64,000 nucleotides of DNA from Blastococcus tunisiensis (GTDB lineage: Bacteria; Actinomycetota; Actinomycetes; Mycobacteriales; Geodermatophilaceae), in the NCBI RefSeq assembly GCF_900112815.1, contig NZ_FOND01000006.1:1-64000 (forward strand). Reading direction: 5' to 3'. Positions 1-64,000 of this stretch are shown piece by piece. The translations under genes and the position numbers were made by a program. The notes below the pieces were generated by a model. The model saw nothing but the letters and a program-made list of their open reading frames with translations, ran no database searches and was not told where the DNA came from. The first letter of the stretch is position 1. The number at the start of each line of letters is the position of its first letter.

Positions 1-290
1 GCGAAGAAAGCCGACGCGCTCTTCAGGATCGCGTTCGCCCGGCGCAGCTCCCGGTTCTCCCGTTCGAGCTCGGCCAGCCGAGTGGCGTCATCGGTCGTTG
101 TCCCGGGCCGGTGCCCCTCGTCGACCTCGGCCTGGATGACCCAGTTGCGCAGCGTCTCGGGGTTGATGCCCAGCTGCTCGGCGATCCGCTTCAACGCTCC
201 AGTCCGAGTGGCCGGGTCACGCCGGGCGTCGACCGCCAGCCGGATCGCCCGCTCACGCAGCTCGTCGGGGTACTTCCTCGGTGCCGCCAT
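1..290 (-). CDS. IS3-family transposase OrfA, cut by window edge
   Basis: Reading leftward from an ATG at 288-290, the frame stays open to the window edge (96 codons). It begins MAAPRKYPDELRERAIRLAV, the usual start of IS3-family OrfA. A helix-turn-helix (about residues 38-52, AEQLGINPETLRNW) is followed by a leucine-zipper-like stretch with ELERENRELRRANAILK and then SASAFFA. In this family OrfA binds the element ends, and OrfAB is made by a frameshift just past this point. OrfB would lie outside the window, so activity cannot be judged. Confidence 0.85.
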   Translation of the reverse strand, partial: MAAPRKYPDELRERAIRLAVDARRDPATRTGALKRIAEQLGINPETLRNWVIQAEVDEGHRPGTTTDDATRLAELERENRELRRANAILKSASAFF

Positions 291-323
291 GACTCTCATC
301 CTCACGTGGATTGAGAGCCTCCA

Positions 324-647
324 TCAAACCCGGGGCGAGACACGGTTCCCTGACGTCTCCCCCGCCGGCAAGGCACACACCGTCGCTGGGGTGGTCCCCT
401 GCGGCCAATAGCGCCAAAGCAGCCATCCGAGTGCCGTGGCACCGCCGACGGCCAGGCCGACGACTGGCGCACCGACGAAGACCAGCATGATCGCGATACA
501 GGCGCCGGCGACCAAGTCATGCTGTCCGCGGAATTGTCGCGCCCGCCGGTGGGTCCGGTGCCGGTTGCCTCGAACGGGTTCCTCGGCCTCGGCGTCGAAG
601 CACTGCACCGGGTCCGTCCAGCCCTGCCGTTCGTGATGACTGAGCAC
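324..647 (-). CDS. Small membrane protein, possibly DUF3040-like
   Basis: 107 residues from a GTG preceded by GGGGAGGTGG, a strong ribosome binding site about 4 nt upstream. A longer in-frame start exists but lacks such a site. The N-terminus (LSHHERQ) and the basic stretch before two adjacent hydrophobic segments (about residues 45-80, IAIMLVFVGAPVVGLAVGG) resemble the actinobacterial DUF3040 layout of a short charged head plus two membrane spans, but the match is loose. The role is unknown. It sits between two insertion sequences. Confidence 0.5.
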   Translation of the reverse strand: MLSHHERQGWTDPVQCFDAEAEEPVRGNRHRTHRRARQFRGQHDLVAGACIAIMLVFVGAPVVGLAVGGATALGWLLWRYWPQGTTPATVCALPAGETSGNRVSPRV

Positions 648-821
648 GAGCCACCTCCCCTGTTGGATCGACCATGCCGGTGCAGGTGGCAGGTACACCA
701 GGGCACGTGCCGGTCAGGTTGTGCCCGCTCGCACTGCCGACGGTCGGCAGGGGCGGGTGACCGTGGGGCCATCCGGGGGGTGGCGGAGGCGCTGCGGCGA
801 TTACGACTAGGGCGCGTCTCC

Positions 822-1454
822 TTATCCACGTAGCCAGGCAAGGATGGCGGCGAGGACAGCGCCTCCGCGGTAGATGACGGCGAGCTTGTCGTAGCGGGTT
901 GCCAGGCCGCGCCAGTTCTTGAGTGCGTTGAAGGAGCGCTCGACGACGTTGCGGTGCTTGTAGGCCTCGGTGTCGTAGCCGACCGGCCTGCCGCCTCTGC
1001 GACCTCGGCGTTTGCGGTGTGCCTGCTGGTCACGTGGCTCGGGAATGACTGCCTGGATGCCGCGGGAACGTAGCAGGCGGCGGATCGCGCGGGAGGAGTA
1101 GGCCTTGTCGGCCAGCACCCGATCCGGTCGCGTTCGGGCGCGGCCGACGCCGTGCCGGGGAACGCGGATGGCACCGAGGATGAACGGCAGCATGGGGGCG
1201 TCGCCGGCCTGGCCGGGGCCGACCAGGACAACGAGCAGCCGACCGCGACCGTCACAAGCATGGTGCACCTTGGTCGACAGCCCGCCGCGGGAGCGGCCCA
1301 GGGCGTGGTCAGCCGGCTCGACCAGCGGATTCGTGTAGTTCGTCGATGCCCCCTGTGTTCCGCGACAGGGTCGCGGCGTGCTGGTGAGCGCGGTTGATCG
1401 TGGAGTCCACCGACACCGACCAGTCGATCTCACCCGCGGCGTCCGCGTCGGCAA
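822..1454 (-). CDS. IS5-family transposase, C-terminal ORF
   Basis: The convincing part begins near residue 35 (TNPLVEPADHALGRSRGGL) and carries the other two catalytic regions: an aspartate in RVLADKAYSSRAIRRLL and a glutamate in HRNVVERSFNALKNWR, followed by LATRYDKLAVIYRG. The N-terminal ~35 residues are the wrong frame of the upstream ORF. The stop codon lies within the left terminal repeat region. Expression as a single protein would need a +1 frameshift at the C5 run, plus positions 1349-1353. Confidence 0.82.
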   Translation of the reverse strand: MPTRTPRVRSTGRCRWTPRSTALTSTPRPCRGTQGASTNYTNPLVEPADHALGRSRGGLSTKVHHACDGRGRLLVVLVGPGQAGDAPMLPFILGAIRVPRHGVGRARTRPDRVLADKAYSSRAIRRLLRSRGIQAVIPEPRDQQAHRKRRGRRGGRPVGYDTEAYKHRNVVERSFNALKNWRGLATRYDKLAVIYRGGAVLAAILAWLRG

Positions 1455-1704
1455 GAAGCCTGGTCAGCAGCTTGTCCCAGGTTCCATCGAGACTGAACCT
1501 GCGGTGCCGCTTCCACACGGTCTGCCACGGACCGAACTCCTCGGGCAGGTCGCGCCAGGCGATCCCGGTCCGATACCGGTAGACGATCCCTTCGACCACC
1601 TGCCGGTGGTCACGGAACGGCCGCCCCACACAGCCCTCCGACGACGGCAGAACCTCCGAGATCCGCTCCCACTGGGCATCGGTCAGCACCACTCGACGCG
1701 ACAT
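1309..1704 (-). CDS. IS5-family transposase, N-terminal ORF
   Basis: 131 residues. It begins MSRRVVLTDAQWERISEVLP, the DUF4096 start of IS5/IS427 transposases, and continues through RTGIAWRDLPEEFGPWQTVW to the first catalytic aspartate in SVDSTINRAHQHA (about residue 101). The frame then runs into an out-of-frame tail (ELHESAGRAG). Family-like sequence resumes in the +1 frame after the G5 run of ACAGGGGGC on the coding strand, so a complete transposase needs a +1 shift. This could be programmed frameshifting, which some members of the group use, or an indel. Confidence 0.85.
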   Translation of the reverse strand: MSRRVVLTDAQWERISEVLPSSEGCVGRPFRDHRQVVEGIVYRYRTGIAWRDLPEEFGPWQTVWKRHRRFSLDGTWDKLLTRLLADADAAGEIDWSVSVDSTINRAHQHAATLSRNTGGIDELHESAGRAG

Positions 1705-1806
1705 GCCCCCACCATCACGCTCACCGGCGCAAGGGATTGGGAGACACGCCCTAGTGGAGAACCCGTGCCGTGGGCCGGCGGGTGCTGCCGCTCGTTCCGC
1801 TGCCGG

Positions 1807-2499
1807 TCAGGGGCGCGCGTCGAGTGCGGTACGGACGCGGTTGTGGCTGTCCAGCCAGGTGCGCAGCTGCGGGTGCACGTACCCCACGACGTCGAGCAGG
1901 TCGATGTAGCGGTCGATGAGGGGCTCGGAGAACAGCGGCTCGTGGTGGGCCACCCGGTTGCGCAGCACGTGCAACCGGGCGACCGGGGCCTCCAGTAGGC
2001 GCCGGTCAGATCCGGGCAGGTAGTGGAACGCGGGCCGCAAGGCCGGCCACAGGGTGGCCGTGTAGCGGCGGGCGAGCAGGAACCGCCAGAAGCCGAAGTT
2101 GAGCTCGGCGACGATCTTGCCGGGCAAGAGCGGGGCGCCGGCCCGCTGCAGCCGCTGCTTGGCTCGGGTGATGTCGTCGCGGGCGTGCTGGGCGAGCTCT
2201 CGAGCTGGGTCGTCGTACCACTGTCCGGCTCGACCCAGCCGCTGGTGACGGGCGGTCAGGGCATCGTGCAGGACGTTGCGCAGTACGACCTCGACGTGGC
2301 CGAGCACCTCCCACAGCGCGCCGGCGACCGCCGCGTTCCAGAGGTAGAGCTCGACCGCGCGGTCCAGGTCGCCACCAACGGCGCGCGCATAGGTTGCCAG
2401 CCGGGGCGCGGACAGGTGCCGTTGGACGAGCAGCGCGGTGGGTGAGGGATGGCCGATCGGCTCCGGCGCGGATCCGCCACCCGGCGGGGACGTGGACAT
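1807..2499 (-). CDS. Abi-like HEPN-domain protein
   Basis: 230 residues resembling the Abi_2/AbiD-F family tied to abortive phage infection. It has an alpha-helical body with YLWNAAVAGALWEVLGHVEV, a conserved LNFGFWRFLLARRY block (about 133-146), and the HEPN catalytic-type motif Arg180-Asn-Arg-Val-Ala-His185-His (RNRVAHHEPLF). Rx4-6H is the RNase active site in many HEPN toxins. No partner antitoxin gene is visible next to it. It is a single gene just downstream of a stem-loop and next to an insertion sequence, consistent with an accessory defence gene. RNase activity is inferred from the motif only. Confidence 0.7.
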   Translation of the reverse strand: MSTSPPGGGSAPEPIGHPSPTALLVQRHLSAPRLATYARAVGGDLDRAVELYLWNAAVAGALWEVLGHVEVVLRNVLHDALTARHQRLGRAGQWYDDPARELAQHARDDITRAKQRLQRAGAPLLPGKIVAELNFGFWRFLLARRYTATLWPALRPAFHYLPGSDRRLLEAPVARLHVLRNRVAHHEPLFSEPLIDRYIDLLDVVGYVHPQLRTWLDSHNRVRTALDARP

Positions 2500-2532
2500 G
2501 TCAGTCCCGCGCTCGTAGACTCGGCGGTGAAG

Positions 2533-2572
2533 ACCCCGGAGCGATCCCTGGCCTCGGCCACATCGCCGGGGT
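2533..2572. other. Stem-loop in the 2500-2787 intergenic stretch
   Basis: ACCCCGGAGCGAT (2533-2545) pairs with ATCGCCGGGGT (2562-2572), with an inner GGCC/GGCC pairing in the loop. It lies just upstream of the Abi-like gene. It could be a terminator or part of that gene's leader. Minus-strand ORFs here look non-coding. Nothing else is recognisable between 2500 and 2787. Confidence 0.35.
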
Positions 2573-2787
2573 TTCGTCTTGCTCGGGCCGCTTCTTCGAC
2601 GCCCGGCGACCGTGCCACGTCCAACCGATGACGCGGGTCCGCCCCGTCATCGCCACGCGCGTCGACCCGCGCGCGGAACGGCGTCCGGGTGCGGGATCAC
2701 GTCGGGCCCCCTGATGGGGCGGGGTCACCTGCCGTCCATGTGCCGCGCAGCGCCGACGGCGCGCCGGAACGGATAGGGCATGGCTGG

Positions 2788-3282
2788 TCAGTCCCGCACC
2801 GGCCAGGCGACCAGCGGTCCGAGCCGCACGCCGGCACCGGCGCCGGAGCCGGAGCCGGAGCGAGAGGCGTCACGGTGATCTTGGCTGCCGGCGGCGTGGG
2901 CCAGCGCGGCCAACACCAGCTCGAGCGCACGGCGGTCCAGCGCCACCGCCACGTCGGCGAGGTCGACCGGTCGCCCGTCGGCGAGGCTGACCGCCACCCG
3001 GAGCACCGCCAGCTCCTCCTGGCTGCCGTGCAGGCGTCCCTGAGCGAGAGTGGGGTCGAGCTCGGGCCATTCGATGCGCGCCCACAGCTGACCGCCGACC
3101 GGTTCGGCTTCGATCGTGACCAAGCCGGCGGCGCGCAGCCGAGCCAGCCAGTACCCGTCGTTGGTCAGCAGCAGCACGGCAGCCTCGGCCGAGTAGTCCC
3201 CGACCGCGGCCTGCAGCAGCGCCGCCTCCACATCATCGAGATCGAGGTCGGCGGCGATCGGCTCCACGCTCACCAGCGTCAC
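2788..3282 (-). CDS. Hypothetical protein
   Basis: 164 residues from a GTG 6 nt after GGGGAGG; a second GTG three codons later is an alternative. The sequence is acidic and helical (DLDLDDVEAALLQAAVGDYS), with a middle section about reading or scoring of unclear homology (LLLTNDGYWLARLRAAGLV). It ends in a Gly/Ser/Ala repeat (SGSGSGAGAGV) and a short tail. I do not recognise a family. It precedes nothing on the same strand before the Abi gene and ends the accessory stretch. Confidence 0.55.
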   Translation of the reverse strand: MTLVSVEPIAADLDLDDVEAALLQAAVGDYSAEAAVLLLTNDGYWLARLRAAGLVTIEAEPVGGQLWARIEWPELDPTLAQGRLHGSQEELAVLRVAVSLADGRPVDLADVAVALDRRALELVLAALAHAAGSQDHRDASRSGSGSGAGAGVRLGPLVAWPVRD

Positions 3283-3406
3283 TCCTTTCCTCCCCAGGTC
3301 CCGCGCTCGCGAGTGTGGCCAGCCGGTACGACATCTCCAGAGGCGGTCCACGCTGCGGCCCCGTGTGGGCGGGACGCAGCCTGGTCGTGGGGTACGTGCG
3401 GCGGCC

Positions 3407-6400
3407 TCATGACGCGCGGTCGAGGAACTGCCGGCGGGCGCGGTTGATGGTCTCCGACGTGCTCATGGGCAGGTCCATCTCGTCCTCACCGTCGTGGAGG
3501 GCCACGATGCGCCCGACGTAGGTCTCGGCCTCGGCGCGGTAGCCCTGGTGGAAGGCCACCCACATTGCGTCGATCAGTACCTGCTCGTCGTCCGGCGCGA
3601 CGAGCAGGGCGGTGGCCGAGGCGGTTGCGGCAGCGGCCAGGTCGCCGTCGGCGAGTGCCGTGGAGACGACCTGGTGGGCGACGTCGCAGACGGCTGCGGT
3701 GAGCGTCAGGTCCAGGCCGTCCAGCCACTCGTAGCCGGCTGGACGTTGGGCGAACGGCGGGCCGGACACCAGCCGTAGAGCGGCCAGCAGGTCGGGCACG
3801 CCGCCGTCGCCGCGCACTGCGGCCCGGGCGCGCAGCTGGCGGAACAGGTCCGCGTCGACAAGCACGCCGGTCAGCGTGTAGCGGCCCCGGTGACCGGAGC
3901 TGAGGTGCTTCTGACCGGTGGCGGGGTCGGTGCCCAGCCAGGCGCGAGCGCCGGCGGCGACCCGGTGGACGTAGGCGCGGGCGCTGACGGGGTCGGTCCT
4001 GCCGCCGCGGGCCGGCTGCAGCGCGGTGGCGGCCTCGTCGGCGGTGGCTCCGTGCGGGCGGGTGGCGAGGTAGGCGACCGTCTCCTCGTAGCGGCGCCGC
4101 AACCCGGACCTGGCGACGGCCGCCTCGTCACCGTGCGCGCGCAGGGCGACCGGTCCGAGCAGGGTCAGCCGCGGCCGCGCGCAGTCCGGCGACCACCAGT
4201 CGGCGAGATCGCGGTCGAGTTGGGTGAGGTCGTCCTCGACCTCCCTGCGTACGTCGGCCGGCGCTGCAGACCCCGGAACGTCGGAAGCACCGCTGGTCGT
4301 CCACGACGTCCGCGCGCTCGTAGGAGCGCCGGTCGGCGTGGGTGGGGTCGAGTGCGGGACGGCCTCGGTGGTGGAGCCCCGTCGGAGCCGTGGGGACGGG
4401 GCGGAGGTCGGTGGTGCAGCGGTGTCCGGACCGGTCAGGTCGCCGTGGAGCGCGCCGGCGGCGTCGGTGTGCACCTGCCAGGGGCGGTCGCCGTCGGCGG
4501 CGGGAATCGGGGCGTCCTCGGAGTCGCGCTCGAAGGCCAGCAGCGTGGCGATGTCGCGGGCCTGCTGGACGGTGAGCTGTGGCGCCGGCAGCCGCAGCCC
4601 GAGTGCGGGGACGAGCAGCGCCCCGTCGTCGGTCAGCGTGAGCAGCCACTCGTCGCTGACCTGCTCCGGCTCGGCGCCGAGCACCAGGGCGACCGTTCCG
4701 CGTCGCTCGCGGGCCCGCAGGACGGCGACGGCCTCGGCCAGTGCGCCGTCCCGATCCGGCGGGGATGGGGCGAGCACGACCTGCGGCATCCAGCCGTCTC
4801 CGGCTCCGGCCCGCAGCCGCCCGTCCAGCACGTCGTCGTCGGACTCGGCGGCTTCCGCCAGACCGGCGTGCAGGCCGGCATCATCGGCGCTGTCGACCGG
4901 GCGGATCCTCCCGGGGGCCAGGTCGACCAGTTCGTCGCCGAAGCCGACGGGCGTAACGGTGAGCAGGTCCGACCAGCCGTTGACGGCCAGCTCGGCGGCC
5001 ACATGCCGGGCGAAATCCTCGCGACGGTCGGCCGGTCCGGTCACGTACACCCCGCCGAGCCGTTCCACGTCCAGCAGCCAGCGGCCTGCGGTGTCGGTGC
5101 CGATGGTGACCAGAGTCGGGTACGGCGCCAGGCGGGTGCGGGCCACCTGGGGATCGACGCCGGTGTCCTGGTCGAGCCGTGCCGACCACTGGAGGCCGGT
5201 GTCGTCCGCGATCCACGGTTCCGGCGGAGGACGGTCAGCCGGAGCGTGCAGCCGCAGCTCGAGCCGGCCGCCCTGGAGTCGGGCGGCGACGACGTCAGGG
5301 AGCCGCCCGTCCGGATCGGCGGAGATCCGCACGGCGAGGCCGCGCAGCGCCAGGTCCAATGAGGCGTAGTCGGCCGTGCCCTCGTCGGCCGCCGATGCCA
5401 CGACCGTCTGTGTGGCCGACTGCGTCCTCGGAAGGGGGGCCAGCCGTCGGCCGGGACGGCGGCGGCGTAGCCGCTGGCGGCGATGCGTCAGCCAGGCGGC
5501 GCCCACACCTGCCGCGAGCAGCGCCCCGCTGCCGGCGAGCACGGCCGCCAGCTCCGACGAACTCTCGGCGGCATCCCCGCCGTCGGCGTCGGCGTCGACC
5601 GCCGCCTGCTCCGATTGCTCGGGCAGGCCTTCCGGTGTCGGCGAGGCGGCCGGGGTCCGGACGGGCTCCGCTGGGGCGGCCGGCTCGTCCTCGTCCGGCG
5701 CCGGCTCGTCGGCCGGGGGTTCCGGACCGGTCGGCGGCGAAGGGTCGGCGGCCGCGGGGTCGGCCGGCGGGAGGTCGAGAACCTGCCCGGGGCGGATCAG
5801 GTCGGGGTCGGTGAATCGACCGCCGCCGGGCAGCGGTTCGCCGGCATTGAGATCGAAGATCGGCTGCCAGTGCTCCAGGCCGTGCTGCTCGGCGAGGTCG
5901 GCCAAGGTGTCGCCGGGCTGCACCGTCACCTCGCCGGCGGTCGCGCCGGCTTCGGGAAGGCGTGCGTCCGGTGGAAGGACCAGCGTCCAGCCAGGGCGGA
6001 TCAGCCCCGGGTCGGTGAGGAGCGCGCCGTCGGGCTGGGGCCGGCCGCGGTTGAGCTCGAGAATCTCCTGGAACCGGGTCCAGTCGCCCAGGTAGCGGGC
6101 GGCGATGCGGCCCAGGGTATCGCGCGGGGCCACGGTGTACGTGGGACCGGCCGCTGTAGGCCCGGTCGGCCGGGTGTCCACGGGCGGTGCAGGGGCTGGC
6201 GACGGCTCCTCGTGGCCGACCGGCTGGTCGGCCACGATCGGGGGGCCGGCCAGGGCCGGAGCGGCCAGCAGCGGTCCGCTGCCGACACCGAGGACGGCAG
6301 CCACGAGCAGGCCGGCCATCTGCTGCGGCGCCGCCAGGCCGGGCAGTCGCATCGGTGGCAGGCCGCGCAGCTGGCTGGCGAGCTCGACGGCCACCGAGAG

Positions 6401-6634
6401 GGCGAAGCAGGCCCACGCGACCCAGCCGATGACCACGAGCAGGCCGAGGAAGAGCGCGCCGGTGTCCGGGCGGCTCAGCGCGGTGGTCACCTGTTCCCAG
6501 GAGGGCAGCTCGTCGAGCAGGTAGGCGCCGCCGAACTCCCAGAGTGCGACCGGGACGCCGGCGACCGCGGCCGCCAGCAGTACTCCGGCGATCAGCCGGC
6601 GCAGCAGCTCCTGCACTTGCGGTGGTGTGGTCAT
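3407..6634 (-). CDS. LysM and BTAD domain membrane protein of the Tad locus
   Basis: 1075 residues. Three N-terminal membrane spans (about 13-36, 60-86, 106-130) precede a Pro/Ala linker and two LysM domains (about 165-221, YTVAPRDTLGRIAARYLGDW; about 235-291, VTVQPGDTLADLAEQHGLEHW). Then come an acidic Pro-rich linker, a fourth span (about 361-383) and an Arg-rich stop-transfer (RLRRRRPGRR). The C-terminus (about 830-1065) is a bacterial transcriptional activator domain of alpha-helical repeats. Proteins with this layout are regular partners of actinobacterial Tad loci; LysM would bind peptidoglycan, and the BTAD part may act in protein contacts. The start follows GGGGAGAGGGCCC. The upstream tadG-like gene reads into it in another frame. 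Confidence 0.85.
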   Translation of the reverse strand: MTTPPQVQELLRRLIAGVLLAAAVAGVPVALWEFGGAYLLDELPSWEQVTTALSRPDTGALFLGLLVVIGWVAWACFALSVAVELASQLRGLPPMRLPGLAAPQQMAGLLVAAVLGVGSGPLLAAPALAGPPIVADQPVGHEEPSPAPAPPVDTRPTGPTAAGPTYTVAPRDTLGRIAARYLGDWTRFQEILELNRGRPQPDGALLTDPGLIRPGWTLVLPPDARLPEAGATAGEVTVQPGDTLADLAEQHGLEHWQPIFDLNAGEPLPGGGRFTDPDLIRPGQVLDLPPADPAAADPSPPTGPEPPADEPAPDEDEPAAPAEPVRTPAASPTPEGLPEQSEQAAVDADADGGDAAESSSELAAVLAGSGALLAAGVGAAWLTHRRQRLRRRRPGRRLAPLPRTQSATQTVVASAADEGTADYASLDLALRGLAVRISADPDGRLPDVVAARLQGGRLELRLHAPADRPPPEPWIADDTGLQWSARLDQDTGVDPQVARTRLAPYPTLVTIGTDTAGRWLLDVERLGGVYVTGPADRREDFARHVAAELAVNGWSDLLTVTPVGFGDELVDLAPGRIRPVDSADDAGLHAGLAEAAESDDDVLDGRLRAGAGDGWMPQVVLAPSPPDRDGALAEAVAVLRARERRGTVALVLGAEPEQVSDEWLLTLTDDGALLVPALGLRLPAPQLTVQQARDIATLLAFERDSEDAPIPAADGDRPWQVHTDAAGALHGDLTGPDTAAPPTSAPSPRLRRGSTTEAVPHSTPPTPTGAPTSARTSWTTSGASDVPGSAAPADVRREVEDDLTQLDRDLADWWSPDCARPRLTLLGPVALRAHGDEAAVARSGLRRRYEETVAYLATRPHGATADEAATALQPARGGRTDPVSARAYVHRVAAGARAWLGTDPATGQKHLSSGHRGRYTLTGVLVDADLFRQLRARAAVRGDGGVPDLLAALRLVSGPPFAQRPAGYEWLDGLDLTLTAAVCDVAHQVVSTALADGDLAAAATASATALLVAPDDEQVLIDAMWVAFHQGYRAEAETYVGRIVALHDGEDEMDLPMSTSETINRARRQFLDRAS

Positions 6635-7070
6635 GGGCCCTCTCCCCGCGCTGGTCGGTGATCAGGTCGGCGGTCCCGGAGCCCTCCACGGTGAGGGTGG
6701 AGATCCCGATCAGGCCGAGGAAGGTCGTGGGCTCGGAGATCGTGGTGGTCACCTGCAGGGTGTCGCCGTCGACGACGGTCACCGACCCGGCCACGTCGTT
6801 GCGGTCCAGGTAGTCCTGCGCGGCGGCGACCGCAGCGGCCGGATCCACGCGGACCTGCCCGGTGAGGGCAGCGGCGACGTCGAGGGCCTGCCCGCCGGCG
6901 CGGGCGGCTTCGTCGGCGATGGCGTTGGCGCGCTGGGTGGCGGCCACCTTGGCGCCAGCGTCGACGGCCAGGCCGATGATGAGCAGCAGCCCGGGGACGA
7001 GGACGGCGAGGAAGACGCTGATCGCGCCGTGCTCGGCATCGGCGTACCGGAGCCGCTGATGGGTGCTCAT
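5295..7070 (-). CDS. TadE/TadG-like pilus protein; 3' end abnormal
   Basis: The first ~140 residues are a good TadE/G-like protein: a prepilin-like N-terminus (HGAISVFLAVLVPGLLLIIGL, with Phe where pseudopilins have Glu), then ANAIADEAARAGGQALD and a beta-rich domain ending GTADLITDQRGE. The frame has no stop there and runs another ~450 codons, in a different frame, through the LysM-BTAD gene, giving Arg/Pro-rich non-protein-like sequence. A one-base insertion near the G4/G3/C3 runs at 6635-6650 would place a TGA in the ATGA of the next gene, the normal coupling in this operon. I treat only ~6630-7070 as real. The start overlaps the previous stop as ATGA. Confidence 0.6.
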   Translation of the reverse strand: MSTHQRLRYADAEHGAISVFLAVLVPGLLLIIGLAVDAGAKVAATQRANAIADEAARAGGQALDVAAALTGQVRVDPAAAVAAAQDYLDRNDVAGSVTVVDGDTLQVTTTISEPTTFLGLIGISTLTVEGSGTADLITDQRGERAHDHTTASAGAAAPADRRSTAGGRGRRRPGRTLGVRRRLPARRAALLGTGDHRAEPPGHRRALPRPARGHRLGRVGLLRPLGGRRARQPAARPATDATARPGGAAADGRPARGCRPRCRQRTAAGRSGPGRPPDRGRPAGRPRGAVASPCTARGHPADRAYSGRSHVHRGPARYPGPHRRPLPGRLDPVPGDSRAQPRPAPARRRAPHRPGADPPWLDAGPSTGRTPSRSRRDRRRGDGAARRHLGRPRRAARPGALAADLRSQCRRTAARRRSIHRPRPDPPRAGSRPPAGRPRGRRPFAADRSGTPGRRAGAGRGRAGRPSGARPDPGRLADTGRPARAIGAGGGRRRRRRRGCRREFVGAGGRARRQRGAARGRCGRRLADASPPAATPPPSRPTAGPPSEDAVGHTDGRGIGGRRGHGRLRLIGPGAARPRRADLRRSGRAAP

Positions 7071-7492
7071 CGTTCGCGGTAGGCATCGACGGGGCTGGTG
7101 AAGGACGCCTCGACGGTGACCGATCCGGGCAGGCCCGGGGCCAGCAGGTCGGCCATGCCGACCACGCAGGTGATCGACACGGTGACGTCGCCGGGCTGGC
7201 CGGGCGGGGCCTGGAAGCCGGTGGTGTCGATGTCGACGCCGGTGCTCTGGCAGCGCAGGTCCTGGGCGGCCAGGGTGCGGTCCGCCTGAGCCCCGGCCAG
7301 TGCGGCGGCGGTGAGGTCGTCCCGGGCGAGGGAGGCCTCCCGGGCGGCGGCGCGAGCTGCTTCGGCGACGGCGCCCTCGGCGATCTGGGCGCGCCCGGCG
7401 ACGATCGCGAACGACAGCAGCAACAGCAGTACCGGGGCGAGCAGCGCCAGCTCGACTGACACCGATCCCTGCTCGGCGCGTGGCGGTTTCAC
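7067..7492 (-). CDS. TadE-like pseudopilin protein (TadF position)
   Basis: 141 residues from a GTG that overlaps the preceding stop (GTGA); a longer in-frame ORF exists but overlaps the upstream gene. The N-terminus AEQGSVSVELALLAPVLLLL carries the prepilin-type G|xxxxE motif before a single hydrophobic helix. REASLARDDLTAAALAGAQADRTLAAQDLRCQ and a beta-rich C-terminus follow. TadE/TadF are minor pseudopilins needed for Flp pilus assembly at the membrane. Both gene borders are 4-nt overlaps, so translation is coupled across the three TadE/G-like genes. Confidence 0.82.
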   Translation of the reverse strand: MKPPRAEQGSVSVELALLAPVLLLLLSFAIVAGRAQIAEGAVAEAARAAAREASLARDDLTAAALAGAQADRTLAAQDLRCQSTGVDIDTTGFQAPPGQPGDVTVSITCVVGMADLLAPGLPGSVTVEASFTSPVDAYRER

Positions 7493-7950
7493 GGGTCCGT
7501 CCGTTCCACCGGGCCGACGGCCGTCTGGGTCACCGACCATCCGGACAGGCCGGGGAAGAGGCTCAGCGAGGTGCCCGTCACGGTCACCTCGATAGTGGTC
7601 GGTGAGCCGGTCACCAGCACATCGCGTCCGGTGAGGAGGTCCTGCGCCGTCTGGTCGAGGAAGCCCTCGGCCGCGGACTCGGCACGCGCGAGGGAGACGG
7701 GTTGGACGCGCCCCTCGCGGGCGCCTTCCTGCGCCGCCCCGAGGGCGACCGAGCGGGCGTAGAACCACAGCGCGGCCTGGATCAGTGTCATCACGAGCAA
7801 CAGCACCACCGGGAAGGCGACCGCCAGCTCGACCGACGCCGCGCCGCGGTCCCCGGACAGCCACCGGCCCACCCCGCGGCCCACCTGGTGGCCGCGGGTG
7901 TCGCGGCTCCGGGAGGCGGCGGAGGTGCGGGGCCGGGCGGCGGGGCGCAC
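7489..7950 (-). CDS. TadE-like pseudopilin protein
   Basis: 153 residues. A basic N-terminus precedes GDRGAASVELAVAFPVVLLLVMTL, with a prepilin cleavage-type G|AASVE motif and a hydrophobic helix (about 34-60). A domain containing RSVALGAAQEGAREGRVQP follows, typical of TadE. It follows the Flp pilin gene by 7 nt and overlaps the next gene by GTGA. Expected role: minor pilin of the Tad system, processed by a TadV-type peptidase that is not encoded in this window. The true start may lie a few codons inside, closer to the hydrophobic helix. Confidence 0.82.
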   Translation of the reverse strand: MRPAARPRTSAASRSRDTRGHQVGRGVGRWLSGDRGAASVELAVAFPVVLLLVMTLIQAALWFYARSVALGAAQEGAREGRVQPVSLARAESAAEGFLDQTAQDLLTGRDVLVTGSPTTIEVTVTGTSLSLFPGLSGWSVTQTAVGPVERTDP

Positions 7951-7957
7951 GGGTGGG

Positions 7958-8152
7958 CTACTGGATCTGGCTCGACCGGGAGGTGACCGCGTTGGCGATC
8001 ACCGCCACGAGCGCGATGGCGATGCCCAGCAGCGCGAGGGTGATGATCACCTGCTCGACGGAGAGCGCACCGCGCTCGGGCTCCTCGCGGAGCTCCCGGA
8101 GCCGGTCGCGCAGGGCGCCGGCGAGGGCCATCAGGGTGGGGATGAGGGGCAT
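7958..8152 (-). CDS. flp: Flp/type IVb pilin
   Basis: 64 residues. A charged leader (MPLIPTLMALAGALRDRLRELREEPER) is followed by GALSVEQVIITLALLGIAIA: Gly at -1 and Glu at +5 of the predicted cleavage, then a hydrophobic helix. This is the type IVb (Flp) prepilin signature; the mature pilin would be only ~37 residues. It lies between tadC and the TadE-like genes, the usual place for the major pilin subunit in actinobacterial Tad operons. The leader is long for the family. Confidence 0.75.
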   Translation of the reverse strand: MPLIPTLMALAGALRDRLRELREEPERGALSVEQVIITLALLGIAIALVAVIANAVTSRSSQIQ

Positions 8153-8182
8153 CGGGTTTCCCTTCGGGGTGGGGCCAGCCGG

Positions 8183-9097
8183 TCAGCTGGCCATGAGTCG
8201 GGCGAGGGCGGGATAGAGGAAGAGCAGGAGGAAGGCGATAGACAGCAGCGCCACCGGAGCGGTGAGCTTCTCGCTGTCGGTGTTGGCCCGCGCCTCCTCC
8301 TCGGCCAGCAGCTGGACGCGCAGCGACTGGGCACGTGCCCGGAGCGTCGGGGCGATCGACGCGCCCTCCTGAGCGGCGACCGCCGCGATGTCGGCGACGT
8401 CGGCCAGCTCCCCGACGCCGGAGTCCGCGGCCAGCCGGCGCAGCCCCTCCCACGGCGGGTCTCCCGCGAGCCGGGCCGTGACCAGCGCATCGCTGATGCG
8501 GCCGAACACCCAGCCGTCACCGAGCGCGGCGGCACGCTCCAGCGCCATGGTGGGGCCCTCGCTGGCGTCCCGGCGAAGGCTGACCAGGTCCAGGTAGGAG
8601 CAGAGCGCCCGGCGCATCTGGCCGCGCGCCTCGGCGGCCTGGTCCCGCACGATCAGGTTGACGACGAGGAACAGGCCGGCGGCCAGCGCGAGTGACCCGG
8701 CCACCGGGACCACGACCGGCAGGCGGACGCCGGCGACGCCGAGGACGGCCGTGAGCAGCGGCACGAACGCCGCGCCGAACAGGGCCATGCCGATCTTGCG
8801 GACGGCGTACCCCGCCGGCGTCCACCCGATCAGCGCCAACGCCGATCCCGGCGCCTGCAGACCGATCGTGGGCAGCCGGGCGGCGGCCCATGCCCCGGCC
8901 CGCCCCGCCGCCTGCGCCCACCGGTCCCCCGTCTCCTCGACCGGCCGCACGGAACCGATCAGGGCGCGCCCGTCCAGGCGGGCCAGCGCGTCGGGCAGCC
9001 GCGGCTGCTCGGTGACGAGCGCGGTCCGCAGTAACAGGAACAGCCCCAGCCCGACGGCCGCGCCGCAACCAATCAGGAGCGCCTGCGCCGCGCTCAC
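8183..9097 (-). CDS. tadC: TadC-like inner-membrane platform protein
   Basis: 304 residues from a GTG overlapping the tadB stop (GTGA); a longer frame exists but overlaps tadB. Hydrophobic spans at about 5-22 and 120-170 (GIALFGAAFVPLLTAVLGVAG) and at the C-terminus (VALLSIAFLLLFLYPALARLMAS) surround a cytoplasmic GspF-type domain with YLDLVSLRRDASEGPTMALERAA and GELADVADIAAVAAQEGASI. TadC and TadB form the GspF-like platform the TadA ATPase acts on. TadA itself is not found in this locus. Confidence 0.85.
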   Translation of the reverse strand: MSAAQALLIGCGAAVGLGLFLLLRTALVTEQPRLPDALARLDGRALIGSVRPVEETGDRWAQAAGRAGAWAAARLPTIGLQAPGSALALIGWTPAGYAVRKIGMALFGAAFVPLLTAVLGVAGVRLPVVVPVAGSLALAAGLFLVVNLIVRDQAAEARGQMRRALCSYLDLVSLRRDASEGPTMALERAAALGDGWVFGRISDALVTARLAGDPPWEGLRRLAADSGVGELADVADIAAVAAQEGASIAPTLRARAQSLRVQLLAEEEARANTDSEKLTAPVALLSIAFLLLFLYPALARLMAS

Positions 9098-9564
9098 CGG
9101 GCCGGCACCTCCTCCGGATCCCGTGCCGCCCCGCCGCGCGTCGTCGGGTCGACAAGGAAGCGGACCGTCGGCGCCGCCGCCGTGAGCCGGCGCATCCACA
9201 GCAGGCAACCGACCATCAAGGCGGCGATGACGGCCAACACCAGCTGCCCGAGCGCGGTGCCGTAGGGAGCCAGGTAGTCCCCGTTCAGGGCCGCCAGCCC
9301 GGCGGCGGCGACGGTGATGAGCAGCAGCCAGCGCGCGTTGGCCCGGGGCTTGGCGCGGTCGGCCTCCACCTTGCGGCGCATGGTGACCTCCTCGGTGAGG
9401 CTGTGCGCCAGCTCGGTCAGGACCCGGGCCAGCCCCGGACCGCGCAGCTCCGCACCGAGCAGCAGGGCGGCGACCACCAGATCACCGGCGGCGTCGTCCA
9501 GGTCGTCGGCGAAGGCCAGCAGCGCACGGGACGTGGGCCAGCGCGCCTGCAGCCGGGCGGCCAA
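9094..9564 (-). CDS. tadB: TadB C-terminal half, N-terminally truncated
   Basis: 156 residues from a TTG. In frame it extends upstream only to PEPIGVEVATLAARLQ before sequence shared with cpaB. EVATLAARLQARWPTSRALL and ADDLDDAAGDLVVAALLLGAEL match the middle of actinobacterial TadB/GspF proteins, followed by two spans (about 76-95, 110-130) and NGDYLAPYGTALGQLVL. Whole TadB proteins are near 300 residues, so roughly the first half (membrane anchor and part of the first GspF segment) is missing. The gene begins 36 nt after the premature cpaB stop. I read this as the right side of a deletion that also took tadZ and tadA; the protein is probably non-functional. Confidence 0.75.
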   Translation of the reverse strand: MAARLQARWPTSRALLAFADDLDDAAGDLVVAALLLGAELRGPGLARVLTELAHSLTEEVTMRRKVEADRAKPRANARWLLLITVAAAGLAALNGDYLAPYGTALGQLVLAVIAALMVGCLLWMRRLTAAAPTVRFLVDPTTRGGAARDPEEVPAR

Positions 9565-9599
9565 CGTCGCGACCTCGACCCCGATCGGCTCCGGTGCGG

Positions 9600-10205
9600 T
9601 TAGACGTCGACGACGCGCCGCCCGTCCGTGCCCGGCTCCCCCGCGCGGACGACGGTGGCCGGAACGGTGACCGAAGGAGCCGTGGGTGCCGCCTGACCGT
9701 CCGTCGACAGGGGCACCAGCAGCACGTCGTCCCCGGGTCGCAGCGGCGTGACCGGCAACTGCACGGCCGGCAGTCCGATGCCGACGAGTTGTCGACCGGG
9801 CGGAGGGAGCCGCTGCTCGGTGGTCGCGTCCCGGGTGAGGAGTGTCCCGGGCAGAAGGTCGGTTGCTGCGGTTCGGCCGATGACCTGGTCGCGGTCGGTG
9901 TACGGAACCGGGGTCAGCGCCGGGTCGGCGGCGATGCGCGCCTCTACGAGATCGTCAGCGGTAATCGTCTGCCCCCAGGCGACCGGCCGAGCGACGGCGA
10001 TCACCGACGTCGTCTGGCCGAGCAAAGTGGCGAGGTAGGCGGCACCGAGCGCGCCGAGCACCACCATCGCGACCGCCAGGGCCAGCAGGGCGGGGCGCCG
10101 GCGGCGTCGTGGTGGCGGCAGCACGGGAGCCTGGGGCAGTGGCGGGGGCACCCAGCCGTTGCTCTCGATGACGTCGTCGGTGGGGGCTGTCCGCATCCTG
10201 GCCAT
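9600..10205 (-). CDS. cpaB: CpaB/RcpC-like SAF-domain protein, C-terminally truncated
   Basis: 201 residues. The start ATG shares one base with the preceding TGA (TGATG). After a Pro/Arg-rich cytoplasmic N-terminus and one membrane helix (about 47-68, LLALAVAMVVLGALGAAYLA) comes a SAF domain (AVARPVAWGQTITADDLVEA, DQVIGRTAATDLLPGTLL) and a beta-rich part. It stops at DGRRVVDV, where relatives continue for some 30-40 residues. In Tad systems CpaB/RcpC is a periplasmic or outer component. The abrupt end coincides with the truncated start of tadB. Confidence 0.75.
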   Translation of the reverse strand: MARMRTAPTDDVIESNGWVPPPLPQAPVLPPPRRRRRPALLALAVAMVVLGALGAAYLATLLGQTTSVIAVARPVAWGQTITADDLVEARIAADPALTPVPYTDRDQVIGRTAATDLLPGTLLTRDATTEQRLPPPGRQLVGIGLPAVQLPVTPLRPGDDVLLVPLSTDGQAAPTAPSVTVPATVVRAGEPGTDGRRVVDV

Positions 10206-10921
10206 CAGCGCTCCTCGGCCTGATTGAGCACGTGGAGCTCGCCGACGAAGAGCTCGCCGGTCGAGGAAAGCTGCACCACCTCCGTGCCGGTGCGACCGCC
10301 ACCGGACCAGGTGACCGTCCACGTGGTCGTAGCAGTGATCGGCCACGGTCCGCCGCCGGGGACGTGGTTGGCCGACGCGCGCTCGTAGAGGTGGCCGCAG
10401 TCCGGGGAGGAGCCGTCGGCGCCGGCTGCGTATGGCGTTCCGAGGCCGCAGGTGACGGTGGTCCCGTCGCCCATGTCCCACGCGATGCGGGAGACCACGC
10501 CGGTCGCTTCGACGGCGACCGGTCCTTCGGTAGCGGAGCGGGTGATGGGTCCCGAGACGTTCTCCGCGCGGTCGGTCCACATCCACACCGGGAGGCCGAC
10601 CAGTCCGCTGGCCGACCCCTGCGGGGGTGCGGTGCGCAGCAGCGGCGGCTGCAGTTGCATGGCGGCGATGGCGCGCTGTGCGAGGACCTCGGGGTCGATG
10701 ACGTCGGCCGGTGGCCCGCGACGCCAGACGATCCCGGTGGCCGTGGAACTGAGCGATCCGCCCGGGCCCACAGCACAGTTGGCGGCGTAGAGGGCACCTC
10801 CCTCCTCGGGACTGCGCCCATCCCACAACGGCGAGCCGGGAGGGGGCTGGGGGTCCATCAGCTTGAGGTAGCAGCCGCTGGACGACTCGTACCAACCGAG
10901 GTTGTCCTGGTAGCAGGGCAC
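10205..10921 (-). CDS. Secreted PKD-like protein of the Tad locus, C-terminal part
   Basis: 238 residues starting at an internal GTG (VPCYQDNLGWYESSSGCYL). WDMGDGTTVTCGLGTPY and CGHLYERASANH with ITATTTWTVTWSGGG look like a PKD/immunoglobulin-type fold, as in secreted proteins encoded at actinobacterial Tad loci. The frame carries no signal peptide. A matching signal-peptide ORF lies just upstream in another frame, and the two would join inside the GACACC(GGCACC) repeat near 10940-10960. The most economical reading is one secreted protein of ~300 residues split by a one-base frameshift. Confidence 0.65.
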   Translation of the reverse strand: MPCYQDNLGWYESSSGCYLKLMDPQPPPGSPLWDGRSPEEGGALYAANCAVGPGGSLSSTATGIVWRRGPPADVIDPEVLAQRAIAAMQLQPPLLRTAPPQGSASGLVGLPVWMWTDRAENVSGPITRSATEGPVAVEATGVVSRIAWDMGDGTTVTCGLGTPYAAGADGSSPDCGHLYERASANHVPGGGPWPITATTTWTVTWSGGGRTGTEVVQLSSTGELFVGELHVLNQAEER

Positions 10922-11145
10922 CGCGGCGCCGGTCGGCGAGGTGCCGGTGCCGGTGCCGGTGTCGCGGCCCGGGCCGGAACGGTCACGGGGGAACTCGGCA
11001 CGGCCGGCCGGATGTCCTCGATGTAGCAGAAGCCGGAGGGCAGGCAGATCTCGTTGGGCGCGGCGGTGGCGACCGCGGTCGGGCCCTGGAGGAGGACGGC
11101 CGCCAGGACGCCGGCGGCTGCGCGCGCCCAGGAATGGGTCAGCAC
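10858..11145 (-). pseudogene. Signal-peptide end of the split secreted protein
   Basis: A GTG start overlapping the lipoprotein stop opens a frame beginning LTHSWARAAAGVLAAVLLQG, a good Sec signal peptide with cleavage near ATAAPN, followed by EICLPSGFCYIEDIRPAVP. It then passes into an Ala-Pro repeat (ATPAPAPAP) and meaningless sequence. The +2 frame over the same region reads RDTGTGTGTSPTGAAVPCYQDN and continues into the 10205-10921 gene. I infer one gene, 10205-11145, with a one-base deletion (or +2 insertion) between about 10922 and 10985. Confidence 0.55.
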
Positions 11146-11741
11146 GTCTCGTCCTGCACGTCGACGGTGGCGACGAGCCAGCGGTCCTCGGGCGGTGGGT
11201 AAAAGACGACCGTGGCGACGGCGACGTGCGGCGGCCGCTCGGCGCTCACCACGTCACCGGTGGCCTGGTCCGTGGCGGGGAAATCTTGGGTGTCGACGCA
11301 GTCCTGGATCGTGACGGTGCGGAGGGTGCCGTCGGTGCCACCGGCGAGGTCGACGGCGACGACCTGGGGATCGTGGGCCACCTCGCCGGTGTGGGCGATA
11401 CCGCGATCACGGAGAGCCGAGATCTCGAGCAGCTCGGCGGACCGATAGGGGTCTGCGGTCAGCTGCGCGTAGGGCGGCAGCCAGTCCTGCGTCGGGTCGC
11501 GGCGCGCGTCCTGGGCCAGCCGGGTCACGTCCCGGTAGACGGCCATCGCCGCGTCGGCGGCCGCCGCCTCGTCGGAGTCCATCGATGGGCCCGCGCTCGT
11601 GGGTGCCGCACTGGTCTCCGAGGTCGATGGCGCGGGCGGGGTCTGCTCCGTGGCGTCCCCGTCCGTGCCGCATGCGCCGAGCGTCAGCACCGACCCGAGA
11701 GTGGCGATGCCGAGCCGCGCCCGACCGATCGCCCGCGGCAC
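11139..11741 (-). CDS. Predicted lipoprotein at the head of the Tad operon
   Basis: 200 residues from the chosen GTG; an ATG at 11810 and the longest start at 11894 are alternatives without a better ribosome site. The chosen start gives a compact lipoprotein signal, RARLGIATLGSVLTLGAC, with the lipobox LGAC at residues 21-24. A Thr/Ser/Pro linker and a domain with AAMAVYRDVTRLAQDARRDP and an NTF2/SnoaL-like pattern of helices then strands (VTIQDCVDTQDF) follow. It is likely anchored to the outer face of the membrane. Function unknown. The next gene overlaps its stop codon. Confidence 0.65.
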   Translation of the reverse strand: MPRAIGRARLGIATLGSVLTLGACGTDGDATEQTPPAPSTSETSAAPTSAGPSMDSDEAAAADAAMAVYRDVTRLAQDARRDPTQDWLPPYAQLTADPYRSAELLEISALRDRGIAHTGEVAHDPQVVAVDLAGGTDGTLRTVTIQDCVDTQDFPATDQATGDVVSAERPPHVAVATVVFYPPPEDRWLVATVDVQDETC

Positions 11742-11927
11742 GGTCTTGGTTGGCGAGCCCGGCGAGCTCGCCGGTCCGGTCTCCAGGGCCCGGGCGAGGC
11801 CAGCCGCCATCACACAGCGCGGCTCTGACCTGCGGATCACGGGCGCCTCCCGGGGGGCAACAGGTTGCGGGAAATTACCACCGAGGACCGTCACGAAGGG
11901 AAGCCCGAATCTCCAGTAATTCTCCGG

Positions 11928-12380
11928 TCAGCCCCCAGAGGGCGCCAATGGCGCGTGGTCACGGCGCGAGCGACGGATCGCGGCCTGGACGCGGGCCTCG
12001 TCCACACCCAGCAGTCCGGCCACGGCGTGGACGGCGTCCACCGTCGGCTCGGTACCGGGCCTGCCGTCCTCCAGTCGCACGTACGTCATGACGGACACAC
12101 CCGGTGCGCCCATCTCGTTTGTCGCCAGGCCGGCCGCCAGCCGGAGCGCCGCCAGCGGTGGATCGTCGGGATCGACGTCGAGCAGGTGCAGCGGCTCGAT
12201 CCCCACAGCGGCGGCCAGTCGGGGCACGAACCGGGGCCGCGGACGCTCGAGGCCCAGCTCCCACACGCGGACTCTTGCCGGGCTCGACAGCTCGAGGCGT
12301 TCGGCGAGGTCGTCCCGGCTCAATCCGGCGGCCTCCCGGGCGGCCTGCAGGCGGTCGCCTCGAAGCAGCGGCCGCGCCAC
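11928..12380 (-). CDS. XRE-family helix-turn-helix regulator
   Basis: 150 residues. An N-terminal XRE-type HTH (RGDRLQAAREAAGLSRDDLAE, then VRVWELGLERPRPRF and LAAAVGIEPLHLLDV) is followed by a second helical repeat (ALRLAAGLATNEMGAPGVSVMTYVRLEDG, AVAGLLGVDEARVQAAI) that looks like another degenerate HTH. It is probably a cytoplasmic DNA-binding regulator. Direct repeats immediately upstream may be its own operator. It is divergent from the two membrane protein paralogs. Confidence 0.75.
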   Translation of the reverse strand: MARPLLRGDRLQAAREAAGLSRDDLAERLELSSPARVRVWELGLERPRPRFVPRLAAAVGIEPLHLLDVDPDDPPLAALRLAAGLATNEMGAPGVSVMTYVRLEDGRPGTEPTVDAVHAVAGLLGVDEARVQAAIRRSRRDHAPLAPSGG

Positions 12381-12393
12381 GGCAGCCCCCCAT

Positions 12394-12418
12394 CACCCGT
12401 TCGGTGGACACCCGTTCG
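12394..12418. promoter_or_regulatory. Direct repeat upstream of the XRE gene
   Basis: CACCCGTTCG occurs at 12394-12403 and again at 12409-12418, a 15-bp period, ending 14 nt before the regulator start on the minus strand. The spacing would put both copies on nearly the same face of the helix. An autoregulatory operator is a guess. Confidence 0.35.
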
Positions 12419-12747
12419 TGGCGTAGAACCCTAGCGCTCACCGTGCACCCCGGTCGTACGACACCTCGTCGTCCGGTGCAGCGCGGGGTGCGAGGCCGAC
12501 GAGCGTCCGTGCGCCAGGGCCGAAGACCGAACGACCTCACAAGACCGTGGCACCGGGGTGCGTCCGGTCCCTTGACCGCCTTTGGGTCCACTGGAGAAGT
12601 TCTGCAGGTTCACGGCAGAGTGCGTAGCCCCCTCCGTGCAGGGCTGGAGGAAACCCGGAGGAGGGCGGGCTCTGCGACCCCGGAGTCCCCGCGCGGCCGC
12701 CGAGGGCGTCTGCATCGCCGCGGCGACGGACCCCTGGCCGGCGCCTG
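12419..12747. other. Intergenic stretch between divergent genes
   Basis: About 330 bp between the XRE regulator and the first membrane paralog. Minus-strand ORFs here (up to 139 codons) are Arg/Pro/Ser-rich and lack a ribosome binding site. The only supported element is the -10-like TAGGCT at its right end. Confidence 0.4.
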
Positions 12748-12753
12748 TAGGCT
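12748..12753 (+). promoter_or_regulatory. -10 element of a leaderless promoter
   Basis: TAGGCT followed by six bases and then the ATG at 12760. A -10 hexamer this close to the start codon, with no ribosome site at that ATG, is the usual look of an actinobacterial leaderless mRNA. No clear -35 is seen. Confidence 0.5.
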
Positions 12754-12759
12754 CCGGGA

Positions 12760-13824
12760 ATGCTGGCCCCGGTAACGGGCGACGGAGGATCGGGCGGGAT
12801 CGCTGAGGACCAGGTGACCGGAGCGGGCAGGGTTTCAGCGGGGCTCGCATGGGCGGCCAACCACCTGCTGATGATGCCCCTGTCTCACCGGCTGCTCCTG
12901 GTCACCGCGAACGCGGTCGTCGTCGCTGCCGCCGGGATCAGGGCACCGCTGGGCTGGATGCTGGTGCCCATTCTGCTGGCGGTCTCCACCACGCCAGCTG
13001 TGGCGGCAGTGGTTGCCGCCTGGTCGGCCGTCCTGATCGCCTTGTCAATCGCGGTGCCCGTTGTTCCCGGGCACCAGAGCGACCCGCTGTGGCTGGCGGT
13101 CTCGGGGCTGAGCCTCGCCTCCCTGCCCGTGTTCGCGCGGTTGCATCGGCGGCGAATGGCCGCCGAGGTCACCCCGAACATCAGGCGGCTGACCCCAGAG
13201 GGGGCCCCGCGACCGGCTGTTCTCGCCCTGTCGCGGGCGGAAGCCGAGGTGGCGGCCAGTACGAAGGTCCGGGGCCTCGGCACCCGGGTGCTCCTCGGCG
13301 TCGTACAGGGAAAGACGGCTGGCCCGGCACGCGTGGCCTGGACCCTTGAGCAGGCGTTCGAGGCGATCGCCGCCCGCAGGACGGCGTCGCTTGCCGAGAT
13401 CGCCGGTGCCCTCGACCAGCTGGTCGAGGGCATGGGCCCCGATGTCCACGTGGCTGCGTCCCTGGTGGAGATCTCTGCGTCCGGGCAGGTGTGGTTCCTC
13501 CGGTGCGGCGGGCCGGCGGTACTCGCTGCCCGTCAGGTCGTCGGAACGGGCGCCGTCGTCGGGGAGGGGCCCGGAGGGCTACCGCTCGGGCTCGGGGCCC
13601 CGGCCGGGGAGGAACTCGTGGAGGCCCCCGCCGGTGCGCGGCTGGCCGTGGTGACCCACGCTTTCTCGGCCGAGCACTACGACGACTACGTCGGGCAGGT
13701 CCAGGAGTCGCTGGCTGCAAGGACGCCGGAGCTCGCGGCCATCCGACTCATGCTCGGCCACGCCACCGGAGCGTCCGCGCCGGTGGTGGGCCCGGCCCTC
13801 GTCATCGAGCCCGTCACTGACTGA
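12760..13824 (+). CDS. Membrane protein with degenerate PP2C/SpoIIE-like domain (paralog 1)
   Basis: 354 residues. The ATG fits a leaderless mRNA; a GTG at 12814 with GAGGA before it is an alternative. Four hydrophobic segments (about 45-130, LLLVTANAVVVAAAGIRAPL, VVPGHQSDPLWLAVSGL) precede a cytoplasmic domain. That domain's pattern (VRGLGTRVLLGVVQGKT, VAASLVEISASGQVWFLRCGGPAVL, LPLGLGAPAGEEL, RLAVVTHAFSAEHYDDY) follows the strand order of SpoIIE/PP2C phosphatases but lacks the metal-binding aspartates (no GDG or DG motif). It probably senses or binds rather than dephosphorylates. The next gene is its paralog. Confidence 0.7.
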   Translation: MLAPVTGDGGSGGIAEDQVTGAGRVSAGLAWAANHLLMMPLSHRLLLVTANAVVVAAAGIRAPLGWMLVPILLAVSTTPAVAAVVAAWSAVLIALSIAVPVVPGHQSDPLWLAVSGLSLASLPVFARLHRRRMAAEVTPNIRRLTPEGAPRPAVLALSRAEAEVAASTKVRGLGTRVLLGVVQGKTAGPARVAWTLEQAFEAIAARRTASLAEIAGALDQLVEGMGPDVHVAASLVEISASGQVWFLRCGGPAVLAARQVVGTGAVVGEGPGGLPLGLGAPAGEELVEAPAGARLAVVTHAFSAEHYDDYVGQVQESLAARTPELAAIRLMLGHATGASAPVVGPALVIEPVTD

Positions 13825-13904
13825 GCGCAGGCGGGGGTGCGGTCACCAGAATGGGGCCGTCTCGTCGGACGCGGCCGTGTCACGGTCATGCCATAGTGCT
13901 GGCC

Positions 13905-13940
13905 GTGGACGGAGCGGGTGATCACCCGGTGACGCCGTGA
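13905..13940 (+). CDS. Possible leaderless 11-codon upstream ORF
   Basis: GTG at 13905 lies 7 nt after a -10-like CATAGT (13892-13897) and encodes 11 residues (VDGAGDHPVTP). Its TGA overlaps the GTG of the next gene as GTGA. Such a mini-ORF could couple translation into the paralog downstream, which has no Shine-Dalgarno. The alternative is that the paralog's N-terminus is frameshifted relative to its sister. Confidence 0.3.
   Translation: MDGAGDHPVTP
13915..13928. promoter_or_regulatory. 14-bp perfect palindrome before paralog 2
   Basis: CGGGTGATCACCCG is fully self-complementary and ends 8 nt before the GTG start at 13937, inside the mini-ORF. It could be a repressor site or an mRNA hairpin over the start region. 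Confidence 0.35.
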
Positions 13941-14968
13941 CCAGGCCGGCGGCGGGGCCGCCGACCGTTTCCACGCCGCTAGCGCTCGGAGCGGTCACGG
14001 CGAATGCGGTCGTGATGGGCGCGGCCGGAGCGGTCGCGCCGATGGCCTGGCTGTTCGTGCCTGCGCTGATGTCGGTGGTCTGCCGGCCTCGGTCAGCGGC
14101 GCTGGTTTCGCTGTGGGGCTTGGCGCTGATCTGGCTGTCCGTGATCCTCCCCGTCATCCCAGGACACGACGCCGATCCTTGGGCACTGGGTGCCTCGCTG
14201 GTCTCCCTGGCCGTGCTGCCTGGCATGGCGTGGGTCCGGGTGCGTGGTCACGTCCGTCAGGTCGCCTACACCCGCAGGGGGGTCCCCGGCGTCACACCAC
14301 TCACCGGCGGCAGCGGTACCCGACGGGCTGCGCTGGCCCGATCGGGCCTACCCACCGAGGTAGCCGCAGGCGTGCAGCTCCCGGACGGGGCCGTCCGGAT
14401 CCTGCTCGGTGTCGTCGCCGGGCACGTGCCCGCGCCGGAGCTGCTGCGGGACCGGCTGGAGACGACGTTCTGCGACCGAGCCGTCCACGGCTCCTGGGAC
14501 CTGACGCAGTCGGCGGCCGAGCTGGGCCGGCTCGTGCGTCGCTCAGGGCCGGAAGGCTACGTCGCCGCGACGCTGGTGGAGATCGATCGGGAGGGCGTTG
14601 CCCGCCTGCTGTCGTGCGGCAGCCCAAGTGCGCTGGTCCTGCCCGCCGGAGAAGAGCCGAGCGGTGACGACGGCCTCCGGGCGCTCAGCGGCAACCCGGG
14701 AGGGCCGCCGCTGGGACTGGACGGGGACCCTGTGGGCCTGATCGAGCCCTTGCCCGACGACTGTCGCATCGCCGTGGTGACGAACGCCTACGCACTCGCC
14801 CACTACGACGACTACGCCAGCGCCGCAGCCGAGAGCCTGCGCCCGGCCACCCCGGAACATGCGGCGGTGCTCCTTCTCCGGGGACCGACGGACCCCAGCC
14901 CCCGGTTCGACGGAGTGGAGACGGCGCGGGTTGTGGGCCCGGCGCTGGTCATCGGCCCCCGGCAGTAG
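13937..14968 (+). CDS. Membrane protein with degenerate PP2C/SpoIIE-like domain (paralog 2)
   Basis: 343 residues and clearly homologous to the preceding gene: TANAVVMGAAGAVAPMAWLFVPAL, VILPVIPGHDADPWALGASLVSL, VRILLGVVAGHVPAPELL, VAATLVEIDREGVARLLSCGSP, PPLGLDGDPVGLIEPL, RIAVVTNAYALAHYDDYASAAAESL and VVGPALVIGP all have counterparts. Four membrane segments then a soluble domain. Like its sister it keeps the phosphatase-like scaffold but not the acidic metal ligands. The tandem pair suggests a dimeric or paired membrane device of unknown function. Confidence 0.7.
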   Translation: MTRPAAGPPTVSTPLALGAVTANAVVMGAAGAVAPMAWLFVPALMSVVCRPRSAALVSLWGLALIWLSVILPVIPGHDADPWALGASLVSLAVLPGMAWVRVRGHVRQVAYTRRGVPGVTPLTGGSGTRRAALARSGLPTEVAAGVQLPDGAVRILLGVVAGHVPAPELLRDRLETTFCDRAVHGSWDLTQSAAELGRLVRRSGPEGYVAATLVEIDREGVARLLSCGSPSALVLPAGEEPSGDDGLRALSGNPGGPPLGLDGDPVGLIEPLPDDCRIAVVTNAYALAHYDDYASAAAESLRPATPEHAAVLLLRGPTDPSPRFDGVETARVVGPALVIGPRQ

Positions 14969-15005
14969 CGCCGGCAATCTGACCGGGACAGCGCCGGAGA
15001 GTGGG

Positions 15006-16598
15006 TCACCGCGAGCGCTCCGACGTGGCCCCGCGCAGCCGCCGGAGAACACGCCGCCACCGATTTCCCGCGCCAGGAGGCTGCGAGTCCCCGGCTTGAC
15101 GGGCGGCCGGCTCGTCCGCCCCGAGCCAGCGCGCGAGGCGACCGGCCCGGTGGACCGCTTGGAGACGGCGCTCTACCTCGCGCCGCGCCCGGGTGGGGAC
15201 GATCAGCAGGAGTTGGTCACCGACGCGAAGGGTCGTGTCCCGGTCGGGCACCACCGTGTGCCCGTCCCGCACGACGAGCGACACCACCGCTTTCGGAGGC
15301 AGGCGCAGCTCCCACATCGCCACCCCGTGCAGCTTCGAGCCCGGCGGCACGGTGAACTCCACCAGGTCGGCGTCGATGGACTCCAGCGGAGCGGACTCGA
15401 TCGCGACGTCGGTGGCGTCGCCGTCCGCCCCGGTCCGCAGCCACCGGGCCAGCGGCGGCAGCGTGGGCGCCTGCAGGAGCGTGAAGACGACCACCAGCAC
15501 GAAGACCACGTCGAAGATCTGGCCGGCCGCCGGCATGCCGGCGCTCAACGGGATGGTCGTGAGGACGATCGGCACCGCGCCGCGCAGGCCGGCCCAGGAC
15601 ATGAAGGCCTGCTCCCGCCAGGGGATGCGGAACGGCGTGACGCTGAGGATCACCGAGATGGGACGGGCGAGCAGCAACAGCGCGCTCCCGACGATGAGCG
15701 CGGGCACGAGGGCGTCCGGCAGCCGCGCGGGGCTGGCCAGCAGCCCGAGCATCACGAACAGCGCGATCTGGGCGAGCCAGGCCAGGCCCTCGGCGAACCC
15801 GAGGGTGGCGTTGCGGTGCGGCAGGCGCGCGTTGCCCAGCCACAGGCCGGCCACGTAGATGGCCATGAATGAGGACGCGCCGGCCACACCGGCGGCGGCG
15901 AAGGCGAACAGGGCGATCGCCATGGTGGCGATGGGGTACAGCCCCACCGACGGCAGCGCGCTGCGGCGCTGCACGACCTCGCCGACCCGGGCGACCAGGA
16001 GACCGATGGCCGCACCGGCGGCCAGCTGGTAGAGGACCTGGCCGAAAGCCAGCAGCGGGTCGGCCTGCTCCCATCCGTCGGAGACCACCAGGGTGACGAG
16101 GATGATCACGAGCGGGTCGTTGAAGCCGGACTCCGCCTCCAGGGTCGCGCCCAGCCGTCGCCGTAGCGGCAGCCGGCGCAGCACGGAGAACACCGCCGCA
16201 GCGTCGGTGGAAGACACCACTGCCCCGAGTAGGACGGCGGTGCGCAGGTCGATCGGCAGGATCAGGTAGCTCACTGCGGCGGTGACCGCCACGCTGACCG
16301 CCACGCCCAGGGTCGCCAGCACCAGGGACGGTCCCAGGACCGGGCGGATGACCGACCAGCGGGTGGTCAGGCCACCTTCGGCCAGGATGATCCCGAGCAG
16401 CACCAGTCCGACGACCTGCGTGAGCTGTGCGTCCTCGAACTCGATGCCCAGCCCGGCCTCGCCGACGAGGAGCCCCATACCGAGGTAGATGAGCAGCGTC
16501 GGCAACCCCGCTCGGGTCGACAGCCGGACGGCCGCGACAGCGACGAGCAGCAATCCGGTCACCGCGAGCACCACGAGGTTCAGGTCGGCGACCGACAC
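15006..16598 (-). CDS. NhaP-type cation/proton antiporter with RCK_C domain
   Basis: 530 residues from a GTG after AGGAGGGAGGGG. Around 12 membrane helices of a CPA1 antiporter: ILAEGGLTTRWSVIRPVLGP, the core SSTDAAAVFSVLRRLPL, ESGFNDPLVIILVTLVV with the conserved acidic pair region, and WAGLRGAVPIVLTTIPL. A C-terminal TrkA_C (RCK_C) domain follows at about 405-480 (EFTVPPGSKLHGVAMWELRLPP, LRVGDQLLLIVP). This layout is that of potassium/proton antiporters (CvrA/NhaP2). It swaps K+ or Na+ for H+ at the membrane under ligand control. It is divergent from the arrest-peptide-like gene and secDF. Confidence 0.88.
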   Translation of the reverse strand: MSVADLNLVVLAVTGLLLVAVAAVRLSTRAGLPTLLIYLGMGLLVGEAGLGIEFEDAQLTQVVGLVLLGIILAEGGLTTRWSVIRPVLGPSLVLATLGVAVSVAVTAAVSYLILPIDLRTAVLLGAVVSSTDAAAVFSVLRRLPLRRRLGATLEAESGFNDPLVIILVTLVVSDGWEQADPLLAFGQVLYQLAAGAAIGLLVARVGEVVQRRSALPSVGLYPIATMAIALFAFAAAGVAGASSFMAIYVAGLWLGNARLPHRNATLGFAEGLAWLAQIALFVMLGLLASPARLPDALVPALIVGSALLLLARPISVILSVTPFRIPWREQAFMSWAGLRGAVPIVLTTIPLSAGMPAAGQIFDVVFVLVVVFTLLQAPTLPPLARWLRTGADGDATDVAIESAPLESIDADLVEFTVPPGSKLHGVAMWELRLPPKAVVSLVVRDGHTVVPDRDTTLRVGDQLLLIVPTRARREVERRLQAVHRAGRLARWLGADEPAARQAGDSQPPGAGNRWRRVLRRLRGATSERSR

Positions 16599-16888
16599 GA
16601 TCCCCTCCCTCCTGGTGCTCTTCGGCGCCTCCTCGGCCAGGCCACCGGCCGCGTCTCTGCCGTCGACCGGCGGTGCTACGTGTTGGAGCCGTGGCCGTGC
16701 GGCCGGCCGTCCTGGTGCACGCCCAACGGCCTGCGCGGAACGGTCCGGACGCCGGTTCGCCACGGTGGGCGCGAACCATCTCAGCCAGTGGGGGCGGTGC
16801 GGCCCGATCCTTTCACGACAGCCTGCGGGGGCCGGGTAGCGTGCGCGCAGCGGCCCGTCACCACGGTGCGTACCGGGAGGAGGAGCGC

Positions 16889-17347
16889 ATGCCCGCACGA
16901 ACTCCCCGCCGCGACTTCTTGCGGATTCTGGTGCTCAGCTGCTTGCTGCTGCTCCTCGCCGGGTTCGCCTCCCAGCATCACGGCGCCGCGGCGCCCGGTA
17001 CGGCGCGCTCAAACCCGACGGTCGCCGGCGACCCGATCGCGGTGGTCCGGACGACGGCGATCCATCCCGCCTCGTACGGGGCCCGGATGGCCGGACGTAC
17101 GACGTCCGTCGCCGGTCACCGCCTCGCGCCCCTCGGGGCCGGCGGGCTGGTCGTGTCCGCCGAACGGGTGGCGTCTCTCGCCGACCGCACTCCGTGCGGT
17201 GGTCCCGGCGACCATCCGGTGGTCGTGCCGGCCGTCAGCATGCTCTCGAGCTTCCCGTCCGGCCCGGCTCGCTCCGGGTGGGTGGTCGCGAGTGCCGTCA
17301 GCGCCGCGCAGGACACGGTCCCCGCCCGGGGTCCGCCGGCAGTCTGA
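16889..17347 (+). CDS. Secreted protein with C-terminal RGPP, putative SecDF-regulating arrest peptide
   Basis: 152 residues; the ATG follows GGGAGGAGGAGCGC. A basic N-terminus (MPARTPRRDFLR) and a hydrophobic helix (about 12-27) form a Sec signal or anchor. The rest is weakly structured and ends VPARGPPAV-stop, with Arg147-Gly148-Pro149-Pro150 two residues from the C-terminus. It lies 219 nt upstream of secDF in the same direction. Actinobacterial ApdA and proteobacterial ApdP are secreted leader proteins encoded upstream of secDF that stall ribosomes at RAPP near their C-terminus until export pulls them free. Here Gly replaces Ala. The assignment rests on position, signal sequence and motif; stalling is not shown. 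Confidence 0.6.
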   Translation: MPARTPRRDFLRILVLSCLLLLLAGFASQHHGAAAPGTARSNPTVAGDPIAVVRTTAIHPASYGARMAGRTTSVAGHRLAPLGAGGLVVSAERVASLADRTPCGGPGDHPVVVPAVSMLSSFPSGPARSGWVVASAVSAAQDTVPARGPPAV

Positions 17348-17566
17348 TCGGGAGCAGGCGCGTCCGGTTCCGACCCGACCGGCCCTGCTCGAGGACCGGC
17401 CTGCACGCCAGCCGGATCACCATCCCACCTGGCGCCCGTGCCCGGCATGCCCCTCCCCCGCGACGGCTGCCCGCTCCCGGCGCCGGTGGTCGTACCCCTC
17501 CGTCATCACCCCGCGCGCCGCCTCGTCGGCACGTGCCCGCGGGGCCCTGCACTTTGGAGACGTTGC

Positions 17567-19910
17567 GTGTCCTCCCCTTCCCGGCGCAGCGAGAAGTCAT
17601 CGGCGCCCCACGGCCGCCCCCTGTTGGTGCGCGCCCTGCTCTCGCTGGCGGTGCTGGTGGCGGCCACCGCGGCCGTGCTGACCTCGGCACCCACCCTGGG
17701 TCTGGATCTGCGCGGCGGCACCCAGATCGTGCTGGAGGCGCAGGATTCCCCGACGGTGACCGCCGACACGGAGGCCACCGACCGGGCGCTGGAGGTTCTC
17801 CGCCGCCGGGTGGACGCGCTCGGGGTGGCCGAGCCCACCCTCGTCCGGGCCGGCGAACGACGCATCGTGGTCGAGCTTCCGGGGCTGACCGAGCCGCGGG
17901 AGGCCGTGGAGGTGATCGGTCGAACCGCCCAGCTGACCTTCCACCCGGTCCTGGGCATCGCCGCCGCCGAGACGACACCGGAGGCCGACGGCACCGACCC
18001 GGCCGAGTCGGTACAGCCGGACGAGACCGGCACTCCGCTACGGCTGGGCCCCGCGGCGCTGACCGGTGAGGGCATCGACGAGGCCACGGCCGGGTTCGAC
18101 GCGCAGGCCGCCGGCGGCTGGTTCGTCACCGTGGACTTCACAGGCCCAGGCCAGACCGCGTGGGAGGAGCTGACCGGGCAGGCCGCATGCGCGGCTCCCG
18201 GGGACCCCACGCGTCGGATCGCCATCGTCCTGGACGAGGAAGTCATCTCCTCCCCCCAGGTCAACCCAGGAGTCCCCTGCGGAGTGGGCATCACCGGGGG
18301 GCACCACCCAGATCACCGGGGACTTCGCCCAGGAGGAGGCGGAGGACCTCGCTGCACTCATCCAGGGCGGTGCGCTGCCCGTGCCCGTCGAGGTGATCGA
18401 GCAGCGCACCGTCGGGCCCACGCTGGGCGCGGCGGCGATCGAAGCCAGCGTGCAGGCGGTGCTCATCGGCATCGCCGCGACCGCGGTGTTCATCGTGGCG
18501 GTCTACCGGCTCATGGGTTTGCTGGCTGTGGTCGCCCTCCTCTGCTACGCGCTGATCGCCTACGCAGCCCTGCTCACGCTCGGCGCCACGATCACCCTGC
18601 CCGGCCTGGCCGGGTTCGTGCTCGCCGTCGGGATGGCCGTCGACGCCAACGTGCTGGTCTACGAGCGCGCTCGGGAAGAGTTCGCCGGCCGCGGACGGTC
18701 GCTGCGCAGTGCGGTCACCGCCGGATTCCGCCGCGCGTTGTCGGCGATCGCCGACTCCAACGTCACGACCCTGCTGGCCGCCGGACTGCTCTTCCTCCTG
18801 GCCTCCGGGCCCGTCCGTGGCTTCGGGGTCACCCTCACCGTCGGCGTGCTCGCCTCGATGTTCTCGGCCCTGGTGATCACCCGGTCGCTGGCCGAGCTCG
18901 CGGCGACCCGACCGGCGCTCGCCCGTCGGCCACACCTCACCGGCCTGCACACCCTCGGCCGGGTGCGGACCTGGCTGGCCGGCCGGAACTGGCGACTCTA
19001 CGGACGGCCCCGCCGCTGGCTGGCCGCCTCGCTCCTCGTCGTCCTGCTGGCCGCGTCGGGAATCGCCGTACGCGGCCTGCAACTCGGCGTGGAGTTCACC
19101 GGCGGGCGCAGCATCCAGTACGCGACCACCACTGCCCTGGACCCGGAGACGGCCCGTCAGGCTGTGAGCACCGCCGGCTTCCCGAACGCGGTGGTGCAGG
19201 AAGCCGACGACGGTGACATCCGGATCCGCACCGGGCCGATCGACGACACCGCGCAGGAGGCGATCCGAGATGCCCTCGCGGCGGAGGCCGGAGGTGCCGA
19301 GGTGGTCAGCGATGAACTGATCGGCCCGACCCTCGGCGAGGAGTTGCGGCGCAACGCCCTCATCGCGCTCGGGGTGGCGCTCCTGGCGCAGCTGACCTAC
19401 CTGGCGGTGCGGTTCCGCTGGACCTACAGCGCCGGAGCCGTGGGTGCGCTGATCGGCAACGTCGCCGTCGTCGTCGGCATGTTCGCCTGGACCGGACGGA
19501 CCGCCGACGGCCTTTTCCTCGCCGCTGTCCTCACCGTCATCGGGTACTCGGTCAACGACTCCGTGGTCGTCTTCGACCGGATCCGCGAGACCCGGGTCGC
19601 TCGACGGGGACGGGCCTTCGCGGACGTCGCCGGCGACGCGGTCCTGCAGACCCTGCCCCGCACGGTGAACACCGGGGCGTCCACGCTGCTCGTCCTCCTC
19701 GCGCTGCTGGTCCTCGGCGGGGATTCGTTGGCCGACTTCGCCTTCGCGCTGGTCCTGGGCATCCTCGCCGGAACGTTCTCCACCGCTTCGGTCGCCGTCC
19801 CCCTCACCGTCGCGCTGGACCGGCGGTGGCCGCCACCCCCGCCCGGACCACCGGCCTCCGCCGCACGCCGGGGCACAGGGGTCCGTCGGGAGGACGGCGC
19901 GGTGGTTTAG
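17567..19910 (+). pseudogene. secDF: Fused SecDF translocase subunit with +1 frameshift
   Basis: The GTG at 17567 (TTTGGAGA 8 nt before) opens SecD: a first helix, then TLGLDLRGGTQIVLEAQ, RRRVDALGVAEPTLVR and LDEEVISSPQVN. At 18296-18301 the coding sequence has six Gs where family sequence needs five (ITGG, then TTQITGDFAQEEAEDLAALI in the next frame). Past that point 18302-19910 reads SecD helices (AVGMAVDANVLVYERAREEF) and, fused to them, SecF (GVEFTGGRSIQYAT, VIGYSVNDSVVVFDRIRETR, RTVNTGASTLLVLLAL). Corrected length would be 780 residues. SecDF uses proton or sodium flow to finish preprotein export. Fusion of D and F is unusual for actinobacteria, so this may be a second, specialised copy. 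Sequencing error versus real loss cannot be told here. Confidence 0.85.
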
Positions 19911-19998
19911 CCGCCGGCATGCACGGGGCCCTCCCGCCCCGCTTGGCCCCGGTGGGCACCGATGGGAGGGTCGGTGCCGAGGACGAAGGAGCGATGCC

Positions 19999-20496
19999 AT
20001 GCCAGATGTACGGGTCCAGGCCGAACGACTGCCGGGGATCGGCTGGCGCTACACCCTGCCGGCAGACGTGGGACGCCAGGTCGTGGTCGTGGCCGAGGAC
20101 TCCGGCTCCGCCCACCTGGTCCTCGTCGACCCCCGGCTGGACGAGCCCCTGACCACGGTCCGGCTCTCAGCCGAGCACGCGGCCGTGCTCGCCGCCTTGC
20201 TGACCGGGGCACAGTTCACGCTGGAGGTGGTCCAGGACGCACGGACGGCGGCGCACGCCGACCCGCGGGAGGTCGTCGTCGAGACGGTGCGCATCCCGGA
20301 CGGATCACCGGCCGTGGGCCTCGCCCCGCAGCAGGTCACCGGTCGGCTCGGGTCCGACGCCTGCCTCCTCGGGGTGATCTGCGACGCGACCCCCGAACTG
20401 ATCGAGACCGACGAACGGCGTCGCGTGCAGGTCGGCGACAAGCTCGTCCTCGCCGCCCGCCGCAGTGAACTGGAGCAGCTGCGCAACACCGTGTGA
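19999..20496 (+). CDS. khtT: KhtT-like regulatory subunit of a K+/H+ antiporter
   Basis: 165 residues; ATG after GAAGGAGCGATGCC. The N-terminal half begins MPDVRVQAERLPGIGWRYTL as in KhtT/YhaT proteins. The C-terminal half is a TrkA_C (RCK_C) domain (VETVRIPDGSPAVGLAPQQV, ERRRVQVGDKLVLAARRSEL). KhtT binds nucleotide and gates the membrane subunit. It is followed after 98 nt by the antiporter gene, so the pair forms one system. Confidence 0.85.
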   Translation: MPDVRVQAERLPGIGWRYTLPADVGRQVVVVAEDSGSAHLVLVDPRLDEPLTTVRLSAEHAAVLAALLTGAQFTLEVVQDARTAAHADPREVVVETVRIPDGSPAVGLAPQQVTGRLGSDACLLGVICDATPELIETDERRRVQVGDKLVLAARRSELEQLRNTV

Positions 20497-20594
20497 GCGG
20501 CGACGCGTCACTGTGACACCGCTACCCGCATCCGGTTCGGGACCCGCTCGCCATCTCCGCACGCCGTCGCGGTCGACCATCGGAGGATCCCGAC

Positions 20595-22259
20595 GTGTTC
20601 GAGCACGAGTTCCACACCATCGCCGCCCTGCTGGCGGTCGCCGCCGTGATCGCCGCGGCGGCGGTCAAGCTCCGCCAGCCGCTGATCATCAGCTTCATCG
20701 CCGTGGGCATCGTGGTCGGCCCCATCGGACTGGGCTGGGTCGAGGAGAACAACCAGGTAGCCCTCCTGGCCGAGCTGGGCATCGCGCTGCTGCTTTTCCT
20801 GGTCGGGCTGAAGCTCGACCCCCACCTGATCCGCACCACCGGGCCGGTGGCCGTCGCCACCGGACTCGGCCAGGTCGTCTTCACCTCGGTCGTGGGCTTC
20901 GGGCTCGGGCTGCTGCTGGGCTTGTCCCCGGTCGAGGCCGTCTACGTCGCGGTCGCGCTGACCTTCTCCAGCACGATCATCATCGTCAAGCTGTTGTCGG
21001 ACAAGCGGGAGATCGACCAGCTGCACGGCCGCATCGCGGTCGGCTTCCTCATCGTCCAGGACATCGTCGTCGTGCTCGTGATGATCGTGCTCACCGCGTT
21101 CGGCACCGCGGGCGAGGGCGATGACCTGGCCGTGGACATGGCGCTGGTCCTCGGCAAGGGCGTGCTGTTCGTCGGCGGCGTCTTCGTGGCGATGCGGTTC
21201 CTGCTGCGGCCGGCGCTGGGCTGGATGTCCCGGTCGAAGGAACTCCTCGTGCTCTTCGCACTGGCCTGGGGCATCGCGCTGGCCGGCCTCGGGGACTGGC
21301 TGGGCTTCAGCATCGAGGTCGGCGCGTTCCTCGGCGGCATCTCCCTTGCTGCCACCCCCTACCGGGAGGCGATCGGGTCCCGGCTGATCAGCCTCCGGGA
21401 CTTCCTGCTGCTGTTCTTCTTCATCGACCTGGGTTCCCGGCTGGACTTCGCCGACGCCGCCAGCCAGCTGGTGTCTGCCGCGGTGCTGTCGGCCTTCGTG
21501 CTGATCGGCAATCCGCTGATCGTGCTGGTGATCATGGGGTTGATGGGCTACCGGAAGCGGACGAGCTTCCTCGCTGGCCTGACCGTCGCGCAGATCAGCG
21601 AGTTCTCGCTGGTGCTCGCCGCACTCGGGCTGGGCCTGGGACACATCACCGCCGACACCGTCGGCCTGATCACCGCGGTCGGGATCGTCACCATCGCCCT
21701 GTCGACCTACATGATCCTGTACTCCGCGCCGCTCTACGCCCGGCTGGCACCACTGCTGTCGGTTTTCGAGCGCAGCCGACCTACCCACGGCGAGGAGGAA
21801 GGCGCCGCGGACCCCTCCGTAGACATGGTCGTCATCGGCGCCGGCCGCTACGGCGGCCGGCTCGTGCGGCAGCTGCTCACCCAGGAGGCCCGCGTGCTCG
21901 TGATCGACAGTGACCCGCAGGCGCTGGAGAACATCAGCCAGGACGGCGCCGAGACCCTGTACGGCGACGCCGAGGAGCCCGAGCTGATCGACGCCCTGCC
22001 CTTGCGGGGAGCGTCCTGGGTCGTCAGCACCGTGCCCGACCGATCGGTCAACCTGGCACTGCTGCACGGGCTCGACCAGACCGACTTCGCCGGCAAGGTC
22101 GCCCTCACCGCCCACAACGACCACGACGCGGAGCGGCTCGAGGCCGCGGGTGTCGACCTCGTCCTGCGGCCCTTCCACGCCGCGGCCGACAGCGGAGCCG
22201 CGCTCCTCCTCGATGACGCGCGGCCGCGGACCGGTCGCGACGGTCCGGCTCTCGGGTGA
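20595..22259 (+). CDS. khtU: CPA2 K+/H+ antiporter with TrkA-N domain
   Basis: 554 residues; GTG 7 nt after GGAGGA. About 12 helices of a KefB/KhtU-type antiporter: LRQPLIISFIAVGIVVGPIG, LGIALLLFLVGLKLDPHLI, FSSTIIIVKLLSDKREIDQL, GRIAVGFLIVQDIVVVLVMI and EVGAFLGGISLAATPYREAI. After about residue 410 a Rossmann TrkA-N domain (MVVIGAGRYGGRLVRQLLTQ, GDAEEPELIDALPLRGASWV) binds NAD(H)/nucleotide. It exports K+ in exchange for H+. Together with the preceding KhtT-like gene and the NhaP antiporter it makes this block rich in ion-balance functions. Confidence 0.88.
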   Translation: MFEHEFHTIAALLAVAAVIAAAAVKLRQPLIISFIAVGIVVGPIGLGWVEENNQVALLAELGIALLLFLVGLKLDPHLIRTTGPVAVATGLGQVVFTSVVGFGLGLLLGLSPVEAVYVAVALTFSSTIIIVKLLSDKREIDQLHGRIAVGFLIVQDIVVVLVMIVLTAFGTAGEGDDLAVDMALVLGKGVLFVGGVFVAMRFLLRPALGWMSRSKELLVLFALAWGIALAGLGDWLGFSIEVGAFLGGISLAATPYREAIGSRLISLRDFLLLFFFIDLGSRLDFADAASQLVSAAVLSAFVLIGNPLIVLVIMGLMGYRKRTSFLAGLTVAQISEFSLVLAALGLGLGHITADTVGLITAVGIVTIALSTYMILYSAPLYARLAPLLSVFERSRPTHGEEEGAADPSVDMVVIGAGRYGGRLVRQLLTQEARVLVIDSDPQALENISQDGAETLYGDAEEPELIDALPLRGASWVVSTVPDRSVNLALLHGLDQTDFAGKVALTAHNDHDAERLEAAGVDLVLRPFHAAADSGAALLLDDARPRTGRDGPALG

Positions 22260-22466
22260 AGTCAGCCGGTCCGCCGCACGGCGATCCCGTCACTGGGCCG
22301 CGTCGACAGCTGGGGGCGCCCCGGGCTCGTCACCCTCCGCGCCGATCTGCCCGCCACGTCCCGCGCGTGGCACCAGCCGCCCGGCACGGTCGGTCGCCAG
22401 GTGGCTGGCCGACTCTCGCAGCGCCGCCGAACCTGCACTCCTCCGCCCCGCGACGACGGGGTCGAG

Positions 22467-23384
22467 TCACCGCTGGCGGTCCGGCGGACCCCAGTGCCGC
22501 TGGTCGTGATGTTGGTCCTCCGCGTACCGCTGCAGCACCTCGAGCGCCGGACCCCCCGTGCCGAGGAACTGGTCGTCGATCACGCGGGCGAAGTCATCGA
22601 GTGCAGTACCGAGGACATCGGCTGCGATCCGGACGTCCTGCCGCGGCGCACGTCGCCCGGCAGCGACCAGATCGACCGCAACTCCCAGCTGCGCCGGCAG
22701 CGCTGCCTCGGCGCTGCCCTCGCGGAAGTAGTAGGTCTCGGCGTACTCAGTGATGTCGACGCGGGCCTGAGCCACCTGAGCTGCGAGGCCGTCGAGCAAG
22801 GGTGCAGCCAACGTGGAGTCGGGGTCGTCGATCAGTCCGGTGGCGTGCGAGCGACCCAGCAGGGACAGCCGGGCGGCGAGGCTCCGCCGGCGGATGAGCG
22901 CTGGGTAGACCTGGAGCACCCACGTCACGGCTGCCGTGAGCAGCGCGAAGCCCAACAACGCCTGCAGCGGCACCGCGATTCTCAGCCAGGGCGCGGTCGG
23001 CAGCACGTCACCGAACCCGAGGGTGGCCACGGTGACGATTGAGACGTAGACGGCGTCCAGGAGACCCCCGCGCTCCCCCCGGTCCAACGAGGAGCTGAGG
23101 GCAAAGCCCTCCGGCATGTGCGGCGCGTAGAGCAACGCACCGCCGAAGACCAGGAGCAGCAGCCAGGTGAGGATGACTCCCGCCAGCGCCAGCGGACCGG
23201 TCAAGACGCCCGAGGCACCGGCTCGCCGCCCTCGGCGGCCCAGGCGCCAGACCAGCCGCATGACGCGGGAGCTCAGCCAGCCCTGCCCGCTGGGGTACCA
23301 CAGCGTGCGGAAGATGTCCCGCAACGTCAGGACCGTCACCACCGCTCCGGCCGTCGTCACCAGCCAACCCACCCACTCCGCCAT
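22467..23384 (-). CDS. K+-channel-type membrane protein
   Basis: 305 residues from the ATG of MAEWVGWLVT; an upstream start would add 21 poorly conserved residues. An N-terminal helix (5-22), a second span (about 62-87) and a pore region VSIVTVATLGFGDVLPTAPW (filter TLGFGD at 121-126, a variant of T-x-GYGD) are followed by an inner helix (about 135-158). The C-terminal half is a soluble helical domain without an obvious RCK fold. Expected role: potassium-selective or nonselective cation conductance. Convergent with khtU. Confidence 0.78.
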   Translation of the reverse strand: MAEWVGWLVTTAGAVVTVLTLRDIFRTLWYPSGQGWLSSRVMRLVWRLGRRGRRAGASGVLTGPLALAGVILTWLLLLVFGGALLYAPHMPEGFALSSSLDRGERGGLLDAVYVSIVTVATLGFGDVLPTAPWLRIAVPLQALLGFALLTAAVTWVLQVYPALIRRRSLAARLSLLGRSHATGLIDDPDSTLAAPLLDGLAAQVAQARVDITEYAETYYFREGSAEAALPAQLGVAVDLVAAGRRAPRQDVRIAADVLGTALDDFARVIDDQFLGTGGPALEVLQRYAEDQHHDQRHWGPPDRQR

Positions 23385-23472
23385 CACCCCGAGCCTGCCA
23401 GAGGACGTCCCGTCCCGCCCGTGCAGAAACGGTGATCGCTGCTGCACGCAGCGGCGCTGTGGCTGCTGTTCT

Positions 23473-23646
23473 TCAGCGCGCCGGCTTGGGCGCCCGGGGG
23501 CTCGGCCGGTGCCCGGTCAGCTGCGCCCAGCCGGCGATGACCTCTGCCGTCAGCTTCTGGGGAGCCGAAACCGCGGCCGCCCGCTGTTCCTCCGGCGCGG
23601 CCGTCCCGCTGCCACCGCGCTTAACAGCCATCAGCTCGGGCCGCAT
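23473..23646 (-). CDS. Small ORF, possible remnant of a longer gene
   Basis: 57 codons from an ATG. It ends SAPQKLTAEVIAGWAQLTGH-RPSPRAPKPAR and is open upstream for about 45 more codons (reading VLGEDIRWIGR just before the ATG) without a start. Composition is protein-like and GC-biased at third positions, so it may be the 3' end of a decayed gene. No family recognised. Confidence 0.35.
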   Translation of the reverse strand: MRPELMAVKRGGSGTAAPEEQRAAAVSAPQKLTAEVIAGWAQLTGHRPSPRAPKPAR

Positions 23647-24103
23647 CCGGCCGATCCACCTGATGTCCTCGCCGAGAACCCGAACTTGAGGCTGACCTCC
23701 GGCACTTCTCCGGGGATCCTCCAGTAGCCGAAGACGAATCCGAGGCCGCCGGCCTGTCTGATGACGGCGGGCGGGCGGTGCTCCCGTTCACTGGAACGAG
23801 AGAACTTCTGGAGCCTAGTTCGCGACCGTCGGACGGCAGGCAGCAGGCAGCAGCCGCTCCAGCCGGGTTCGGGCCCGTGGCAGGGGAGCGGGACAGTTCC
23901 GGAGGATAGCGACATGGGCGATGCGCAACTGCTCCACGACGTGCTGGGCGCCGATCCCCTGCTGATGACGCCGAGGAGACGGTGCGCCTGCCCCGGGCCG
24001 GCTGTAAGACGACCATCCGTCAGAAGCCTCCGGCACGGGCGGATGCCGGTTCTCGGGCGCTTCCGATCCAGCCCGACGTCATCGCTGGTTGGGAGGGATC
24101 GCG
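23647..24103. other. Gene-poor stretch with no convincing CDS
   Basis: ORFs of 73-131 codons overlap on the minus strand, and one on plus (ATG 23914, MGDAQLLHDVLGADPLLMTP), but none has a ribosome binding site and a family-like product. The sequence has a lower GC skew than its neighbours and looks like decayed accessory DNA. Confidence 0.35.
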
Positions 24104-24340
24104 GTGAACCTTGAGGACCTCAGGGCCAGCGGCTCCGCCGTTGTAACCATCGCGCAGGCGGCCTCGGTATTCGGTGTCGACGTCCGCACGGTGACCCGGG
24201 CCATCGAGAACGGCGAGCTGCCGGTGGTCCGGTTGGGTCGACGATTGCTAATTCCACGCCTACCCCTGTTGGCCGTCCTGGGCGTGGCAGTCGACGACGC
24301 TGTCGGAGGCCTGAACGACACCCCTGCTGGTGGCCGTTAG
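24104..24340 (+). CDS. Excisionase/MerR-type helix-turn-helix protein
   Basis: 78 residues; GTG 7 nt after GGGAGG. The core VVTIAQAASVFGVDVRTVTR-AIENGELPVVRLGRRLLIPR is the winged HTH of the AlpA/excisionase (HTH_17) type, with the GELPVVRLGRR-LIP wing. Such proteins act as recombination directionality factors or small regulators on integrative elements. No integrase is next to it, but a tRNA 3'-end fragment 300 nt downstream suggests a former integrated element. Confidence 0.7.
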   Translation: MNLEDLRASGSAVVTIAQAASVFGVDVRTVTRAIENGELPVVRLGRRLLIPRLPLLAVLGVAVDDAVGGLNDTPAGGR

Positions 24341-24640
24341 CCACGCACTCCATAACGATCCAGCTGATCGCAACGAGGACACCCAGCGGCCCCGTACCGA
24401 CAAGTCGCCGCCCAGCCGACAACGCGTCGTCTGCGTGGGGTGGCGTACCCGTGACTGAGCTGGCCGACCGGTCGGGAGTCGGGTCTGCGAAGGATCGCCG
24501 CGTGATACTCCGCGTGATACTGCCGCCCGCGCATTCGGGGGTATCTGAATGCGAATCTGGGTTGTCTCGGCGTCTCTGACGCAAGGCAAAAGGGCAGGTC
24601 AAGGCATCATGACGTATCTAGATGCTTATCTGCGGACAGG

Positions 24641-24664
24641 AGTTCAAGTCCCCCCTCGGACACA
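24641..24664 (+). other. tRNA 3'-end fragment, possible attachment site
   Basis: AGTTCAAGTCCCCCC followed by TCGGACACA has the T-loop core (TTCAAGTC) and acceptor-like 3' strand of a tRNA, but no 5' acceptor strand, D arm or anticodon arm precedes it. Fragments like this mark att sites of elements that integrate into tRNA genes. The region 24341-24640 shows no gene. Confidence 0.45.
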
Positions 24665-24670
24665 GCGTCG

Positions 24671-24701
24671 AACCCTCGCAGTCAACAGACTGGCGGGGGT
24701 T
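24671..24701 (+). terminator. Stem-loop terminator after the tRNA fragment
   Basis: AACCCTCGCAGTC pairs with GACTGGCGGGGGTT around an AACA loop, followed by a T-rich stretch (CTTCCGTTT). This is the usual arrangement behind actinobacterial tRNA genes, supporting the view that the fragment upstream came from a tRNA locus. Confidence 0.5.
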
Positions 24702-24728
24702 CTTCCGTTTCCGGTCTCTACCTGGTCA

Positions 24729-24989
24729 CTACGGCGAGAACGAGATGTCGGCCTCGTAGCCCATGCGCCGGAGCTCGTCCAGCAGCCGCTGACCCGCGCT
24801 CACGCGGTCCCGCCCGCTGAGCTGGAACAGCAGTCGCGCCGGGCCGCTCCGCGGAACCCACAACCCCGGGGCTCGAGGTTGCCCAGCGGCCGCCAGGGCA
24901 GCCGCGACGTCGTCCGGGACCTCGACAGTGCGGCGATCGGGATCGATCGGCACGGCAGGCGTAACGGTCAGCACGACCGATGTGGACAC
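24729..24989 (-). CDS. Hypothetical small protein
   Basis: 86 residues from a GTG (VSTSVVLTVTPAVPIDPDRR). It has an orderly composition with EVPDDVAAALAAAG, GLWVPRSGPARLLFQLSGRD and ends LRRMGYEADISFSP. No strong ribosome site, no family recognised. The region between the tRNA fragment and the toxin-antitoxin pairs otherwise holds no gene. Confidence 0.4.
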   Translation of the reverse strand: MSTSVVLTVTPAVPIDPDRRTVEVPDDVAAALAAAGQPRAPGLWVPRSGPARLLFQLSGRDRVSAGQRLLDELRRMGYEADISFSP

Positions 24990-25146
24990 CCGCCACACCG
25001 TAGTGGCGAACGCGGCCTGCCATCGTCGTCGGCCGACCTCGGGTGCGTCATCGCCACCCGCGAACCGCACCCGCGCGCGCAGGGCCGGTGAGCAGTTGGT
25101 GGATGTGGGCCGATCGCGGAGCCTCCTTGACCGACACCCGCTCTTC

Positions 25147-25164
25147 TGACCACAATAATGGTCA
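25147..25164. promoter_or_regulatory. Inverted repeat at the antitoxin start, likely operator
   Basis: TGACCA-CAATAA-TGGTCA: 6-bp perfect arms around an AT-rich 6-nt centre in an otherwise GC-rich stretch. It overlaps the first ATG of the antitoxin gene. Antitoxins of this family repress their own operon through such sites, and the CAATAA centre could serve as the -10. Confidence 0.5.
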
Positions 25165-25439
25165 TGACGACGCAGTCTCTCGCCGCGGTCAAGGCCCACT
25201 TCAGCCAGGTGATCGACGAGGTGTCCGGCACCCATGAGCGGGTGACGATCACCAAGAACGGCAGCCCGGTTGCCGTCCTCCTCGCGGTGGAGGACTTCGA
25301 GTCCCTGATGGAGACGCTGGACATCCTCGCGGATCCCGAAGCCAGATCCGCCATCCGTCGAGCCGAGACCGAGATGGCCGGCGGTGAGATCTACGACGAG
25401 GCCCAGGTGCGGGCCGCACTGGCAGCCCGCCGGCGGTGA
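25158..25439 (+). CDS. Phd/YefM-family antitoxin
   Basis: 93 residues (MVM-TTQSLAAVKAHFSQVIDE); the second ATG at 25164 is an equally good start, and neither has a Shine-Dalgarno. The fold is that of Phd/YefM: ERVTITKNGSPVAVLLAVED-FESLMETLDIL and a C-terminal helix that would wrap the toxin. It neutralises the RelE-like toxin encoded next, whose GTG overlaps its stop (GTGA). Confidence 0.88.
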   Translation: MVMTTQSLAAVKAHFSQVIDEVSGTHERVTITKNGSPVAVLLAVEDFESLMETLDILADPEARSAIRRAETEMAGGEIYDEAQVRAALAARRR

Positions 25440-25711
25440 GCGACCCGCGGACCTACACCGTCGTCCTGTCGGCCGCGGCCAAGCGTGCCATCGAACTCGA
25501 CCTCCCCGAGCCGGTCGCCGTGGCGGTCGTCGACTTCCTCTACGGCCCCCTCGCCGCGGACCCATACCGCGTCGGCAAGCCGCTGCGCTTCGAGCTCGAG
25601 GGCTACTGGTCCGCGCGACGAGGCCAGTACCGCGTCGTCTACTCCATTCGCGAGGACGAGATCCTGGTCCGGGTCGTGCGCATCTCGCATCGCGCCGACG
25701 CCTACCGCTGA
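25436..25711 (+). CDS. RelE/ParE-superfamily toxin
   Basis: 91 residues; GTG overlaps the antitoxin stop by 4 nt. YTVVLSAAAKRAIELDLP, DPYRVGKPLRFELEGYWSAR, RGQYRVVYSIREDEILVRVV and RISHRADAYR match the RelE/YoeB-type fold, with conserved R-G-xYRVVY and the C-terminal H-R-x-D-x-Y. RelE-type toxins cleave mRNA on the ribosome. The pair is a complete type II module. Confidence 0.88.
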   Translation: MSDPRTYTVVLSAAAKRAIELDLPEPVAVAVVDFLYGPLAADPYRVGKPLRFELEGYWSARRGQYRVVYSIREDEILVRVVRISHRADAYR

Positions 25712-25854
25712 CCGGTTCGGGTGCACAGGCCCAGGCGTGTGTAGAAGTACACGAGGACGTCGGACGGGTGGAGATCGACATACCGCAGGACGTCGGTCCG
25801 CTCAGCGAGAACTTCTCCCCTGTTCTCGTACGCCGCGAGGAAACGGGACCGTGG

Positions 25855-26262
25855 TCAGTCCGCGGCCCGCGGCTCCACGGACACACCCAGGACGTCACAG
25901 ATGCGATCGACGTCGGCGTCCTGTGCGATCACGGTGGCTCCACGGCGCCAAGCGACAGCGACGACCAGGCAGTCCAGCAGGCCGCGAGGGGTGACCCCGA
26001 CGCGGCGACATCGCCGGTAGACGCGGGCGGCCGCATCGAAGTCGGCGACAGGATCGATCGCCAGGAGGTGACATCGCAGCAACAACCGACGGAGATCGTC
26101 CGCCCGTCGATCATCGCGTGCGCCGGCAAGCACCTCCATCAGCACCGGCTCGGTAACCGCGAGAGGCCCGTCGGAGGCGATCAACTCGGTCATCCGCCGG
26201 TCCACGGGGCTGCCCGTCGCCCGGTCGAACTCCACCCAGGCAGAAGTGTCGGCCAGGATCAC
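25855..26262 (-). CDS. vapC: VapC-family PIN-domain toxin
   Basis: 135 residues. MILADTSAWVEFDRATG carries the first PIN aspartate (Asp5), VTEPVLMEVLAGARDD the conserved Glu, LLDCLVVAVAWRRGATVIAQ the third acidic position, and DADVDRI the last. VapC toxins are site-specific RNases. The start overlaps the vapB stop by 4 nt. All four acidic residues are visible, so it is likely active. Confidence 0.88.
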   Translation of the reverse strand: MILADTSAWVEFDRATGSPVDRRMTELIASDGPLAVTEPVLMEVLAGARDDRRADDLRRLLLRCHLLAIDPVADFDAAARVYRRCRRVGVTPRGLLDCLVVAVAWRRGATVIAQDADVDRICDVLGVSVEPRAAD

Positions 26263-26471
26263 GCCGCACCGCGCGGCGCACGGTCCTCCGGAACGTCCTC
26301 CATGGCTCGGGCGCCGCGCATGGCCAACGCCTCATCGCGACCCATCGGCTGGCCGGCCAGGTGGCGCAGGGCGAGGTCGACCGCCTCCGTCTTGGTCCTC
26401 ACCGCGTAGCGGGTCATCACGACCTGAACCAGCTCGTCCTCGATCTCGATGTTTGTCCGCAGCCTCGCCAT
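26259..26471 (-). CDS. vapB: VapB-family antitoxin
   Basis: 70 residues. MARLRTNIEIEDELVQVVMT-RYAVRTKTEAVDLALRHLAG is the ribbon-helix-helix of VapB antitoxins (Arc/MetJ type), followed by a toxin-binding tail (EDVPEDRAPRG). The ATG lies inside a perfect palindrome with no separate ribosome site, so the mRNA may be leaderless. The longer frame to 26603 runs through the palindrome and is not credible. Confidence 0.85.
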   Translation of the reverse strand: MARLRTNIEIEDELVQVVMTRYAVRTKTEAVDLALRHLAGQPMGRDEALAMRGARAMEDVPEDRAPRGAA

Positions 26472-26510
26472 ACACCTACTATACACCTTGGGTGTATAGT
26501 AGGTGTATGG
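26468..26510. promoter_or_regulatory. 43-bp perfect palindrome, vapBC operator
   Basis: Two 20-bp arms (26468-26487 and 26491-26510) are exactly complementary around TTG. Each arm holds two copies of GGTGTAT four bases apart (GGTGTAT-AGTA-GGTGTAT). The site covers the vapB start codon and is AT-rich against the local background. A ribbon-helix-helix antitoxin would bind the repeated half-sites cooperatively. Confidence 0.7.
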
Positions 26511-26942
26511 GTAGCCGGTCCACCGACGGGCCACCCGTGTCCGAGCCCGGAGGACAGGATCACGGCGGGTCACTCGATCGTCGACGAACAGCCGGGTGCG
26601 CATGTGGCGTGTCGTCCCCTCGGCAACCGGGGCGAACCCCCACGGCCGTCAGGCCGGCGGGGGCTTCTGCTGTTCTCCGGCGTCGGCCCGTCCGCGGATG
26701 CCTCGAGGCCGGTCACGGGACGACGGCCCCGCGCGCGGCGAGGCCGCGGACCGCATGGCACGACTCTCCGAGAGTCCTACCGGCGGGCGATGGAGGCGTT
26801 GGTGCCCCGAACCTCGAGCGATCGTGGGCGGGAACGACGGGCAGGCGCAGGTCGCTCCCCCGGCGACGTCCCAGGCGACGCCGGACCACGTCACGGCGGG
26901 CGCGCCTCCGTCTGACGTGGTCCGGAGTGATGTCGAGCCGGC
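26511..26942. other. Intergenic stretch, no gene seen
   Basis: 430 bp between the vapBC operator and the MMPL gene end. ORFs on both strands are Arg/Pro/Gly-rich shadows, including one from an ATG created by the palindrome itself (26508). A short GC-rich inverted stretch near 26640 (CCCCCACGG / CCGGCGGGGG) could be a terminator. Confidence 0.4.
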
Positions 26943-29102
26943 TCAGCCGATCGGCGCCGGCACCCGCGCGGGAGTCGCGGGAGCGGCCTCGACCTCGCCC
27001 TCCACCCGCACCACGGGGAGCAGCCGGTCGAGCCACCCCGGCAGCCACCAGTTGGCCTTGCCCAGCAGCGCCATCGTCGCCGGCACGAGCACCATGCGCA
27101 CCAGTGTCGCGTCGAGCGCGATCGCGACGGCGAGCCCCAGGCCGATCATCTTGACGAACGGGTCAGGGGTCGCGACGAACGACAGGAACACCGCCGTCAT
27201 GATGAGCGCTCCGGAGGTGATGACGCGGGCGCTGGACGCCAGCCCGCGCGCGACCGCCTCGACGTTGTCCCCGGTGGCGTCGTAGGCCTCTCGGATTCGC
27301 GAGACGAGGAAGACCTCGTAGTCCATCGACAGGCCGAACAGCACGGCGAAGAAGATGGCCGGCAGTGGCGAGGCGATGAGGTAGGTGCCCTCGAGCCCGA
27401 TCAGGTCGCCGAGCCAGCCCCACTGGAAGACCGCGACGACGACGCCGTAGGCCGCGCCGATCGACAGCAGGTTCATGACCACGGCCTTGAGGGCGACCGT
27501 GACGGACCTGAACACCACGACCAGCAGCAGGAACGACGCGGCCAGGACCGCTCCCAGGAGCAGCGGCAGGGTCGAGCTGAGCGAGGTGTCCAGGTCGATC
27601 GCCAGGGCGGCCTGACCGGTCACGTGCACGCCGTCGGGCGCGCCGGACCGGATCCGATCCAGCGTCTGCGCCGTGGCCGGGTCGGCCGGCGCGGTAGTCG
27701 GCAGCGCCCTCAGCACGGCGGTGTCGCCGTCCGTCGAGAGCCTCGCCTCGGCGACCGAGCCGATGCCGGGGTCGGCCCCGATGCGCTCGGCGAGCAGCGG
27801 GATGTCGTCCACGCCCAGGCCGGAGCCCGAGAGGTCGGCGACGACGAGCAGCGGCGCGTTCATGCCGGGCCCGAAACCCTCGGCGAGCAGGTCGTGCGCC
27901 TGCCGGTGCGTGGCGCCCACCGGCGCGTCGCCGGCGTCGGGGAAGCCGGTCTCCATCGACAGCGCAGGCGCGGCCAGCGTCACCAGCAGCACCGACGCCA
28001 CGACCAGGTACCGCCAGGGCCGCGCGGAGATGCGGTGGGACAGCCGCCACCAGACGGTCGCCTCGACGGGACGCGCAGGACGCCGCCGGCCGACCACCCG
28101 ACCGGCGTCGATGCGGTCGCCGAGCAGGGACAGCAGCGCGGGAAGCAGGGTGAGCGCCGTGGCCACGGCGAACAGCACGACGAGCGACGTCGCGAGGCCG
28201 ATCGACGCGAGCACGCCCATGCCGGTGAGCACGAGGGCGGCCATGGCGAGCACCACGGTGACGCCGGCGAAGAACACCGCGGTACCGGAGGTGCCCATCG
28301 CGGCCGACAGGGCCGTCGCGTTGTCCTGGCCGGCGATCCGGTTCTCGCGGTAGCGGGACACCAGGAACAGCGCGTAGTCGATGCCCACGCCCAGCCCGAC
28401 CATCGCCGCGATCACGGGCCCGGAGCTGGAGACGTCCATCGCGCCGGCGAGCAAGGTGATGCCGCTGAGTCCGGCAGCCACCGCGATCAGCGCCAGCGCG
28501 ATCGGCACGAGCGCGGCCACCACTGTGCCGAACGCGACGACGAGGACGACCAGCGCGACGAGGACGCCGACCGCCTCGGCGCCCGACGGCTCGGGCTCGG
28601 TGGTGAGCAACACCGCCTCACCGCCGACCTCAGCGGTGAGCCCGGCGTCGCGGGCCGGGGCGAGGGCCGCGGCGAGCGCCTCGGCCGGCTCCGGCCCGAG
28701 CTCTCCGGACGGCGCGTCCAGGACGATGTCGGCGAAGCCGATCCGCCCGTCGGGCGAGACGGCGCCGCTCGCCGAGGGCTCGGTCACCGCGGTGACGCGC
28801 TCCACCGCGCGCAGCTGGACGAGCGTCGCCTCGACGTCGTCCCGGTAGTCGGCGAGGAGCTCGCCCTCGGGCGCCGCGAACACCGCGACGGCGGACCCGA
28901 CGGCCGCCTCGGGGAAGCCCTGCTCGAGCAGCTCGGTGGCGGCGGCGCTGTCGCTGCCACGCACGGTGAGGTCGTCGAGATAGGCACCGCCGAGCGCGCT
29001 CGAGAGCGCGACGACGAGCGCGGCGAGCAGGGCCCAGGCGCCGATCGTCTGCTTCGGGCGACGAGCACTCGCGGTGCCGAGGCGCCGGATCCAGCTGTTC
29101 AC
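26943..29102 (-). CDS. MMPL-family transporter
   Basis: 719 residues from a GTG 6 nt after TTGGAG; the frame continues far upstream but opposite the kinase gene. Two repeats of five or six helices with large outer loops: an N-terminal helix (QTIGAWALLAALVVALSSAL), the core GLGVGIDYALFLVSRYRENR and its twin FGLSMDYEVFLVSRIREAYD with the proton-relay Asp-Tyr pairs. MMPL proteins are RND-type, proton-driven exporters of lipids or drugs. It is divergent from a two-component system that probably controls it. Confidence 0.9.
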   Translation of the reverse strand: MNSWIRRLGTASARRPKQTIGAWALLAALVVALSSALGGAYLDDLTVRGSDSAAATELLEQGFPEAAVGSAVAVFAAPEGELLADYRDDVEATLVQLRAVERVTAVTEPSASGAVSPDGRIGFADIVLDAPSGELGPEPAEALAAALAPARDAGLTAEVGGEAVLLTTEPEPSGAEAVGVLVALVVLVVAFGTVVAALVPIALALIAVAAGLSGITLLAGAMDVSSSGPVIAAMVGLGVGIDYALFLVSRYRENRIAGQDNATALSAAMGTSGTAVFFAGVTVVLAMAALVLTGMGVLASIGLATSLVVLFAVATALTLLPALLSLLGDRIDAGRVVGRRRPARPVEATVWWRLSHRISARPWRYLVVASVLLVTLAAPALSMETGFPDAGDAPVGATHRQAHDLLAEGFGPGMNAPLLVVADLSGSGLGVDDIPLLAERIGADPGIGSVAEARLSTDGDTAVLRALPTTAPADPATAQTLDRIRSGAPDGVHVTGQAALAIDLDTSLSSTLPLLLGAVLAASFLLLVVVFRSVTVALKAVVMNLLSIGAAYGVVVAVFQWGWLGDLIGLEGTYLIASPLPAIFFAVLFGLSMDYEVFLVSRIREAYDATGDNVEAVARGLASSARVITSGALIMTAVFLSFVATPDPFVKMIGLGLAVAIALDATLVRMVLVPATMALLGKANWWLPGWLDRLLPVVRVEGEVEAAPATPARVPAPIG

Positions 29103-29161
29103 GGTTGCTCCAAGGAGTCGTGGGGAACGGGCACCTCGGACTGTCGGCGTCGAGCCCCGGT

Positions 29162-29249
29162 GCTGTCGCCCGGCGCGGGACGGGCTCGATGTGGCACCGG
29201 TCTCCCCCTGGAGGAGGAGACCGGTGCCCGCCTCCGGACCGGCGACAGC
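29162..29249. promoter_or_regulatory. Nested dyad in the divergent MMPL / two-component promoter
   Basis: GGCACCGGTCTCC (29193-29205) and GGAGACCGGTGCC (29216-29228) are perfect 13-bp inverted repeats with a 10-nt spacer. Outside them GCTGTCGCC (29162-29170) is repeated inverted at 29241-29249. The dyad sits midway between the two divergent starts, as expected for a NarL-type regulator site acting on both genes. Confidence 0.5.
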
Positions 29250-29276
29250 AGCGCCGGGCGCGCCTACGTTCAGCGC

Positions 29277-30416
29277 ATGCGACCCGGCCCGTTCACGCGC
29301 TGGCCGCGAGCGGCCGACGCCGCCCTGGCCGCAGTGCTGTTCGTGCTCACGCTCCTCTTCACGACCGGGCCGGAGGACTCGTGGGTGCTGCGCGACCTCG
29401 GCGACGTCCCGCCCTGGGTCGTGCTGCTGTTCGCCGTCGGCAGCGGCGCGCTGTACTGGCGCCGCTCCGCACCTGTGGTGGTCCTCGCCGTCGTCCTCGC
29501 CGCGTGGGCGCTGACCCTCGGCAGCGGCCACGCCGACCTCGGCGGCCATGCGCTCTTCGCCCTCTACGCACTCGGGCGCTACGGGTCGGTCGAGCGGTGG
29601 GGACACGTCGGGGTCGACGTCGCGCTCGTCGTGCTCGTGCTCGACGGGTTCACCGGCGACGTCCCGTGGAGCGGGGTCGCGTTCGGCGTCGTCGTGTTCT
29701 TCGCCGTCTGGTACTCCGGACGTCGGCTGCGGCTGCGCGCCGAGCGCGCCGTGCTGCAGGAGCGTGAGCTGAGGGAGCGGGAGCGTCGCATCGTGACCGA
29801 GGAGCGCTCCCGCATCGCGCGCGAGCTGCACGACGTCGTCGCGCACCGGGTGAGCCTGATGACCGTGCAGGCCGGGGCGGCCAAGACCGTCGCGGCGGAC
29901 GACCCCGTGGCAGCCGCGCGTGCGATGGGCGCGGTCGAGGAGGCCGGCCGGCAGGCGCTGGACGAGCTGCGGTACCTGCTCGGCGTGCTGCGCCCGTCCG
30001 CCGTCGCGGACGACACCGCCCCCCAGCCGGGCCTGGCCGACCTCCCCGCGCTGGTGGCGCGGATGCGCGAGGCGGGCCTGGACGTCGACCTGGACATCGA
30101 CGGCGTGACCTGCGCGCTGCCCGCGCGGGTGGAGCTGTCGGCGTACCGCATCGTGCAGGAGTCCCTGACGAACGTGGTGAAGCACGCGGGCCCGGGCGCG
30201 CGCACCGGCATCCGGCTCACGACCGAGGGACAGGAACTCGTCGTCGAGGTGCGCGACGACGGCAGCGGAGCGACGTCGCTGCCCGGCGCCGGGCACGGCA
30301 TCGTCGGCATGCGCGAGCGCGCGCAGCTGCTCGGCGGCTCCCTCGACGTCGGCCCGCGTCCGGACGGCGGGTTCGCCGCGCTGGCCCGCCTGCCGCTCGC
30401 CGGCGGGGCGGCATGA
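29277..30416 (+). CDS. Sensor histidine kinase (NarL/DesK type)
   Basis: 379 residues from an ATG with no Shine-Dalgarno. Six membrane segments (about 15-29, 46-60, 66-81, 88-100, 112-124, 132-146) are followed by a HisKA_3 dimerisation domain with ELHDVVAHRVSLM (His185), and an HATPase with VQESLTNVVKHAG, VRDDGSG and GHGIVGMRERAQLLGG. It phosphorylates the partner regulator encoded next. Divergence from the MMPL exporter suggests it senses a membrane or drug stress. Confidence 0.88.
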   Translation: MRPGPFTRWPRAADAALAAVLFVLTLLFTTGPEDSWVLRDLGDVPPWVVLLFAVGSGALYWRRSAPVVVLAVVLAAWALTLGSGHADLGGHALFALYALGRYGSVERWGHVGVDVALVVLVLDGFTGDVPWSGVAFGVVVFFAVWYSGRRLRLRAERAVLQERELRERERRIVTEERSRIARELHDVVAHRVSLMTVQAGAAKTVAADDPVAAARAMGAVEEAGRQALDELRYLLGVLRPSAVADDTAPQPGLADLPALVARMREAGLDVDLDIDGVTCALPARVELSAYRIVQESLTNVVKHAGPGARTGIRLTTEGQELVVEVRDDGSGATSLPGAGHGIVGMRERAQLLGGSLDVGPRPDGGFAALARLPLAGGAA

Positions 30417-31075
30417 CGATCCGGGTGGCCGTCGTCGACGACCAGGCGCTCGTGCGTGGCGCGTTCGCGATGGTGCTGAACCACCAGCCGGACATCGAGG
30501 TCGTCGCGGAGGCCGGCACCGGCGACGAGGCGGTCGACGCCGCCCGCCGGCACCGCCCCGACGTCGTGCTGATGGACATCCGCATGCCGGGGATGGACGG
30601 CCTGGAGGCCACGGCGCGCATCGTCGCCGAGCTGGGCGACGCGGTGCGGGTGCTCATCCTCACGACGTTCGAGCCGGACGAGTACGTCTACCGGGCGCTG
30701 CGCGCGGGCGCGAGCGGCTTCGTCCTCAAGGACCTGCCGCCCGAGCAGCTGGTCGTAGCCGTCCGCACGGTGGCCGACGGCGGCGCGCTGCTGGCGTCGT
30801 CCATCACCCGGCGGCTGATCGGGCGGTTCGCGGCGCAGCGCACGCCCGACACCGTCCTCGCCGGACAGCTGGAGAGCCTGACCGCCCGCGAGCGCGACGT
30901 CGTCACCGCCGTCGCGAGGGGGCGGAGCAACGCCGAGATCGCGCGCGAGCTGTACATCGGCGCGGCGACGGTGAAATCGCACGTGTCGAGCGTGCTCGCC
31001 AAGCTCGGGCTGCGCGACCGCGCCCAGGTGGTGGTGTTCGCGTACGAGGCGGGGCTCGTCGAGCCGGGCGCCTGA
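30413..31075 (+). CDS. NarL/FixJ-family response regulator
   Basis: 220 residues; ATG overlaps the kinase stop (ATGA). Receiver domain with VVDDQALVRGAF, phosphoacceptor Asp55 in VVLMDIRMPGMDGLE, switch Thr in LILTTF, and Lys in FVLKDLPPEQL. The C-terminal LuxR-type HTH is LTARERDVVTAVARGRSNAE, IARELYIGAATVKSHVSSVL. It likely binds the dyad upstream of the operon. Confidence 0.92.
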   Translation: MTIRVAVVDDQALVRGAFAMVLNHQPDIEVVAEAGTGDEAVDAARRHRPDVVLMDIRMPGMDGLEATARIVAELGDAVRVLILTTFEPDEYVYRALRAGASGFVLKDLPPEQLVVAVRTVADGGALLASSITRRLIGRFAAQRTPDTVLAGQLESLTARERDVVTAVARGRSNAEIARELYIGAATVKSHVSSVLAKLGLRDRAQVVVFAYEAGLVEPGA

Positions 31076-31375
31076 ACGCCGGGCGACGTCAGTCGGCCCG
31101 TCCGGGCGCGCCGGGGGCTGGGTGGGCCCGGCCACGCCTCGTCGGTGCGGGGCCCCACCCGTCCGCCCCGGCCACGACGCAGGGAGCGGAGGGAGCCCTG
31201 CCGTCCATCCTGTCCGGGCGTGACGGTGGCGCCCGCTGTCGAAGCACCAGCGGAAGGAACGACCCACTGTCCGCATCCCTGGGCGCCGGTCGGCCGGAAG
31301 AGAGGTCATCAGGCAACCCACCGAAGGGATCGTCGGAGCGCCGGCGGCCACCATGACGTGCAAGGAGATCGCACC
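31076..31375. other. Intergenic stretch, no gene seen
   Basis: 300 bp between the response regulator and the next small gene. It is GC-rich with short inverted repeats after the regulator stop (GGGCGACG...CGGCCCGTCCGGGC), which may terminate transcription. ORFs on either strand lack ribosome sites. Confidence 0.35.
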
Positions 31376-31624
31376 ATGAGCATGACCAGCACCGACGCCG
31401 CATCCGGCTCGCGGGACATCAAGAGCCACGAGAAGACCAGCTTCGCCGACCTCGGCAAGGAGATGTGGGCCTACCTGACCGGCAAGGGCGCGGCGATCAA
31501 CTACGAGTTCGTCGACATGACCGTCGAGGTCCCCCGGGAGACCGGACCGGGCGCACCCCGCGCCGTCTGGCGGCTGAACGGCACCCTGCGCATCACCACC
31601 GCCGAGAACGCCAGCCGGGGATGA
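31376..31624 (+). CDS. Small conserved-looking protein of unknown function
   Basis: 82 residues; ATG 8 nt after AAGGAGAT. DIKSHEKTSFADLGKEMWAY, LTGKGAAINYEFVDMTVEVP and RAVWRLNGTLRITTAENA suggest a compact alpha plus beta protein. No family recognised. The next gene starts inside its stop (ATGA), so the two are co-translated and probably act together. Confidence 0.6.
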   Translation: MSMTSTDAASGSRDIKSHEKTSFADLGKEMWAYLTGKGAAINYEFVDMTVEVPRETGPGAPRAVWRLNGTLRITTAENASRG

Positions 31625-32052
31625 CCGACCCACGCGGCCCCGTCCACCTGGCCGGCGAGCTCTCGCTGGAAGTGGACGGGGCGGGCGTGCAGGTGCACGC
31701 CGACGGCGCGGACGTGCGAATCGTCGCCGAGGACGGCGGCGCCTTCGTGGCGCGGGTCCGGGAGGCGGCGACCGCCCGCAGTGGGGTGGCGCCCGGCCGC
31801 CGGGACCTGGGCGGGCTCGCCGAGGCCCTGGCCGCCTCGGGGATCACCGCGCACCTCGACTCCCCCACGCGCCCGGTGGTCGTCGCCGGTGCCGGCGTCG
31901 ACTCGCCGGCCGGGGGGCTGCTGCTGGGCACCCGGCGGGTACGGCCCCGCGCGGCCGTGGTGCTCATCGCCGCCGGTGGCGGCCGCCGGTTGCTCGCCGC
32001 GGGCGCCGTAGCGGTGGTCCTGGCCGCCGTCCTCGCCCGCTTCCGCCGCTGA
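31621..32052 (+). CDS. Protein with C-terminal membrane anchor, unknown function
   Basis: 143 residues overlapping the previous gene by ATGA. A beta-rich soluble part (LAGELSLEVDGAGVQVHADG, DVRIVAEDGGAFVARVREAA) and an Arg-rich section precede a C-terminal hydrophobic helix (about 124-138, LLAAGAVAVVLAAVLARFRR). This looks like a tail-anchored protein facing the cytoplasm. Homology not recognised. Confidence 0.55.
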   Translation: MTDPRGPVHLAGELSLEVDGAGVQVHADGADVRIVAEDGGAFVARVREAATARSGVAPGRRDLGGLAEALAASGITAHLDSPTRPVVVAGAGVDSPAGGLLLGTRRVRPRAAVVLIAAGGGRRLLAAGAVAVVLAAVLARFRR

Positions 32053-32082
32053 GGGCGTCATCGAGCTCACGTGCGGAGCCTC

Positions 32083-32346
32083 TCAGCCGGTGAGGCGCCG
32101 CACCGCCGTGATCGGCTGCTGCGCGCACCAGCGAGCGACTCGCAGGCCCAGGCGCCAGAGATCGGCCCACTCCGGGGGCCGGGCGGCCCCGGATCGCGGC
32201 GACGGAGGTACGGGCGGGGCGGTCTCGGGCGGCCGCGACACCAGAAGGTCAGCCGGGGAACGCCGTCCTCCACGCCGGAGCGAGGCGAACGACGGGATCT
32301 GCGGGGCGGGTGCGGACTCCTCGCCGTCCCTGCTCCCGTGTCCCAC
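32083..32346 (-). CDS. Hypothetical small protein
   Basis: 87 residues from a GTG. A polar N-terminus (DGEESAPAPQIPSFASLRRG), a Pro-rich middle and an amphipathic C-terminus (PPEWADLWRLGLRVARWCAQ) ending in ITAVRRLTG. Third positions are strongly G/C, as in real genes here, but there is no strong ribosome site and the plus strand also has an ORF. Low confidence. Confidence 0.4.
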   Translation of the reverse strand: MGHGSRDGEESAPAPQIPSFASLRRGGRRSPADLLVSRPPETAPPVPPSPRSGAARPPEWADLWRLGLRVARWCAQQPITAVRRLTG

Positions 32347-32726
32347 GCCACCGGACGCTAGTCGCTGGGACGCGACAGGCCGGAACGGGGGGCAGATCGG
32401 CCGGCTCCAGGGCACGCCACAGCGGCGTGTGGGTATGCCGTTCTGCCTGCTTCCAGCAGGACGGAGCGTGCAGCTCCGTGCGGCACGGGGTGCGGTCGCA
32501 GGAACCCGCCTACGACGTCGTGGTGGTCCCGCGCCGATCCGTGCTGCGCGTGCAGGACGGCCCGGCACGTCCTGACCACATCAGGACGTCTCCTGGCGGC
32601 GTGTGACGAAGTCCGGAAGAACGTGATCCGCAGTTCTCACCGGCGACGAGCGAGCGGAGAATGGGATGCGTCCCGGCACCCCGGAGCATCCACACCCCGG
32701 AGCGTCCCCGCCCACCGGAGCTCCCC
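32347..32726. other. Intergenic stretch, no gene seen
   Basis: 380 bp holding only overlapping short ORFs. A stem-forming stretch GTTCTGCCTGCTTCCAGCAG (near 32440-32460) is the one visible structure. The DUF4383 promoter presumably lies near the right end. Confidence 0.35.
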
Positions 32727-33515
32727 ATGACCCAGCGACTGCACCTCCCCCACCGTCGGACGTCCATCGCGAAGGGTCCCGAGGACCGGCCAGGCCTCGG
32801 AGCCCGCGTGTACGTGGTGCAGCGCACCGGCGCCGTGGCCGTGGCGCTGTTCCTCCTGCTGTTCGCCGTGCTGGGCTTCGCCAGCGGCCAGGCGTTCTTC
32901 TCGACCCGCGGGCAATCGGTCCTGGGGATGTCCTCCAACGGCCTGCTGTCGACCCTGTCGGTGGTCGTCGCGGTCGTGCTCCTCGCCGCCGCTGTCCGCA
33001 GTCCGCGGACGGCGTCCACGGTCATGCTCGTCCTGGGCCCGCTGTTCCTGCTGTCGGCGTTCGTCAACGCGATCGTGATCGGAACCCGCCTCAACTGGCT
33101 CGCGTTCGAGGTGAGCAACGTGATCTTCTCCGTCGTCGTCGGGCTCCCCATGCTGCTGATCGGTGCCTACGGCCGGATCGGTAGTCACCTCCCCCCGGAC
33201 AGTCCGTACGCACACCCGGACACCGACGACGCAGAGGTCGTCGACGAACGCCCCAGCACACCGGAGGAGGTCGCCGCCGAGGAGGCGATGCGCGAGGCCG
33301 AGATCGCCGTCGTCCAGCACACCGCCACTCCCGACCAGCGCGCCCGTGTCGAGGCGATGGCGCACGTGCACCACCGCGCGGATCGACGGCGTGTCTGGAT
33401 GGAGCTGGACGCGACGGCTCGGGACAGAGCTCGTCACGACGGGACCTCGCCGGCTCGCAGAACGACTCTCCTCCACCCGCGAGCCGGCCGGCGCGTGCCC
33501 CGACGCCGCGGCTGA
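32727..33515 (+). CDS. DUF4383 membrane protein
   Basis: 262 residues; ATG 6 nt after CGGAG. Four membrane helices (about 34-53, 76-93, 100-120, 130-150), including VQRTGAVAVALFLLLFAVLG, LVLGPLFLLSAFVNAIVIGT and NWLAFEVSNVIFSVVVGLPM, match DUF4383. A cytoplasmic tail follows (EEAMREAEIAVVQHTATPDQ). The last ~30 residues (TTLLHPRAGRRVPRRRG) are basic and unlike family ends, so the stop may have been lost by an indel. Function unknown. Confidence 0.75.
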   Translation: MTQRLHLPHRRTSIAKGPEDRPGLGARVYVVQRTGAVAVALFLLLFAVLGFASGQAFFSTRGQSVLGMSSNGLLSTLSVVVAVVLLAAAVRSPRTASTVMLVLGPLFLLSAFVNAIVIGTRLNWLAFEVSNVIFSVVVGLPMLLIGAYGRIGSHLPPDSPYAHPDTDDAEVVDERPSTPEEVAAEEAMREAEIAVVQHTATPDQRARVEAMAHVHHRADRRRVWMELDATARDRARHDGTSPARRTTLLHPRAGRRVPRRRG

Positions 33516-33761
33516 CGACGACGCCTCGGCGCTGCTCCGCCTGGCCACCTCGTTCGCGGGCCGGTCCGGGCCGAGGACGTCCGGGTGGACGGCGGCGGGA
33601 CGCGGCACTCGAGCGCCCGGCATCGACCCGTCCCCGGGGATGGCCGACGTCGGCGGTGCGTTCCGCGTCGTCCACGGATGACACGATCTCCCCGGGGTCA
33701 ACGGTTCGGCAGACCCGACTCCTCGGCCCCACGAATCCGGTCAGTCAGTGAGGACAGCGCC

Positions 33762-35213
33762 ATGACGCAGGACCCAGGACGCACCATCTACATCGACGGG
33801 CAGTGGCGTCCGGCCGACGAGGGTGCGAGCTTCGCCGTCACGGATCCGGCCACGGGCGAGGTCATCGGGCAGGCCGCCGACGGTGGCCGGGCCGACACCG
33901 AGGCGGCGATCGCCGCTGCCGGTCGGGCGCTGCCGGCCTGGTCGGGCGCGACGGCCTACGAGCGCGCGGCCGTCCTCGCCAAGGCGGACGCCCTGATGCG
34001 CGAGCGCCGCAAGGACCTGGCCGCGCTGATGACCCGCGAACAGGGCAAGCCGCTCAAGGCCTCGATGAACGAGGTCGCGTACGCCGCGGACTTCCTCGCG
34101 TGGTTCGCCGAGGAGGCCAAGCGCATCGGCGGCGTCACGATCCCCTCGGCACGCGCCGACCAGCGGTTCGTGACGATGCGCCAGCCGGTCGGCGTGGTCG
34201 CCGCCATCACACCGTGGAACTACCCGATCTCCATGCTGACCCGCAAGCTCGCGCCGGCCATCGCGTCCGGGTGCACGTCGGTGCTCAAGCCCGCCGACCA
34301 GACCCCGCTGTGCGCGGTCGCCACGGTGCAGCTGCTCGCCGACGCAGGTGTCCCCGCCGGGGTGGTCAACCTGGTCACCACCACGCGCGCGGCCGAGGTC
34401 GGCGACGCGCTGCTGGAGTCCCCCGTGGTCCGGAAGCTGACCTTCACCGGTTCGACCGCGGTCGGGAAGATGCTGGTGGCGAAGGCCGGCGCCACCCTGA
34501 AGCGGGTGTCGGTGGAACTGGGCGGCCACGCACCGTTCATCGTCTTCGCCGACGCCGATCCCGTGCGTGCCGCCAAGGGTGCCGCGCTGGTGAAGTTCCT
34601 CAACACCGGGCAGGCGTGCATCAGCCCGAACCGCATCTACGTCCACCGCTCCGTCTACGAGACCTTCGTGGCCACGCTCGACCAGCGCATCGCGGCGTTG
34701 CGCGTGGGCAGGGGGGACACCGACGGCGTCTCCATCGGTCCGTTGATCGACGATCGTGCCGTGGCCAAGATGGAGGCCCAGGTGCTGGACGCCCGCACCA
34801 AGGGCGCCCGGGTCGTGGCGGGCGGCGAGCGCGTGCAGGTGGACGGGCTCGACGGCACGACCTTCTTCGCGCCGACGCTCCTGGCCGACGTGACGCCGGA
34901 CATGCTCATCTCGTCCGAGGAGACGTTCGGGCCCATCGCCGCGGTCACGCCGTTCGACGACGAGGAGGAGGTCATCGCCCGGGCGAACGACACCGAGTAC
35001 GGCCTCGCCGCCTACGTGTACACCAACGACCTGTCGACGGCGATCCGGGTGACCGAGAAGCTGCGCTTCGGGATGATCGGCGTCAACGACATCAATCCGA
35101 CGTCCGCGGCTGCCCCCTTCGGCGGGGTCAAGGCGAGCGGTCTGGGACGCGAGGGCGGGTACGAGGGCATCGACGAGTACCTCGACACCAAGCTCGTCGG
35201 CATCTCCGTCTAG
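33762..35213 (+). CDS. gabD: NAD(P)-dependent succinate-semialdehyde-type aldehyde dehydrogenase
   Basis: 483 residues, the usual family length; ATG after GAGGACAGCGCC. Cofactor-binding ITPWNYPISML and FTGSTAVGKML, catalytic Glu252 (VELGGHAPFIVF) and Cys286 (NTGQACISPNR), and C-terminal EETFGPIAAV and PFGGVKASGLGREGG are all present. It oxidises an aldehyde such as succinate semialdehyde to the acid in the cytoplasm. Substrate is inferred from overall similarity to GabD; other short semialdehydes are possible. Confidence 0.88.
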   Translation: MTQDPGRTIYIDGQWRPADEGASFAVTDPATGEVIGQAADGGRADTEAAIAAAGRALPAWSGATAYERAAVLAKADALMRERRKDLAALMTREQGKPLKASMNEVAYAADFLAWFAEEAKRIGGVTIPSARADQRFVTMRQPVGVVAAITPWNYPISMLTRKLAPAIASGCTSVLKPADQTPLCAVATVQLLADAGVPAGVVNLVTTTRAAEVGDALLESPVVRKLTFTGSTAVGKMLVAKAGATLKRVSVELGGHAPFIVFADADPVRAAKGAALVKFLNTGQACISPNRIYVHRSVYETFVATLDQRIAALRVGRGDTDGVSIGPLIDDRAVAKMEAQVLDARTKGARVVAGGERVQVDGLDGTTFFAPTLLADVTPDMLISSEETFGPIAAVTPFDDEEEVIARANDTEYGLAAYVYTNDLSTAIRVTEKLRFGMIGVNDINPTSAAAPFGGVKASGLGREGGYEGIDEYLDTKLVGISV

Positions 35214-35274
35214 CGGCCGCCGGGCCGGGGCCGCCTATGGTCGCGGACGTCCATCGCCTCCGACGAGGAGCACC

Positions 35275-36099
35275 ATGCCTGTCGTCTCACGCCTGTCGGT
35301 CACACCGGTGAAGGGCACTGCCCTCCACCAGCCGACCCGCGTCGTCATCACCGGCAACGGCGTCACGACCAACCGCCGCTTCCACCTCGTCGATGCCCGA
35401 GGACGGTTGGTCAACGGCAAGCAGCACGGGCCGCTGGTACGGATCACGGCCGAGTACGACGCCAACGAGCAGCGCCTCTCCCTGCGCATACCGGACCGTG
35501 CGCCCGTGGAAGGCCCGGCGGACCAGCGGGGTGACGCCGTGGTCACCGACTTCTACGGGCGCGACGTGGCCGGTCACCTGGTCGAGGGTCCGTGGTCGGC
35601 CGCACTGAGCGACTTCGTCGGCGAGCCGGTGCGGCTCGTGGCCGCCGACCGCCCCGGAGACGCCGTCTACGTCCACCCGGTGACGGTGGTGTCGTCCGCG
35701 ACCATCGAGCACCTGCGCCGGGTCGCCCCCGGTGGTGAGGCGGTGGACCACCGTCGATTCCGGATGCTCCTCGAGCTGGACGGGTGCGAGGTGCACGAGG
35801 AGGACACGTGGGCCGGCCGGCGCGTGCAGGTCGGCCGGGCCACGGTGCGCGTCGTCGGCCCCGTCCCACGCTGCGTCGTCACGAACGAGAACCCCGAGAG
35901 CGGAGCGGTCGACTACAACACCCTCAAGGCCATCGTGCGCTACCGCGGTGAGCTCGCCACCGGCCTCGCGACACCCGTGGCACACCTGCCCGACAACGGA
36001 GCGGTCATCTTCGGCATGTACGCGACCGTGGAAGAGCCGGGGGACGTCTCGCTGGGTGATCAGGTCGAGGTCCTGGACGCCGCGGGTTCGGATCGATAG
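35275..36099 (+). CDS. MOSC-domain protein
   Basis: 274 residues. An N-terminal beta-barrel domain (VVSRLSVTPVKGTALHQPTR, RFHLVDARGRLVNGKQHGPL) resembling MOSC_N and a MOSC domain (DHRRFRMLLELDGCEVHEED, RCVVTNENPESGAVDYNTLK) are visible, as in YcbX/MARC-type proteins. MOSC domains bind molybdenum cofactor through a cysteine, here probably Cys in PRCVVT. Likely reduces N-oxygenated compounds or transfers sulfur. Convergent with the MFS gene, 4 nt apart. Confidence 0.8.
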   Translation: MPVVSRLSVTPVKGTALHQPTRVVITGNGVTTNRRFHLVDARGRLVNGKQHGPLVRITAEYDANEQRLSLRIPDRAPVEGPADQRGDAVVTDFYGRDVAGHLVEGPWSAALSDFVGEPVRLVAADRPGDAVYVHPVTVVSSATIEHLRRVAPGGEAVDHRRFRMLLELDGCEVHEEDTWAGRRVQVGRATVRVVGPVPRCVVTNENPESGAVDYNTLKAIVRYRGELATGLATPVAHLPDNGAVIFGMYATVEEPGDVSLGDQVEVLDAAGSDR

Positions 36100-36103
36100 C
36101 TGC

Positions 36104-37267
36104 TCATCGGCCGGGGCGTGAGCCCGCCTCGGCGGTCAGCGACATCAGCGCGGCGACGGCCACGAGCAGCGGGGCCGCGAGGAGGAGGAACACCTCCGGC
36201 CGTGCGCTTGCGGTGGCCGCACCCTGGCTGACGAGCAGCGGCGCTGCCAGCCCCGCACAGCCCCACGCGGTGAACACCCGGCCGTACACCGTGGGGAACG
36301 CGCGTGGTCCGACCCGATCCGCCGTGACCGCCGGGACCAGCGCGGAGACGCCACCGTAGGCGAGGCCGATCCCGGCGAAGCCGGTGAGCACGACGGCGGG
36401 GACGGTCGACACGGCCAGGCCGCCCAGTGCGACGGCGGACAGGACGAGCGTGCTCGCCACGGCGGCCGGTCGGCCGACACGATCGGACCACCAGCCGGCC
36501 CCGACCCGCCCTGCGAGGTTCCCGGCGGCCAGCAGGGAGACAGCGGCGCCCGCAGCTCCGGCACCCAGACCCGCGGCTGACGCCAGGGGTGCCGCTGCGG
36601 AGAAGACGACGAGCCCGGGAAGGGCGCCCCCGGCGAACAGCAGCCACAGGGCGACCACGCTCCGGAAGGGGACCGGCACCCGACGCTCCGGCTGCTCGCT
36701 CCCGCGTGCCGGAGCCCGGTCGACGGGCGCCAGCACGGCGGCCAGTCCGACCAGCCCGGTGACGAGCACGGCCAGGACGGCCAGCCCGGTGCGCCAACCG
36801 ACCGCCGGCAGCACGCGCGGCGCCACCAGGCCGAGCACCACCGGCCCGGCGGCGTAGGCGCCGACGACCAAGCCGCTGGCCAGCCCCCTGCGTCCCCCCG
36901 GCACGCGGGCAGCGAGCGCAACCGCGGTTCCGTACGCCAGCCCGTTGGCGGTGCCGAAGAGCAGCCCCACCCCGATCCACGGAACGCCGGCCCACCGGCC
37001 TGCGGCGGTCAGCCCGAGACCGACCCCGGCCAGGACGGCGGCCACGCCGAGCAGACGCCGGGCGCCCAGCCGCCTCAGCCCGCGTCCCACCCCCAGCAGT
37101 GCCGCGCTGAAGGCGACGAGGGCCAGCGCGAACACGCCCGAGCCGCTGCTGTCCGACGCCCCGACATCCGTCATGAGCGCTGGCGCGACGAGACTCCAGC
37201 CGAAGAGGGTGCCGACCGCCAGGTTGGCGACAGCCCCGGAGACGACGAGCCGGGCGGTCGACGGCAC
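36104..37267 (-). CDS. MFS transporter, oxalate/formate antiporter-like
   Basis: 387 residues from a GTG (VPSTARLVVSGAVANLAVGT); longer starts run back over the formamidase gene. Twelve membrane helices with FGWSLVAPALMTDVG in the first loop, as in OFA-type carriers, GLLFGTANGLAYGTAVALAA, LASGLVVGAYAAGPVVLG and GWWSDRVGRPAAVAS between the two halves. It lies 53 nt behind formamidase on the same strand, which fits export of the formate made by that enzyme. Confidence 0.78.
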   Translation of the reverse strand: MPSTARLVVSGAVANLAVGTLFGWSLVAPALMTDVGASDSSGSGVFALALVAFSAALLGVGRGLRRLGARRLLGVAAVLAGVGLGLTAAGRWAGVPWIGVGLLFGTANGLAYGTAVALAARVPGGRRGLASGLVVGAYAAGPVVLGLVAPRVLPAVGWRTGLAVLAVLVTGLVGLAAVLAPVDRAPARGSEQPERRVPVPFRSVVALWLLFAGGALPGLVVFSAAAPLASAAGLGAGAAGAAVSLLAAGNLAGRVGAGWWSDRVGRPAAVASTLVLSAVALGGLAVSTVPAVVLTGFAGIGLAYGGVSALVPAVTADRVGPRAFPTVYGRVFTAWGCAGLAAPLLVSQGAATASARPEVFLLLAAPLLVAVAALMSLTAEAGSRPGR

Positions 37268-37320
37268 CGGTGCGGGCGGTCCGGCTCTCGATCCGCCCGC
37301 ACCGGCAGACGTCCGACCGG

Positions 37321-38568
37321 TCAGGAGGTGACCGCCACCTGGCCGCGGTCCTTCCGCTGGGGTCCGTTCCCTCCGGGGCGGATGTCGGTGTCGAAGATCT
37401 CGGTCGGCAGGAACACCGAGCAGCACGCGTTCGGGATGTCCACGACGCCGCCGATGCGCCCTTCGATCGGCGAGGTGCCGAGGATCAGGTATGCCTGCTC
37501 CCCGGTGAAGCCCCACTTCTCCAGGTAGCGGATCGCGTTGAGGCACGCATTGCGGTACGCCAGGGTCGCGTCCATGTAGTAGTTGGTGTCGTCCCGGTGA
37601 TCGACCGACACGCCGATGAAGGTCAGGAACTCCGAGTAGCGCGGCTCCACCCGCCCCGGGATGAAGAACGGGTTGGTGGTGACGCCGTAGGTCTCCATGC
37701 CGCCCTTGATGAGGTCGACGTGGAAGTCGATGAAGCCGCCCATCTCGATCGCGCCGCAGAAGTTGATCTCGCCGTCACCCTGGCTGAAGTGCAGGTCGCC
37801 GCCGGAGAGGAGGCCACCGTCGACGTACACCGGGTAGAAGACGCGGCTGCCACGGGTGAAGTTCTTGATGTCGTGGTTCCCACCGTTCTCCCGCGGGGGC
37901 ACCGTCCGCGCGCCCTCGCGGCCGATCCTGTCGAGCAGGTCCCCGCCGGCGGTCCCCCCGAGGACGCCGTCCAGCAGGGGTGGCAGCCCCAGGGCGGGGA
38001 CCCGGTCCGGATCGGTGTCGATGAGCGCCTGTTCCCGGGCGTTCCAGCGGGCCAGGAGATCGGGCGACGGCGCGGTGCCGAACAGCCCGGGGTGCGTGAT
38101 GCCGGTGTACTTCACGCCCGGGACGTGCCGTGACGTGCACTCCTGGCCCCGGAAGTCCCAGACGGCCTTGTACGCATCGGGGAAGTAGTCGGTGAGGAAC
38201 CCACCACCGTTGACCTTGGCGAAGATCCCCGAGTACCCCCATCCCTCACCGCAGTTGGGTCCCTCCGTCTGCGGCACGGGGCCGAGGTCGACGATGTCCA
38301 CGACGAGCAGATCGCCCGGCTCGGCCCCTTCCACGGCGATGGGGCCGGACAGCATGTGGGCCACGTCCAGGTTGACGTCGCGGACGTCGTTGGCGGAGTC
38401 GTTGTTGCCGATCTGGCCGTCGGTCCACTCCTTGCACTCGACCCGGAAGGTGCTGCCGGGCTTGACCGTCACGGCGGGCGGGATGTCGGGGTGCCAGCGG
38501 TTGTGGCCGGGCACCGCCTGCTCACGCATGGACTTGCTCTGGTCGACCGTGAACACGACTTCGGGCAT
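37321..38568 (-). CDS. fmdA: Formamidase (acetamidase/formamidase family)
   Basis: 415 residues, matching bacterial FmdA; ATG after GAGAGGAACCTGCC. PEVVFTVDQSKSMREQAVPG, HNRWHPDIPPAVTVKPGSTF, ECKEWTDGQIGNNDSANDVR, GVKYTGITHPGLFGTAPSPD, NGGNHDIKNFTRGSRVFYPV and ALAYRNACLNAIRYLEKWGF are characteristic. It hydrolyses formamide or short amides to the acid and ammonia. It forms an operon with the AmiS/UreI channel and FmdB encoded upstream (gaps of 12 and 3 nt). Confidence 0.92.
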   Translation of the reverse strand: MPEVVFTVDQSKSMREQAVPGHNRWHPDIPPAVTVKPGSTFRVECKEWTDGQIGNNDSANDVRDVNLDVAHMLSGPIAVEGAEPGDLLVVDIVDLGPVPQTEGPNCGEGWGYSGIFAKVNGGGFLTDYFPDAYKAVWDFRGQECTSRHVPGVKYTGITHPGLFGTAPSPDLLARWNAREQALIDTDPDRVPALGLPPLLDGVLGGTAGGDLLDRIGREGARTVPPRENGGNHDIKNFTRGSRVFYPVYVDGGLLSGGDLHFSQGDGEINFCGAIEMGGFIDFHVDLIKGGMETYGVTTNPFFIPGRVEPRYSEFLTFIGVSVDHRDDTNYYMDATLAYRNACLNAIRYLEKWGFTGEQAYLILGTSPIEGRIGGVVDIPNACCSVFLPTEIFDTDIRPGGNGPQRKDRGQVAVTS

Positions 38569-38580
38569 GGCAGGTTCCTC

Positions 38581-39216
38581 TCAGTGGACGCCCGGCGCGG
38601 TACCGGGTCGGGACGCGACGGTGGGAGCGGAGAGCGGCCGGCTCAGCGGCACGCAGACGGCGAGGAGCAGGAGGCCGAGGACGGCGACGACGACCGTCGT
38701 GAGCGACGTGTCCTCCCACCAGCCGGTGATGATCAGGAAGGCAGGGACGCCGGCCGTGAGCAGGCCCTCCCCCGCGGCCAGCACACCGATGGCCGGGGTC
38801 AGGTGCTCCCTGTGCAGCGCCATCAGCAGGAAGAAGGTGAACCACAGGACCGCCCAGAGCAGCCAGATGACGGCGAACGTCCGGTCCTCGACGACAGTCC
38901 AGGAGTGGATCGAGAACCCGACGGCCGCGACGGTCACGGTCAGCGAGAACCAGCCGAGGCCTTCGGCGGGGGCGCCGGTGAGCCCGTTCATGCCTACCCA
39001 CAGGTAGGTGAAGCCGAAGAAGTACAGACCTGCAGCGAGCGCGATCCGCGCCGGATCACCGTCCGCGACGACGATGAGGTACGTGGGCGTGAAGACCTGC
39101 AGGGCGCCGACGAAGAGGTTCAGCGGCGCCGCACCTCGTGGGCTCACGTGGCCCAGCAACATGACGCCGTTGACGAAGAGCACGACGCCGACGTAGAGGA
39201 GCCCGACCGCGCTCAC
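38581..39216 (-). CDS. amiS: AmiS/UreI-family amide or urea channel
   Basis: 211 residues from a GTG. Six helices with LLYVGVVLFVNGVMLLGHVS, LNLFVGALQVFTPTYLIVVA, LYFFGFTYLWVGMNGLTGAP and WLLWAVLWFTFFLLM, the AmiS/UreI signature. It lets short amides or urea cross the inner membrane to the formamidase. The gene begins 3 nt after the fmdB stop. Confidence 0.88.
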   Translation of the reverse strand: MSAVGLLYVGVVLFVNGVMLLGHVSPRGAAPLNLFVGALQVFTPTYLIVVADGDPARIALAAGLYFFGFTYLWVGMNGLTGAPAEGLGWFSLTVTVAAVGFSIHSWTVVEDRTFAVIWLLWAVLWFTFFLLMALHREHLTPAIGVLAAGEGLLTAGVPAFLIITGWWEDTSLTTVVVAVLGLLLLAVCVPLSRPLSAPTVASRPGTAPGVH

Positions 39217-39219
39217 GGC

Positions 39220-39549
39220 TCACGACCGGGGCAGGGACGGGTAGCGCCCTCCGGAGCGCTGCGCCGCATCGACCGGAGCTGCTCCTGTCATCGGGTTCCA
39301 CCGCCGGCTGCGTGGTCGTGGCGCGCCGTCCGGGATCGAGCGGACCACCTGCGGCGCCTCTGCGCTGGCGTCCGCGGCACCGATCGCGCGGTGCAGACCC
39401 GGAGCGATGGTCGCCAGGTGCGGAGCGGTGAAGACGCGGTGGGACTCCGCCGTGCAGCTCGGGCACGGATGGGTCGGGGTCAGCGAGGACATCGGCTGGA
39501 TCACGTCGAAGTCCGAGCAGGACGGGCACCGGAAGACGTATGTGGCCAC
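39220..39549 (-). CDS. fmdB: FmdB-family zinc-ribbon regulator
   Basis: 109 residues from a GTG 5 nt after AAGGAG. The N-terminal zinc ribbon YVFRCPSCSDFDVIQPM... with PCPSC has Cys8, Cys11, Cys29 and Cys32 as ligands. The tail is basic and Pro-rich. FmdB controls formamidase expression in methylotrophs; here it is the first gene of the operon. Confidence 0.85.
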   Translation of the reverse strand: MATYVFRCPSCSDFDVIQPMSSLTPTHPCPSCTAESHRVFTAPHLATIAPGLHRAIGAADASAEAPQVVRSIPDGAPRPRSRRWNPMTGAAPVDAAQRSGGRYPSLPRS

Positions 39550-39568
39550 GATCACTCCTTCATGTCAC

Positions 39569-39600
39569 CTGAAACATATTCAGATGGAAGGAACTGTCAA
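39569..39600 (-). promoter_or_regulatory. Sigma70 promoter and operator of fmdB-amiS-fmdA
   Basis: On the minus strand TTGACA (39595-39600) and TATGTT (39573-39578) are separated by 16 nt, an unusually good promoter for such GC-rich DNA. CTGAA-TATGT-TTCAG (39569-39583) is a 5-bp inverted repeat sitting on the -10, the right place for a repressor. Confidence 0.7.
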
Positions 39601-39642
39601 GGGGTGGGCCGAGGATCTGCCGGCGACGGGGACCCGGCCCAC

Positions 39643-40698
39643 CTACAGGTCGGTGAGCACGTCGAAGTCGACACCGTCGGCGACCGCGAGGTGGACCGGC
39701 TGCTGCAGGTGGTTGCCCACGAAGGACACGGCTCCGCGCGGGCCGTCGTAGCCGACGCCGTCGGCGACTTCGAGCATCCGGCGCACGTCCACGCTGCCGG
39801 CGTGCTGCGCCAGCGCGGCCAGCGTCATCAGCCCCTCGTAGCAGGACTCCGCGGCATTGTTCAGCGGAGGGGCGTCCGGCCCGTGCTGAGCGACGTAGTC
39901 GGCACCGAGGTCGAGGGCCGACGCGGTGGCGAGCGAGCGGAAGTACGACGCGCAGACGAAGAGGTCCTCGGTCGCGTCCGCGCCGCTGGCCATGAGCATG
40001 TTCTCCTCCATCAGCGGGGTGAACCGGACGAGGTCGTCCTGCAGCCCCCACTGCGTGAAGGCCCGGTTGAACTCCACGGCGTCCTGTCCCACCAGGTACA
40101 TGAGGACGCCCTGCGCGTCGCTGCCGCGAATCCGCTCCAGGACCTGGGCGAAGTCGCGGGTGCCCAGGGGGACGAACGCCGTCCCGGCCACCCGGAGGTC
40201 CAACCGGCGGGCGAAGAGCCGGGTGACGTCGACGGAGGCGCGCGGCCAGACGTAGTCGTCGCCGATGATGAACCACCGGCGCACGTCGCGGACGTCGCGC
40301 AGCCAGCGCAGTGCGGGCGCGACCTGCCGCGCCGGGGTCTCCCCCGAGCAGAACACCCCGGGACGGGTCTCGCCGCCTTCGTACAGCGACGTGTAGACGT
40401 AGGGGATCCGGCCGGCCGTGATCGGCGCCAGCGTCTGCCGCACGGCCGAGATGTGCCAGCCCGTGACGCCGTCGATGCCTCCGGCATCGATCAGCCGGCC
40501 GATCTCCGCGGCGATCTGCGCGGGGGGCGCGCCGCCATCGACGACCTCGACGCTCATGTCCCGGCCGAGGACGCCGGTCTGGTTGATGAGTGTCAGTGCG
40601 GTGGCCGCGACGGCCTCGCACGATGGGCCGAAGATGCCGGCAGGCCCCTGCAACGGGACGACCAGCGCGACCCGCAGGGTGCTCGCTTCCCGACCCAA
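39643..40698 (-). CDS. AmiC-like amide-sensing periplasmic-binding-fold protein
   Basis: 351 residues with no signal peptide. STLRVALVVPLQGPAGIFGP, ALTLINQTGVLGRDMSVEVV, GVTGWHISAVRQTLAPITAG, IPYVYTSLYEGGETRPGVFC and RWFIIGDDYVWPRASVDVTR follow the type I binding-protein fold used by AmiC and urea/amide receptors. Being cytoplasmic, it probably senses amides rather than feeding a transporter. In Pseudomonas AmiC restrains the antiterminator AmiR; no AmiR is encoded here, a MarR gene is. Confidence 0.78.
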   Translation of the reverse strand: MGREASTLRVALVVPLQGPAGIFGPSCEAVAATALTLINQTGVLGRDMSVEVVDGGAPPAQIAAEIGRLIDAGGIDGVTGWHISAVRQTLAPITAGRIPYVYTSLYEGGETRPGVFCSGETPARQVAPALRWLRDVRDVRRWFIIGDDYVWPRASVDVTRLFARRLDLRVAGTAFVPLGTRDFAQVLERIRGSDAQGVLMYLVGQDAVEFNRAFTQWGLQDDLVRFTPLMEENMLMASGADATEDLFVCASYFRSLATASALDLGADYVAQHGPDAPPLNNAAESCYEGLMTLAALAQHAGSVDVRRMLEVADGVGYDGPRGAVSFVGNHLQQPVHLAVADGVDFDVLTDL

Positions 40699-40782
40699 TG
40701 CTCTCCCTCCTTGGCGTGACGTGCACGGCGAGAAAGGCGGGGGTCCCTGACGTCTGCCACAATCGAACGCCCGAGTGGGGCA

Positions 40783-40795
40783 TGACTATGCTCAG
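40783..40795. promoter_or_regulatory. Candidate MarR box resembling the fmdB operator
   Basis: TGACTATGCTCAG, upstream of the marR-like gene, matches the operator over the fmdB promoter (TGAATATGTTTCAG) apart from a one-base gap and two changes. If both are bound by the same MarR protein, it would link its own expression with the amide operon. Confidence 0.4.
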
Positions 40796-40841
40796 CTTCC
40801 CTGGTTTTGGGAAGAGCGTGCTCGGGCGGGAAGAGACGGGC

Positions 40842-41270
40842 ATGCTGCAGGAGGACCAGGGGCGGAGCGTGTCCCACGTCGACCTCCTCCGCCGTGCGAC
40901 CGCGGGCTTGTCGCAGCGCGTCGAGGGCATCGTCACCGCGGCCGATCTGACGCTGGACAACTGGCGGGTGCTGCACGCCCTCGCCGAGTGCGGGCCCCTG
41001 TCGATGAGCGATCTCGCGAGCCGCACCCGCATCACCGGCCCGACCCTCACCCGCATCGTCGACCGGCTGGTGGAGCGCGCGCTGCTCTACCGCAACGTCG
41101 ACGCCGCGGACCGGCGACGCGTGCTCGTCCATGTCGCCGACCGCGGTCGGACCCTCCACCGGTCGCTGACCCCGCGGATCGCGGCGGCGGAGCGCGAAGG
41201 GCTCGCGCCCTTGTCCGAGGACGAGGCGCTCACCCTTCGCCGGCTCCTGGAACGGCTCGCCACACCCTGA
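40842..41270 (+). CDS. MarR-family regulator of the amide cluster
   Basis: 142 residues from the ATG of MLQEDQGRSV; an ATG at 40782 would add 20 residues but would put the operator-like box inside the gene. Winged HTH: LTLDNWRVLHALAECGPLSM-SDLASRTRITGPTLTRIVDR, wing NVDAADRRRVLVHVADRGR. MarR proteins are dimeric repressors released by small acids or aromatics. Divergent from the AmiC-like gene. Confidence 0.82.
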   Translation: MLQEDQGRSVSHVDLLRRATAGLSQRVEGIVTAADLTLDNWRVLHALAECGPLSMSDLASRTRITGPTLTRIVDRLVERALLYRNVDAADRRRVLVHVADRGRTLHRSLTPRIAAAEREGLAPLSEDEALTLRRLLERLATP

Positions 41271-41350
41271 ACAGGGCGCGCGTCGGTCGCCCGATCCCGG
41301 CTTGCGGTCATCCGGAGCGAGCGGCAGGCTGCGGAGAAACTTCCACGTGG

Positions 41351-42397
41351 ATGGAGTCTGCCGTGCCGGCACCGACTGATCACGAGATGTTCGACCTCGG
41401 CGACCTGCCCTTGCAGAGCGGCGCGATCCTCCGTGGGGCGCGGCTGGCGTACAAGACCTACGGAACGCTGAACGAGGACAGGTCGAACGTCATCGTCCAC
41501 CCGACGTGGTTCAGCGCCTGGCACGACGCGAACGAGTGGTCGATCGGTGCGGGCAAGGCATGCGATCCGGACAGGTACTTCATCGTCGTCCCCAATCAGC
41601 TCAACAACGGGCTGTCCTCGTCGCCGAGCAACACCCCGCAGCCGTTCGACGGGCCGCACTTCCCGTCCGTCACCTTCCACGACCAGATCGAGGCGCAACA
41701 TCGCCTGCTGACGCAGAAATGGGGAATCACCTCCGTCGAGCTGGTCGTCGGCTCCTCGATGGGCGCAGGGCAGACCTACCAGTGGGCGGTCAGCCATCCC
41801 GAGATGGTCCGACGTGCTGCGCCGATCGTCGGCTCGAGTCGCACGAGCGAGCACAACCAGGTGTTCCTGAAGAGCCTGCGGGCAGCTCTGACCCTCGACC
41901 CGGCGTTCCGGGCGGGCCACTACTCCCCCGGTGCCCTGCCCACGGCCGGGTTGCGCGCCTTCGCCCGGATCTATGCCGGTTGGGGCCTCTCGCAGGCGTT
42001 CTACTGGGAGCGCGAGTACCGGAAGATGGGGTTCTCATCCCTCGAGGACTTCCTCGTCGGGTTCTGGGAGGGCTTCTGGCTCGACGACCGCGACCCGAAC
42101 AACCTGCTGGCCATGCTGTGGACCTGGGAACACGGCGATGTCGGGCAGACGCCCGGCTTCGGCGGGGACACCGAGGCCGCCCTGCGCTCCATCCGCTGCC
42201 CGTTGATGGCCATGCCGGCGCGTACCGATCTGTACTTCCCCCCGGAGGACGAGCAGTGGGCTTCCCGGTTCATCCCGAACGGTGAGGTCCGGGTCATCGA
42301 CACGATCTGGGGTCACTTCGGTGGCCTCGGCCTCAACGAGCCCGACAACCAGTTCATCGACGAGACGCTCCGGGAGCTGCTGGACCGGCAGGTGTGA
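41351..42397 (+). CDS. MetX-like alpha/beta hydrolase
   Basis: 348 residues. The fold is that of homoserine O-acetyltransferase (MetX/Cps): GDLPLQSGAILRGARLAYKT-YGTLNEDRSNVIVHPTWFSA, RYFIVVPNQLNNGLSSSPSN, nucleophile elbow VVGSSMGAGQTYQWAV (Ser within G-S-S-M-G), Asp in ARTDLYFPPEDE and His in IWGHFGGLG. In MetX-type acyltransferases NQLG(N/G)...; here the NQLNNG motif and the wide N-W-sequence differ, so it may instead hydrolyse an ester or amide. Its place beside the amide cluster suggests a catabolic role. Confidence 0.75.
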   Translation: MESAVPAPTDHEMFDLGDLPLQSGAILRGARLAYKTYGTLNEDRSNVIVHPTWFSAWHDANEWSIGAGKACDPDRYFIVVPNQLNNGLSSSPSNTPQPFDGPHFPSVTFHDQIEAQHRLLTQKWGITSVELVVGSSMGAGQTYQWAVSHPEMVRRAAPIVGSSRTSEHNQVFLKSLRAALTLDPAFRAGHYSPGALPTAGLRAFARIYAGWGLSQAFYWEREYRKMGFSSLEDFLVGFWEGFWLDDRDPNNLLAMLWTWEHGDVGQTPGFGGDTEAALRSIRCPLMAMPARTDLYFPPEDEQWASRFIPNGEVRVIDTIWGHFGGLGLNEPDNQFIDETLRELLDRQV

Positions 42398-42693
42398 GCT
42401 ACCGAGCGCCGGCGCGCGACAGACGCCGGTGCACCGCCACGATCGTGAGACGGCACCGGCCCCCTTGCTCGGTCCGGCGGGGTGGAGGAGGGCGAGCGGG
42501 TCCGGCGGGCACGAACTCCGCCACCCCCTCGCCCACGGCGACCGCCGTCATGGCCGCCAGCCCACGACCGGTTGCGGTCTCACGCGCCGTGGATCCCCCC
42601 ACCCGATCGTGTCCGGCGGACGACGCGGCCAGGCTGCCCGCCGCCGGAGCGACGAGCAGACGACCGGGACCGACGCGGGAACGTCGCGAACGG

Positions 42694-43122
42694 TCACATC
42701 CTCGCGCCGGGCAACCGGCTCGACTGCTCGATCCAGCGACGGAGCTGGTCCTCGTCCATCTCGTCGTCCTCGTGGAGGTCGAGGTAGCGCACCTCGTCGT
42801 GCTTCGACGGCTTCGGGGGCATGGGCTCGAGGGAGGTTCCGCGGAGGAACTGGACCTGCACGTACTTCGTGTAGCAGCGGAACGACAGGAACCAGCCTTC
42901 GGCGTCCCGGCCGTAGAACGGCTGGTTCCACTTCACGGCCTTGTGCACGCCCGGGACGGTGCGCTCGACCAGACCGTCGAGGCGCTTCCCGATCGCCTGC
43001 TTCCACCCCGGCATGGCGGCGACGTAGCGCTGCACAGGGGCGTCTCCCTCGCCCTTGGGAACCTGGGGGTTGCCTCCCGAGAGCAGCCGTGGCCCGGGCG
43101 CGTCCTTCTCGTCACCGGTCAT
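42694..43122 (-). CDS. DUF1801 (YdhG-like) protein
   Basis: 142 residues. VQRYVAAMPGWKQAIGKRLD, VPGVHKAVKWNQPFYGRDAE-GWFLSFRCYTKYVQVQFLRG and HEDDEMDEDQLRRWIEQSSR match DUF1801, a small alpha/beta fold of unknown biochemical role. The ATG follows GGAGGACGTGCGGATC. The 296 bp on its 3' side, up to the MetX-like gene, hold nothing recognisable. Confidence 0.8.
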   Translation of the reverse strand: MTGDEKDAPGPRLLSGGNPQVPKGEGDAPVQRYVAAMPGWKQAIGKRLDGLVERTVPGVHKAVKWNQPFYGRDAEGWFLSFRCYTKYVQVQFLRGTSLEPMPPKPSKHDEVRYLDLHEDDEMDEDQLRRWIEQSSRLPGARM

Positions 43123-43378
43123 GATCCGCACGTCCTCCGCGTACTCAGCGACCGGGGGAAAGCTGCCATGCGTGGCGCCAGGCGGACAAGGTCGGATACG
43201 GCGAGACGCAACGGCGCGATCTCCCTGGCCGGCGGGCGTCGCGCGCCGCGGCGGACGCAGCGCCCGACGCGGTCGAGGACCTACGGGCGGCGCGGCCGCG
43301 GCGGCACTCGGGCATGCCGGGCACGCAGGATGGCTGTTCCCCCTCACCTGTGATCCGCCGCCGGCCATGGAACGGGGC

Positions 43379-44359
43379 TCAGGCACCGCCCGGGACGCCG
43401 AACCGCTGCCGGTAGGACGTGGGCGTGGTGGCGTAGGCCGCGGCGAAGTTCTGGCGGAGGGTCACGGCGCTGCCGAAGCCACAGGCGCGCGCGATCCGCT
43501 CGATCGACCAGGTCGTGGTCTCCAGCAGCCGCCGGACCTCCTCGAGGCGCTGGGTCAGGATCCACCGGGCGGGCGTGGTCCCGACCGCTTCGGTGAACCG
43601 GCGGGTGAAGTTCCGCCCGCTCATCCGGGCGTGGCCGGCCAGCTGGTCGACGGACAGGTCACGGTCGAGGTTGGCGAGCGCCCATTCCATCGTCGCCCCG
43701 ATCCGGCCCCCGTCGCCCGGATCCGGCACGGGCCGCTGGACGAACTGCGCCTGGTCCCCGTCACGGTGCGGGGCCACCACAAGGTGCCGGGCCAGCGTGG
43801 TGGCCGCCGCGCTCCCGAGGCGGGTGCGGACCACGTGCAGGCAGGCGTCCAACCCGGATGCGGTCCCGGCCGAGGTGAGGACGTCGCCGTGGTCGAGGTA
43901 CAGCGCAGACGCGTCGACCTGCACCGCGGCACGACGCTGCTGCAGCTGCGGTGCCGCCGCCCAGTGGGTGACGGCGCCCCGGCCGTCGAGGAGCGCGCTG
44001 TCCGAGATGGGGAACGCGCCGAGGCACAGGCCGACGACGGTCGACCCCGCGGCGTGCGCACGGCCGACGACGTCCACGAGCTCGTCGCCGGCCGGCGGGA
44101 GATCGGTGGGCCAGGAGGGCAGCACCAGGATGTCGGCGCCCGGCACCACCTCCGGCCCCGCGACGTCGTCCACGAGCAGGCCCTCGGCCGTGCGGATGCC
44201 GCGCCCGTCCTGCGTCCACACGCGGGTGCGCCAGCCGGATGCGAGGCCGAGCCGCGACACCTCGCCGAACACCAGCAGCGGCGTGGCCAGGTGGAACATC
44301 GTCATGCCGTCGAAGGCATGCACCGCGATCTCCACGCTTGTCCTGATCTCATCGTCCAT
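43379..44359 (-). CDS. GlxA-family AraC regulator with DJ-1/PfpI domain
   Basis: 326 residues from an ATG (MDDEIRTSVEIAVHAFDGMT). The N-terminal DJ-1/PfpI domain has DILVLPSWPTDLPPAGDELV and the nucleophile-elbow Cys in VVGLCLGAFPISDSALL. The C-terminal AraC HTH pair is SVDQLAGHARMSGRNFTRRF and SIERIARACGFGSAVTLRQN. GlxA-type regulators sense small amine or amide metabolites. Divergent from the cysteine hydrolase gene, which is its likely target. Confidence 0.88.
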   Translation of the reverse strand: MDDEIRTSVEIAVHAFDGMTMFHLATPLLVFGEVSRLGLASGWRTRVWTQDGRGIRTAEGLLVDDVAGPEVVPGADILVLPSWPTDLPPAGDELVDVVGRAHAAGSTVVGLCLGAFPISDSALLDGRGAVTHWAAAPQLQQRRAAVQVDASALYLDHGDVLTSAGTASGLDACLHVVRTRLGSAAATTLARHLVVAPHRDGDQAQFVQRPVPDPGDGGRIGATMEWALANLDRDLSVDQLAGHARMSGRNFTRRFTEAVGTTPARWILTQRLEEVRRLLETTTWSIERIARACGFGSAVTLRQNFAAAYATTPTSYRQRFGVPGGA

Positions 44360-44442
44360 CGTCCGGCCTGCCACTCACGCTACGCCGGGAGCACGCGGCA
44401 GCCTGGAGGCCGCCACCGCCGCCCACGCAGGGAGAACCAGCC

Positions 44443-45084
44443 ATGTCCGCCCCCCGCCGCGCCCTCGTCGTCATCGACGTGCAGAACGACTACTTCGACG
44501 GGCCGCTGGAGATCCAGTACCCGCCGCGCGAGGACTCCCTGGCCCGCATCGTGAGCGCCATGGACGTCGCCGCCGAGCGCGGGCTGCCGGTCGTCGTCGT
44601 CCGGCACGAGCTCCCCGAGGGGGCGCCGGTCTTCGCAGCCGGCTCGACCGGGCAGGGGCTGCACCCGGACGTCGAGAAGCGCACGACGGACGCGTGCAAG
44701 CAGGTGACCAAGAACAAGGCCAGCGTCTTCTCCGGCACCGACCTCGCCTCCTGGATCACGGCCAACGAGGTCGACTGCCTCACGCTGGTCGGGTACATGA
44801 CCAACAACTGCGTGATCGGCACCGCGGCCGCCGCCGCGGACCTGGGCATCGCCGTGGAGGTCCTCTCCGACGCCACCGGCGCCATCAGCATCGTCAACGA
44901 CGCCGGCAGCGCCTCCGCCCAGCAGGTTCACGAGACGCTCATGGCGCTGCTGAACTCCAACTTCGCCGCCGTCGCCACCACGGCGACGTGGACCGGTGCC
45001 GTCGAGCAGGGTGCGGCCCTGCCGGGCAGCGACCTCGGGACGTCCGCCGTCCAGGGCCGCGCTGCCCATGGCGCCACGCAGTAG
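44443..45084 (+). CDS. Isochorismatase-family cysteine hydrolase
   Basis: 213 residues; ATG 8 nt after AGGGAG. Catalytic triad visible: Asp in LVVIDVQNDYFDGPL, Lys in TKNKASVFSGTDLAS, Cys in LVGYMTNNCVIGTAAAAADL with a preceding cis-peptide-type region. Members hydrolyse amides or vinyl ethers (nicotinamidase, N-carbamoylsarcosine amidase, isochorismatase). The tail after about residue 185 is an unusual Gly/Ala-rich extension. Confidence 0.88.
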   Translation: MSAPRRALVVIDVQNDYFDGPLEIQYPPREDSLARIVSAMDVAAERGLPVVVVRHELPEGAPVFAAGSTGQGLHPDVEKRTTDACKQVTKNKASVFSGTDLASWITANEVDCLTLVGYMTNNCVIGTAAAAADLGIAVEVLSDATGAISIVNDAGSASAQQVHETLMALLNSNFAAVATTATWTGAVEQGAALPGSDLGTSAVQGRAAHGATQ

Positions 45085-45162
45085 GCGACCTCTGTCAGCC
45101 CGGGCGTCCTCCGGCGGCCGCCCCCAGGGTCGCGAGGCCCGCCTGCACCAAGCCTGGGTCCC

Positions 45163-46434
45163 TCAGCCCTGCCGGGGCCCCAGGGCCTGGAGGCGGCGGG
45201 CGAGGAAGTCCCGCTCGACCGCGTTGCCGGTCAGCAGCACCGCCTCCTCGTAGGCGCTGCGGGCCTCGTCGACCCGGCCCAGCTTGCGGAGGAGATCCGC
45301 CCGCGCCGCCGAGAAGTATCCGTACCCGGCCAGCTGCGGTTCCCCGGACAGGACGTCGAGGGCGGCGAGCCCGGCCGCGGCCCCCTGGGCGAACCCCACG
45401 GCGACGGCGCGGTTGAGCGCGACGACCGGGGACGGCCACACCGCGGTGAGCAGGTCGTAGAGCGCGACGATCTCGCGCCAGTCGGTGTCCCCCCACGTCG
45501 GCGACTCCGCGTGGACGGCCGCGATCGCGGCCTGGAGGGCGTACCTCGTCGGCGGGCGGGCGCGCAGCGCCTCCCGGACGAGCGCCGCACCCTCGGTGAT
45601 GGCGGTGCGGTCCCAGCGGGAGCGGTCCTGCTCCTCGAGCAGCAGCAGGCGGCCGCCGGGTGCCGTACGGGTCTCGCGGCGGGCGTCGGTGAGCAGCAGC
45701 AGCGCCAGCAGGCCCGCCACCGCCGGGTCGTGCGGCAGCAGCCGCCGGAGCATGCGGGCCAGCCCGACCGAGCGCTCCACCAGGTCCCGCCGGACCAGAT
45801 CGGCACCGGCCGGGGTGGTGTGCCCGGTCGTGAAGAGCAGGTGCACCACGGCGAGGACGGCGTCCACCCGATCGGGCAGCTCCGCGGCGGGCGGCACCCG
45901 GTACGGGATCCGTGCGACGGCGATCTTCTTCTTCGCCCGCGTGATCCGCGCGGCCATCGTGCTCTCGCTCACCAGGAACGCGCGCGCGACCTCGGCGGTG
46001 GACAGGCCGCACACGAGCCGCAGGGTCAGCGCGACCTGCGCTGGCCGGTCGAGGGCGGGGTGGCAGCAGGTGGCGACCAGCCTGAGCCGGTCGTCCGGGA
46101 TCTGGTCGGCGGGCCGGTCGTCGACCAGGTCACCGGGACCCGGCTCGACGCCGTCCTCGACCAGCAGCGGCAGGTGCCGGGTCTCCACCTTCCGGTGGCG
46201 GAGCACGTTCAGCGCCCGCCGCCGGGCCGCGGTGGTGAGCCAGGCGCCCGGACGCGACGGGATGCCACGGGTGCGCCAGTCGACGAGCGCGCCGGCGAAG
46301 GCGTCCTGGACGCACTCCTCGGCGACGTCGAGGTCGCGCGTCACGCGCACCGTCGCGGCGAGCACGAAGGCCCACTCGCGACGGTGCGCGTCGGCGACCG
46401 CGGCGGCGACGGCCGAGCTGTCGACGGCGGTCAC
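45163..46434 (-). CDS. ECF sigma factor, ECF42-type with C-terminal TPR-like domain
   Basis: 423 residues from a GTG. Sigma2 region HRREWAFVLAATVRVTRDLD-VAEECVQDAFAGALVDW, sigma4 DRPAQVALTLRLVCGLSTAE-VARAFLVSESTMAARITRAK, followed by a long helical domain (YALQAAIAAVHAESPTWGDT, DWREIVALYDLLTAVWPSPV, LNRAVAVGFAQGAAAGLAAL). ECF42 sigma factors use this DUF6596/TPR extension instead of an anti-sigma factor and sit next to YCII/DGPF genes, as here. Confidence 0.92.
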   Translation of the reverse strand: MTAVDSSAVAAAVADAHRREWAFVLAATVRVTRDLDVAEECVQDAFAGALVDWRTRGIPSRPGAWLTTAARRRALNVLRHRKVETRHLPLLVEDGVEPGPGDLVDDRPADQIPDDRLRLVATCCHPALDRPAQVALTLRLVCGLSTAEVARAFLVSESTMAARITRAKKKIAVARIPYRVPPAAELPDRVDAVLAVVHLLFTTGHTTPAGADLVRRDLVERSVGLARMLRRLLPHDPAVAGLLALLLLTDARRETRTAPGGRLLLLEEQDRSRWDRTAITEGAALVREALRARPPTRYALQAAIAAVHAESPTWGDTDWREIVALYDLLTAVWPSPVVALNRAVAVGFAQGAAAGLAALDVLSGEPQLAGYGYFSAARADLLRKLGRVDEARSAYEEAVLLTGNAVERDFLARRLQALGPRQG

Positions 46435-46451
46435 GCGCCGGCTCCCCCGGC

Positions 46452-46796
46452 TCAGTCGAAGGTCATGACCGGGCGGACCTCGACCCCACCGAACCGCGCC
46501 GGGCACGACCTGGCGACGGCAAGCGCGGTGTCGAGGTCCGGCGCGTCGATCACGTAGTAGCCGCCCAGGGCCTCCTTGGTCTCGACGAACGGGCCGTCGG
46601 TGACCTCGGAACCGCCGCGCACGCTGGTGGCGGTCGGCGTCGGTTCGAGCGCCTCGCCGCCCAGCAGCTTGGCGCCCAGCCGCTCGACGCCGGAGGAGAA
46701 GGTGTCGTGCTCCTGCATCACCTCGTTCATCACCTCCGGCGTCGCGGTGGCGTAGCCGGCCTCGTCCTCGTAGATCAGGATCAGGTACTTCGACAT
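46452..46796 (-). CDS. YCII-related (DGPF) protein
   Basis: 114 residues; ATG 7 nt after GGGAG. MSKYLILIYEDEAGYATATP, SEVTDGPFVETKEALGGYYV with the DGPF motif, and DLDTALAVARSCPARFGGVE. It is encoded 17 nt before the ECF42 sigma factor, the typical partnership; the DGPF protein is a usual target or partner of these sigma factors. Confidence 0.9.
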   Translation of the reverse strand: MSKYLILIYEDEAGYATATPEVMNEVMQEHDTFSSGVERLGAKLLGGEALEPTPTATSVRGGSEVTDGPFVETKEALGGYYVIDAPDLDTALAVARSCPARFGGVEVRPVMTFD

Positions 46797-47005
46797 CTGC
46801 TCACTCCCGGTTCCGGGCCCGCTGTTCGAGCCCACACCCCTACGACACGCACCCCCGGCCCGGATCGACAGCTCGTCCGAGAATTCTCTGCCGCCGTCCG
46901 CGATGCCGGTTCCGCGCGTTCTACCAGGACGGGAGCTCGCCCAGTAGCCGGTCCGGCGCGCGGACCGCCACCGATGGGGGCAGGCCGCCACCGCGCGGCA
47001 ACGAC

Positions 47006-47641
47006 TCACAGCCCGACGGCCGAGGCTGTGCCGAGCGCGATCAGCGATGCACTGAAGACCCGCTGGGTCCAGCGGACGACGACCGGCCGGAGCAGCCACG
47101 TGACGGCAGCATGGGCGAGCCAGGCGAGGCCGGAGAGCCACATCGTTGCGACACCCACGTCGACGGCGCACAGCAGCAGCGAATAGTGCAGCACCGACGC
47201 GCCGTCCGGCACGAACTGCGGGACGACGGCGAGGTAGAACACCCCGATCTTGGGACTGAGCAGGTCACTCGCCAGCCCGGCGGAGAAGGCCCGCCACCAG
47301 CCGCCTCGCGCAGGGACCTGCGGGACCGCATCGAGCCCACCGCCCGGGCGGGACCTGCTGCGCAGCTCGGTGACCAGGGGTAGCGCCCCCAGCAGGACAA
47401 GGTAGCCGGCCCCGGCCAGGAGCAACGCCGCGTACAGGGACGCCGACCGGTCGATCGCCGCGGCGAGCCCGCCCGCGGCGGCCACGCCCCACGCGAGCGT
47501 GCCGAGCGCGACCCCGGCCACCGTGGCCATGCCGAGGCGCACGCCACCCCGCACGGAACTGCGCAGGACGAGGACGTCGTCCGGACCGGGCGAGACGGAC
47601 AGCAGGAGCGTCAGCGCCACGAACCCCCAGATGCCCTCCAC
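47006..47641 (-). CDS. LysE/RhtB-family exporter
   Basis: 211 residues from a GTG (VEGIWGFVALTLLLSVSPGP) 6 nt after CGAGG. Six helices, with SVSPGPDDVLVLRSSVRGGV and LAAAIDRSASLYAALLLAGA, and GLASDLLSPKIGVFYLAVVP, the family signature in which SPGP and NPK are usual; here Ser replaces Asn. It exports amino acids or similar metabolites. Confidence 0.82.
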   Translation of the reverse strand: MEGIWGFVALTLLLSVSPGPDDVLVLRSSVRGGVRLGMATVAGVALGTLAWGVAAAGGLAAAIDRSASLYAALLLAGAGYLVLLGALPLVTELRSRSRPGGGLDAVPQVPARGGWWRAFSAGLASDLLSPKIGVFYLAVVPQFVPDGASVLHYSLLLCAVDVGVATMWLSGLAWLAHAAVTWLLRPVVVRWTQRVFSASLIALGTASAVGL

Positions 47642-47865
47642 CGGGAACCTCGATCCACGCCGACCCCGGAGCTGAGCCAGGGCGTCGCAGGGAGGAGACG
47701 CCGGCGGATCGCGGTGATACGTCCCGAGCGGCACGACGTCGTCCGGCCCGCGGCAACAGGGGCGGACCGTCGCTCAGGACGGGGGCCACCGGGGACCGTA
47801 GACCCGTCGGCCTGGCGGACCGAGCTCGGCTGGCCGCTCCCTCCCCCGACCCGGCCGTGGTGATG

Positions 47866-48198
47866 TCACAGCTGCAGGACGGACGCGGCCATCAGGCAGG
47901 CCGCGGCCACGGCCTCGGGATCGTGCAGATCTCCCGGATCGACCGACGCCGCCCGCGACCGCGCGCGCACCGCGGCCCCGGGGTCGGCCGCGGCGAGATC
48001 GGCGCACAGCGCAGCGACGACGACACCGGTGTCGTGCGCGTCCAGGCCGTCGAGGGCCAGGCCGTCGTGGAGCAGGATGGCCGCCTCGCGGTACACCTCC
48101 CGCGCCGCCTCGAGGTCCACCTCGGGCCGCGCCCGTGCCACCGCCTCGGCGGCGGCCAGGAACTGGTCGTACGGCGGGCCCGCGGTGCCTGGCGGCAT
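47866..48198 (-). CDS. Hypothetical alpha-helical protein
   Basis: 110 residues. Almost wholly helical (YDQFLAAAEAVARARPEVDL, EAAREVYREAAILLHDGLAL, TGVVVAALCADLAAADPGAA) and acidic. No family recognised. It follows DUF2252 by 66 nt on the same strand and may belong to that transcript. Confidence 0.55.
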   Translation of the reverse strand: MPPGTAGPPYDQFLAAAEAVARARPEVDLEAAREVYREAAILLHDGLALDGLDAHDTGVVVAALCADLAAADPGAAVRARSRAASVDPGDLHDPEAVAAACLMAASVLQL

Positions 48199-48264
48199 GC
48201 CGGCACTGTCCCGGTGCGCCGGTGCCCCGGCAAGCGGATTCTCCCGCCGGTGCGCGCACCCGGA

Positions 48265-49833
48265 TCAGCGGTAGACGACGTCGACGCTGCGGAAGGCGCC
48301 GAGCTCGTGGTCGGCGACGAAGTGCTCGTGGTCGCGACGTACGCGCGCGGCGGCCTCGTCGGCGAAGCGCAGCAGGTCGTCGACGAACAGGTCGTGCCCC
48401 CCGATCGCGTCCATGATCGCCGGCTCGATGTCGTAGTCGATCAGCCCGTTCTCGTCGGACATCGCATGGGTGTGGGCCAGGACCCCGCCGCAGATGCCGG
48501 CGTACTCCTTCCACTCCCCCGCCGACAGCGAGCCCAGGCTCATGTCGTCGCGGAACGGCGCCCGCTCGCGGACCATGAAGCTGTGGCCGTCGAAGTCGAC
48601 GCTGCCGTAGAAGACGTCCCCGTTGACCAGGTGCACCCGCTGGGCGTGCCGGATGCGGTCGCCCTGCCGGTCCACCTCGAACCCCGAGGGCGGCACCAGA
48701 CCGGCCAGCGCCGACCGGCGCGCCCGCTTGAACTCCAGCAGCAGGTCGTCGGTGCCGTCGGCGCGGGGGCCCTCGATGAGCACGAAGTACCGGCTCAGGC
48801 CGAGCGACGCCGTCCCCGCCCCCTTCCGCTCGGCGACGTCCTTCACCCGCATGCCGCCCGCCCGGGCGGGGACGGCGACGTCGTTCTCGCGGACGTAGCG
48901 GTCGACCAGGTCCTGGAACTCCGGTCGCCGGCTGCTGACCGGGACGAGCTCGCCGTCGGTGCGGAAGCCGCTGCCCTGCTCGTCCAGCAGCGTCTCGGCC
49001 AGCCACTCCGCCCGGCCGCGCTCCAGGACGTCGCCGATGAGCTCGGCGATCATCGGCGGCGCGTTGTCCAGCCGCAGCTGCTCGTCCTGCTCGTTCCCGT
49101 CCGTGGCGTAGGCGGCGATGCCCTCGATGTAGCCGCGGACGAACCGCTCGGCCACGGCGCGCTGCTTCTTGGGCTTGAGGCCGGATTTCTCGGCCGCCCC
49201 CAGCATGAACCCGACCACGCCGCGTTTCAGGTCCCAGGTGAACGGCGCGTAGAAGGCGTCGTCGAAGTCGTTGACCCCGAACACGGGCACGTTGTCCGAG
49301 CTCGGCATGACGCCGAACTTCCCCGGGTGCACGTCGCCGAGGGCCAGCACGGTCGGCATCCGGGCGTCCTCGCCGAGGATGTCCCGGTAGAACAGCAGGT
49401 TCGTGCCGCGGAAGAAGTGGAAGACGGAGCCGGCGAGCTTGTCGAACTTCTCCCGCGCCTCCACGTCGCTGGTGGCGATCCGGGTCTCGTGGTCCTCGCG
49501 CACCGTCTCGCGGACGTGCATCCGCCGGTCGTTGCCACGCAGCATCCGCGGCAACAGCACCATCTCGCCCCGCGCCCGGGCCTCGGCCAGCTGCCGGAAG
49601 GACTCCACCCGGGAGCCCACCGGGACCCGGCCGTCGCGTGTGCCCCGTCGGCCGCCGTCCTCCCCCTCGGCACCGCCTTCGCCACTGCCCTCGCCAGGGC
49701 CGGCCGCACCGGACTCGCGCAGGTTCGCGGCCAACTGCGTCTTGCTCATCGACGAGCGTCCACGGATGCCGGCCGCGCGGGCACGGTCCATCAGCTCGTC
49801 GCGGGTGGCGGTGCTCAGGCTGTTCGACGTCAT
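48265..49833 (-). CDS. DUF2252 protein with N-terminal SAP/Rho-N-like segment
   Basis: 522 residues. Residues 1-40 (STATRDELMDRARAAGIRGR-SSMSKTQLAANLRES) look like a small Rho-N/SAP helix pair. DUF2252 follows: RGEMVLLPRMLRGNDRRMHV, FHFFRGTNLLFYRDI, VLALGDVHPGKFGVMPSSDN-VPVFGVNDFDDAFYAPFTWD, FVLIEGPRADGTDDLLLEFK and VLAHTHAMSDENGLIDYDIE. The GDVHPGKFG and NDFDDA motifs resemble the catalytic and metal-binding motifs of aminoglycoside-phosphotransferase-like kinases, so a kinase fold is likely. Substrate unknown. Confidence 0.85.
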   Translation of the reverse strand: MTSNSLSTATRDELMDRARAAGIRGRSSMSKTQLAANLRESGAAGPGEGSGEGGAEGEDGGRRGTRDGRVPVGSRVESFRQLAEARARGEMVLLPRMLRGNDRRMHVRETVREDHETRIATSDVEAREKFDKLAGSVFHFFRGTNLLFYRDILGEDARMPTVLALGDVHPGKFGVMPSSDNVPVFGVNDFDDAFYAPFTWDLKRGVVGFMLGAAEKSGLKPKKQRAVAERFVRGYIEGIAAYATDGNEQDEQLRLDNAPPMIAELIGDVLERGRAEWLAETLLDEQGSGFRTDGELVPVSSRRPEFQDLVDRYVRENDVAVPARAGGMRVKDVAERKGAGTASLGLSRYFVLIEGPRADGTDDLLLEFKRARRSALAGLVPPSGFEVDRQGDRIRHAQRVHLVNGDVFYGSVDFDGHSFMVRERAPFRDDMSLGSLSAGEWKEYAGICGGVLAHTHAMSDENGLIDYDIEPAIMDAIGGHDLFVDDLLRFADEAAARVRRDHEHFVADHELGAFRSVDVVYR

Positions 49834-49961
49834 CGACCGGCCCTACCCACGCCGGACGCGAAGTCCGGCGAACGGCCGTTACGAGCTCGTGACGGCGCAT
49901 CGCGGCGGGATCCCCCGGCGGTGCCGGTGAGCCGCTGCAGAGTGCTCCGCGAGATGGTCGT

Positions 49962-50861
49962 TCACGGCTCCGGGCCCACCCGCGTGGGAACGAGGCCGGC
50001 AGCCGCGGCCGCGGAATCCGTGCCGTCCTCGGTCCCGCGGATCCACGCGACGAGCAGGCCGACTGCGACGACGACGTGCACCAGGCCGGCCGGGACCCAC
50101 ATGATCGCGCCGGCCAACTGCTGGTCGGCGAGGGGCGCGAGCCCCCAGACGTGCGTCGTCTCCCCGTAGGCGGTGTACCAGGGGCTGCGGCCGAAGGTGA
50201 GCAGCAGGGACAGCAGCGCGCTCGACATCGCCAGGCCGAAGAGCAGCAGCACGCCCAGACCGGCGGGAACTCTGGCGGCGCGGACCCCGATGACGGTGCG
50301 CCAGAACAGCACGCCGGTGAGGAGGAAGGTCGCGTGCTCGAGGGCGTGGACGGCGGTGTTCCGCACCGCGGCGTCGTAGAGGACCGCCGCGTGCCAGGCC
50401 CAGAACGTCCCCACGTGCAGCAGCCAGGCCGTTCCCGGATGCCGCAGGGCGTGCGCGACCCGGCCCAGGCGCAACCGCCGTCGCAACGGGCCGATCGCGC
50501 GGCGGACGGCCGCGGGGCTGCCACGCACCAGCCTGGCTCCGGGGGCGCTCAGGACGAGCAGCGGGGCCGCGATCAGGGTGAGCAGCAGGTGCTGGACCAT
50601 GTGCGCGGACGCCAGCGCCCCCGACACGGCGTCCAGCGGTGAGAGCAGGGCGACGGCGATGGCGACGAGCGCGCCACCGAAGCACCGTGCCCGCCACCTC
50701 TCGCCGTCGACGGCACGACGACCGCGGCCGCGCAGGTAGGCCCAGAGCGCCAGCAGCAACCCGGCGACCACCACAGGGTCGGCGCTCCAGGCCGTCCACA
50801 GGGTCTCCGGGGTCAGGTGCGAGCCGTCGTGCGCGAGCGTGGCGCCCCGGCCGGCGTCCAT
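49962..50861 (-). CDS. ctaG: CtaG-type cytochrome c oxidase assembly protein
   Basis: 299 residues; the ATG shares a base with the preceding stop (TGATG). Around seven helices of the Caa3_CtaG family: DPVVVAGLLLALWAYLRGRG, ASAHMVQHLLLTLIAAPLLV with HMVQH, WLLHVGTFWAWHAAVLYDAA, HALEHATFLLTGVLFWRTVI and DQQLAGAIMWVPAGLVHVVV. The paired histidines fit copper handling for the oxidase. It is the last gene of the ctaC-ctaDE operon. Confidence 0.87.
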   Translation of the reverse strand: MDAGRGATLAHDGSHLTPETLWTAWSADPVVVAGLLLALWAYLRGRGRRAVDGERWRARCFGGALVAIAVALLSPLDAVSGALASAHMVQHLLLTLIAAPLLVLSAPGARLVRGSPAAVRRAIGPLRRRLRLGRVAHALRHPGTAWLLHVGTFWAWHAAVLYDAAVRNTAVHALEHATFLLTGVLFWRTVIGVRAARVPAGLGVLLLFGLAMSSALLSLLLTFGRSPWYTAYGETTHVWGLAPLADQQLAGAIMWVPAGLVHVVVAVGLLVAWIRGTEDGTDSAAAAAGLVPTRVGPEP

Positions 50862-51331
50862 CAGGCGCATGCCGACAGGAACAGCGCCGGCAGGCCGACG
50901 AAGAGCACGGTGACCAGCCCCAGCACGGACAGCACGAAACCGCCGAAGGCCAGCGGCTGCCGGTCGACGAGCTCCTCGCTCCCCGCCTCCCCGCGGAACC
51001 GGCGGAACGCCCGCCACCGGGCCAGGCCCCACCATGCGGTCGCCGCGCAGGCGAGGGCGGCCACCGCGGTGGCGACGAGCGTGACGACGGTGGGGACGGG
51101 AGGGTCGAACGCGTCCAGCCCGGGACCGTCCCCGGTGCAGCCGGCCTCGGCGACCAGGTAGACCAGCATGAAGTGCACGGAGCTGATCACCGGCCCGGCC
51201 AGCAGGACGGCGACGACCACCACCGCCCGGGTGTCGACCGACACGTCGACCGGGGCGGGCGTGCCCCTGCTGGACGTGGCCGCCTCGTCCGGGCGAGGAA
51301 CGCGGCTCTCGGAGGAGCGGCCGGCGGTCAT
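50861..51331 (-). CDS. Membrane protein of the oxidase operon
   Basis: 156 residues, overlapping the oxidase gene by ATGA. After a polar N-terminus come three helices (TRAVVVVAVLLAGPVISSVH-FMLVYLVAEAG, PTVVTLVATAVAALACAATA, FGGFVLSVLGLVTVLFVGLP). Small membrane proteins of this kind recur between CtaD-E and CtaG in actinobacteria; role unknown, possibly an oxidase subunit or assembly factor. Confidence 0.7.
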   Translation of the reverse strand: MTAGRSSESRVPRPDEAATSSRGTPAPVDVSVDTRAVVVVAVLLAGPVISSVHFMLVYLVAEAGCTGDGPGLDAFDPPVPTVVTLVATAVAALACAATAWWGLARWRAFRRFRGEAGSEELVDRQPLAFGGFVLSVLGLVTVLFVGLPALFLSACA

Positions 51332-53883
51332 GTCAGGACCGGTCCCAGGTAGAGCGTGGCGAAGCCCAGCACCCAGATGACCGCCATCGCCACCCAGAAC
51401 CGCGCCACGTTCGCGATCGGGGCGTGCCGCCGGTACGTGTAGGTGCCCCGGGACGCCCAGTACATGACCATCGCCAGCATGATCAGGGCGGCAGCGGCGA
51501 CGAGGAGGACGAAGCCCGCCAGGGTGAAGAAGATCGAACCGTAGGCGTGCGCCGTCCACGCCACGTCGAGCCGCACCAGGTCCACGACCTGGACCGCCAC
51601 CCCCGCGCCGGCCGGCACCAGCGCGGCCCACAGGCCGACGCGGAAGCCGCGCATGTCGCCCTGCGAGATCTGCCGTCGGGCGAACGGCACCCCCACCGCA
51701 CTGATCGCCACGAGCGCCGCGGCCACCGAGGCCAGGCCCAGCGGTGGGTCGCCGACGCCCGGCGGCGGCCACTGCGGGTTGTCCAGGCGCAGGTAGAAGT
51801 AGCTGAGCAGCAGAGCCGAGAAGGCGACCGCGACGAACAGGATGGCGAGCAGGGTGCCGGTCCGCGCGACGATCACGCTGCCGTGCGCGTTGACCGGCAC
51901 GCCGTACTCGCGCTCGAACTCGTCCTCCTCCGTCGCCGTCATCGGCGGGGGTTGCGGCCAGTTCCACGCGATCACCGACAGGACGATGATCACCGCCCCG
52001 ACCGCCGCTCCCCACCGGAGCTTGACCAGCTCGCTGAGGAAGATGAGGACCACGCCGCCCGCGGTGATCAACGGCCAGATGGACGGGTTCGAGACCCGGA
52101 AGACCTCCACGGGCCGGCCGTCCGCCGTGCCGACGACCACTGCCGCCCGCCACTTCAGCGGCCACTGCCCCAGCCCGCGCACGAACCGCTCGAGCTGTGG
52201 TTCCCCCCGGTCGAGTTCGGTCTGGTCCCACAGCGGGTGCCGGCTGCGCACGATCGGCGGTTGTGTCCAGCTGTGCTGCTTGGGTGGGGACGGCAGTGCC
52301 CACTCCAGGGTGTCGGCGCCCCACGGGTTGGCGTCGGCCCGCTCACCGCGCCGGATGGTGCGGACGACGTTCCAGACGAACACCCCGATCCCCGGGACGA
52401 TGATCAGCACCCCGATGGTCGAGATCAGGTTGAAGATCTCCCAGCCCTGGCCGGCCTCGTAGGTGTAGACGCGCCGCGGCATCCCCATGAGGCCGACCTG
52501 GTGCATGGGGAAGAAGGCGACGTTGACGCCGACGAACAGCAGCCAGAAGTTCCACTTGCCCAGCTTTTCGTCCAGCAGCTTCCCGGTGAACTTCGGGAAC
52601 CAGTAGTACACACCGGCGAAGATCGGAAAGGCGACGCCGCCGATGAGCACGTAGTGCAGGTGCCCGACGACGAAGTAGGTGTCGTGGGCCTGCAGGTCGA
52701 AGGGCACGGAGGCGACCATCACGCCGGTGATCCCGCCGATCACGAAGATGATCAGGAAGCCGATGACGAACAGGAAGGGCGTCCGCCACACCGGCCGCCC
52801 CACCCAGATGGTGGCCAGCCAGGAGAAGAACTGGACGCCCGCCGGGATGGAGATGGCCATGCTGGCCGCGGCGAAGAAGCTGAGCACCAGCGGGGGCAGG
52901 CCGACCGCGAACATGTGGTGCGCCCACAGCGCGAAGGAGAGGAAGCCGATCGAGACCAGCGAGGCGACGAACCAGATGTAGCCGACGGGCCGGTGCCGGA
53001 CGAAGACCGGGAGGATGGTGGCCACGACCCCCACCGCGGGGATGAACTGGATGTAGACCTCGGGGTGGCCGAAGATCCAGAACAGGTGCTGCCAGAGGAG
53101 CGAGCTGCCGCCGAGCTGGGGGTCGAAGAACTGGGTGCCGAACCCGCGGTCCAGCTCGAGCAGCAGGCTGCCGACGATCAGCGGCGTGAAGGCGAAGACG
53201 ATCATGAACGCCATCACCAGGAACGCCCAGGCGAAGAGAGGCATCCGGGTGAGCGTCATCCCGGGGGCCCGCATCTTCAGGATGCCGATGATGATCTCCA
53301 CCCCGGCCGCGATGGCCCCGACCTCCGCGACGCCGAGGCCGAGGATCCAGAAGTCGACCGCCAGGTCGGGTGAGTACTCCGGTCCGGAGAGCGGTACGTA
53401 GGCGAACCAGCCGACGTCGGGCACCAGCTGGAAGAGGGCGCTGCTGTAGTAGAGCAGGCCACCGAACAGGAACGTCCAGTACGAGAACGCGCCGAGGCGC
53501 GGGAACGGCATCTCCCGGCTGCCCAGCATGGAGGGCAGGATGAGGATCGCGAAGCCCTCGAAGATCGGCAGGATGACGAGGAACATCGTCACCGAGCCGT
53601 GGTTGGTGAACAGCTCGTTGTAGAACTGGGGTGAGACCAGCTCCTGCTCGGGGAAGGCGAGCTGCAGCCGCATGAGCAGCGAGTCGAAGCTGCCGCCCAG
53701 CAGCAGGAAGAAGAACCCGGTCAGCACCAGGCGCTTGCCGACGAGGTCGTTCTGGACGCCGGTCAGCTGTCCCCGCAGCCCGGGCGGGTCGTCCCAGATG
53801 CGGTCCAGTTCCTCGGCCGTTCCCGGGTCGGTGACCTCGGGTGTGTCGCCGCCGGGGCGGGGTGCGCCCGCGTCGGCGGTCAC
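51328..53883 (-). CDS. ctaDE: Cytochrome c oxidase subunit I-III fusion
   Basis: 851 residues from a GTG. Residues ~40-560 are subunit I: FTNHGSVTMFLVILPIFEGF (haem ligand His), FWIFGHPEVYIQFIPAVGVV (CuB His and the cross-linked Tyr), LWAHHMFAVGLPPL and DTYFVVGHLHYVLIGG. A linker with a short soluble part leads to a C-terminal COX3-like half (ILFVAVAFSALLLSYFYLRL, AYGSIFFTLAGFVLLVAAAA, FWVAMAVIWVLGFATLYLGP). The fusion is known from other bacteria. It reduces oxygen to water while pumping protons. Confidence 0.93.
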   Translation of the reverse strand: MTADAGAPRPGGDTPEVTDPGTAEELDRIWDDPPGLRGQLTGVQNDLVGKRLVLTGFFFLLLGGSFDSLLMRLQLAFPEQELVSPQFYNELFTNHGSVTMFLVILPIFEGFAILILPSMLGSREMPFPRLGAFSYWTFLFGGLLYYSSALFQLVPDVGWFAYVPLSGPEYSPDLAVDFWILGLGVAEVGAIAAGVEIIIGILKMRAPGMTLTRMPLFAWAFLVMAFMIVFAFTPLIVGSLLLELDRGFGTQFFDPQLGGSSLLWQHLFWIFGHPEVYIQFIPAVGVVATILPVFVRHRPVGYIWFVASLVSIGFLSFALWAHHMFAVGLPPLVLSFFAAASMAISIPAGVQFFSWLATIWVGRPVWRTPFLFVIGFLIIFVIGGITGVMVASVPFDLQAHDTYFVVGHLHYVLIGGVAFPIFAGVYYWFPKFTGKLLDEKLGKWNFWLLFVGVNVAFFPMHQVGLMGMPRRVYTYEAGQGWEIFNLISTIGVLIIVPGIGVFVWNVVRTIRRGERADANPWGADTLEWALPSPPKQHSWTQPPIVRSRHPLWDQTELDRGEPQLERFVRGLGQWPLKWRAAVVVGTADGRPVEVFRVSNPSIWPLITAGGVVLIFLSELVKLRWGAAVGAVIIVLSVIAWNWPQPPPMTATEEDEFEREYGVPVNAHGSVIVARTGTLLAILFVAVAFSALLLSYFYLRLDNPQWPPPGVGDPPLGLASVAAALVAISAVGVPFARRQISQGDMRGFRVGLWAALVPAGAGVAVQVVDLVRLDVAWTAHAYGSIFFTLAGFVLLVAAAALIMLAMVMYWASRGTYTYRRHAPIANVARFWVAMAVIWVLGFATLYLGPVLT

Positions 53884-53956
53884 GAGTCGTCCCGGTCGGG
53901 GGCCGTCGGCCGCGTCCGGGGCGTGGCCGGCTCCCCCGGGGGGCTCGCAGGCGCCT

Positions 53957-54583
53957 TCACTGCTGTCGCTCGATCCAGGCGGCGAAGTCCGCCGGGGTCT
54001 CCGCGACGACGGTCAGCCGCATGGTCGCGTGCTCGAGCCCGCAGAACTCGGCGCACTGGGTGCCCCACTCCCCCGGCTCGTCCGCCTCGAGCACGAGCAC
54101 GTTCACCCCGTCCGGCAGCATGTCCATCTTGCCGCCCAGTTCCGGCACCCAGAAGCTGTGGATCACGTCCGCGGAGGTCAGGTGGAACTCGACCGGCTGG
54201 CCGACCGGGAGGTGCAGCTCACCGACGGTGCTGACGCCTTCCGCCGGGTAGTCGACCTCGAAGAACCACTGGTGGCCGGTGACCTCGACCACCAGCGCCC
54301 CGGGTGGAGCGTCCTCCGACAGCGTCCTCATCGCGGCCACCGTGGACCCGAACACCACGACCAGGACGACGACCGGGAGCAGCACGCCGCCACCCACGAT
54401 CCATCGCCGCTCCGACGGTGCCGCCTCCCCGGTACGCCCGCGCCGGAACAGGCCCACCCCCAGGAGCACGGCGAAGAGGACGAACACGGCGACACCGAGG
54501 CCGAGCATGAGCCACCACGTGTCCGCGATGGACTCCGCGTTCGGCCCCTTCGGGTCGAGGCTCCCGGTCCCCTCGCCGTTCAT
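53957..54583 (-). CDS. ctaC: Cytochrome c oxidase subunit II
   Basis: 208 residues. Two N-terminal helices (TWWLMLGLGVAVFVLFAVLL, WIVGGGVLLPVVVLVVVFG) and a cupredoxin domain with HQWFFEVDYPAEG and the CuA ligands His142, Cys177, Glu179, Cys181, His185 and Met188 (CAEFCGLEHATM). No lipobox or c-type haem motif. Accepts electrons from cytochrome c. The oxidase subunit I-III gene begins 73 nt downstream. Confidence 0.92.
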   Translation of the reverse strand: MNGEGTGSLDPKGPNAESIADTWWLMLGLGVAVFVLFAVLLGVGLFRRGRTGEAAPSERRWIVGGGVLLPVVVLVVVFGSTVAAMRTLSEDAPPGALVVEVTGHQWFFEVDYPAEGVSTVGELHLPVGQPVEFHLTSADVIHSFWVPELGGKMDMLPDGVNVLVLEADEPGEWGTQCAEFCGLEHATMRLTVVAETPADFAAWIERQQ

Positions 54584-54815
54584 CGGCGGCCTGCTGCCGC
54601 GGCGCGGGCGCGGGGCACGCAGCGGGCACCCGGTGATCTCACCGACCGGATGCGGATCATGGCCCCTCCACCGTGATCGTGGCGGATCGACGGTATCGGC
54701 CCGGGGCCGCGGGAGCGACCCGGGCCGAGGGCCGTGCCGGGCCCGGACCGCCACCACCGGACGGGCGTCGCGCCCCACCCCGCGGCTCGTCCGCCGTGCG
54801 CGACGGCGTGGCGGG

Positions 54816-55706
54816 TCAGCCCGCGGTGCTGCCGGCCTCCGCCGCGTCCCCGGGACGGTGGGGTTCCGGGAGGAGGGCGCTGCGCAGGAAGGCGGCCACC
54901 GCGGCGAGGCTCGACGGCGTCTCGAACGCCGGGTCCTCGTGGTTGGCCCCCGCCAGCAGCAGCAGCGACGTCGGGACGCCGTCCACCTGCAGGGCCCGGT
55001 GCAGAGCTCGGCTCTGCTCCGAGGGCACCCAGCCGTCCCGGTCGCCGTGCATGAGCAGGAAGGGCGGCGCCCCGGGGTGCACGTGGGTGATCGGACTGGC
55101 CGCGGCGGCGGCCGCCGCCTGTCGCAGGGACTCGACGCCGAGCAGGCGTGCCTCGGGGGGCGGGACCATGGGCGGCCCGGTGGCGAACGAGGGCAGCGGC
55201 CCCTCCGGCACGTCGGTCTCCCGGCGGGTCAGGTCCGTGATCGGATACCAGCACACGGCGGCCTGCACCGAGCTGTCCCCCAGGTCCCGGTCGCGCTCGT
55301 CCGGGCACAGCGCCAGCAACGCGGCCAGGTGACCGCCCGCCGAGGCCCCCCACGCGCCGATCCGCTCGGCGTCCAGGGCGAGGTCCGCCGCGTTGCGGCG
55401 CAGCCACCGGACCGCCGCCCGCACGTCGTCCAGCTGGGCGGGGAACGGCGCCTCACCGCTGAACCGGTACTGGACGGCAGCGACCGCCATCCCGTTCCGG
55501 GCCATGGGCACCAGCCGTTCGGCGGCGCGGGCGGTGCGCGACCCGCGCACCCAGCCACCGCCGTGCAACCAGAGGCACAGCGGTGCCGGCCGCGTCGCCG
55601 GCAGGTAGAGGTCCAGGTGCAGCTCGACCCCCCGTTCGGTGGCGTAGACCAGGTCCGACCGCACCGTGACACCCGGGTGAGCGTCCGCCGCGGGGATGTC
55701 AGCCAC
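54816..55706 (-). CDS. Alpha/beta-hydrolase esterase of the HSL type
   Basis: 296 residues. Oxyanion loop LWLHGGGWVRGSRTARAAER, nucleophile elbow RIGAWGASAGGHLAALLALC (Ser in GASAGG), Asp in LLMHGDRDGWVPSEQ and His in AGANHEDPAF make a complete triad of the BD-FAE/HSL group. Expected to cleave acyl esters in the cytoplasm. It overlaps the LLM gene by 8 nt and is co-transcribed. Confidence 0.85.
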   Translation of the reverse strand: MADIPAADAHPGVTVRSDLVYATERGVELHLDLYLPATRPAPLCLWLHGGGWVRGSRTARAAERLVPMARNGMAVAAVQYRFSGEAPFPAQLDDVRAAVRWLRRNAADLALDAERIGAWGASAGGHLAALLALCPDERDRDLGDSSVQAAVCWYPITDLTRRETDVPEGPLPSFATGPPMVPPPEARLLGVESLRQAAAAAAASPITHVHPGAPPFLLMHGDRDGWVPSEQSRALHRALQVDGVPTSLLLLAGANHEDPAFETPSSLAAVAAFLRSALLPEPHRPGDAAEAGSTAG

Positions 55707-56805
55707 CCGCGGACACCGCGACCCCGCGGACGGCGGGGATCACCTCGTCGCGGAACAGCTGCACCGAGCGCTGCGCCGTCTCCGGCGCCAGCGAGCCCCA
55801 GGCGAAGGAGCAGGCGACGTAGTTGACCTCGCCGAGCGACACGGCGTCGGACACCTGGCCGGCGACGGTCTCCGGCGAACCGGCGAACAGCTTCCCCTCG
55901 GCGAGGAGCTGGTCGACGTCCACGGGCCGGCTGCGCTGCTCGTCCCCGTGCAGCCGCCAGAGGTGGGTGAAGTTGCGGTGGTGGTCGGCGAAGGCCGGCC
56001 GGAGCAGGGCCAGCGCCTCCTCGTCGGTCGGCGCGACGACCACGTGCCGCATCAGCCCGAAGCGCGGGGTCACCCCGGGGAGGCCGTAGCGGACCTCCCC
56101 GCGCTCGCTCGCGGCCCGGAAGCGCTCGAAGAACAGCCGGCTCTGCTCCCGGACGACGTCCGTCGGTGGGGAGAAGAAGCCGAAGCCGAAGATGACGTTG
56201 TAGCCCTGCTCCCCCAGCCGCGGGATCGAGGCCGGGTTGGACGTCGGGTACCACAGCGGCGGGTGCGGCCGCTGGCGCACCGGGACGTGCAGCGGGATCG
56301 GGCCGGCGTCGCCGTTCCCACCCGGGCGCCGGAAGGCCCCCGTCTCCAGGGCCTCCAGGATGGCCGGCATCAGCGCCTCGAAGCGCTCCGCCGTCCCCGG
56401 TGGCGTGAGGCCGAACATCGCGGCCTCGTGCGGGGAGGACCCCTTGCCGACCCCGATCTCCAGCCGCCCGCCGCTGAGCTGGTCGAGCATGCCGATCTCC
56501 TGCACCAGCCGCAGCGGGTCGTAGAGCGGCACGATGAACGTGGTCGGCGCGAGCCGGATCCGCGTGGTCTCCCGGGCGGCGGCGGCCAGGAACACCGCGG
56601 GCGAGGGCGCCAGCCCCAGCGGGGTGCCGTGGTGCTCGGCGAGGTGGTAGGTGGCGAAGCCTCCCCGGTCGGCCTCGCGCAGCAGGGCCAGGCGGTCCTC
56701 GTACACCTCCCCCGCCGTCTTCCCGGGCGCGGCGTCGATCCAGTCGAAGAGGCCGAAGCCGACGTCCTGCTGGGCGTCCGGTGCCCCCGGCTGCGGCGAC
56801 ATCAC
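55699..56805 (-). CDS. LLM-class flavin-dependent oxidoreductase
   Basis: 368 residues of a bacterial-luciferase-like TIM barrel: DVGFGLFDWIDAAPGKTAGE, FATYHLAEHHGTPLGLAPSP, TRIRLAPTTFIVPLYDPLRL, EIGMLDQLSGGRLEIGVGKG, SSPHEAAMFG and QRPHPPLWYPTSNPASIPRL. Uses FMN (or F420) to oxidise a small substrate with oxygen. Paired with an esterase, hinting at a degradation route. Confidence 0.87.
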   Translation of the reverse strand: MMSPQPGAPDAQQDVGFGLFDWIDAAPGKTAGEVYEDRLALLREADRGGFATYHLAEHHGTPLGLAPSPAVFLAAAARETTRIRLAPTTFIVPLYDPLRLVQEIGMLDQLSGGRLEIGVGKGSSPHEAAMFGLTPPGTAERFEALMPAILEALETGAFRRPGGNGDAGPIPLHVPVRQRPHPPLWYPTSNPASIPRLGEQGYNVIFGFGFFSPPTDVVREQSRLFFERFRAASERGEVRYGLPGVTPRFGLMRHVVVAPTDEEALALLRPAFADHHRNFTHLWRLHGDEQRSRPVDVDQLLAEGKLFAGSPETVAGQVSDAVSLGEVNYVACSFAWGSLAPETAQRSVQLFRDEVIPAVRGVAVSAGG

Positions 56806-56962
56806 GGCGTTCTCCTGTCCTCGGGGGCCTCCGGCCCGCGGTGTCCTCGACGGTCACGCTAGGGCCTGCGCCGACGCCTGGCGTCGACGGCCCCCGCCGA
56901 GGACCACGGCGACCGGCACGAGATGCCGGGCACGTGCCGGCCGGATGTGCGACGTTGACCGC

Positions 56963-58159
56963 GTGACCGGTTCCGGCGTGGCGGACGTCGCCGTCCGCCT
57001 CGCCGTGGAACTGGTGCGGATCGACAGCGTCAACCCGGGTCTCGTCCCCGGCGCGGCCGGCGAGGCCGCCGTAGTGGACCGGCTCGCCCACCGGCTCGCC
57101 GCCCGCGGCTTCGACGTGGCGGTCGTCCCCGCGGCCGGCGCGACCGGCCGGCCCAGCCTGCTCGCCACGCACCGCGGGTCGGGTGGCGGCCGCACCCTCG
57201 CACTGAACGGTCACCTGGACACCGTGGGCGTCGCCGGGATGGCCGAACCCTTCGCCGGCCGGATCGTCGGGGACCGCCTGCAGGGCCGCGGGGCGTGCGA
57301 CATGAAGGGCGGCGTGGCGGCCATGGTCGCGGCGGCCGAAGCGGCGGCGGCCAGCGGTACGGCCGGCGACGTCGTCCTGGCGCTGGTCGCGGACGAGGAG
57401 CACGCGAGCGTGGGCACGGAGGCGGTGCTCGGGCGGCTCGCCGGTCGGCTGCCCGACGCCTGCCTGGTCGGCGAGCCGACGGAGCTCGACCTCGCCGTGG
57501 CGCACCGCGGGTACTCCGTCGTGGAGGTGTCGCTCACCGGGCGGGCCGCGCACTCCTCGCAGCCGGCGGACGGCGTGAACGCCGTCGTCCACCTCGGCCG
57601 GCTGCTGGCCGCCGTCGAGGCCCGCGACGCGGAGCTGGCCGCCGGCCCCGCCCACCCCGTCGTGGGGACCGGGTCGCTGATGTCGACCGTCGTCCGCGGC
57701 GGTACCTCGCCGTTCGTCCTGGCCGACGCCGCCTCCGCGGTCGTCGAGCGCCGGACCGTGCCGGGCGAGCCGGCCACCGTCGGGCTCGACGAGGTCGAGC
57801 GGATCCTCGGCGCGCTGCGCCGCGACGACCCGTGCGTCGAGGGACGCGCGGCGCTGGCGCTGGCCCGCGAGCCGTGGGAGCACGACGGCACGTCCCCCGC
57901 CGGATCCGAGCTCGCCACCGTGCTCACCGACGCCCTGGCCGGGTGCAACGGCCGCCGACCGGACGGGGTGGGGGTCCCGTACTGGATGGAGTCGGCGCTC
58001 TGGGAGGGCGCCGGCGTGCCGACCGTGGTGTGCGGACCCGCCGGCGGAGGGCTGCACGCCGCCGACGAGTGGGGCGACCTCCGGCAGCTCCGCGGCTACG
58101 CCGAGGCACTGGTGGTGGCCATCGACCGCTTCTGCCGTCCCCTCGACGCCGACAACTAG
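56963..58159 (+). CDS. M20-family metallopeptidase/deacetylase
   Basis: 398 residues from a GTG; an ATG at 56945 is an alternative. Metal ligands: NGHLDTVGVAG (His), GRGACDMKGGVAAM (Asp), ALVADEEHASVGTEA (Glu-Glu), GEPTELDLAVAHRGY. The dimerisation domain has GRAAHSSQPADGVNAV. ArgE/DapE-type enzymes remove an acyl group or hydrolyse peptides. Its TAG stop lies in the CTAG on the left edge of a foldback element. Confidence 0.85.
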   Translation: MTGSGVADVAVRLAVELVRIDSVNPGLVPGAAGEAAVVDRLAHRLAARGFDVAVVPAAGATGRPSLLATHRGSGGGRTLALNGHLDTVGVAGMAEPFAGRIVGDRLQGRGACDMKGGVAAMVAAAEAAAASGTAGDVVLALVADEEHASVGTEAVLGRLAGRLPDACLVGEPTELDLAVAHRGYSVVEVSLTGRAAHSSQPADGVNAVVHLGRLLAAVEARDAELAAGPAHPVVGTGSLMSTVVRGGTSPFVLADAASAVVERRTVPGEPATVGLDEVERILGALRRDDPCVEGRAALALAREPWEHDGTSPAGSELATVLTDALAGCNGRRPDGVGVPYWMESALWEGAGVPTVVCGPAGGGLHAADEWGDLRQLRGYAEALVVAIDRFCRPLDADN

Positions 58160-58314
58160 TGCCCCGGCTGCCAACGTTCGCCCCTGCGGGAGGCGTCTGC
58201 CGCGGCCGAACAATGTGCGCTGGTCAGCAGTTCCCGGAAGGGAAGCTGCCGACTTGCGCACGATGTTCCTGGGCGCGAGTGCGTGCAGGCGAAGGTTGCC
58301 CGTCGCGGTACTAG
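58156..58314. repeat. MITE-like foldback element flanked by CTAG
   Basis: CTAG at 58156-58159 and 58311-58314 flank a 151-bp segment (58160-58310) that is one long imperfect inverted repeat. Ends TGCCCCGGCTGCCAACG-TTCGCC and complement TACCGCGACGGGCAACC-TTCGCC match at 17 of 23 positions. Inner arms AACAATGTGCGC and AACATCGTGCGC (58209-58220, 58256-58267) and TTCCC-GGAA-GGGAA at the centre follow. No ORF. The TAG stops of both convergent neighbours lie in the flanking CTAGs. Confidence 0.72.
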
Positions 58315-59495
58315 CTGCCGCCGGTCGCGCTGATCGCCTGCCGCAGATCGGCGACCAGCGCCTCCTCGCCCTCCAGCCCGACCGAGAGCCGCAGCAGACC
58401 CGGGGGGATGCCGGCGTCGAGCCGCTGCTGGGGGGTCATGGTGAAGTGCGAGGAGTTGAACGGCACGCTCGCCAGCGTCTCGACGCCCCCGAGACTCGTC
58501 GCCTCGACCGCCACCTCCAGCCGGCGCAGCACCTGCAGGACGCGCTCGTCCCCGCCGGCGAGCACGAGGCCCAGCATCGCGCCCTTCGGCCCGGGCATGA
58601 CCGCGTCGGCGACCGCGCCGGCGTCCGGGTGGTCGAGCCGCCCCGGGTAGCGGACGTGCTCGATGCCGGGTTCGTCGGCCATCTTGGTGGCGACGACCTC
58701 GGCCGTCCGGCACGACTCGGCGAGCCGGACACCGAAGGTCCGCATCCCGCGCCAGGCGAGGAACGCCGCGTGCGGGTCCAGGCAGCCGCCGAAGGTGATC
58801 AGCCGCCGCTGCACCTCCTCGGCCAGCGCGCCGTCGTCGAGCGTGACGGCGCCCGCGACGACGTCGGAGTGGCCGGCCAGGAACTTCGTCGCCGACTCGA
58901 CGACGACGTCGGCCCCGAGCGCGAGCGGCCGGGTGCAGAAGGGCGTGGCGAAGGTGTTGTCGACGACCAGGCGGGCGCCCGCACCGTGCGCGATCCCCGC
59001 CACGGCGGGGATGTCCATCAGCCGCAGCTGCGGGTTCGAGAGCGTCTCGCCGTAGAGGACGGCGGGCCGGTGCTCGGCGACGGCGCGCTCCCACGCGGCG
59101 GTGTCGAAGGCGTCGACGCGGATGACGGTGACCCCCAGCGCGGGCAGGTCGCGGGTCAGCAGGTCGTCGGTGTCCCCGTACACCTGGCGCGCGGCCACCA
59201 GGGTGTCCCCGCTGCGCAGGAGCGTGACCAGCGTCGTGGCGATCGCCGCCATGCCGCTGGCCGTCATCAGCGACCGCGCCGCACCGTGCAGCCGGGCGAC
59301 CTCGGCCGCCGCGGCGTCGACCGTCGGGTTGCTGAACCGCGAGTACCACGTCTCGCGCAGGCCGCCGGTCCCCTGGATGTCGGCGTAGGAGGTGTCGTCG
59401 AGCTCGAACGTCGTCGTCTGGTAGATCGGCGGCACCACCGGATACGTCCGCGACGTGTGGTCCCGGCCGGGCCGGTACGCGTTCCCTGGAGCCAC
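58311..59495 (-). CDS. Cys/Met-metabolism PLP-dependent enzyme
   Basis: 394 residues from a GTG after AGGGAGG; a GTG 8 codons earlier has no such site. Cystathionine gamma-synthase/lyase family: PVVPPIYQTTTFELDD, YSRFSNPTVDAAAAEVARLH, TASGMAAIATTLVTLLRSGD, LVVDNTFATPFCTRPLALGA and Schiff-base Lys204 in VVVESATKFLAGHSDVV. C-terminal LASVPFNSSHFTMTPQQRLD. Gamma-synthase, gamma-lyase and O-acetylhomoserine sulfhydrylase activities cannot be told apart from sequence alone. Confidence 0.88.
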   Translation of the reverse strand: MAPGNAYRPGRDHTSRTYPVVPPIYQTTTFELDDTSYADIQGTGGLRETWYSRFSNPTVDAAAAEVARLHGAARSLMTASGMAAIATTLVTLLRSGDTLVAARQVYGDTDDLLTRDLPALGVTVIRVDAFDTAAWERAVAEHRPAVLYGETLSNPQLRLMDIPAVAGIAHGAGARLVVDNTFATPFCTRPLALGADVVVESATKFLAGHSDVVAGAVTLDDGALAEEVQRRLITFGGCLDPHAAFLAWRGMRTFGVRLAESCRTAEVVATKMADEPGIEHVRYPGRLDHPDAGAVADAVMPGPKGAMLGLVLAGGDERVLQVLRRLEVAVEATSLGGVETLASVPFNSSHFTMTPQQRLDAGIPPGLLRLSVGLEGEEALVADLRQAISATGGS

Positions 59496-59583
59496 CTGGT
59501 CCCTCCCTGCTGTCCGCACGGCCGGGAACGGACGTCCCGGCCCGGGACGAGGCTAGCCAGCCGGCCCTGCCCCGTCCCGGCCG

Positions 59584-60492
59584 TCACGCGCGCGCCGTCA
59601 GGTCCCGCCGCAGCTCGTCCATGGCCTGCGCGAGGCCCACCCGCGGCGTCCAGCCCCACCGGCGCGCGCGGTCGGCGAGCAGCTGCCCGGTCCAGGCCGG
59701 CTCGTCGGTCCACTCGGGTGCGACGCCGGGCGCGTCGGTCACCGTGCCCAGGTAGTCCCGCCAGGTGGCGGGCTCGCCGGCGACGACGACCGGGGTCGTG
59801 GCGCCGGCCACGGGACCGCGCTCCGGGTCGTCGGCGGTCGCGACGGCCCCCGTGGCCAGGTCCGCCAGGAAGGCGGCCAGGTCCTCGACGTGCACCCAGG
59901 CCCAGGTCATGGCCGGGTTCGCCCGCCGCTCACCGCTGCGGACCTCCCGCGGGCGCAGCGTGTTCCAGACCGACGTGTCCCCGGGGCCCAGGATCGCCGG
60001 CGGGCGGACCAGCACGGTCGTGAGCCCGCCGACCTGCGCCAGTGCCCGGTCGGCGGCGTTCTTGGTGTCGGGGTAGTCGCCACTGCCCTCGGGGAGGAGG
60101 GCGCCGTCCTCGGCCACGTCGCCGAGGCCGGGCGAGCGGTCGTAGACCCCGGCCGTGGACACGTGCACGAGCCGGGGGACGCCGGCGTCCCGGGCGATCC
60201 GCGCGAGGGCCGCCGTGCCCTCGACGCCCACCCGGTGCTGCACCTCCCGGGGCGACCCCATCGGGTGGATCGTCGTGACGACCGCGTCGGCGCCCCCGGT
60301 CACCTCGCGGGCGAGATCGGGATCGGCGAACTCGCCCACGTGCTCGGTGACCCCGTCGAGCGCGGGTGCGCTGCCGGCACGGCGGACCACGGCCCGCACC
60401 TGCGCGGACCGGTCGACGAGGGCGCGGCACACGGCGGTGCCCACCAGCCCGTTCGCACCGGTCACCACGACGACGGGAGAGGAAGCGACCAT
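59584..60492 (-). CDS. NAD-dependent epimerase/dehydratase family protein
   Basis: 302 residues. Rossmann start VVVVTGANGLVGTAVCRALV with GxxGxxG, HVSTAGVYDRSPGLGD and the Tyr-x-x-x-Lys catalytic pair in GDYPDTKNAADRALAQ, then VRPPAILGPGDTSVWNTLRP. An extended SDR acting on a nucleotide sugar or a small ketone. No cluster hints at the substrate. Confidence 0.85.
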   Translation of the reverse strand: MVASSPVVVVTGANGLVGTAVCRALVDRSAQVRAVVRRAGSAPALDGVTEHVGEFADPDLAREVTGGADAVVTTIHPMGSPREVQHRVGVEGTAALARIARDAGVPRLVHVSTAGVYDRSPGLGDVAEDGALLPEGSGDYPDTKNAADRALAQVGGLTTVLVRPPAILGPGDTSVWNTLRPREVRSGERRANPAMTWAWVHVEDLAAFLADLATGAVATADDPERGPVAGATTPVVVAGEPATWRDYLGTVTDAPGVAPEWTDEPAWTGQLLADRARRWGWTPRVGLAQAMDELRRDLTARA

Positions 60493-60532
60493 GCCGCCAC
60501 CCTGCCAGCGACCGGACGACGGCGCCCGGCGG

Positions 60533-62077
60533 TCAGGGGGCCACGTCCGCGGCGGTGTCGTCCTCGACGTCGACCCAGTCCAGCGTCCGCTCGACGGCCT
60601 TCCGCCATCCGGCGTGCCCCGCGGCGCGCTGGGCGTCGTCCCACTGCGGTTCCCACCGGCGGTCCTCGGCCCAGTTGTCCCGGAGCTCGTCGGTGTCCTT
60701 CCAGAACCCGCAGGCCAGGCCGGCGGCGTAGGCCGCGCCGAGCGCGGTGGTCTCGGCGACGACCGGCCGGCTGACCGGGACCCCCAGGATGTCGGCCTGC
60801 ATCTGCATGCACAGCTCGTTCGCGGTGACGCCGCCGTCCACCTTCAGGACGTCGAGGTGCACCCCGGAGTCGGACTCCATGGCCTCGGCGACGTCACGGC
60901 TCTGGTAGCAGATGGACTCGAGCGTGGCCCGGCAGATGTGCCCACGGGTGTTGAACCGGGACAGCCCGACGATCGCCCCGCGGGCGTCGGAGCGCCAGTA
61001 CGGCGCGAACAACCCGGAGAACGCCGGCACGAAGTAGACGCCACCGTTGTCGGGGACCTCGCGGGCCAGCACCTCGCTGTGCGCGGCGTCGCGGATGACG
61101 CCGAGCTGGTCGCGCAGCCACTGCACCGCCGACCCGGTGACGGCGATGGACCCCTCGAGCGCGTAGCGGACCGGCTCGTCGCCGAACCGGTAGCAGACGG
61201 TGGTGATCAGCCCGGCCTGCGAGCGGACCAGCTCGGTACCGGTGTTGAGCAGCAGGAAGTTGCCGGTCCCGTAGGTGTTCTTCGCCTCTCCCGGCTCGAA
61301 GCAGACCTGGCCGACCGTGGCCGCCTGCTGGTCGCCGAGGGCTGCGCTCAGGAGCACCTCACCGCCGAGCGGGCCGGCCGTGCGGCTGGTCCCGTAGCCC
61401 TGCGGGTCGGAGGAGGGCCGGATCTCGGGGAGCATCGCCCGGGGGACGCCGAAGAAGGAGAGCAGCTCGTCGTCCCAGCCGAGGGTCTCCAGGTCCATCA
61501 GCATGGTTCGCGAGGCGTTGGTGACGTCGGTGACGTGGACACCGCCGTCCGTGCCGCCGGTGAGGTTCCACAGCAGCCAGGTCTCCGTCGTCCCGAACAG
61601 CGCGTCCCCGCGCTCGGCGAGTTCCCGGACGCCGTCGACGTTCTCGAGGATCCACTGGATCTTGCCGCCGGCGAAGTACGTCGCCGGGGGCAGCCCGGCG
61701 CGGTGCCGGATGACCTCCCCCTTGCCCTCCCGCTCCAGCCGGGCGGCGATCCGGTCGGTCCGCGTGTCCTGCCAGACGATCGCGTTGTACAGGGGGCGGC
61801 CGGTGCGCCGGTCCCAGACGACCGTCGTCTCGCGCTGGTTGGTGATGCCCATCGCGGCGAGATCGGGGGCACTGATGCCCAGGCGGTTCATCGCGGTGCG
61901 GATGACGGTCTGGGTGCGTTCCCAGATCTCCACCGGATTGTGCTCCACCCAGCCGGCCTGCGGCATGAACTGCTCGTGCTCCAACTGGTAGCGGCCGACC
62001 TCCTGACCCCCGTGGTCGAACACCATGAAGCGGGTGCTGGTGGTGCCCTGGTCGACTGCGCCGATGAGGTCAGCCAT
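60533..62077 (-). CDS. glpK: Glycerol kinase
   Basis: 514 residues from an ATG 9 nt after [120 protein letters not shown] and [20 protein letters not shown] are all standard GlpK motifs. Phosphorylates glycerol with ATP. No glpF or glpD adjoins it. Confidence 0.95.
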
Positions 62078-62159
62078 CGGTGGCACTCCTTCCGTAGGTC
62101 TGCGCCGCGACGTCCCGCCGCCCCGTGCACGTGGCCCGACCCGGCGGGCCTTACCCGGG

Positions 62160-62987
62160 TCAGCGGTCGATGTCGATGGCCTTGAACTCCTCGGTCCGGG
62201 ACCGGATGGCGACCTCCGTCGGCAGCCGCTCGATCGAGGAGGCCCCGAAGAAGCCGACCACGCCCTGCGTGCGCTGCAGGACGTAGGCGGCGTCCGCCGG
62301 CTCGGCGATGGGGCCGCCGTGGCAGAGGCACAGGATGTCCGGGTTGACCTCCCTGGCCGCGTCGGCCATCGCCTGGACCCGGGCGACGGACTCGTCGAGG
62401 GTCGGTGCGGTGGCGGCGCCGATCGAGCCCTTCGTCGTCAGGCCCAGGTGCGGGACGAGGATGTCGGCCCCCGCGTCCGCCATCTTCCGGGCCTGCTCCT
62501 CGTCGAACACGTAGGGCGCGGTGAGCAGGTCCTTCTCGTGCGCGAGGCGGATCATGTCGACCTCCAGGTCGAAGCCCATGCCGGTCTCCTCGAGGTTGGC
62601 CCGGAAGACGCCGTCGATGAGGCCCACGGTCGGGAAGTTCTGCACGCCGGTGAAGCCGAGCCGCCGGAGGTCGTCGAGGAACGGCCCCATCAGCCGGAAC
62701 GGGTCGGTGCCGTTGACCCCCGCCAGGACGGGGGTGTCCCGGACGATCGGCAGCACCTCGGCGGCCATGTCCACGACGATCGCGTTGGCGTCCCCGTAGG
62801 CGAGCAGCCCGGCCAGCGAGCCGCGCCCGGCCATCCGGAACCGCCCGGAGTTGTAGATGATCAGCAGGTCGATGCCGCCGGCCTCCGCAGACTTCGCCGA
62901 GATCCCGGTGCCCGCGCCGCCACCGATGATCGGCCGGCCCGCGGCGACCTGGGCGGCGAAGCGGGCGCGTGCCGTGTGTCGGTCCAT
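62160..62987 (-). CDS. PEP-hydrolase/TIM-barrel family protein
   Basis: 275 residues; ATG after [109 protein letters not shown] and [20 protein letters not shown] match the phosphoenolpyruvate-hydrolase-like TIM-barrel family. It usually neighbours a Tm-1-like UPF0261 gene, which is absent here; instead glpK follows it 82 nt downstream on the same strand. Activity unproven. Confidence 0.85.
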
Positions 62988-63147
62988 GTCAGCTCTCCTG
63001 GCGGTTGGCGGAGGGGGCTCCGGACGGGCCGGAGAGGCCCCGCCGGCGTCGGATGCGCTCGGGCTCGCGACGACCGAGTGTCGTACGACCCCCGGCGCGG
63101 CCGGCGCCGGGGGGTCGCCCGGCGTGGGTGCTCCGGCCGGCCGGGGA

Positions 63148-63624
63148 TCAGCCGTTGCCGGGTGCGGCGACGTCGAGGATCCAGGTGACCCCGAACCTGT
63201 CGGTCAGCATGCCGGAGGCCGGTGCCCACGGGGAGGGCCCGAACGGCTCGACCACCGTGGCGCCGACGGCGAGCTTCTCCCACAGCGCGCCCACCTCGTC
63301 GACGCTCTGCCCGCGGACGGACAGGAAGAACGGCTGCGCGGTCAGGGTGACGCCGTTCTCCCGGCGGGTGGTCGGCGCCGCGCCGGCCGCGACCGTGCCC
63401 GACGTCCGGGCCTGGCCGGGGACGTCGTAGGCCATGACGCCGAACCCGTCGGCGCCCACGACCTGGCCGAACACGACGTCGCCGGCGTCCGGCAGCTCCG
63501 GCGGCATCCCCACGTCGCCGTACGTGGCGATGACCGTCCGGCCCCCGAACACCGACGCGTTGTGCTCCAGCGCCTCCCGTGCCTGGCCGTGGAAGTTCAG
63601 GTGGGCGACCGTCTGCACCGTCAT
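63148..63624 (-). CDS. PhnB-like VOC-superfamily protein
   Basis: 158 residues from an [77 protein letters not shown] and [20 protein letters not shown] follow the PhnB/3-demethylubiquinone-like VOC pattern. Binding or catalytic role unknown. Divergent from the WYL regulator, a common pair. Confidence 0.82.
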
Positions 63625-63719
63625 GACTGCTCCTCGCTGTCGAGATCGCCGGACGTCCCGGCGCCAGGAGGAACAGTCGTCGCAGTTCAGGTCAGAGAAT
63701 GTCCGGTACTCCGGGAAGA

Positions 63720-64000
63720 ATGGCCGGCATGCCCAGGACGTCGGCACCGGTCGCCTCGCAACGGCTGCTGCGTCTGCTGTCCCTGCTCCAAGCCCGCCGT
63801 GACTGGCCGGGCCCGGTGCTCGGCGAGCGGCTTCAGGTCAGCGAGCGCACCCTCCGCCGCGACATCGACCGGCTGCGGGAGCTCGGGTACCCCATCAGCG
63901 CGGTCCGGGGGCCGGACGGCGGCTACCGGCTCGACGCGGGGAGCCACCTGCCGCCGCTGCTGTTCGACGACGAGCAGGCGGTGGCGCTGGCCGTCGCCCT
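63720..64000 (+). CDS. HTH/WYL-family (YafY-like) regulator, cut by window edge
   Basis: 93 codons to the window end. After an ATG (MAGMPRTSAPVASQRLLRLL), the HTH_11 domain reads SLLQARRDWPGPVLGERLQV-SERTLRRDIDRLRELGYPIS and AVRGPDGGYRLDAGSHLPPL, the start of a DeoR-type HTH plus WYL protein. A second ATG at 63729 is possible. Lies 95 nt from the divergent VOC gene, probably its target. Confidence 0.85.
   Translation, partial: MAGMPRTSAPVASQRLLRLLSLLQARRDWPGPVLGERLQVSERTLRRDIDRLRELGYPISAVRGPDGGYRLDAGSHLPPLLFDDEQAVALAVA

Follow-up and report, generated by a model that had tools for sequence, protein, structure and literature searches.

A short reading frame directly upstream of a second copy of secDF raises two questions: whether it encodes an ApdA, one of the actinobacterial arrest peptides placed before secDF2 (defined in PMC7897499), and by what route arrest of its translation would control the gene behind it. 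The frame lies in a stretch of 64,000 nucleotides of Blastococcus tunisiensis (NZ_FOND01000006.1, positions 1 to 64,000, forward strand), which is called the window throughout. To the first question we answer with considerable confidence that the frame encodes an ApdA, a Sec monitoring substrate. An earlier note on the same DNA had arrived at an ApdA-type sensor from the letters alone, and its interpretation as a whole is partly supported by the results given here.

An ApdA-like reading frame before a second secDF

The upstream open reading frame (uORF; 16889..17347, + strand) comprises 152 codons from an ATG start with the strong Shine-Dalgarno (SD) sequence GGGAGGAGGAG, and its product ends in TVPARGPPAV before the stop. 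Its sequence, together with the orthologues in genomes G052 and G032, divides it into a hydrophobic signal (approximately residues 12–26), a variable middle and an ARGPPAV end. Judged by hydropathy only, the signal, which reaches a 15-residue Kyte–Doolittle mean of 2.87 from residue 13, is followed by a hydrophilic domain, as is typical of an ApdA, and the RGPP motif (R147–P150) is encoded by CGG GGT CCG CCG at 17327..17338 (+), its proline codons CCG CCG being the common ones. A spacer of 219 nt (17348..17566, +) leads to secDF2 (17567..19910, +), a second, fused SecDF with the Pfam domains SecD_1st, SecDF_P1_head and SecD_SecF_C. It starts at a GTG, 7 nt behind the SD sequence GGAG (17556..17559, +), and both GTG and GGAG recur in six family orthologues. 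This secDF2 is a paralogue; the canonical secD–secF pair of the same genome is found on another contig. The earlier note is borne out in the length of the protein (152 residues), in its N-terminal signal and VPARGPPAV end, and in the 219 nt that separate it from secDF.

Position, signal, motif and comparison together lend good support to an ApdA-type identity. The uORF falls within the 80–200 codons taken for an ApdA, and it lies on the same strand as, and directly upstream of, the second secDF. Its C-terminal motif is RAPP-like, with a proline at the A-site position, and is conserved in relatives in the sense that RGPP in the window corresponds to RAPP in the two nearest ApdAs, with the whole uORF absent from four family loci. 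The stall site is given as the third motif residue in the available text of PMC10987492, and by analogy P149 (17333–17335) would occupy the P-site and P150 the A-site at the presumed stall. About 123 residues separate the signal from P149, a distance within the range of published Sec monitors (medians 131.5 and 133 in the available text of PMC10987492), which counts for the ApdA reading. Profile searches of Pfam and NCBIfam with the uORF product returned no family match. The signal, encoded within 16889–16960, starts with RRDFLR, which resembles a twin-arginine motif; the two orthologous ApdAs lack RRDFLR.

On the model of published relatives, the signal would bring the nascent chain to SecYEG, slow export would let the ribosome stall at P149 with Pro-tRNA in the A-site, and pulling by a working Sec machinery would release it, the stalling being meant to raise the second SecDF. 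In many relatives the coupling is predicted to resemble that of SecM: the SD sequence of secDF2 would be masked by the arrest codons and the tail, and freed by the stalled ribosome. Stalling, stall site and release are thus proposed for the window ApdA from published work on its relatives, and one point against the proposal is that, among natural proteins of E. coli and B. subtilis, most of those carrying RAPP-like motifs cause no stall (PMC10987492, available text).

One extra G in the G6 run at 18296–18301, relative to all six family orthologues, puts the target gene out of frame in the assembly, a defect that the earlier note had missed. Identity of the window SecDF2 to these orthologues amounts to 72–82% in the N part and 78–88% in the C part, and before and behind the frame break alike, third codon positions show the most differences; because of this predominance, the extra G may represent a recent inactivation or a sequencing error.

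RxPP reading frames across relatives

Among 112 genomes of the family, seven carry a close fused secDF2, and these form one supported clade on the SecDF2 tree. An R[A/G]PP uORF precedes the gene in three of the seven, namely the window (RGPP), G052 (RAPP) and G032 (RAPP); an R[A/G/S]PP uORF is absent from the other four (G048, G049, G006, G016). Two of the family secDF2 loci devoid of an RxPP uORF (L036, L037, L038, L039) carry an upstream antiporter or antiporter fragments instead.

The three family ApdAs are only 30–42% identical to one another, and all end in RxPPA plus one residue. The signal, the RxPPA end and a short middle block like ER(I/V)GSLDDR are kept among them, and the middle otherwise changes fast. 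The earlier note had asked whether orthologues upstream of secDF share only the signal and the RxPP end; the two ends are indeed kept (together with the short middle block) where the rest has diverged, but four of the seven family secDF2 loci have no such uORF, which goes part of the way towards an outcome that the note had named as refuting its reading. The spacers of the three, 219 nt in the window and 124 and 147 nt in the others, are the longest of the order set.

In the order, a fused secDF2 was found in 48 of 397 genomes, four of them in the family. Upstream DNA was taken from 40 of the 44 non-family genomes (G197, G253, G268 and G377 were left out), and two of the loci (L045, L064) are cut by contig ends, leaving 38 testable ones. 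All 38 have an R[A/G/S]PP uORF whose stop lies 24–95 nt before secDF2, so that order and family together yield 41 uORFs (29 RAPP, 6 RGPP, 6 RSPP). A held-out set of 40 loci from other orders, drawn from 95 matching among 394 genomes of the class, gave such a uORF in 31 (18 RAPP, 12 RGPP, 1 RSPP); none was within reach in the remaining nine (L212–L214, L216, L224, L230, L233, L235, L239). RGPP thereby accounts for 18 of the 72 uORFs over both sets. The motif stands at least 12 residues before the stop in L062, L065, L071, L208, L209, L221 and L225 and may there not be the real arrest site, and the hydrophobic signal is weak or absent in L066, L078 and L221 under the chosen start. In L056, L059, L060 and L063, a second RxPP (RAPP or RGPP) occurs 12 residues before the last one, possibly as a double arrest site. 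With such recurrence, chance is no serious explanation for an RxPP uORF before secDF2.

The earlier note had regarded the glycine in RGPP as a possible extension of the sequence rule for this class. It was anticipated in print: RGPP uORFs upstream of secDF were described in 2024, with RGPP listed among the natural motifs (PMC10987492, available text), and in 2025 RGPP was reported generally to give the most robust arrest in reporters (PMC12992588, available text). The RGPP finding by itself consequently matters little.

Arrest codons and the secDF2 Shine-Dalgarno sequence

How ApdA stalling raises secDF2 was left open in 2021, when RNA folding programs revealed no hairpins masking the downstream SD sequence for ApcA, ApdA or ApdP (PMC7897499, available text). 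A stem-loop of this kind has been described for an RGPP uORF of Alteromonas, in which arrest-dependent induction of secDF2 via SD masking was shown (PMC10987492, available text). We measured, by partition function, the pairing of the SD sequence with the mRNA from −40 to +16 nt around the start of the P-site codon, with the footprint removed or not; this stretch includes 16–26 nt behind the ribosome footprint, which alone spans −14 to +16. The null consisted of synonymous-codon shuffles of the last codons, 60 per locus.

Over the 41 folded leaders of order and family, the SD sequence pairs with the covered stretch with a mean probability of 0.59, and its mean freedom rises from 0.13 to 0.29 when that stretch is removed (gain above 0.2 in 15 of 41, loss above 0.2 in one). 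Pairing in the 38 non-family order loci averages 0.62 against 0.22 in synonymous shuffles (Wilcoxon 1.4e-6, the loci being related); 28 exceed the null mean, and in 23 at most 5% of the 60 shuffles reach the observed value. The held-out set, with 30 loci since one of the 31 uORFs has no recognised SD sequence, gave 0.53 against 0.31 (p 0.003), with 18 loci above the null mean and 7 at the 5% level. When genus means are taken, 20 of 33 genera lie above the null (p 0.0008), or 17 of 31 (p 0.006) without seven doubtful motif picks. With the footprint alone, for which version no null was computed, pairing is 0.61 (vs 0.62) in the order loci and 0.44 (vs 0.53) in the held-out loci, exceeding 0.5 in 24/38 and 14/30, respectively.

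CCT makes up 28 of 82 proline codons in the motif and 36 of 538 elsewhere in the same uORFs; the corresponding counts in the held-out set are 12 of 62 and, among proline codons of uORFs and secDF2 starts, 32 of 851. Some helices between SD sequence and arrest codons are perfect over 9–13 bp in a duplex search. In an alignment of nine related loci (A1), the helix has two positions at which both partners have changed, and pairing holds in 90.7% of cells, versus 29–58% when the strands are slid; of five covariation measures, two fail to beat shuffles. RNAalifold places the lock helix unprompted in two alignments; its consensus fold of another nine-locus alignment (A4) does not contain it, though single folds favour the lock in most of these loci. 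L050 and L052, where SD freedom rises from 0.13–0.14 to 0.64–0.67 on removal of the covered stretch, match the ApdA of Amycolatopsis japonica (length 128, motif 120–123; PMC7897499, available text) in both length and motif position, from which we infer that they belong to this genus.

A universal lock was considered and rejected, because pairing stays at or below the null mean in 10 of the 38 non-family loci of the order and in 12 of the 30 held-out ones. Mean lock is lower in RGPP loci (~0.20–0.21, n=6) than in RAPP loci (0.57, n=29) of the order and family set, as it is in the held-out set (0.31, n=12, vs 0.66, n=17), a difference which may reflect ancestry. For many ApdA operons, judged from these folding models, a lock built by the arrest codons is a good hypothesis, concrete enough to be tested by synonymous mutations, and no mention of it was found in the available texts on ApdA-type arrest peptides and reviews.

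The window departs from this pattern. Its SD pairing with the stretch under the stalled ribosome is 0.00, as is that of L034 and L035, the two nearest ApdAs; its best duplex between SD sequence and arrest codons is broken, and its 219-nt spacer folds no better than shuffles. A SecM-type unmasking of the SD sequence (footprint −14 to +16) was not seen in the window; in print, it is not a defining feature of ApdA. The stall-dependent hairpin over the secDF start that the earlier note proposed did not turn up in the window, whether sought by partition function (with the footprint present or removed), by shuffling synonymous codons, by searching for duplexes or by plain folding, but it is predicted in many other ApdA loci. 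Given that the three family ApdAs lack the lock and have longer spacers, their coupling either differs or is being lost as the circuit of this family fades.

Fading is possible but, on our judgement, unlikely: the peptide may still stall while its link to secDF2 is being lost, as suggested by the four of seven family secDF2 loci that lack apdA, by the three family ApdAs that combine the longest spacers of the order set with no SD lock, and by the frame-shifted window gene. Against this, the signal and RxPP end have been kept while the rest diverged, the third codon position accounts for most SecDF2 differences both before and behind the break, and the frameshift itself may be a sequencing error. 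A working circuit with some other coupling for long spacers, for example mRNA protection, transcription–translation uncoupling or a long-range structure missed by the folding model, is likewise a doubtful proposition. It would fit spacers of 124–219 nt and the generally weaker SD lock of RGPP loci, yet a scan of 16600–17600 found no terminator-like or sigma-70-like site (other promoter types lay outside it), the spacer holds no stable structure beyond shuffles, and nothing positive points to any such step. That the uORF encodes an ordinary secreted small protein with a coincidental RGPP end is highly improbable, for although Arg, Gly and Pro codons are common in this GC-rich genome, the peptide has no family match and stalling of the window sequence is a prediction, the motif recurs at the same place in 72 loci and RGPP is described as the tetrapeptide that many phyla exclude most strongly (PMC12992588, available text).

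The ApdA reading is the one we prefer for the window, with the four of seven family and nine of 40 other-order secDF2 loci that lack an RxPP uORF, the missing SD lock and the broken frame counted against it. Control of secDF2 in this strain is uncertain, given the missing lock and the broken frame of the assembly.

Antiporter neighbours and known systems

Divergent from apdA lies a K+/H+ antiporter gene (15006..16601, − strand; PF00999 and TrkA_C, NCBIfam NF003716 above cut-off), which shares a cluster with the antiporters that come immediately after secDF2 in family f10. Downstream of secDF2, a 165-aa reading frame (19999..20496, +) with no match in Pfam or NCBIfam is followed by a second antiporter-type gene (20595..22259, +; PF00999 and TrkA_N pass the Pfam cut-offs, whereas matches to Kef/CPA2 NCBIfam models stay below theirs). 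In all, 5.04 Mb yielded five PF00999 genes, these two included.

The association recurs in the order: of 40 loci with flanks, 23 have a CPA-type cation/H+ antiporter immediately behind secDF2 and in the same orientation (L082–L088, L090, L092, L095, L181–L188, L190–L192, L194, L199). The downstream antiporters belong to three subfamilies with a mean mutual identity of 21–23%, and on the SecDF2 tree (87 rows) the starred branches force at least five changes for the KefB-type label, two for the NhaP type and one for the short type, where the window and two loci whose antiporter gene lies upstream are counted under these labels too. As a universal feature, the linkage was rejected, 17 of the 40 order loci having no antiporter directly downstream. 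In none of the 40 other-order loci does an antiporter follow secDF2 immediately in the same orientation (a single locus offers only 276 nt of downstream sequence), with four elsewhere nearby, and none was found within up to 6 kb in 80 named loci, mostly of other phyla, a control that is weak for distant antiporters as the profile was built from actinobacterial sequences. Canonical secDF had an antiporter in 0 of 23 loci, with flanks of only ~1.5 kb. The literature searched gave nothing on a link between antiporter, apdA and secDF2, and the words "antiporter" and "exchanger" are absent from the main text of PMC7897499 and PMC10987492.

VemP controls a second SecDF (PMC7897499, PMC10987492, available texts), and in Vibrio SecDF1 is sodium-dependent and SecDF2 proton-dependent (PMC7897499, available text). 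By this analogy, the recurrent neighbour suggests that an apdA–secDF2–antiporter operon would answer a failing ion gradient, which would tie actinobacterial Sec monitoring to the Na+/H+ logic of VemP. We put forward, as a tentative picture about which doubt slightly outweighs confidence, that in many actinobacterial apdA–secDF2 operons the arrest codons and tail have been selected as an anti-SD sequence, the staller itself being the lock; that in several lineages the operon includes a cation/H+ antiporter as well and so forms an ion-motive-force stress unit; and that the window represents a branch keeping staller and antiporters, its lock lost or rewired.

The window uORF thus adds an ApdA to a known group, of which 398 actinobacterial members, Mycobacteriales included, have been counted (PMC10987492, available text), and its RGPP ending is already in print. 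With ApdA it shares the phylum-level group, the place before a second SecDF, a signal of the cleavable type and a short tail after a C-terminal RxPP; it differs in having RGPP for RAPP, a 219-nt spacer, a frame-shifted secDF2 and a stalling that is so far predicted. The RGPP uORFs of the RQH family (e.g., uDF_RQH_Enterobacterales; PMC10987492, available text) resemble it in their RGPP end upstream of secDF, but they come from another phylum, and the window showed no counterpart of the SD-masking stem-loop of the Alteromonas peptide. SecM and VemP have arrest sequences that are unrelated or only partly similar and an SD-unmasking step not seen in the window, whereas the logic of Sec monitoring is common to all, and VemP, like the window candidate, is tied to a second SecDF.
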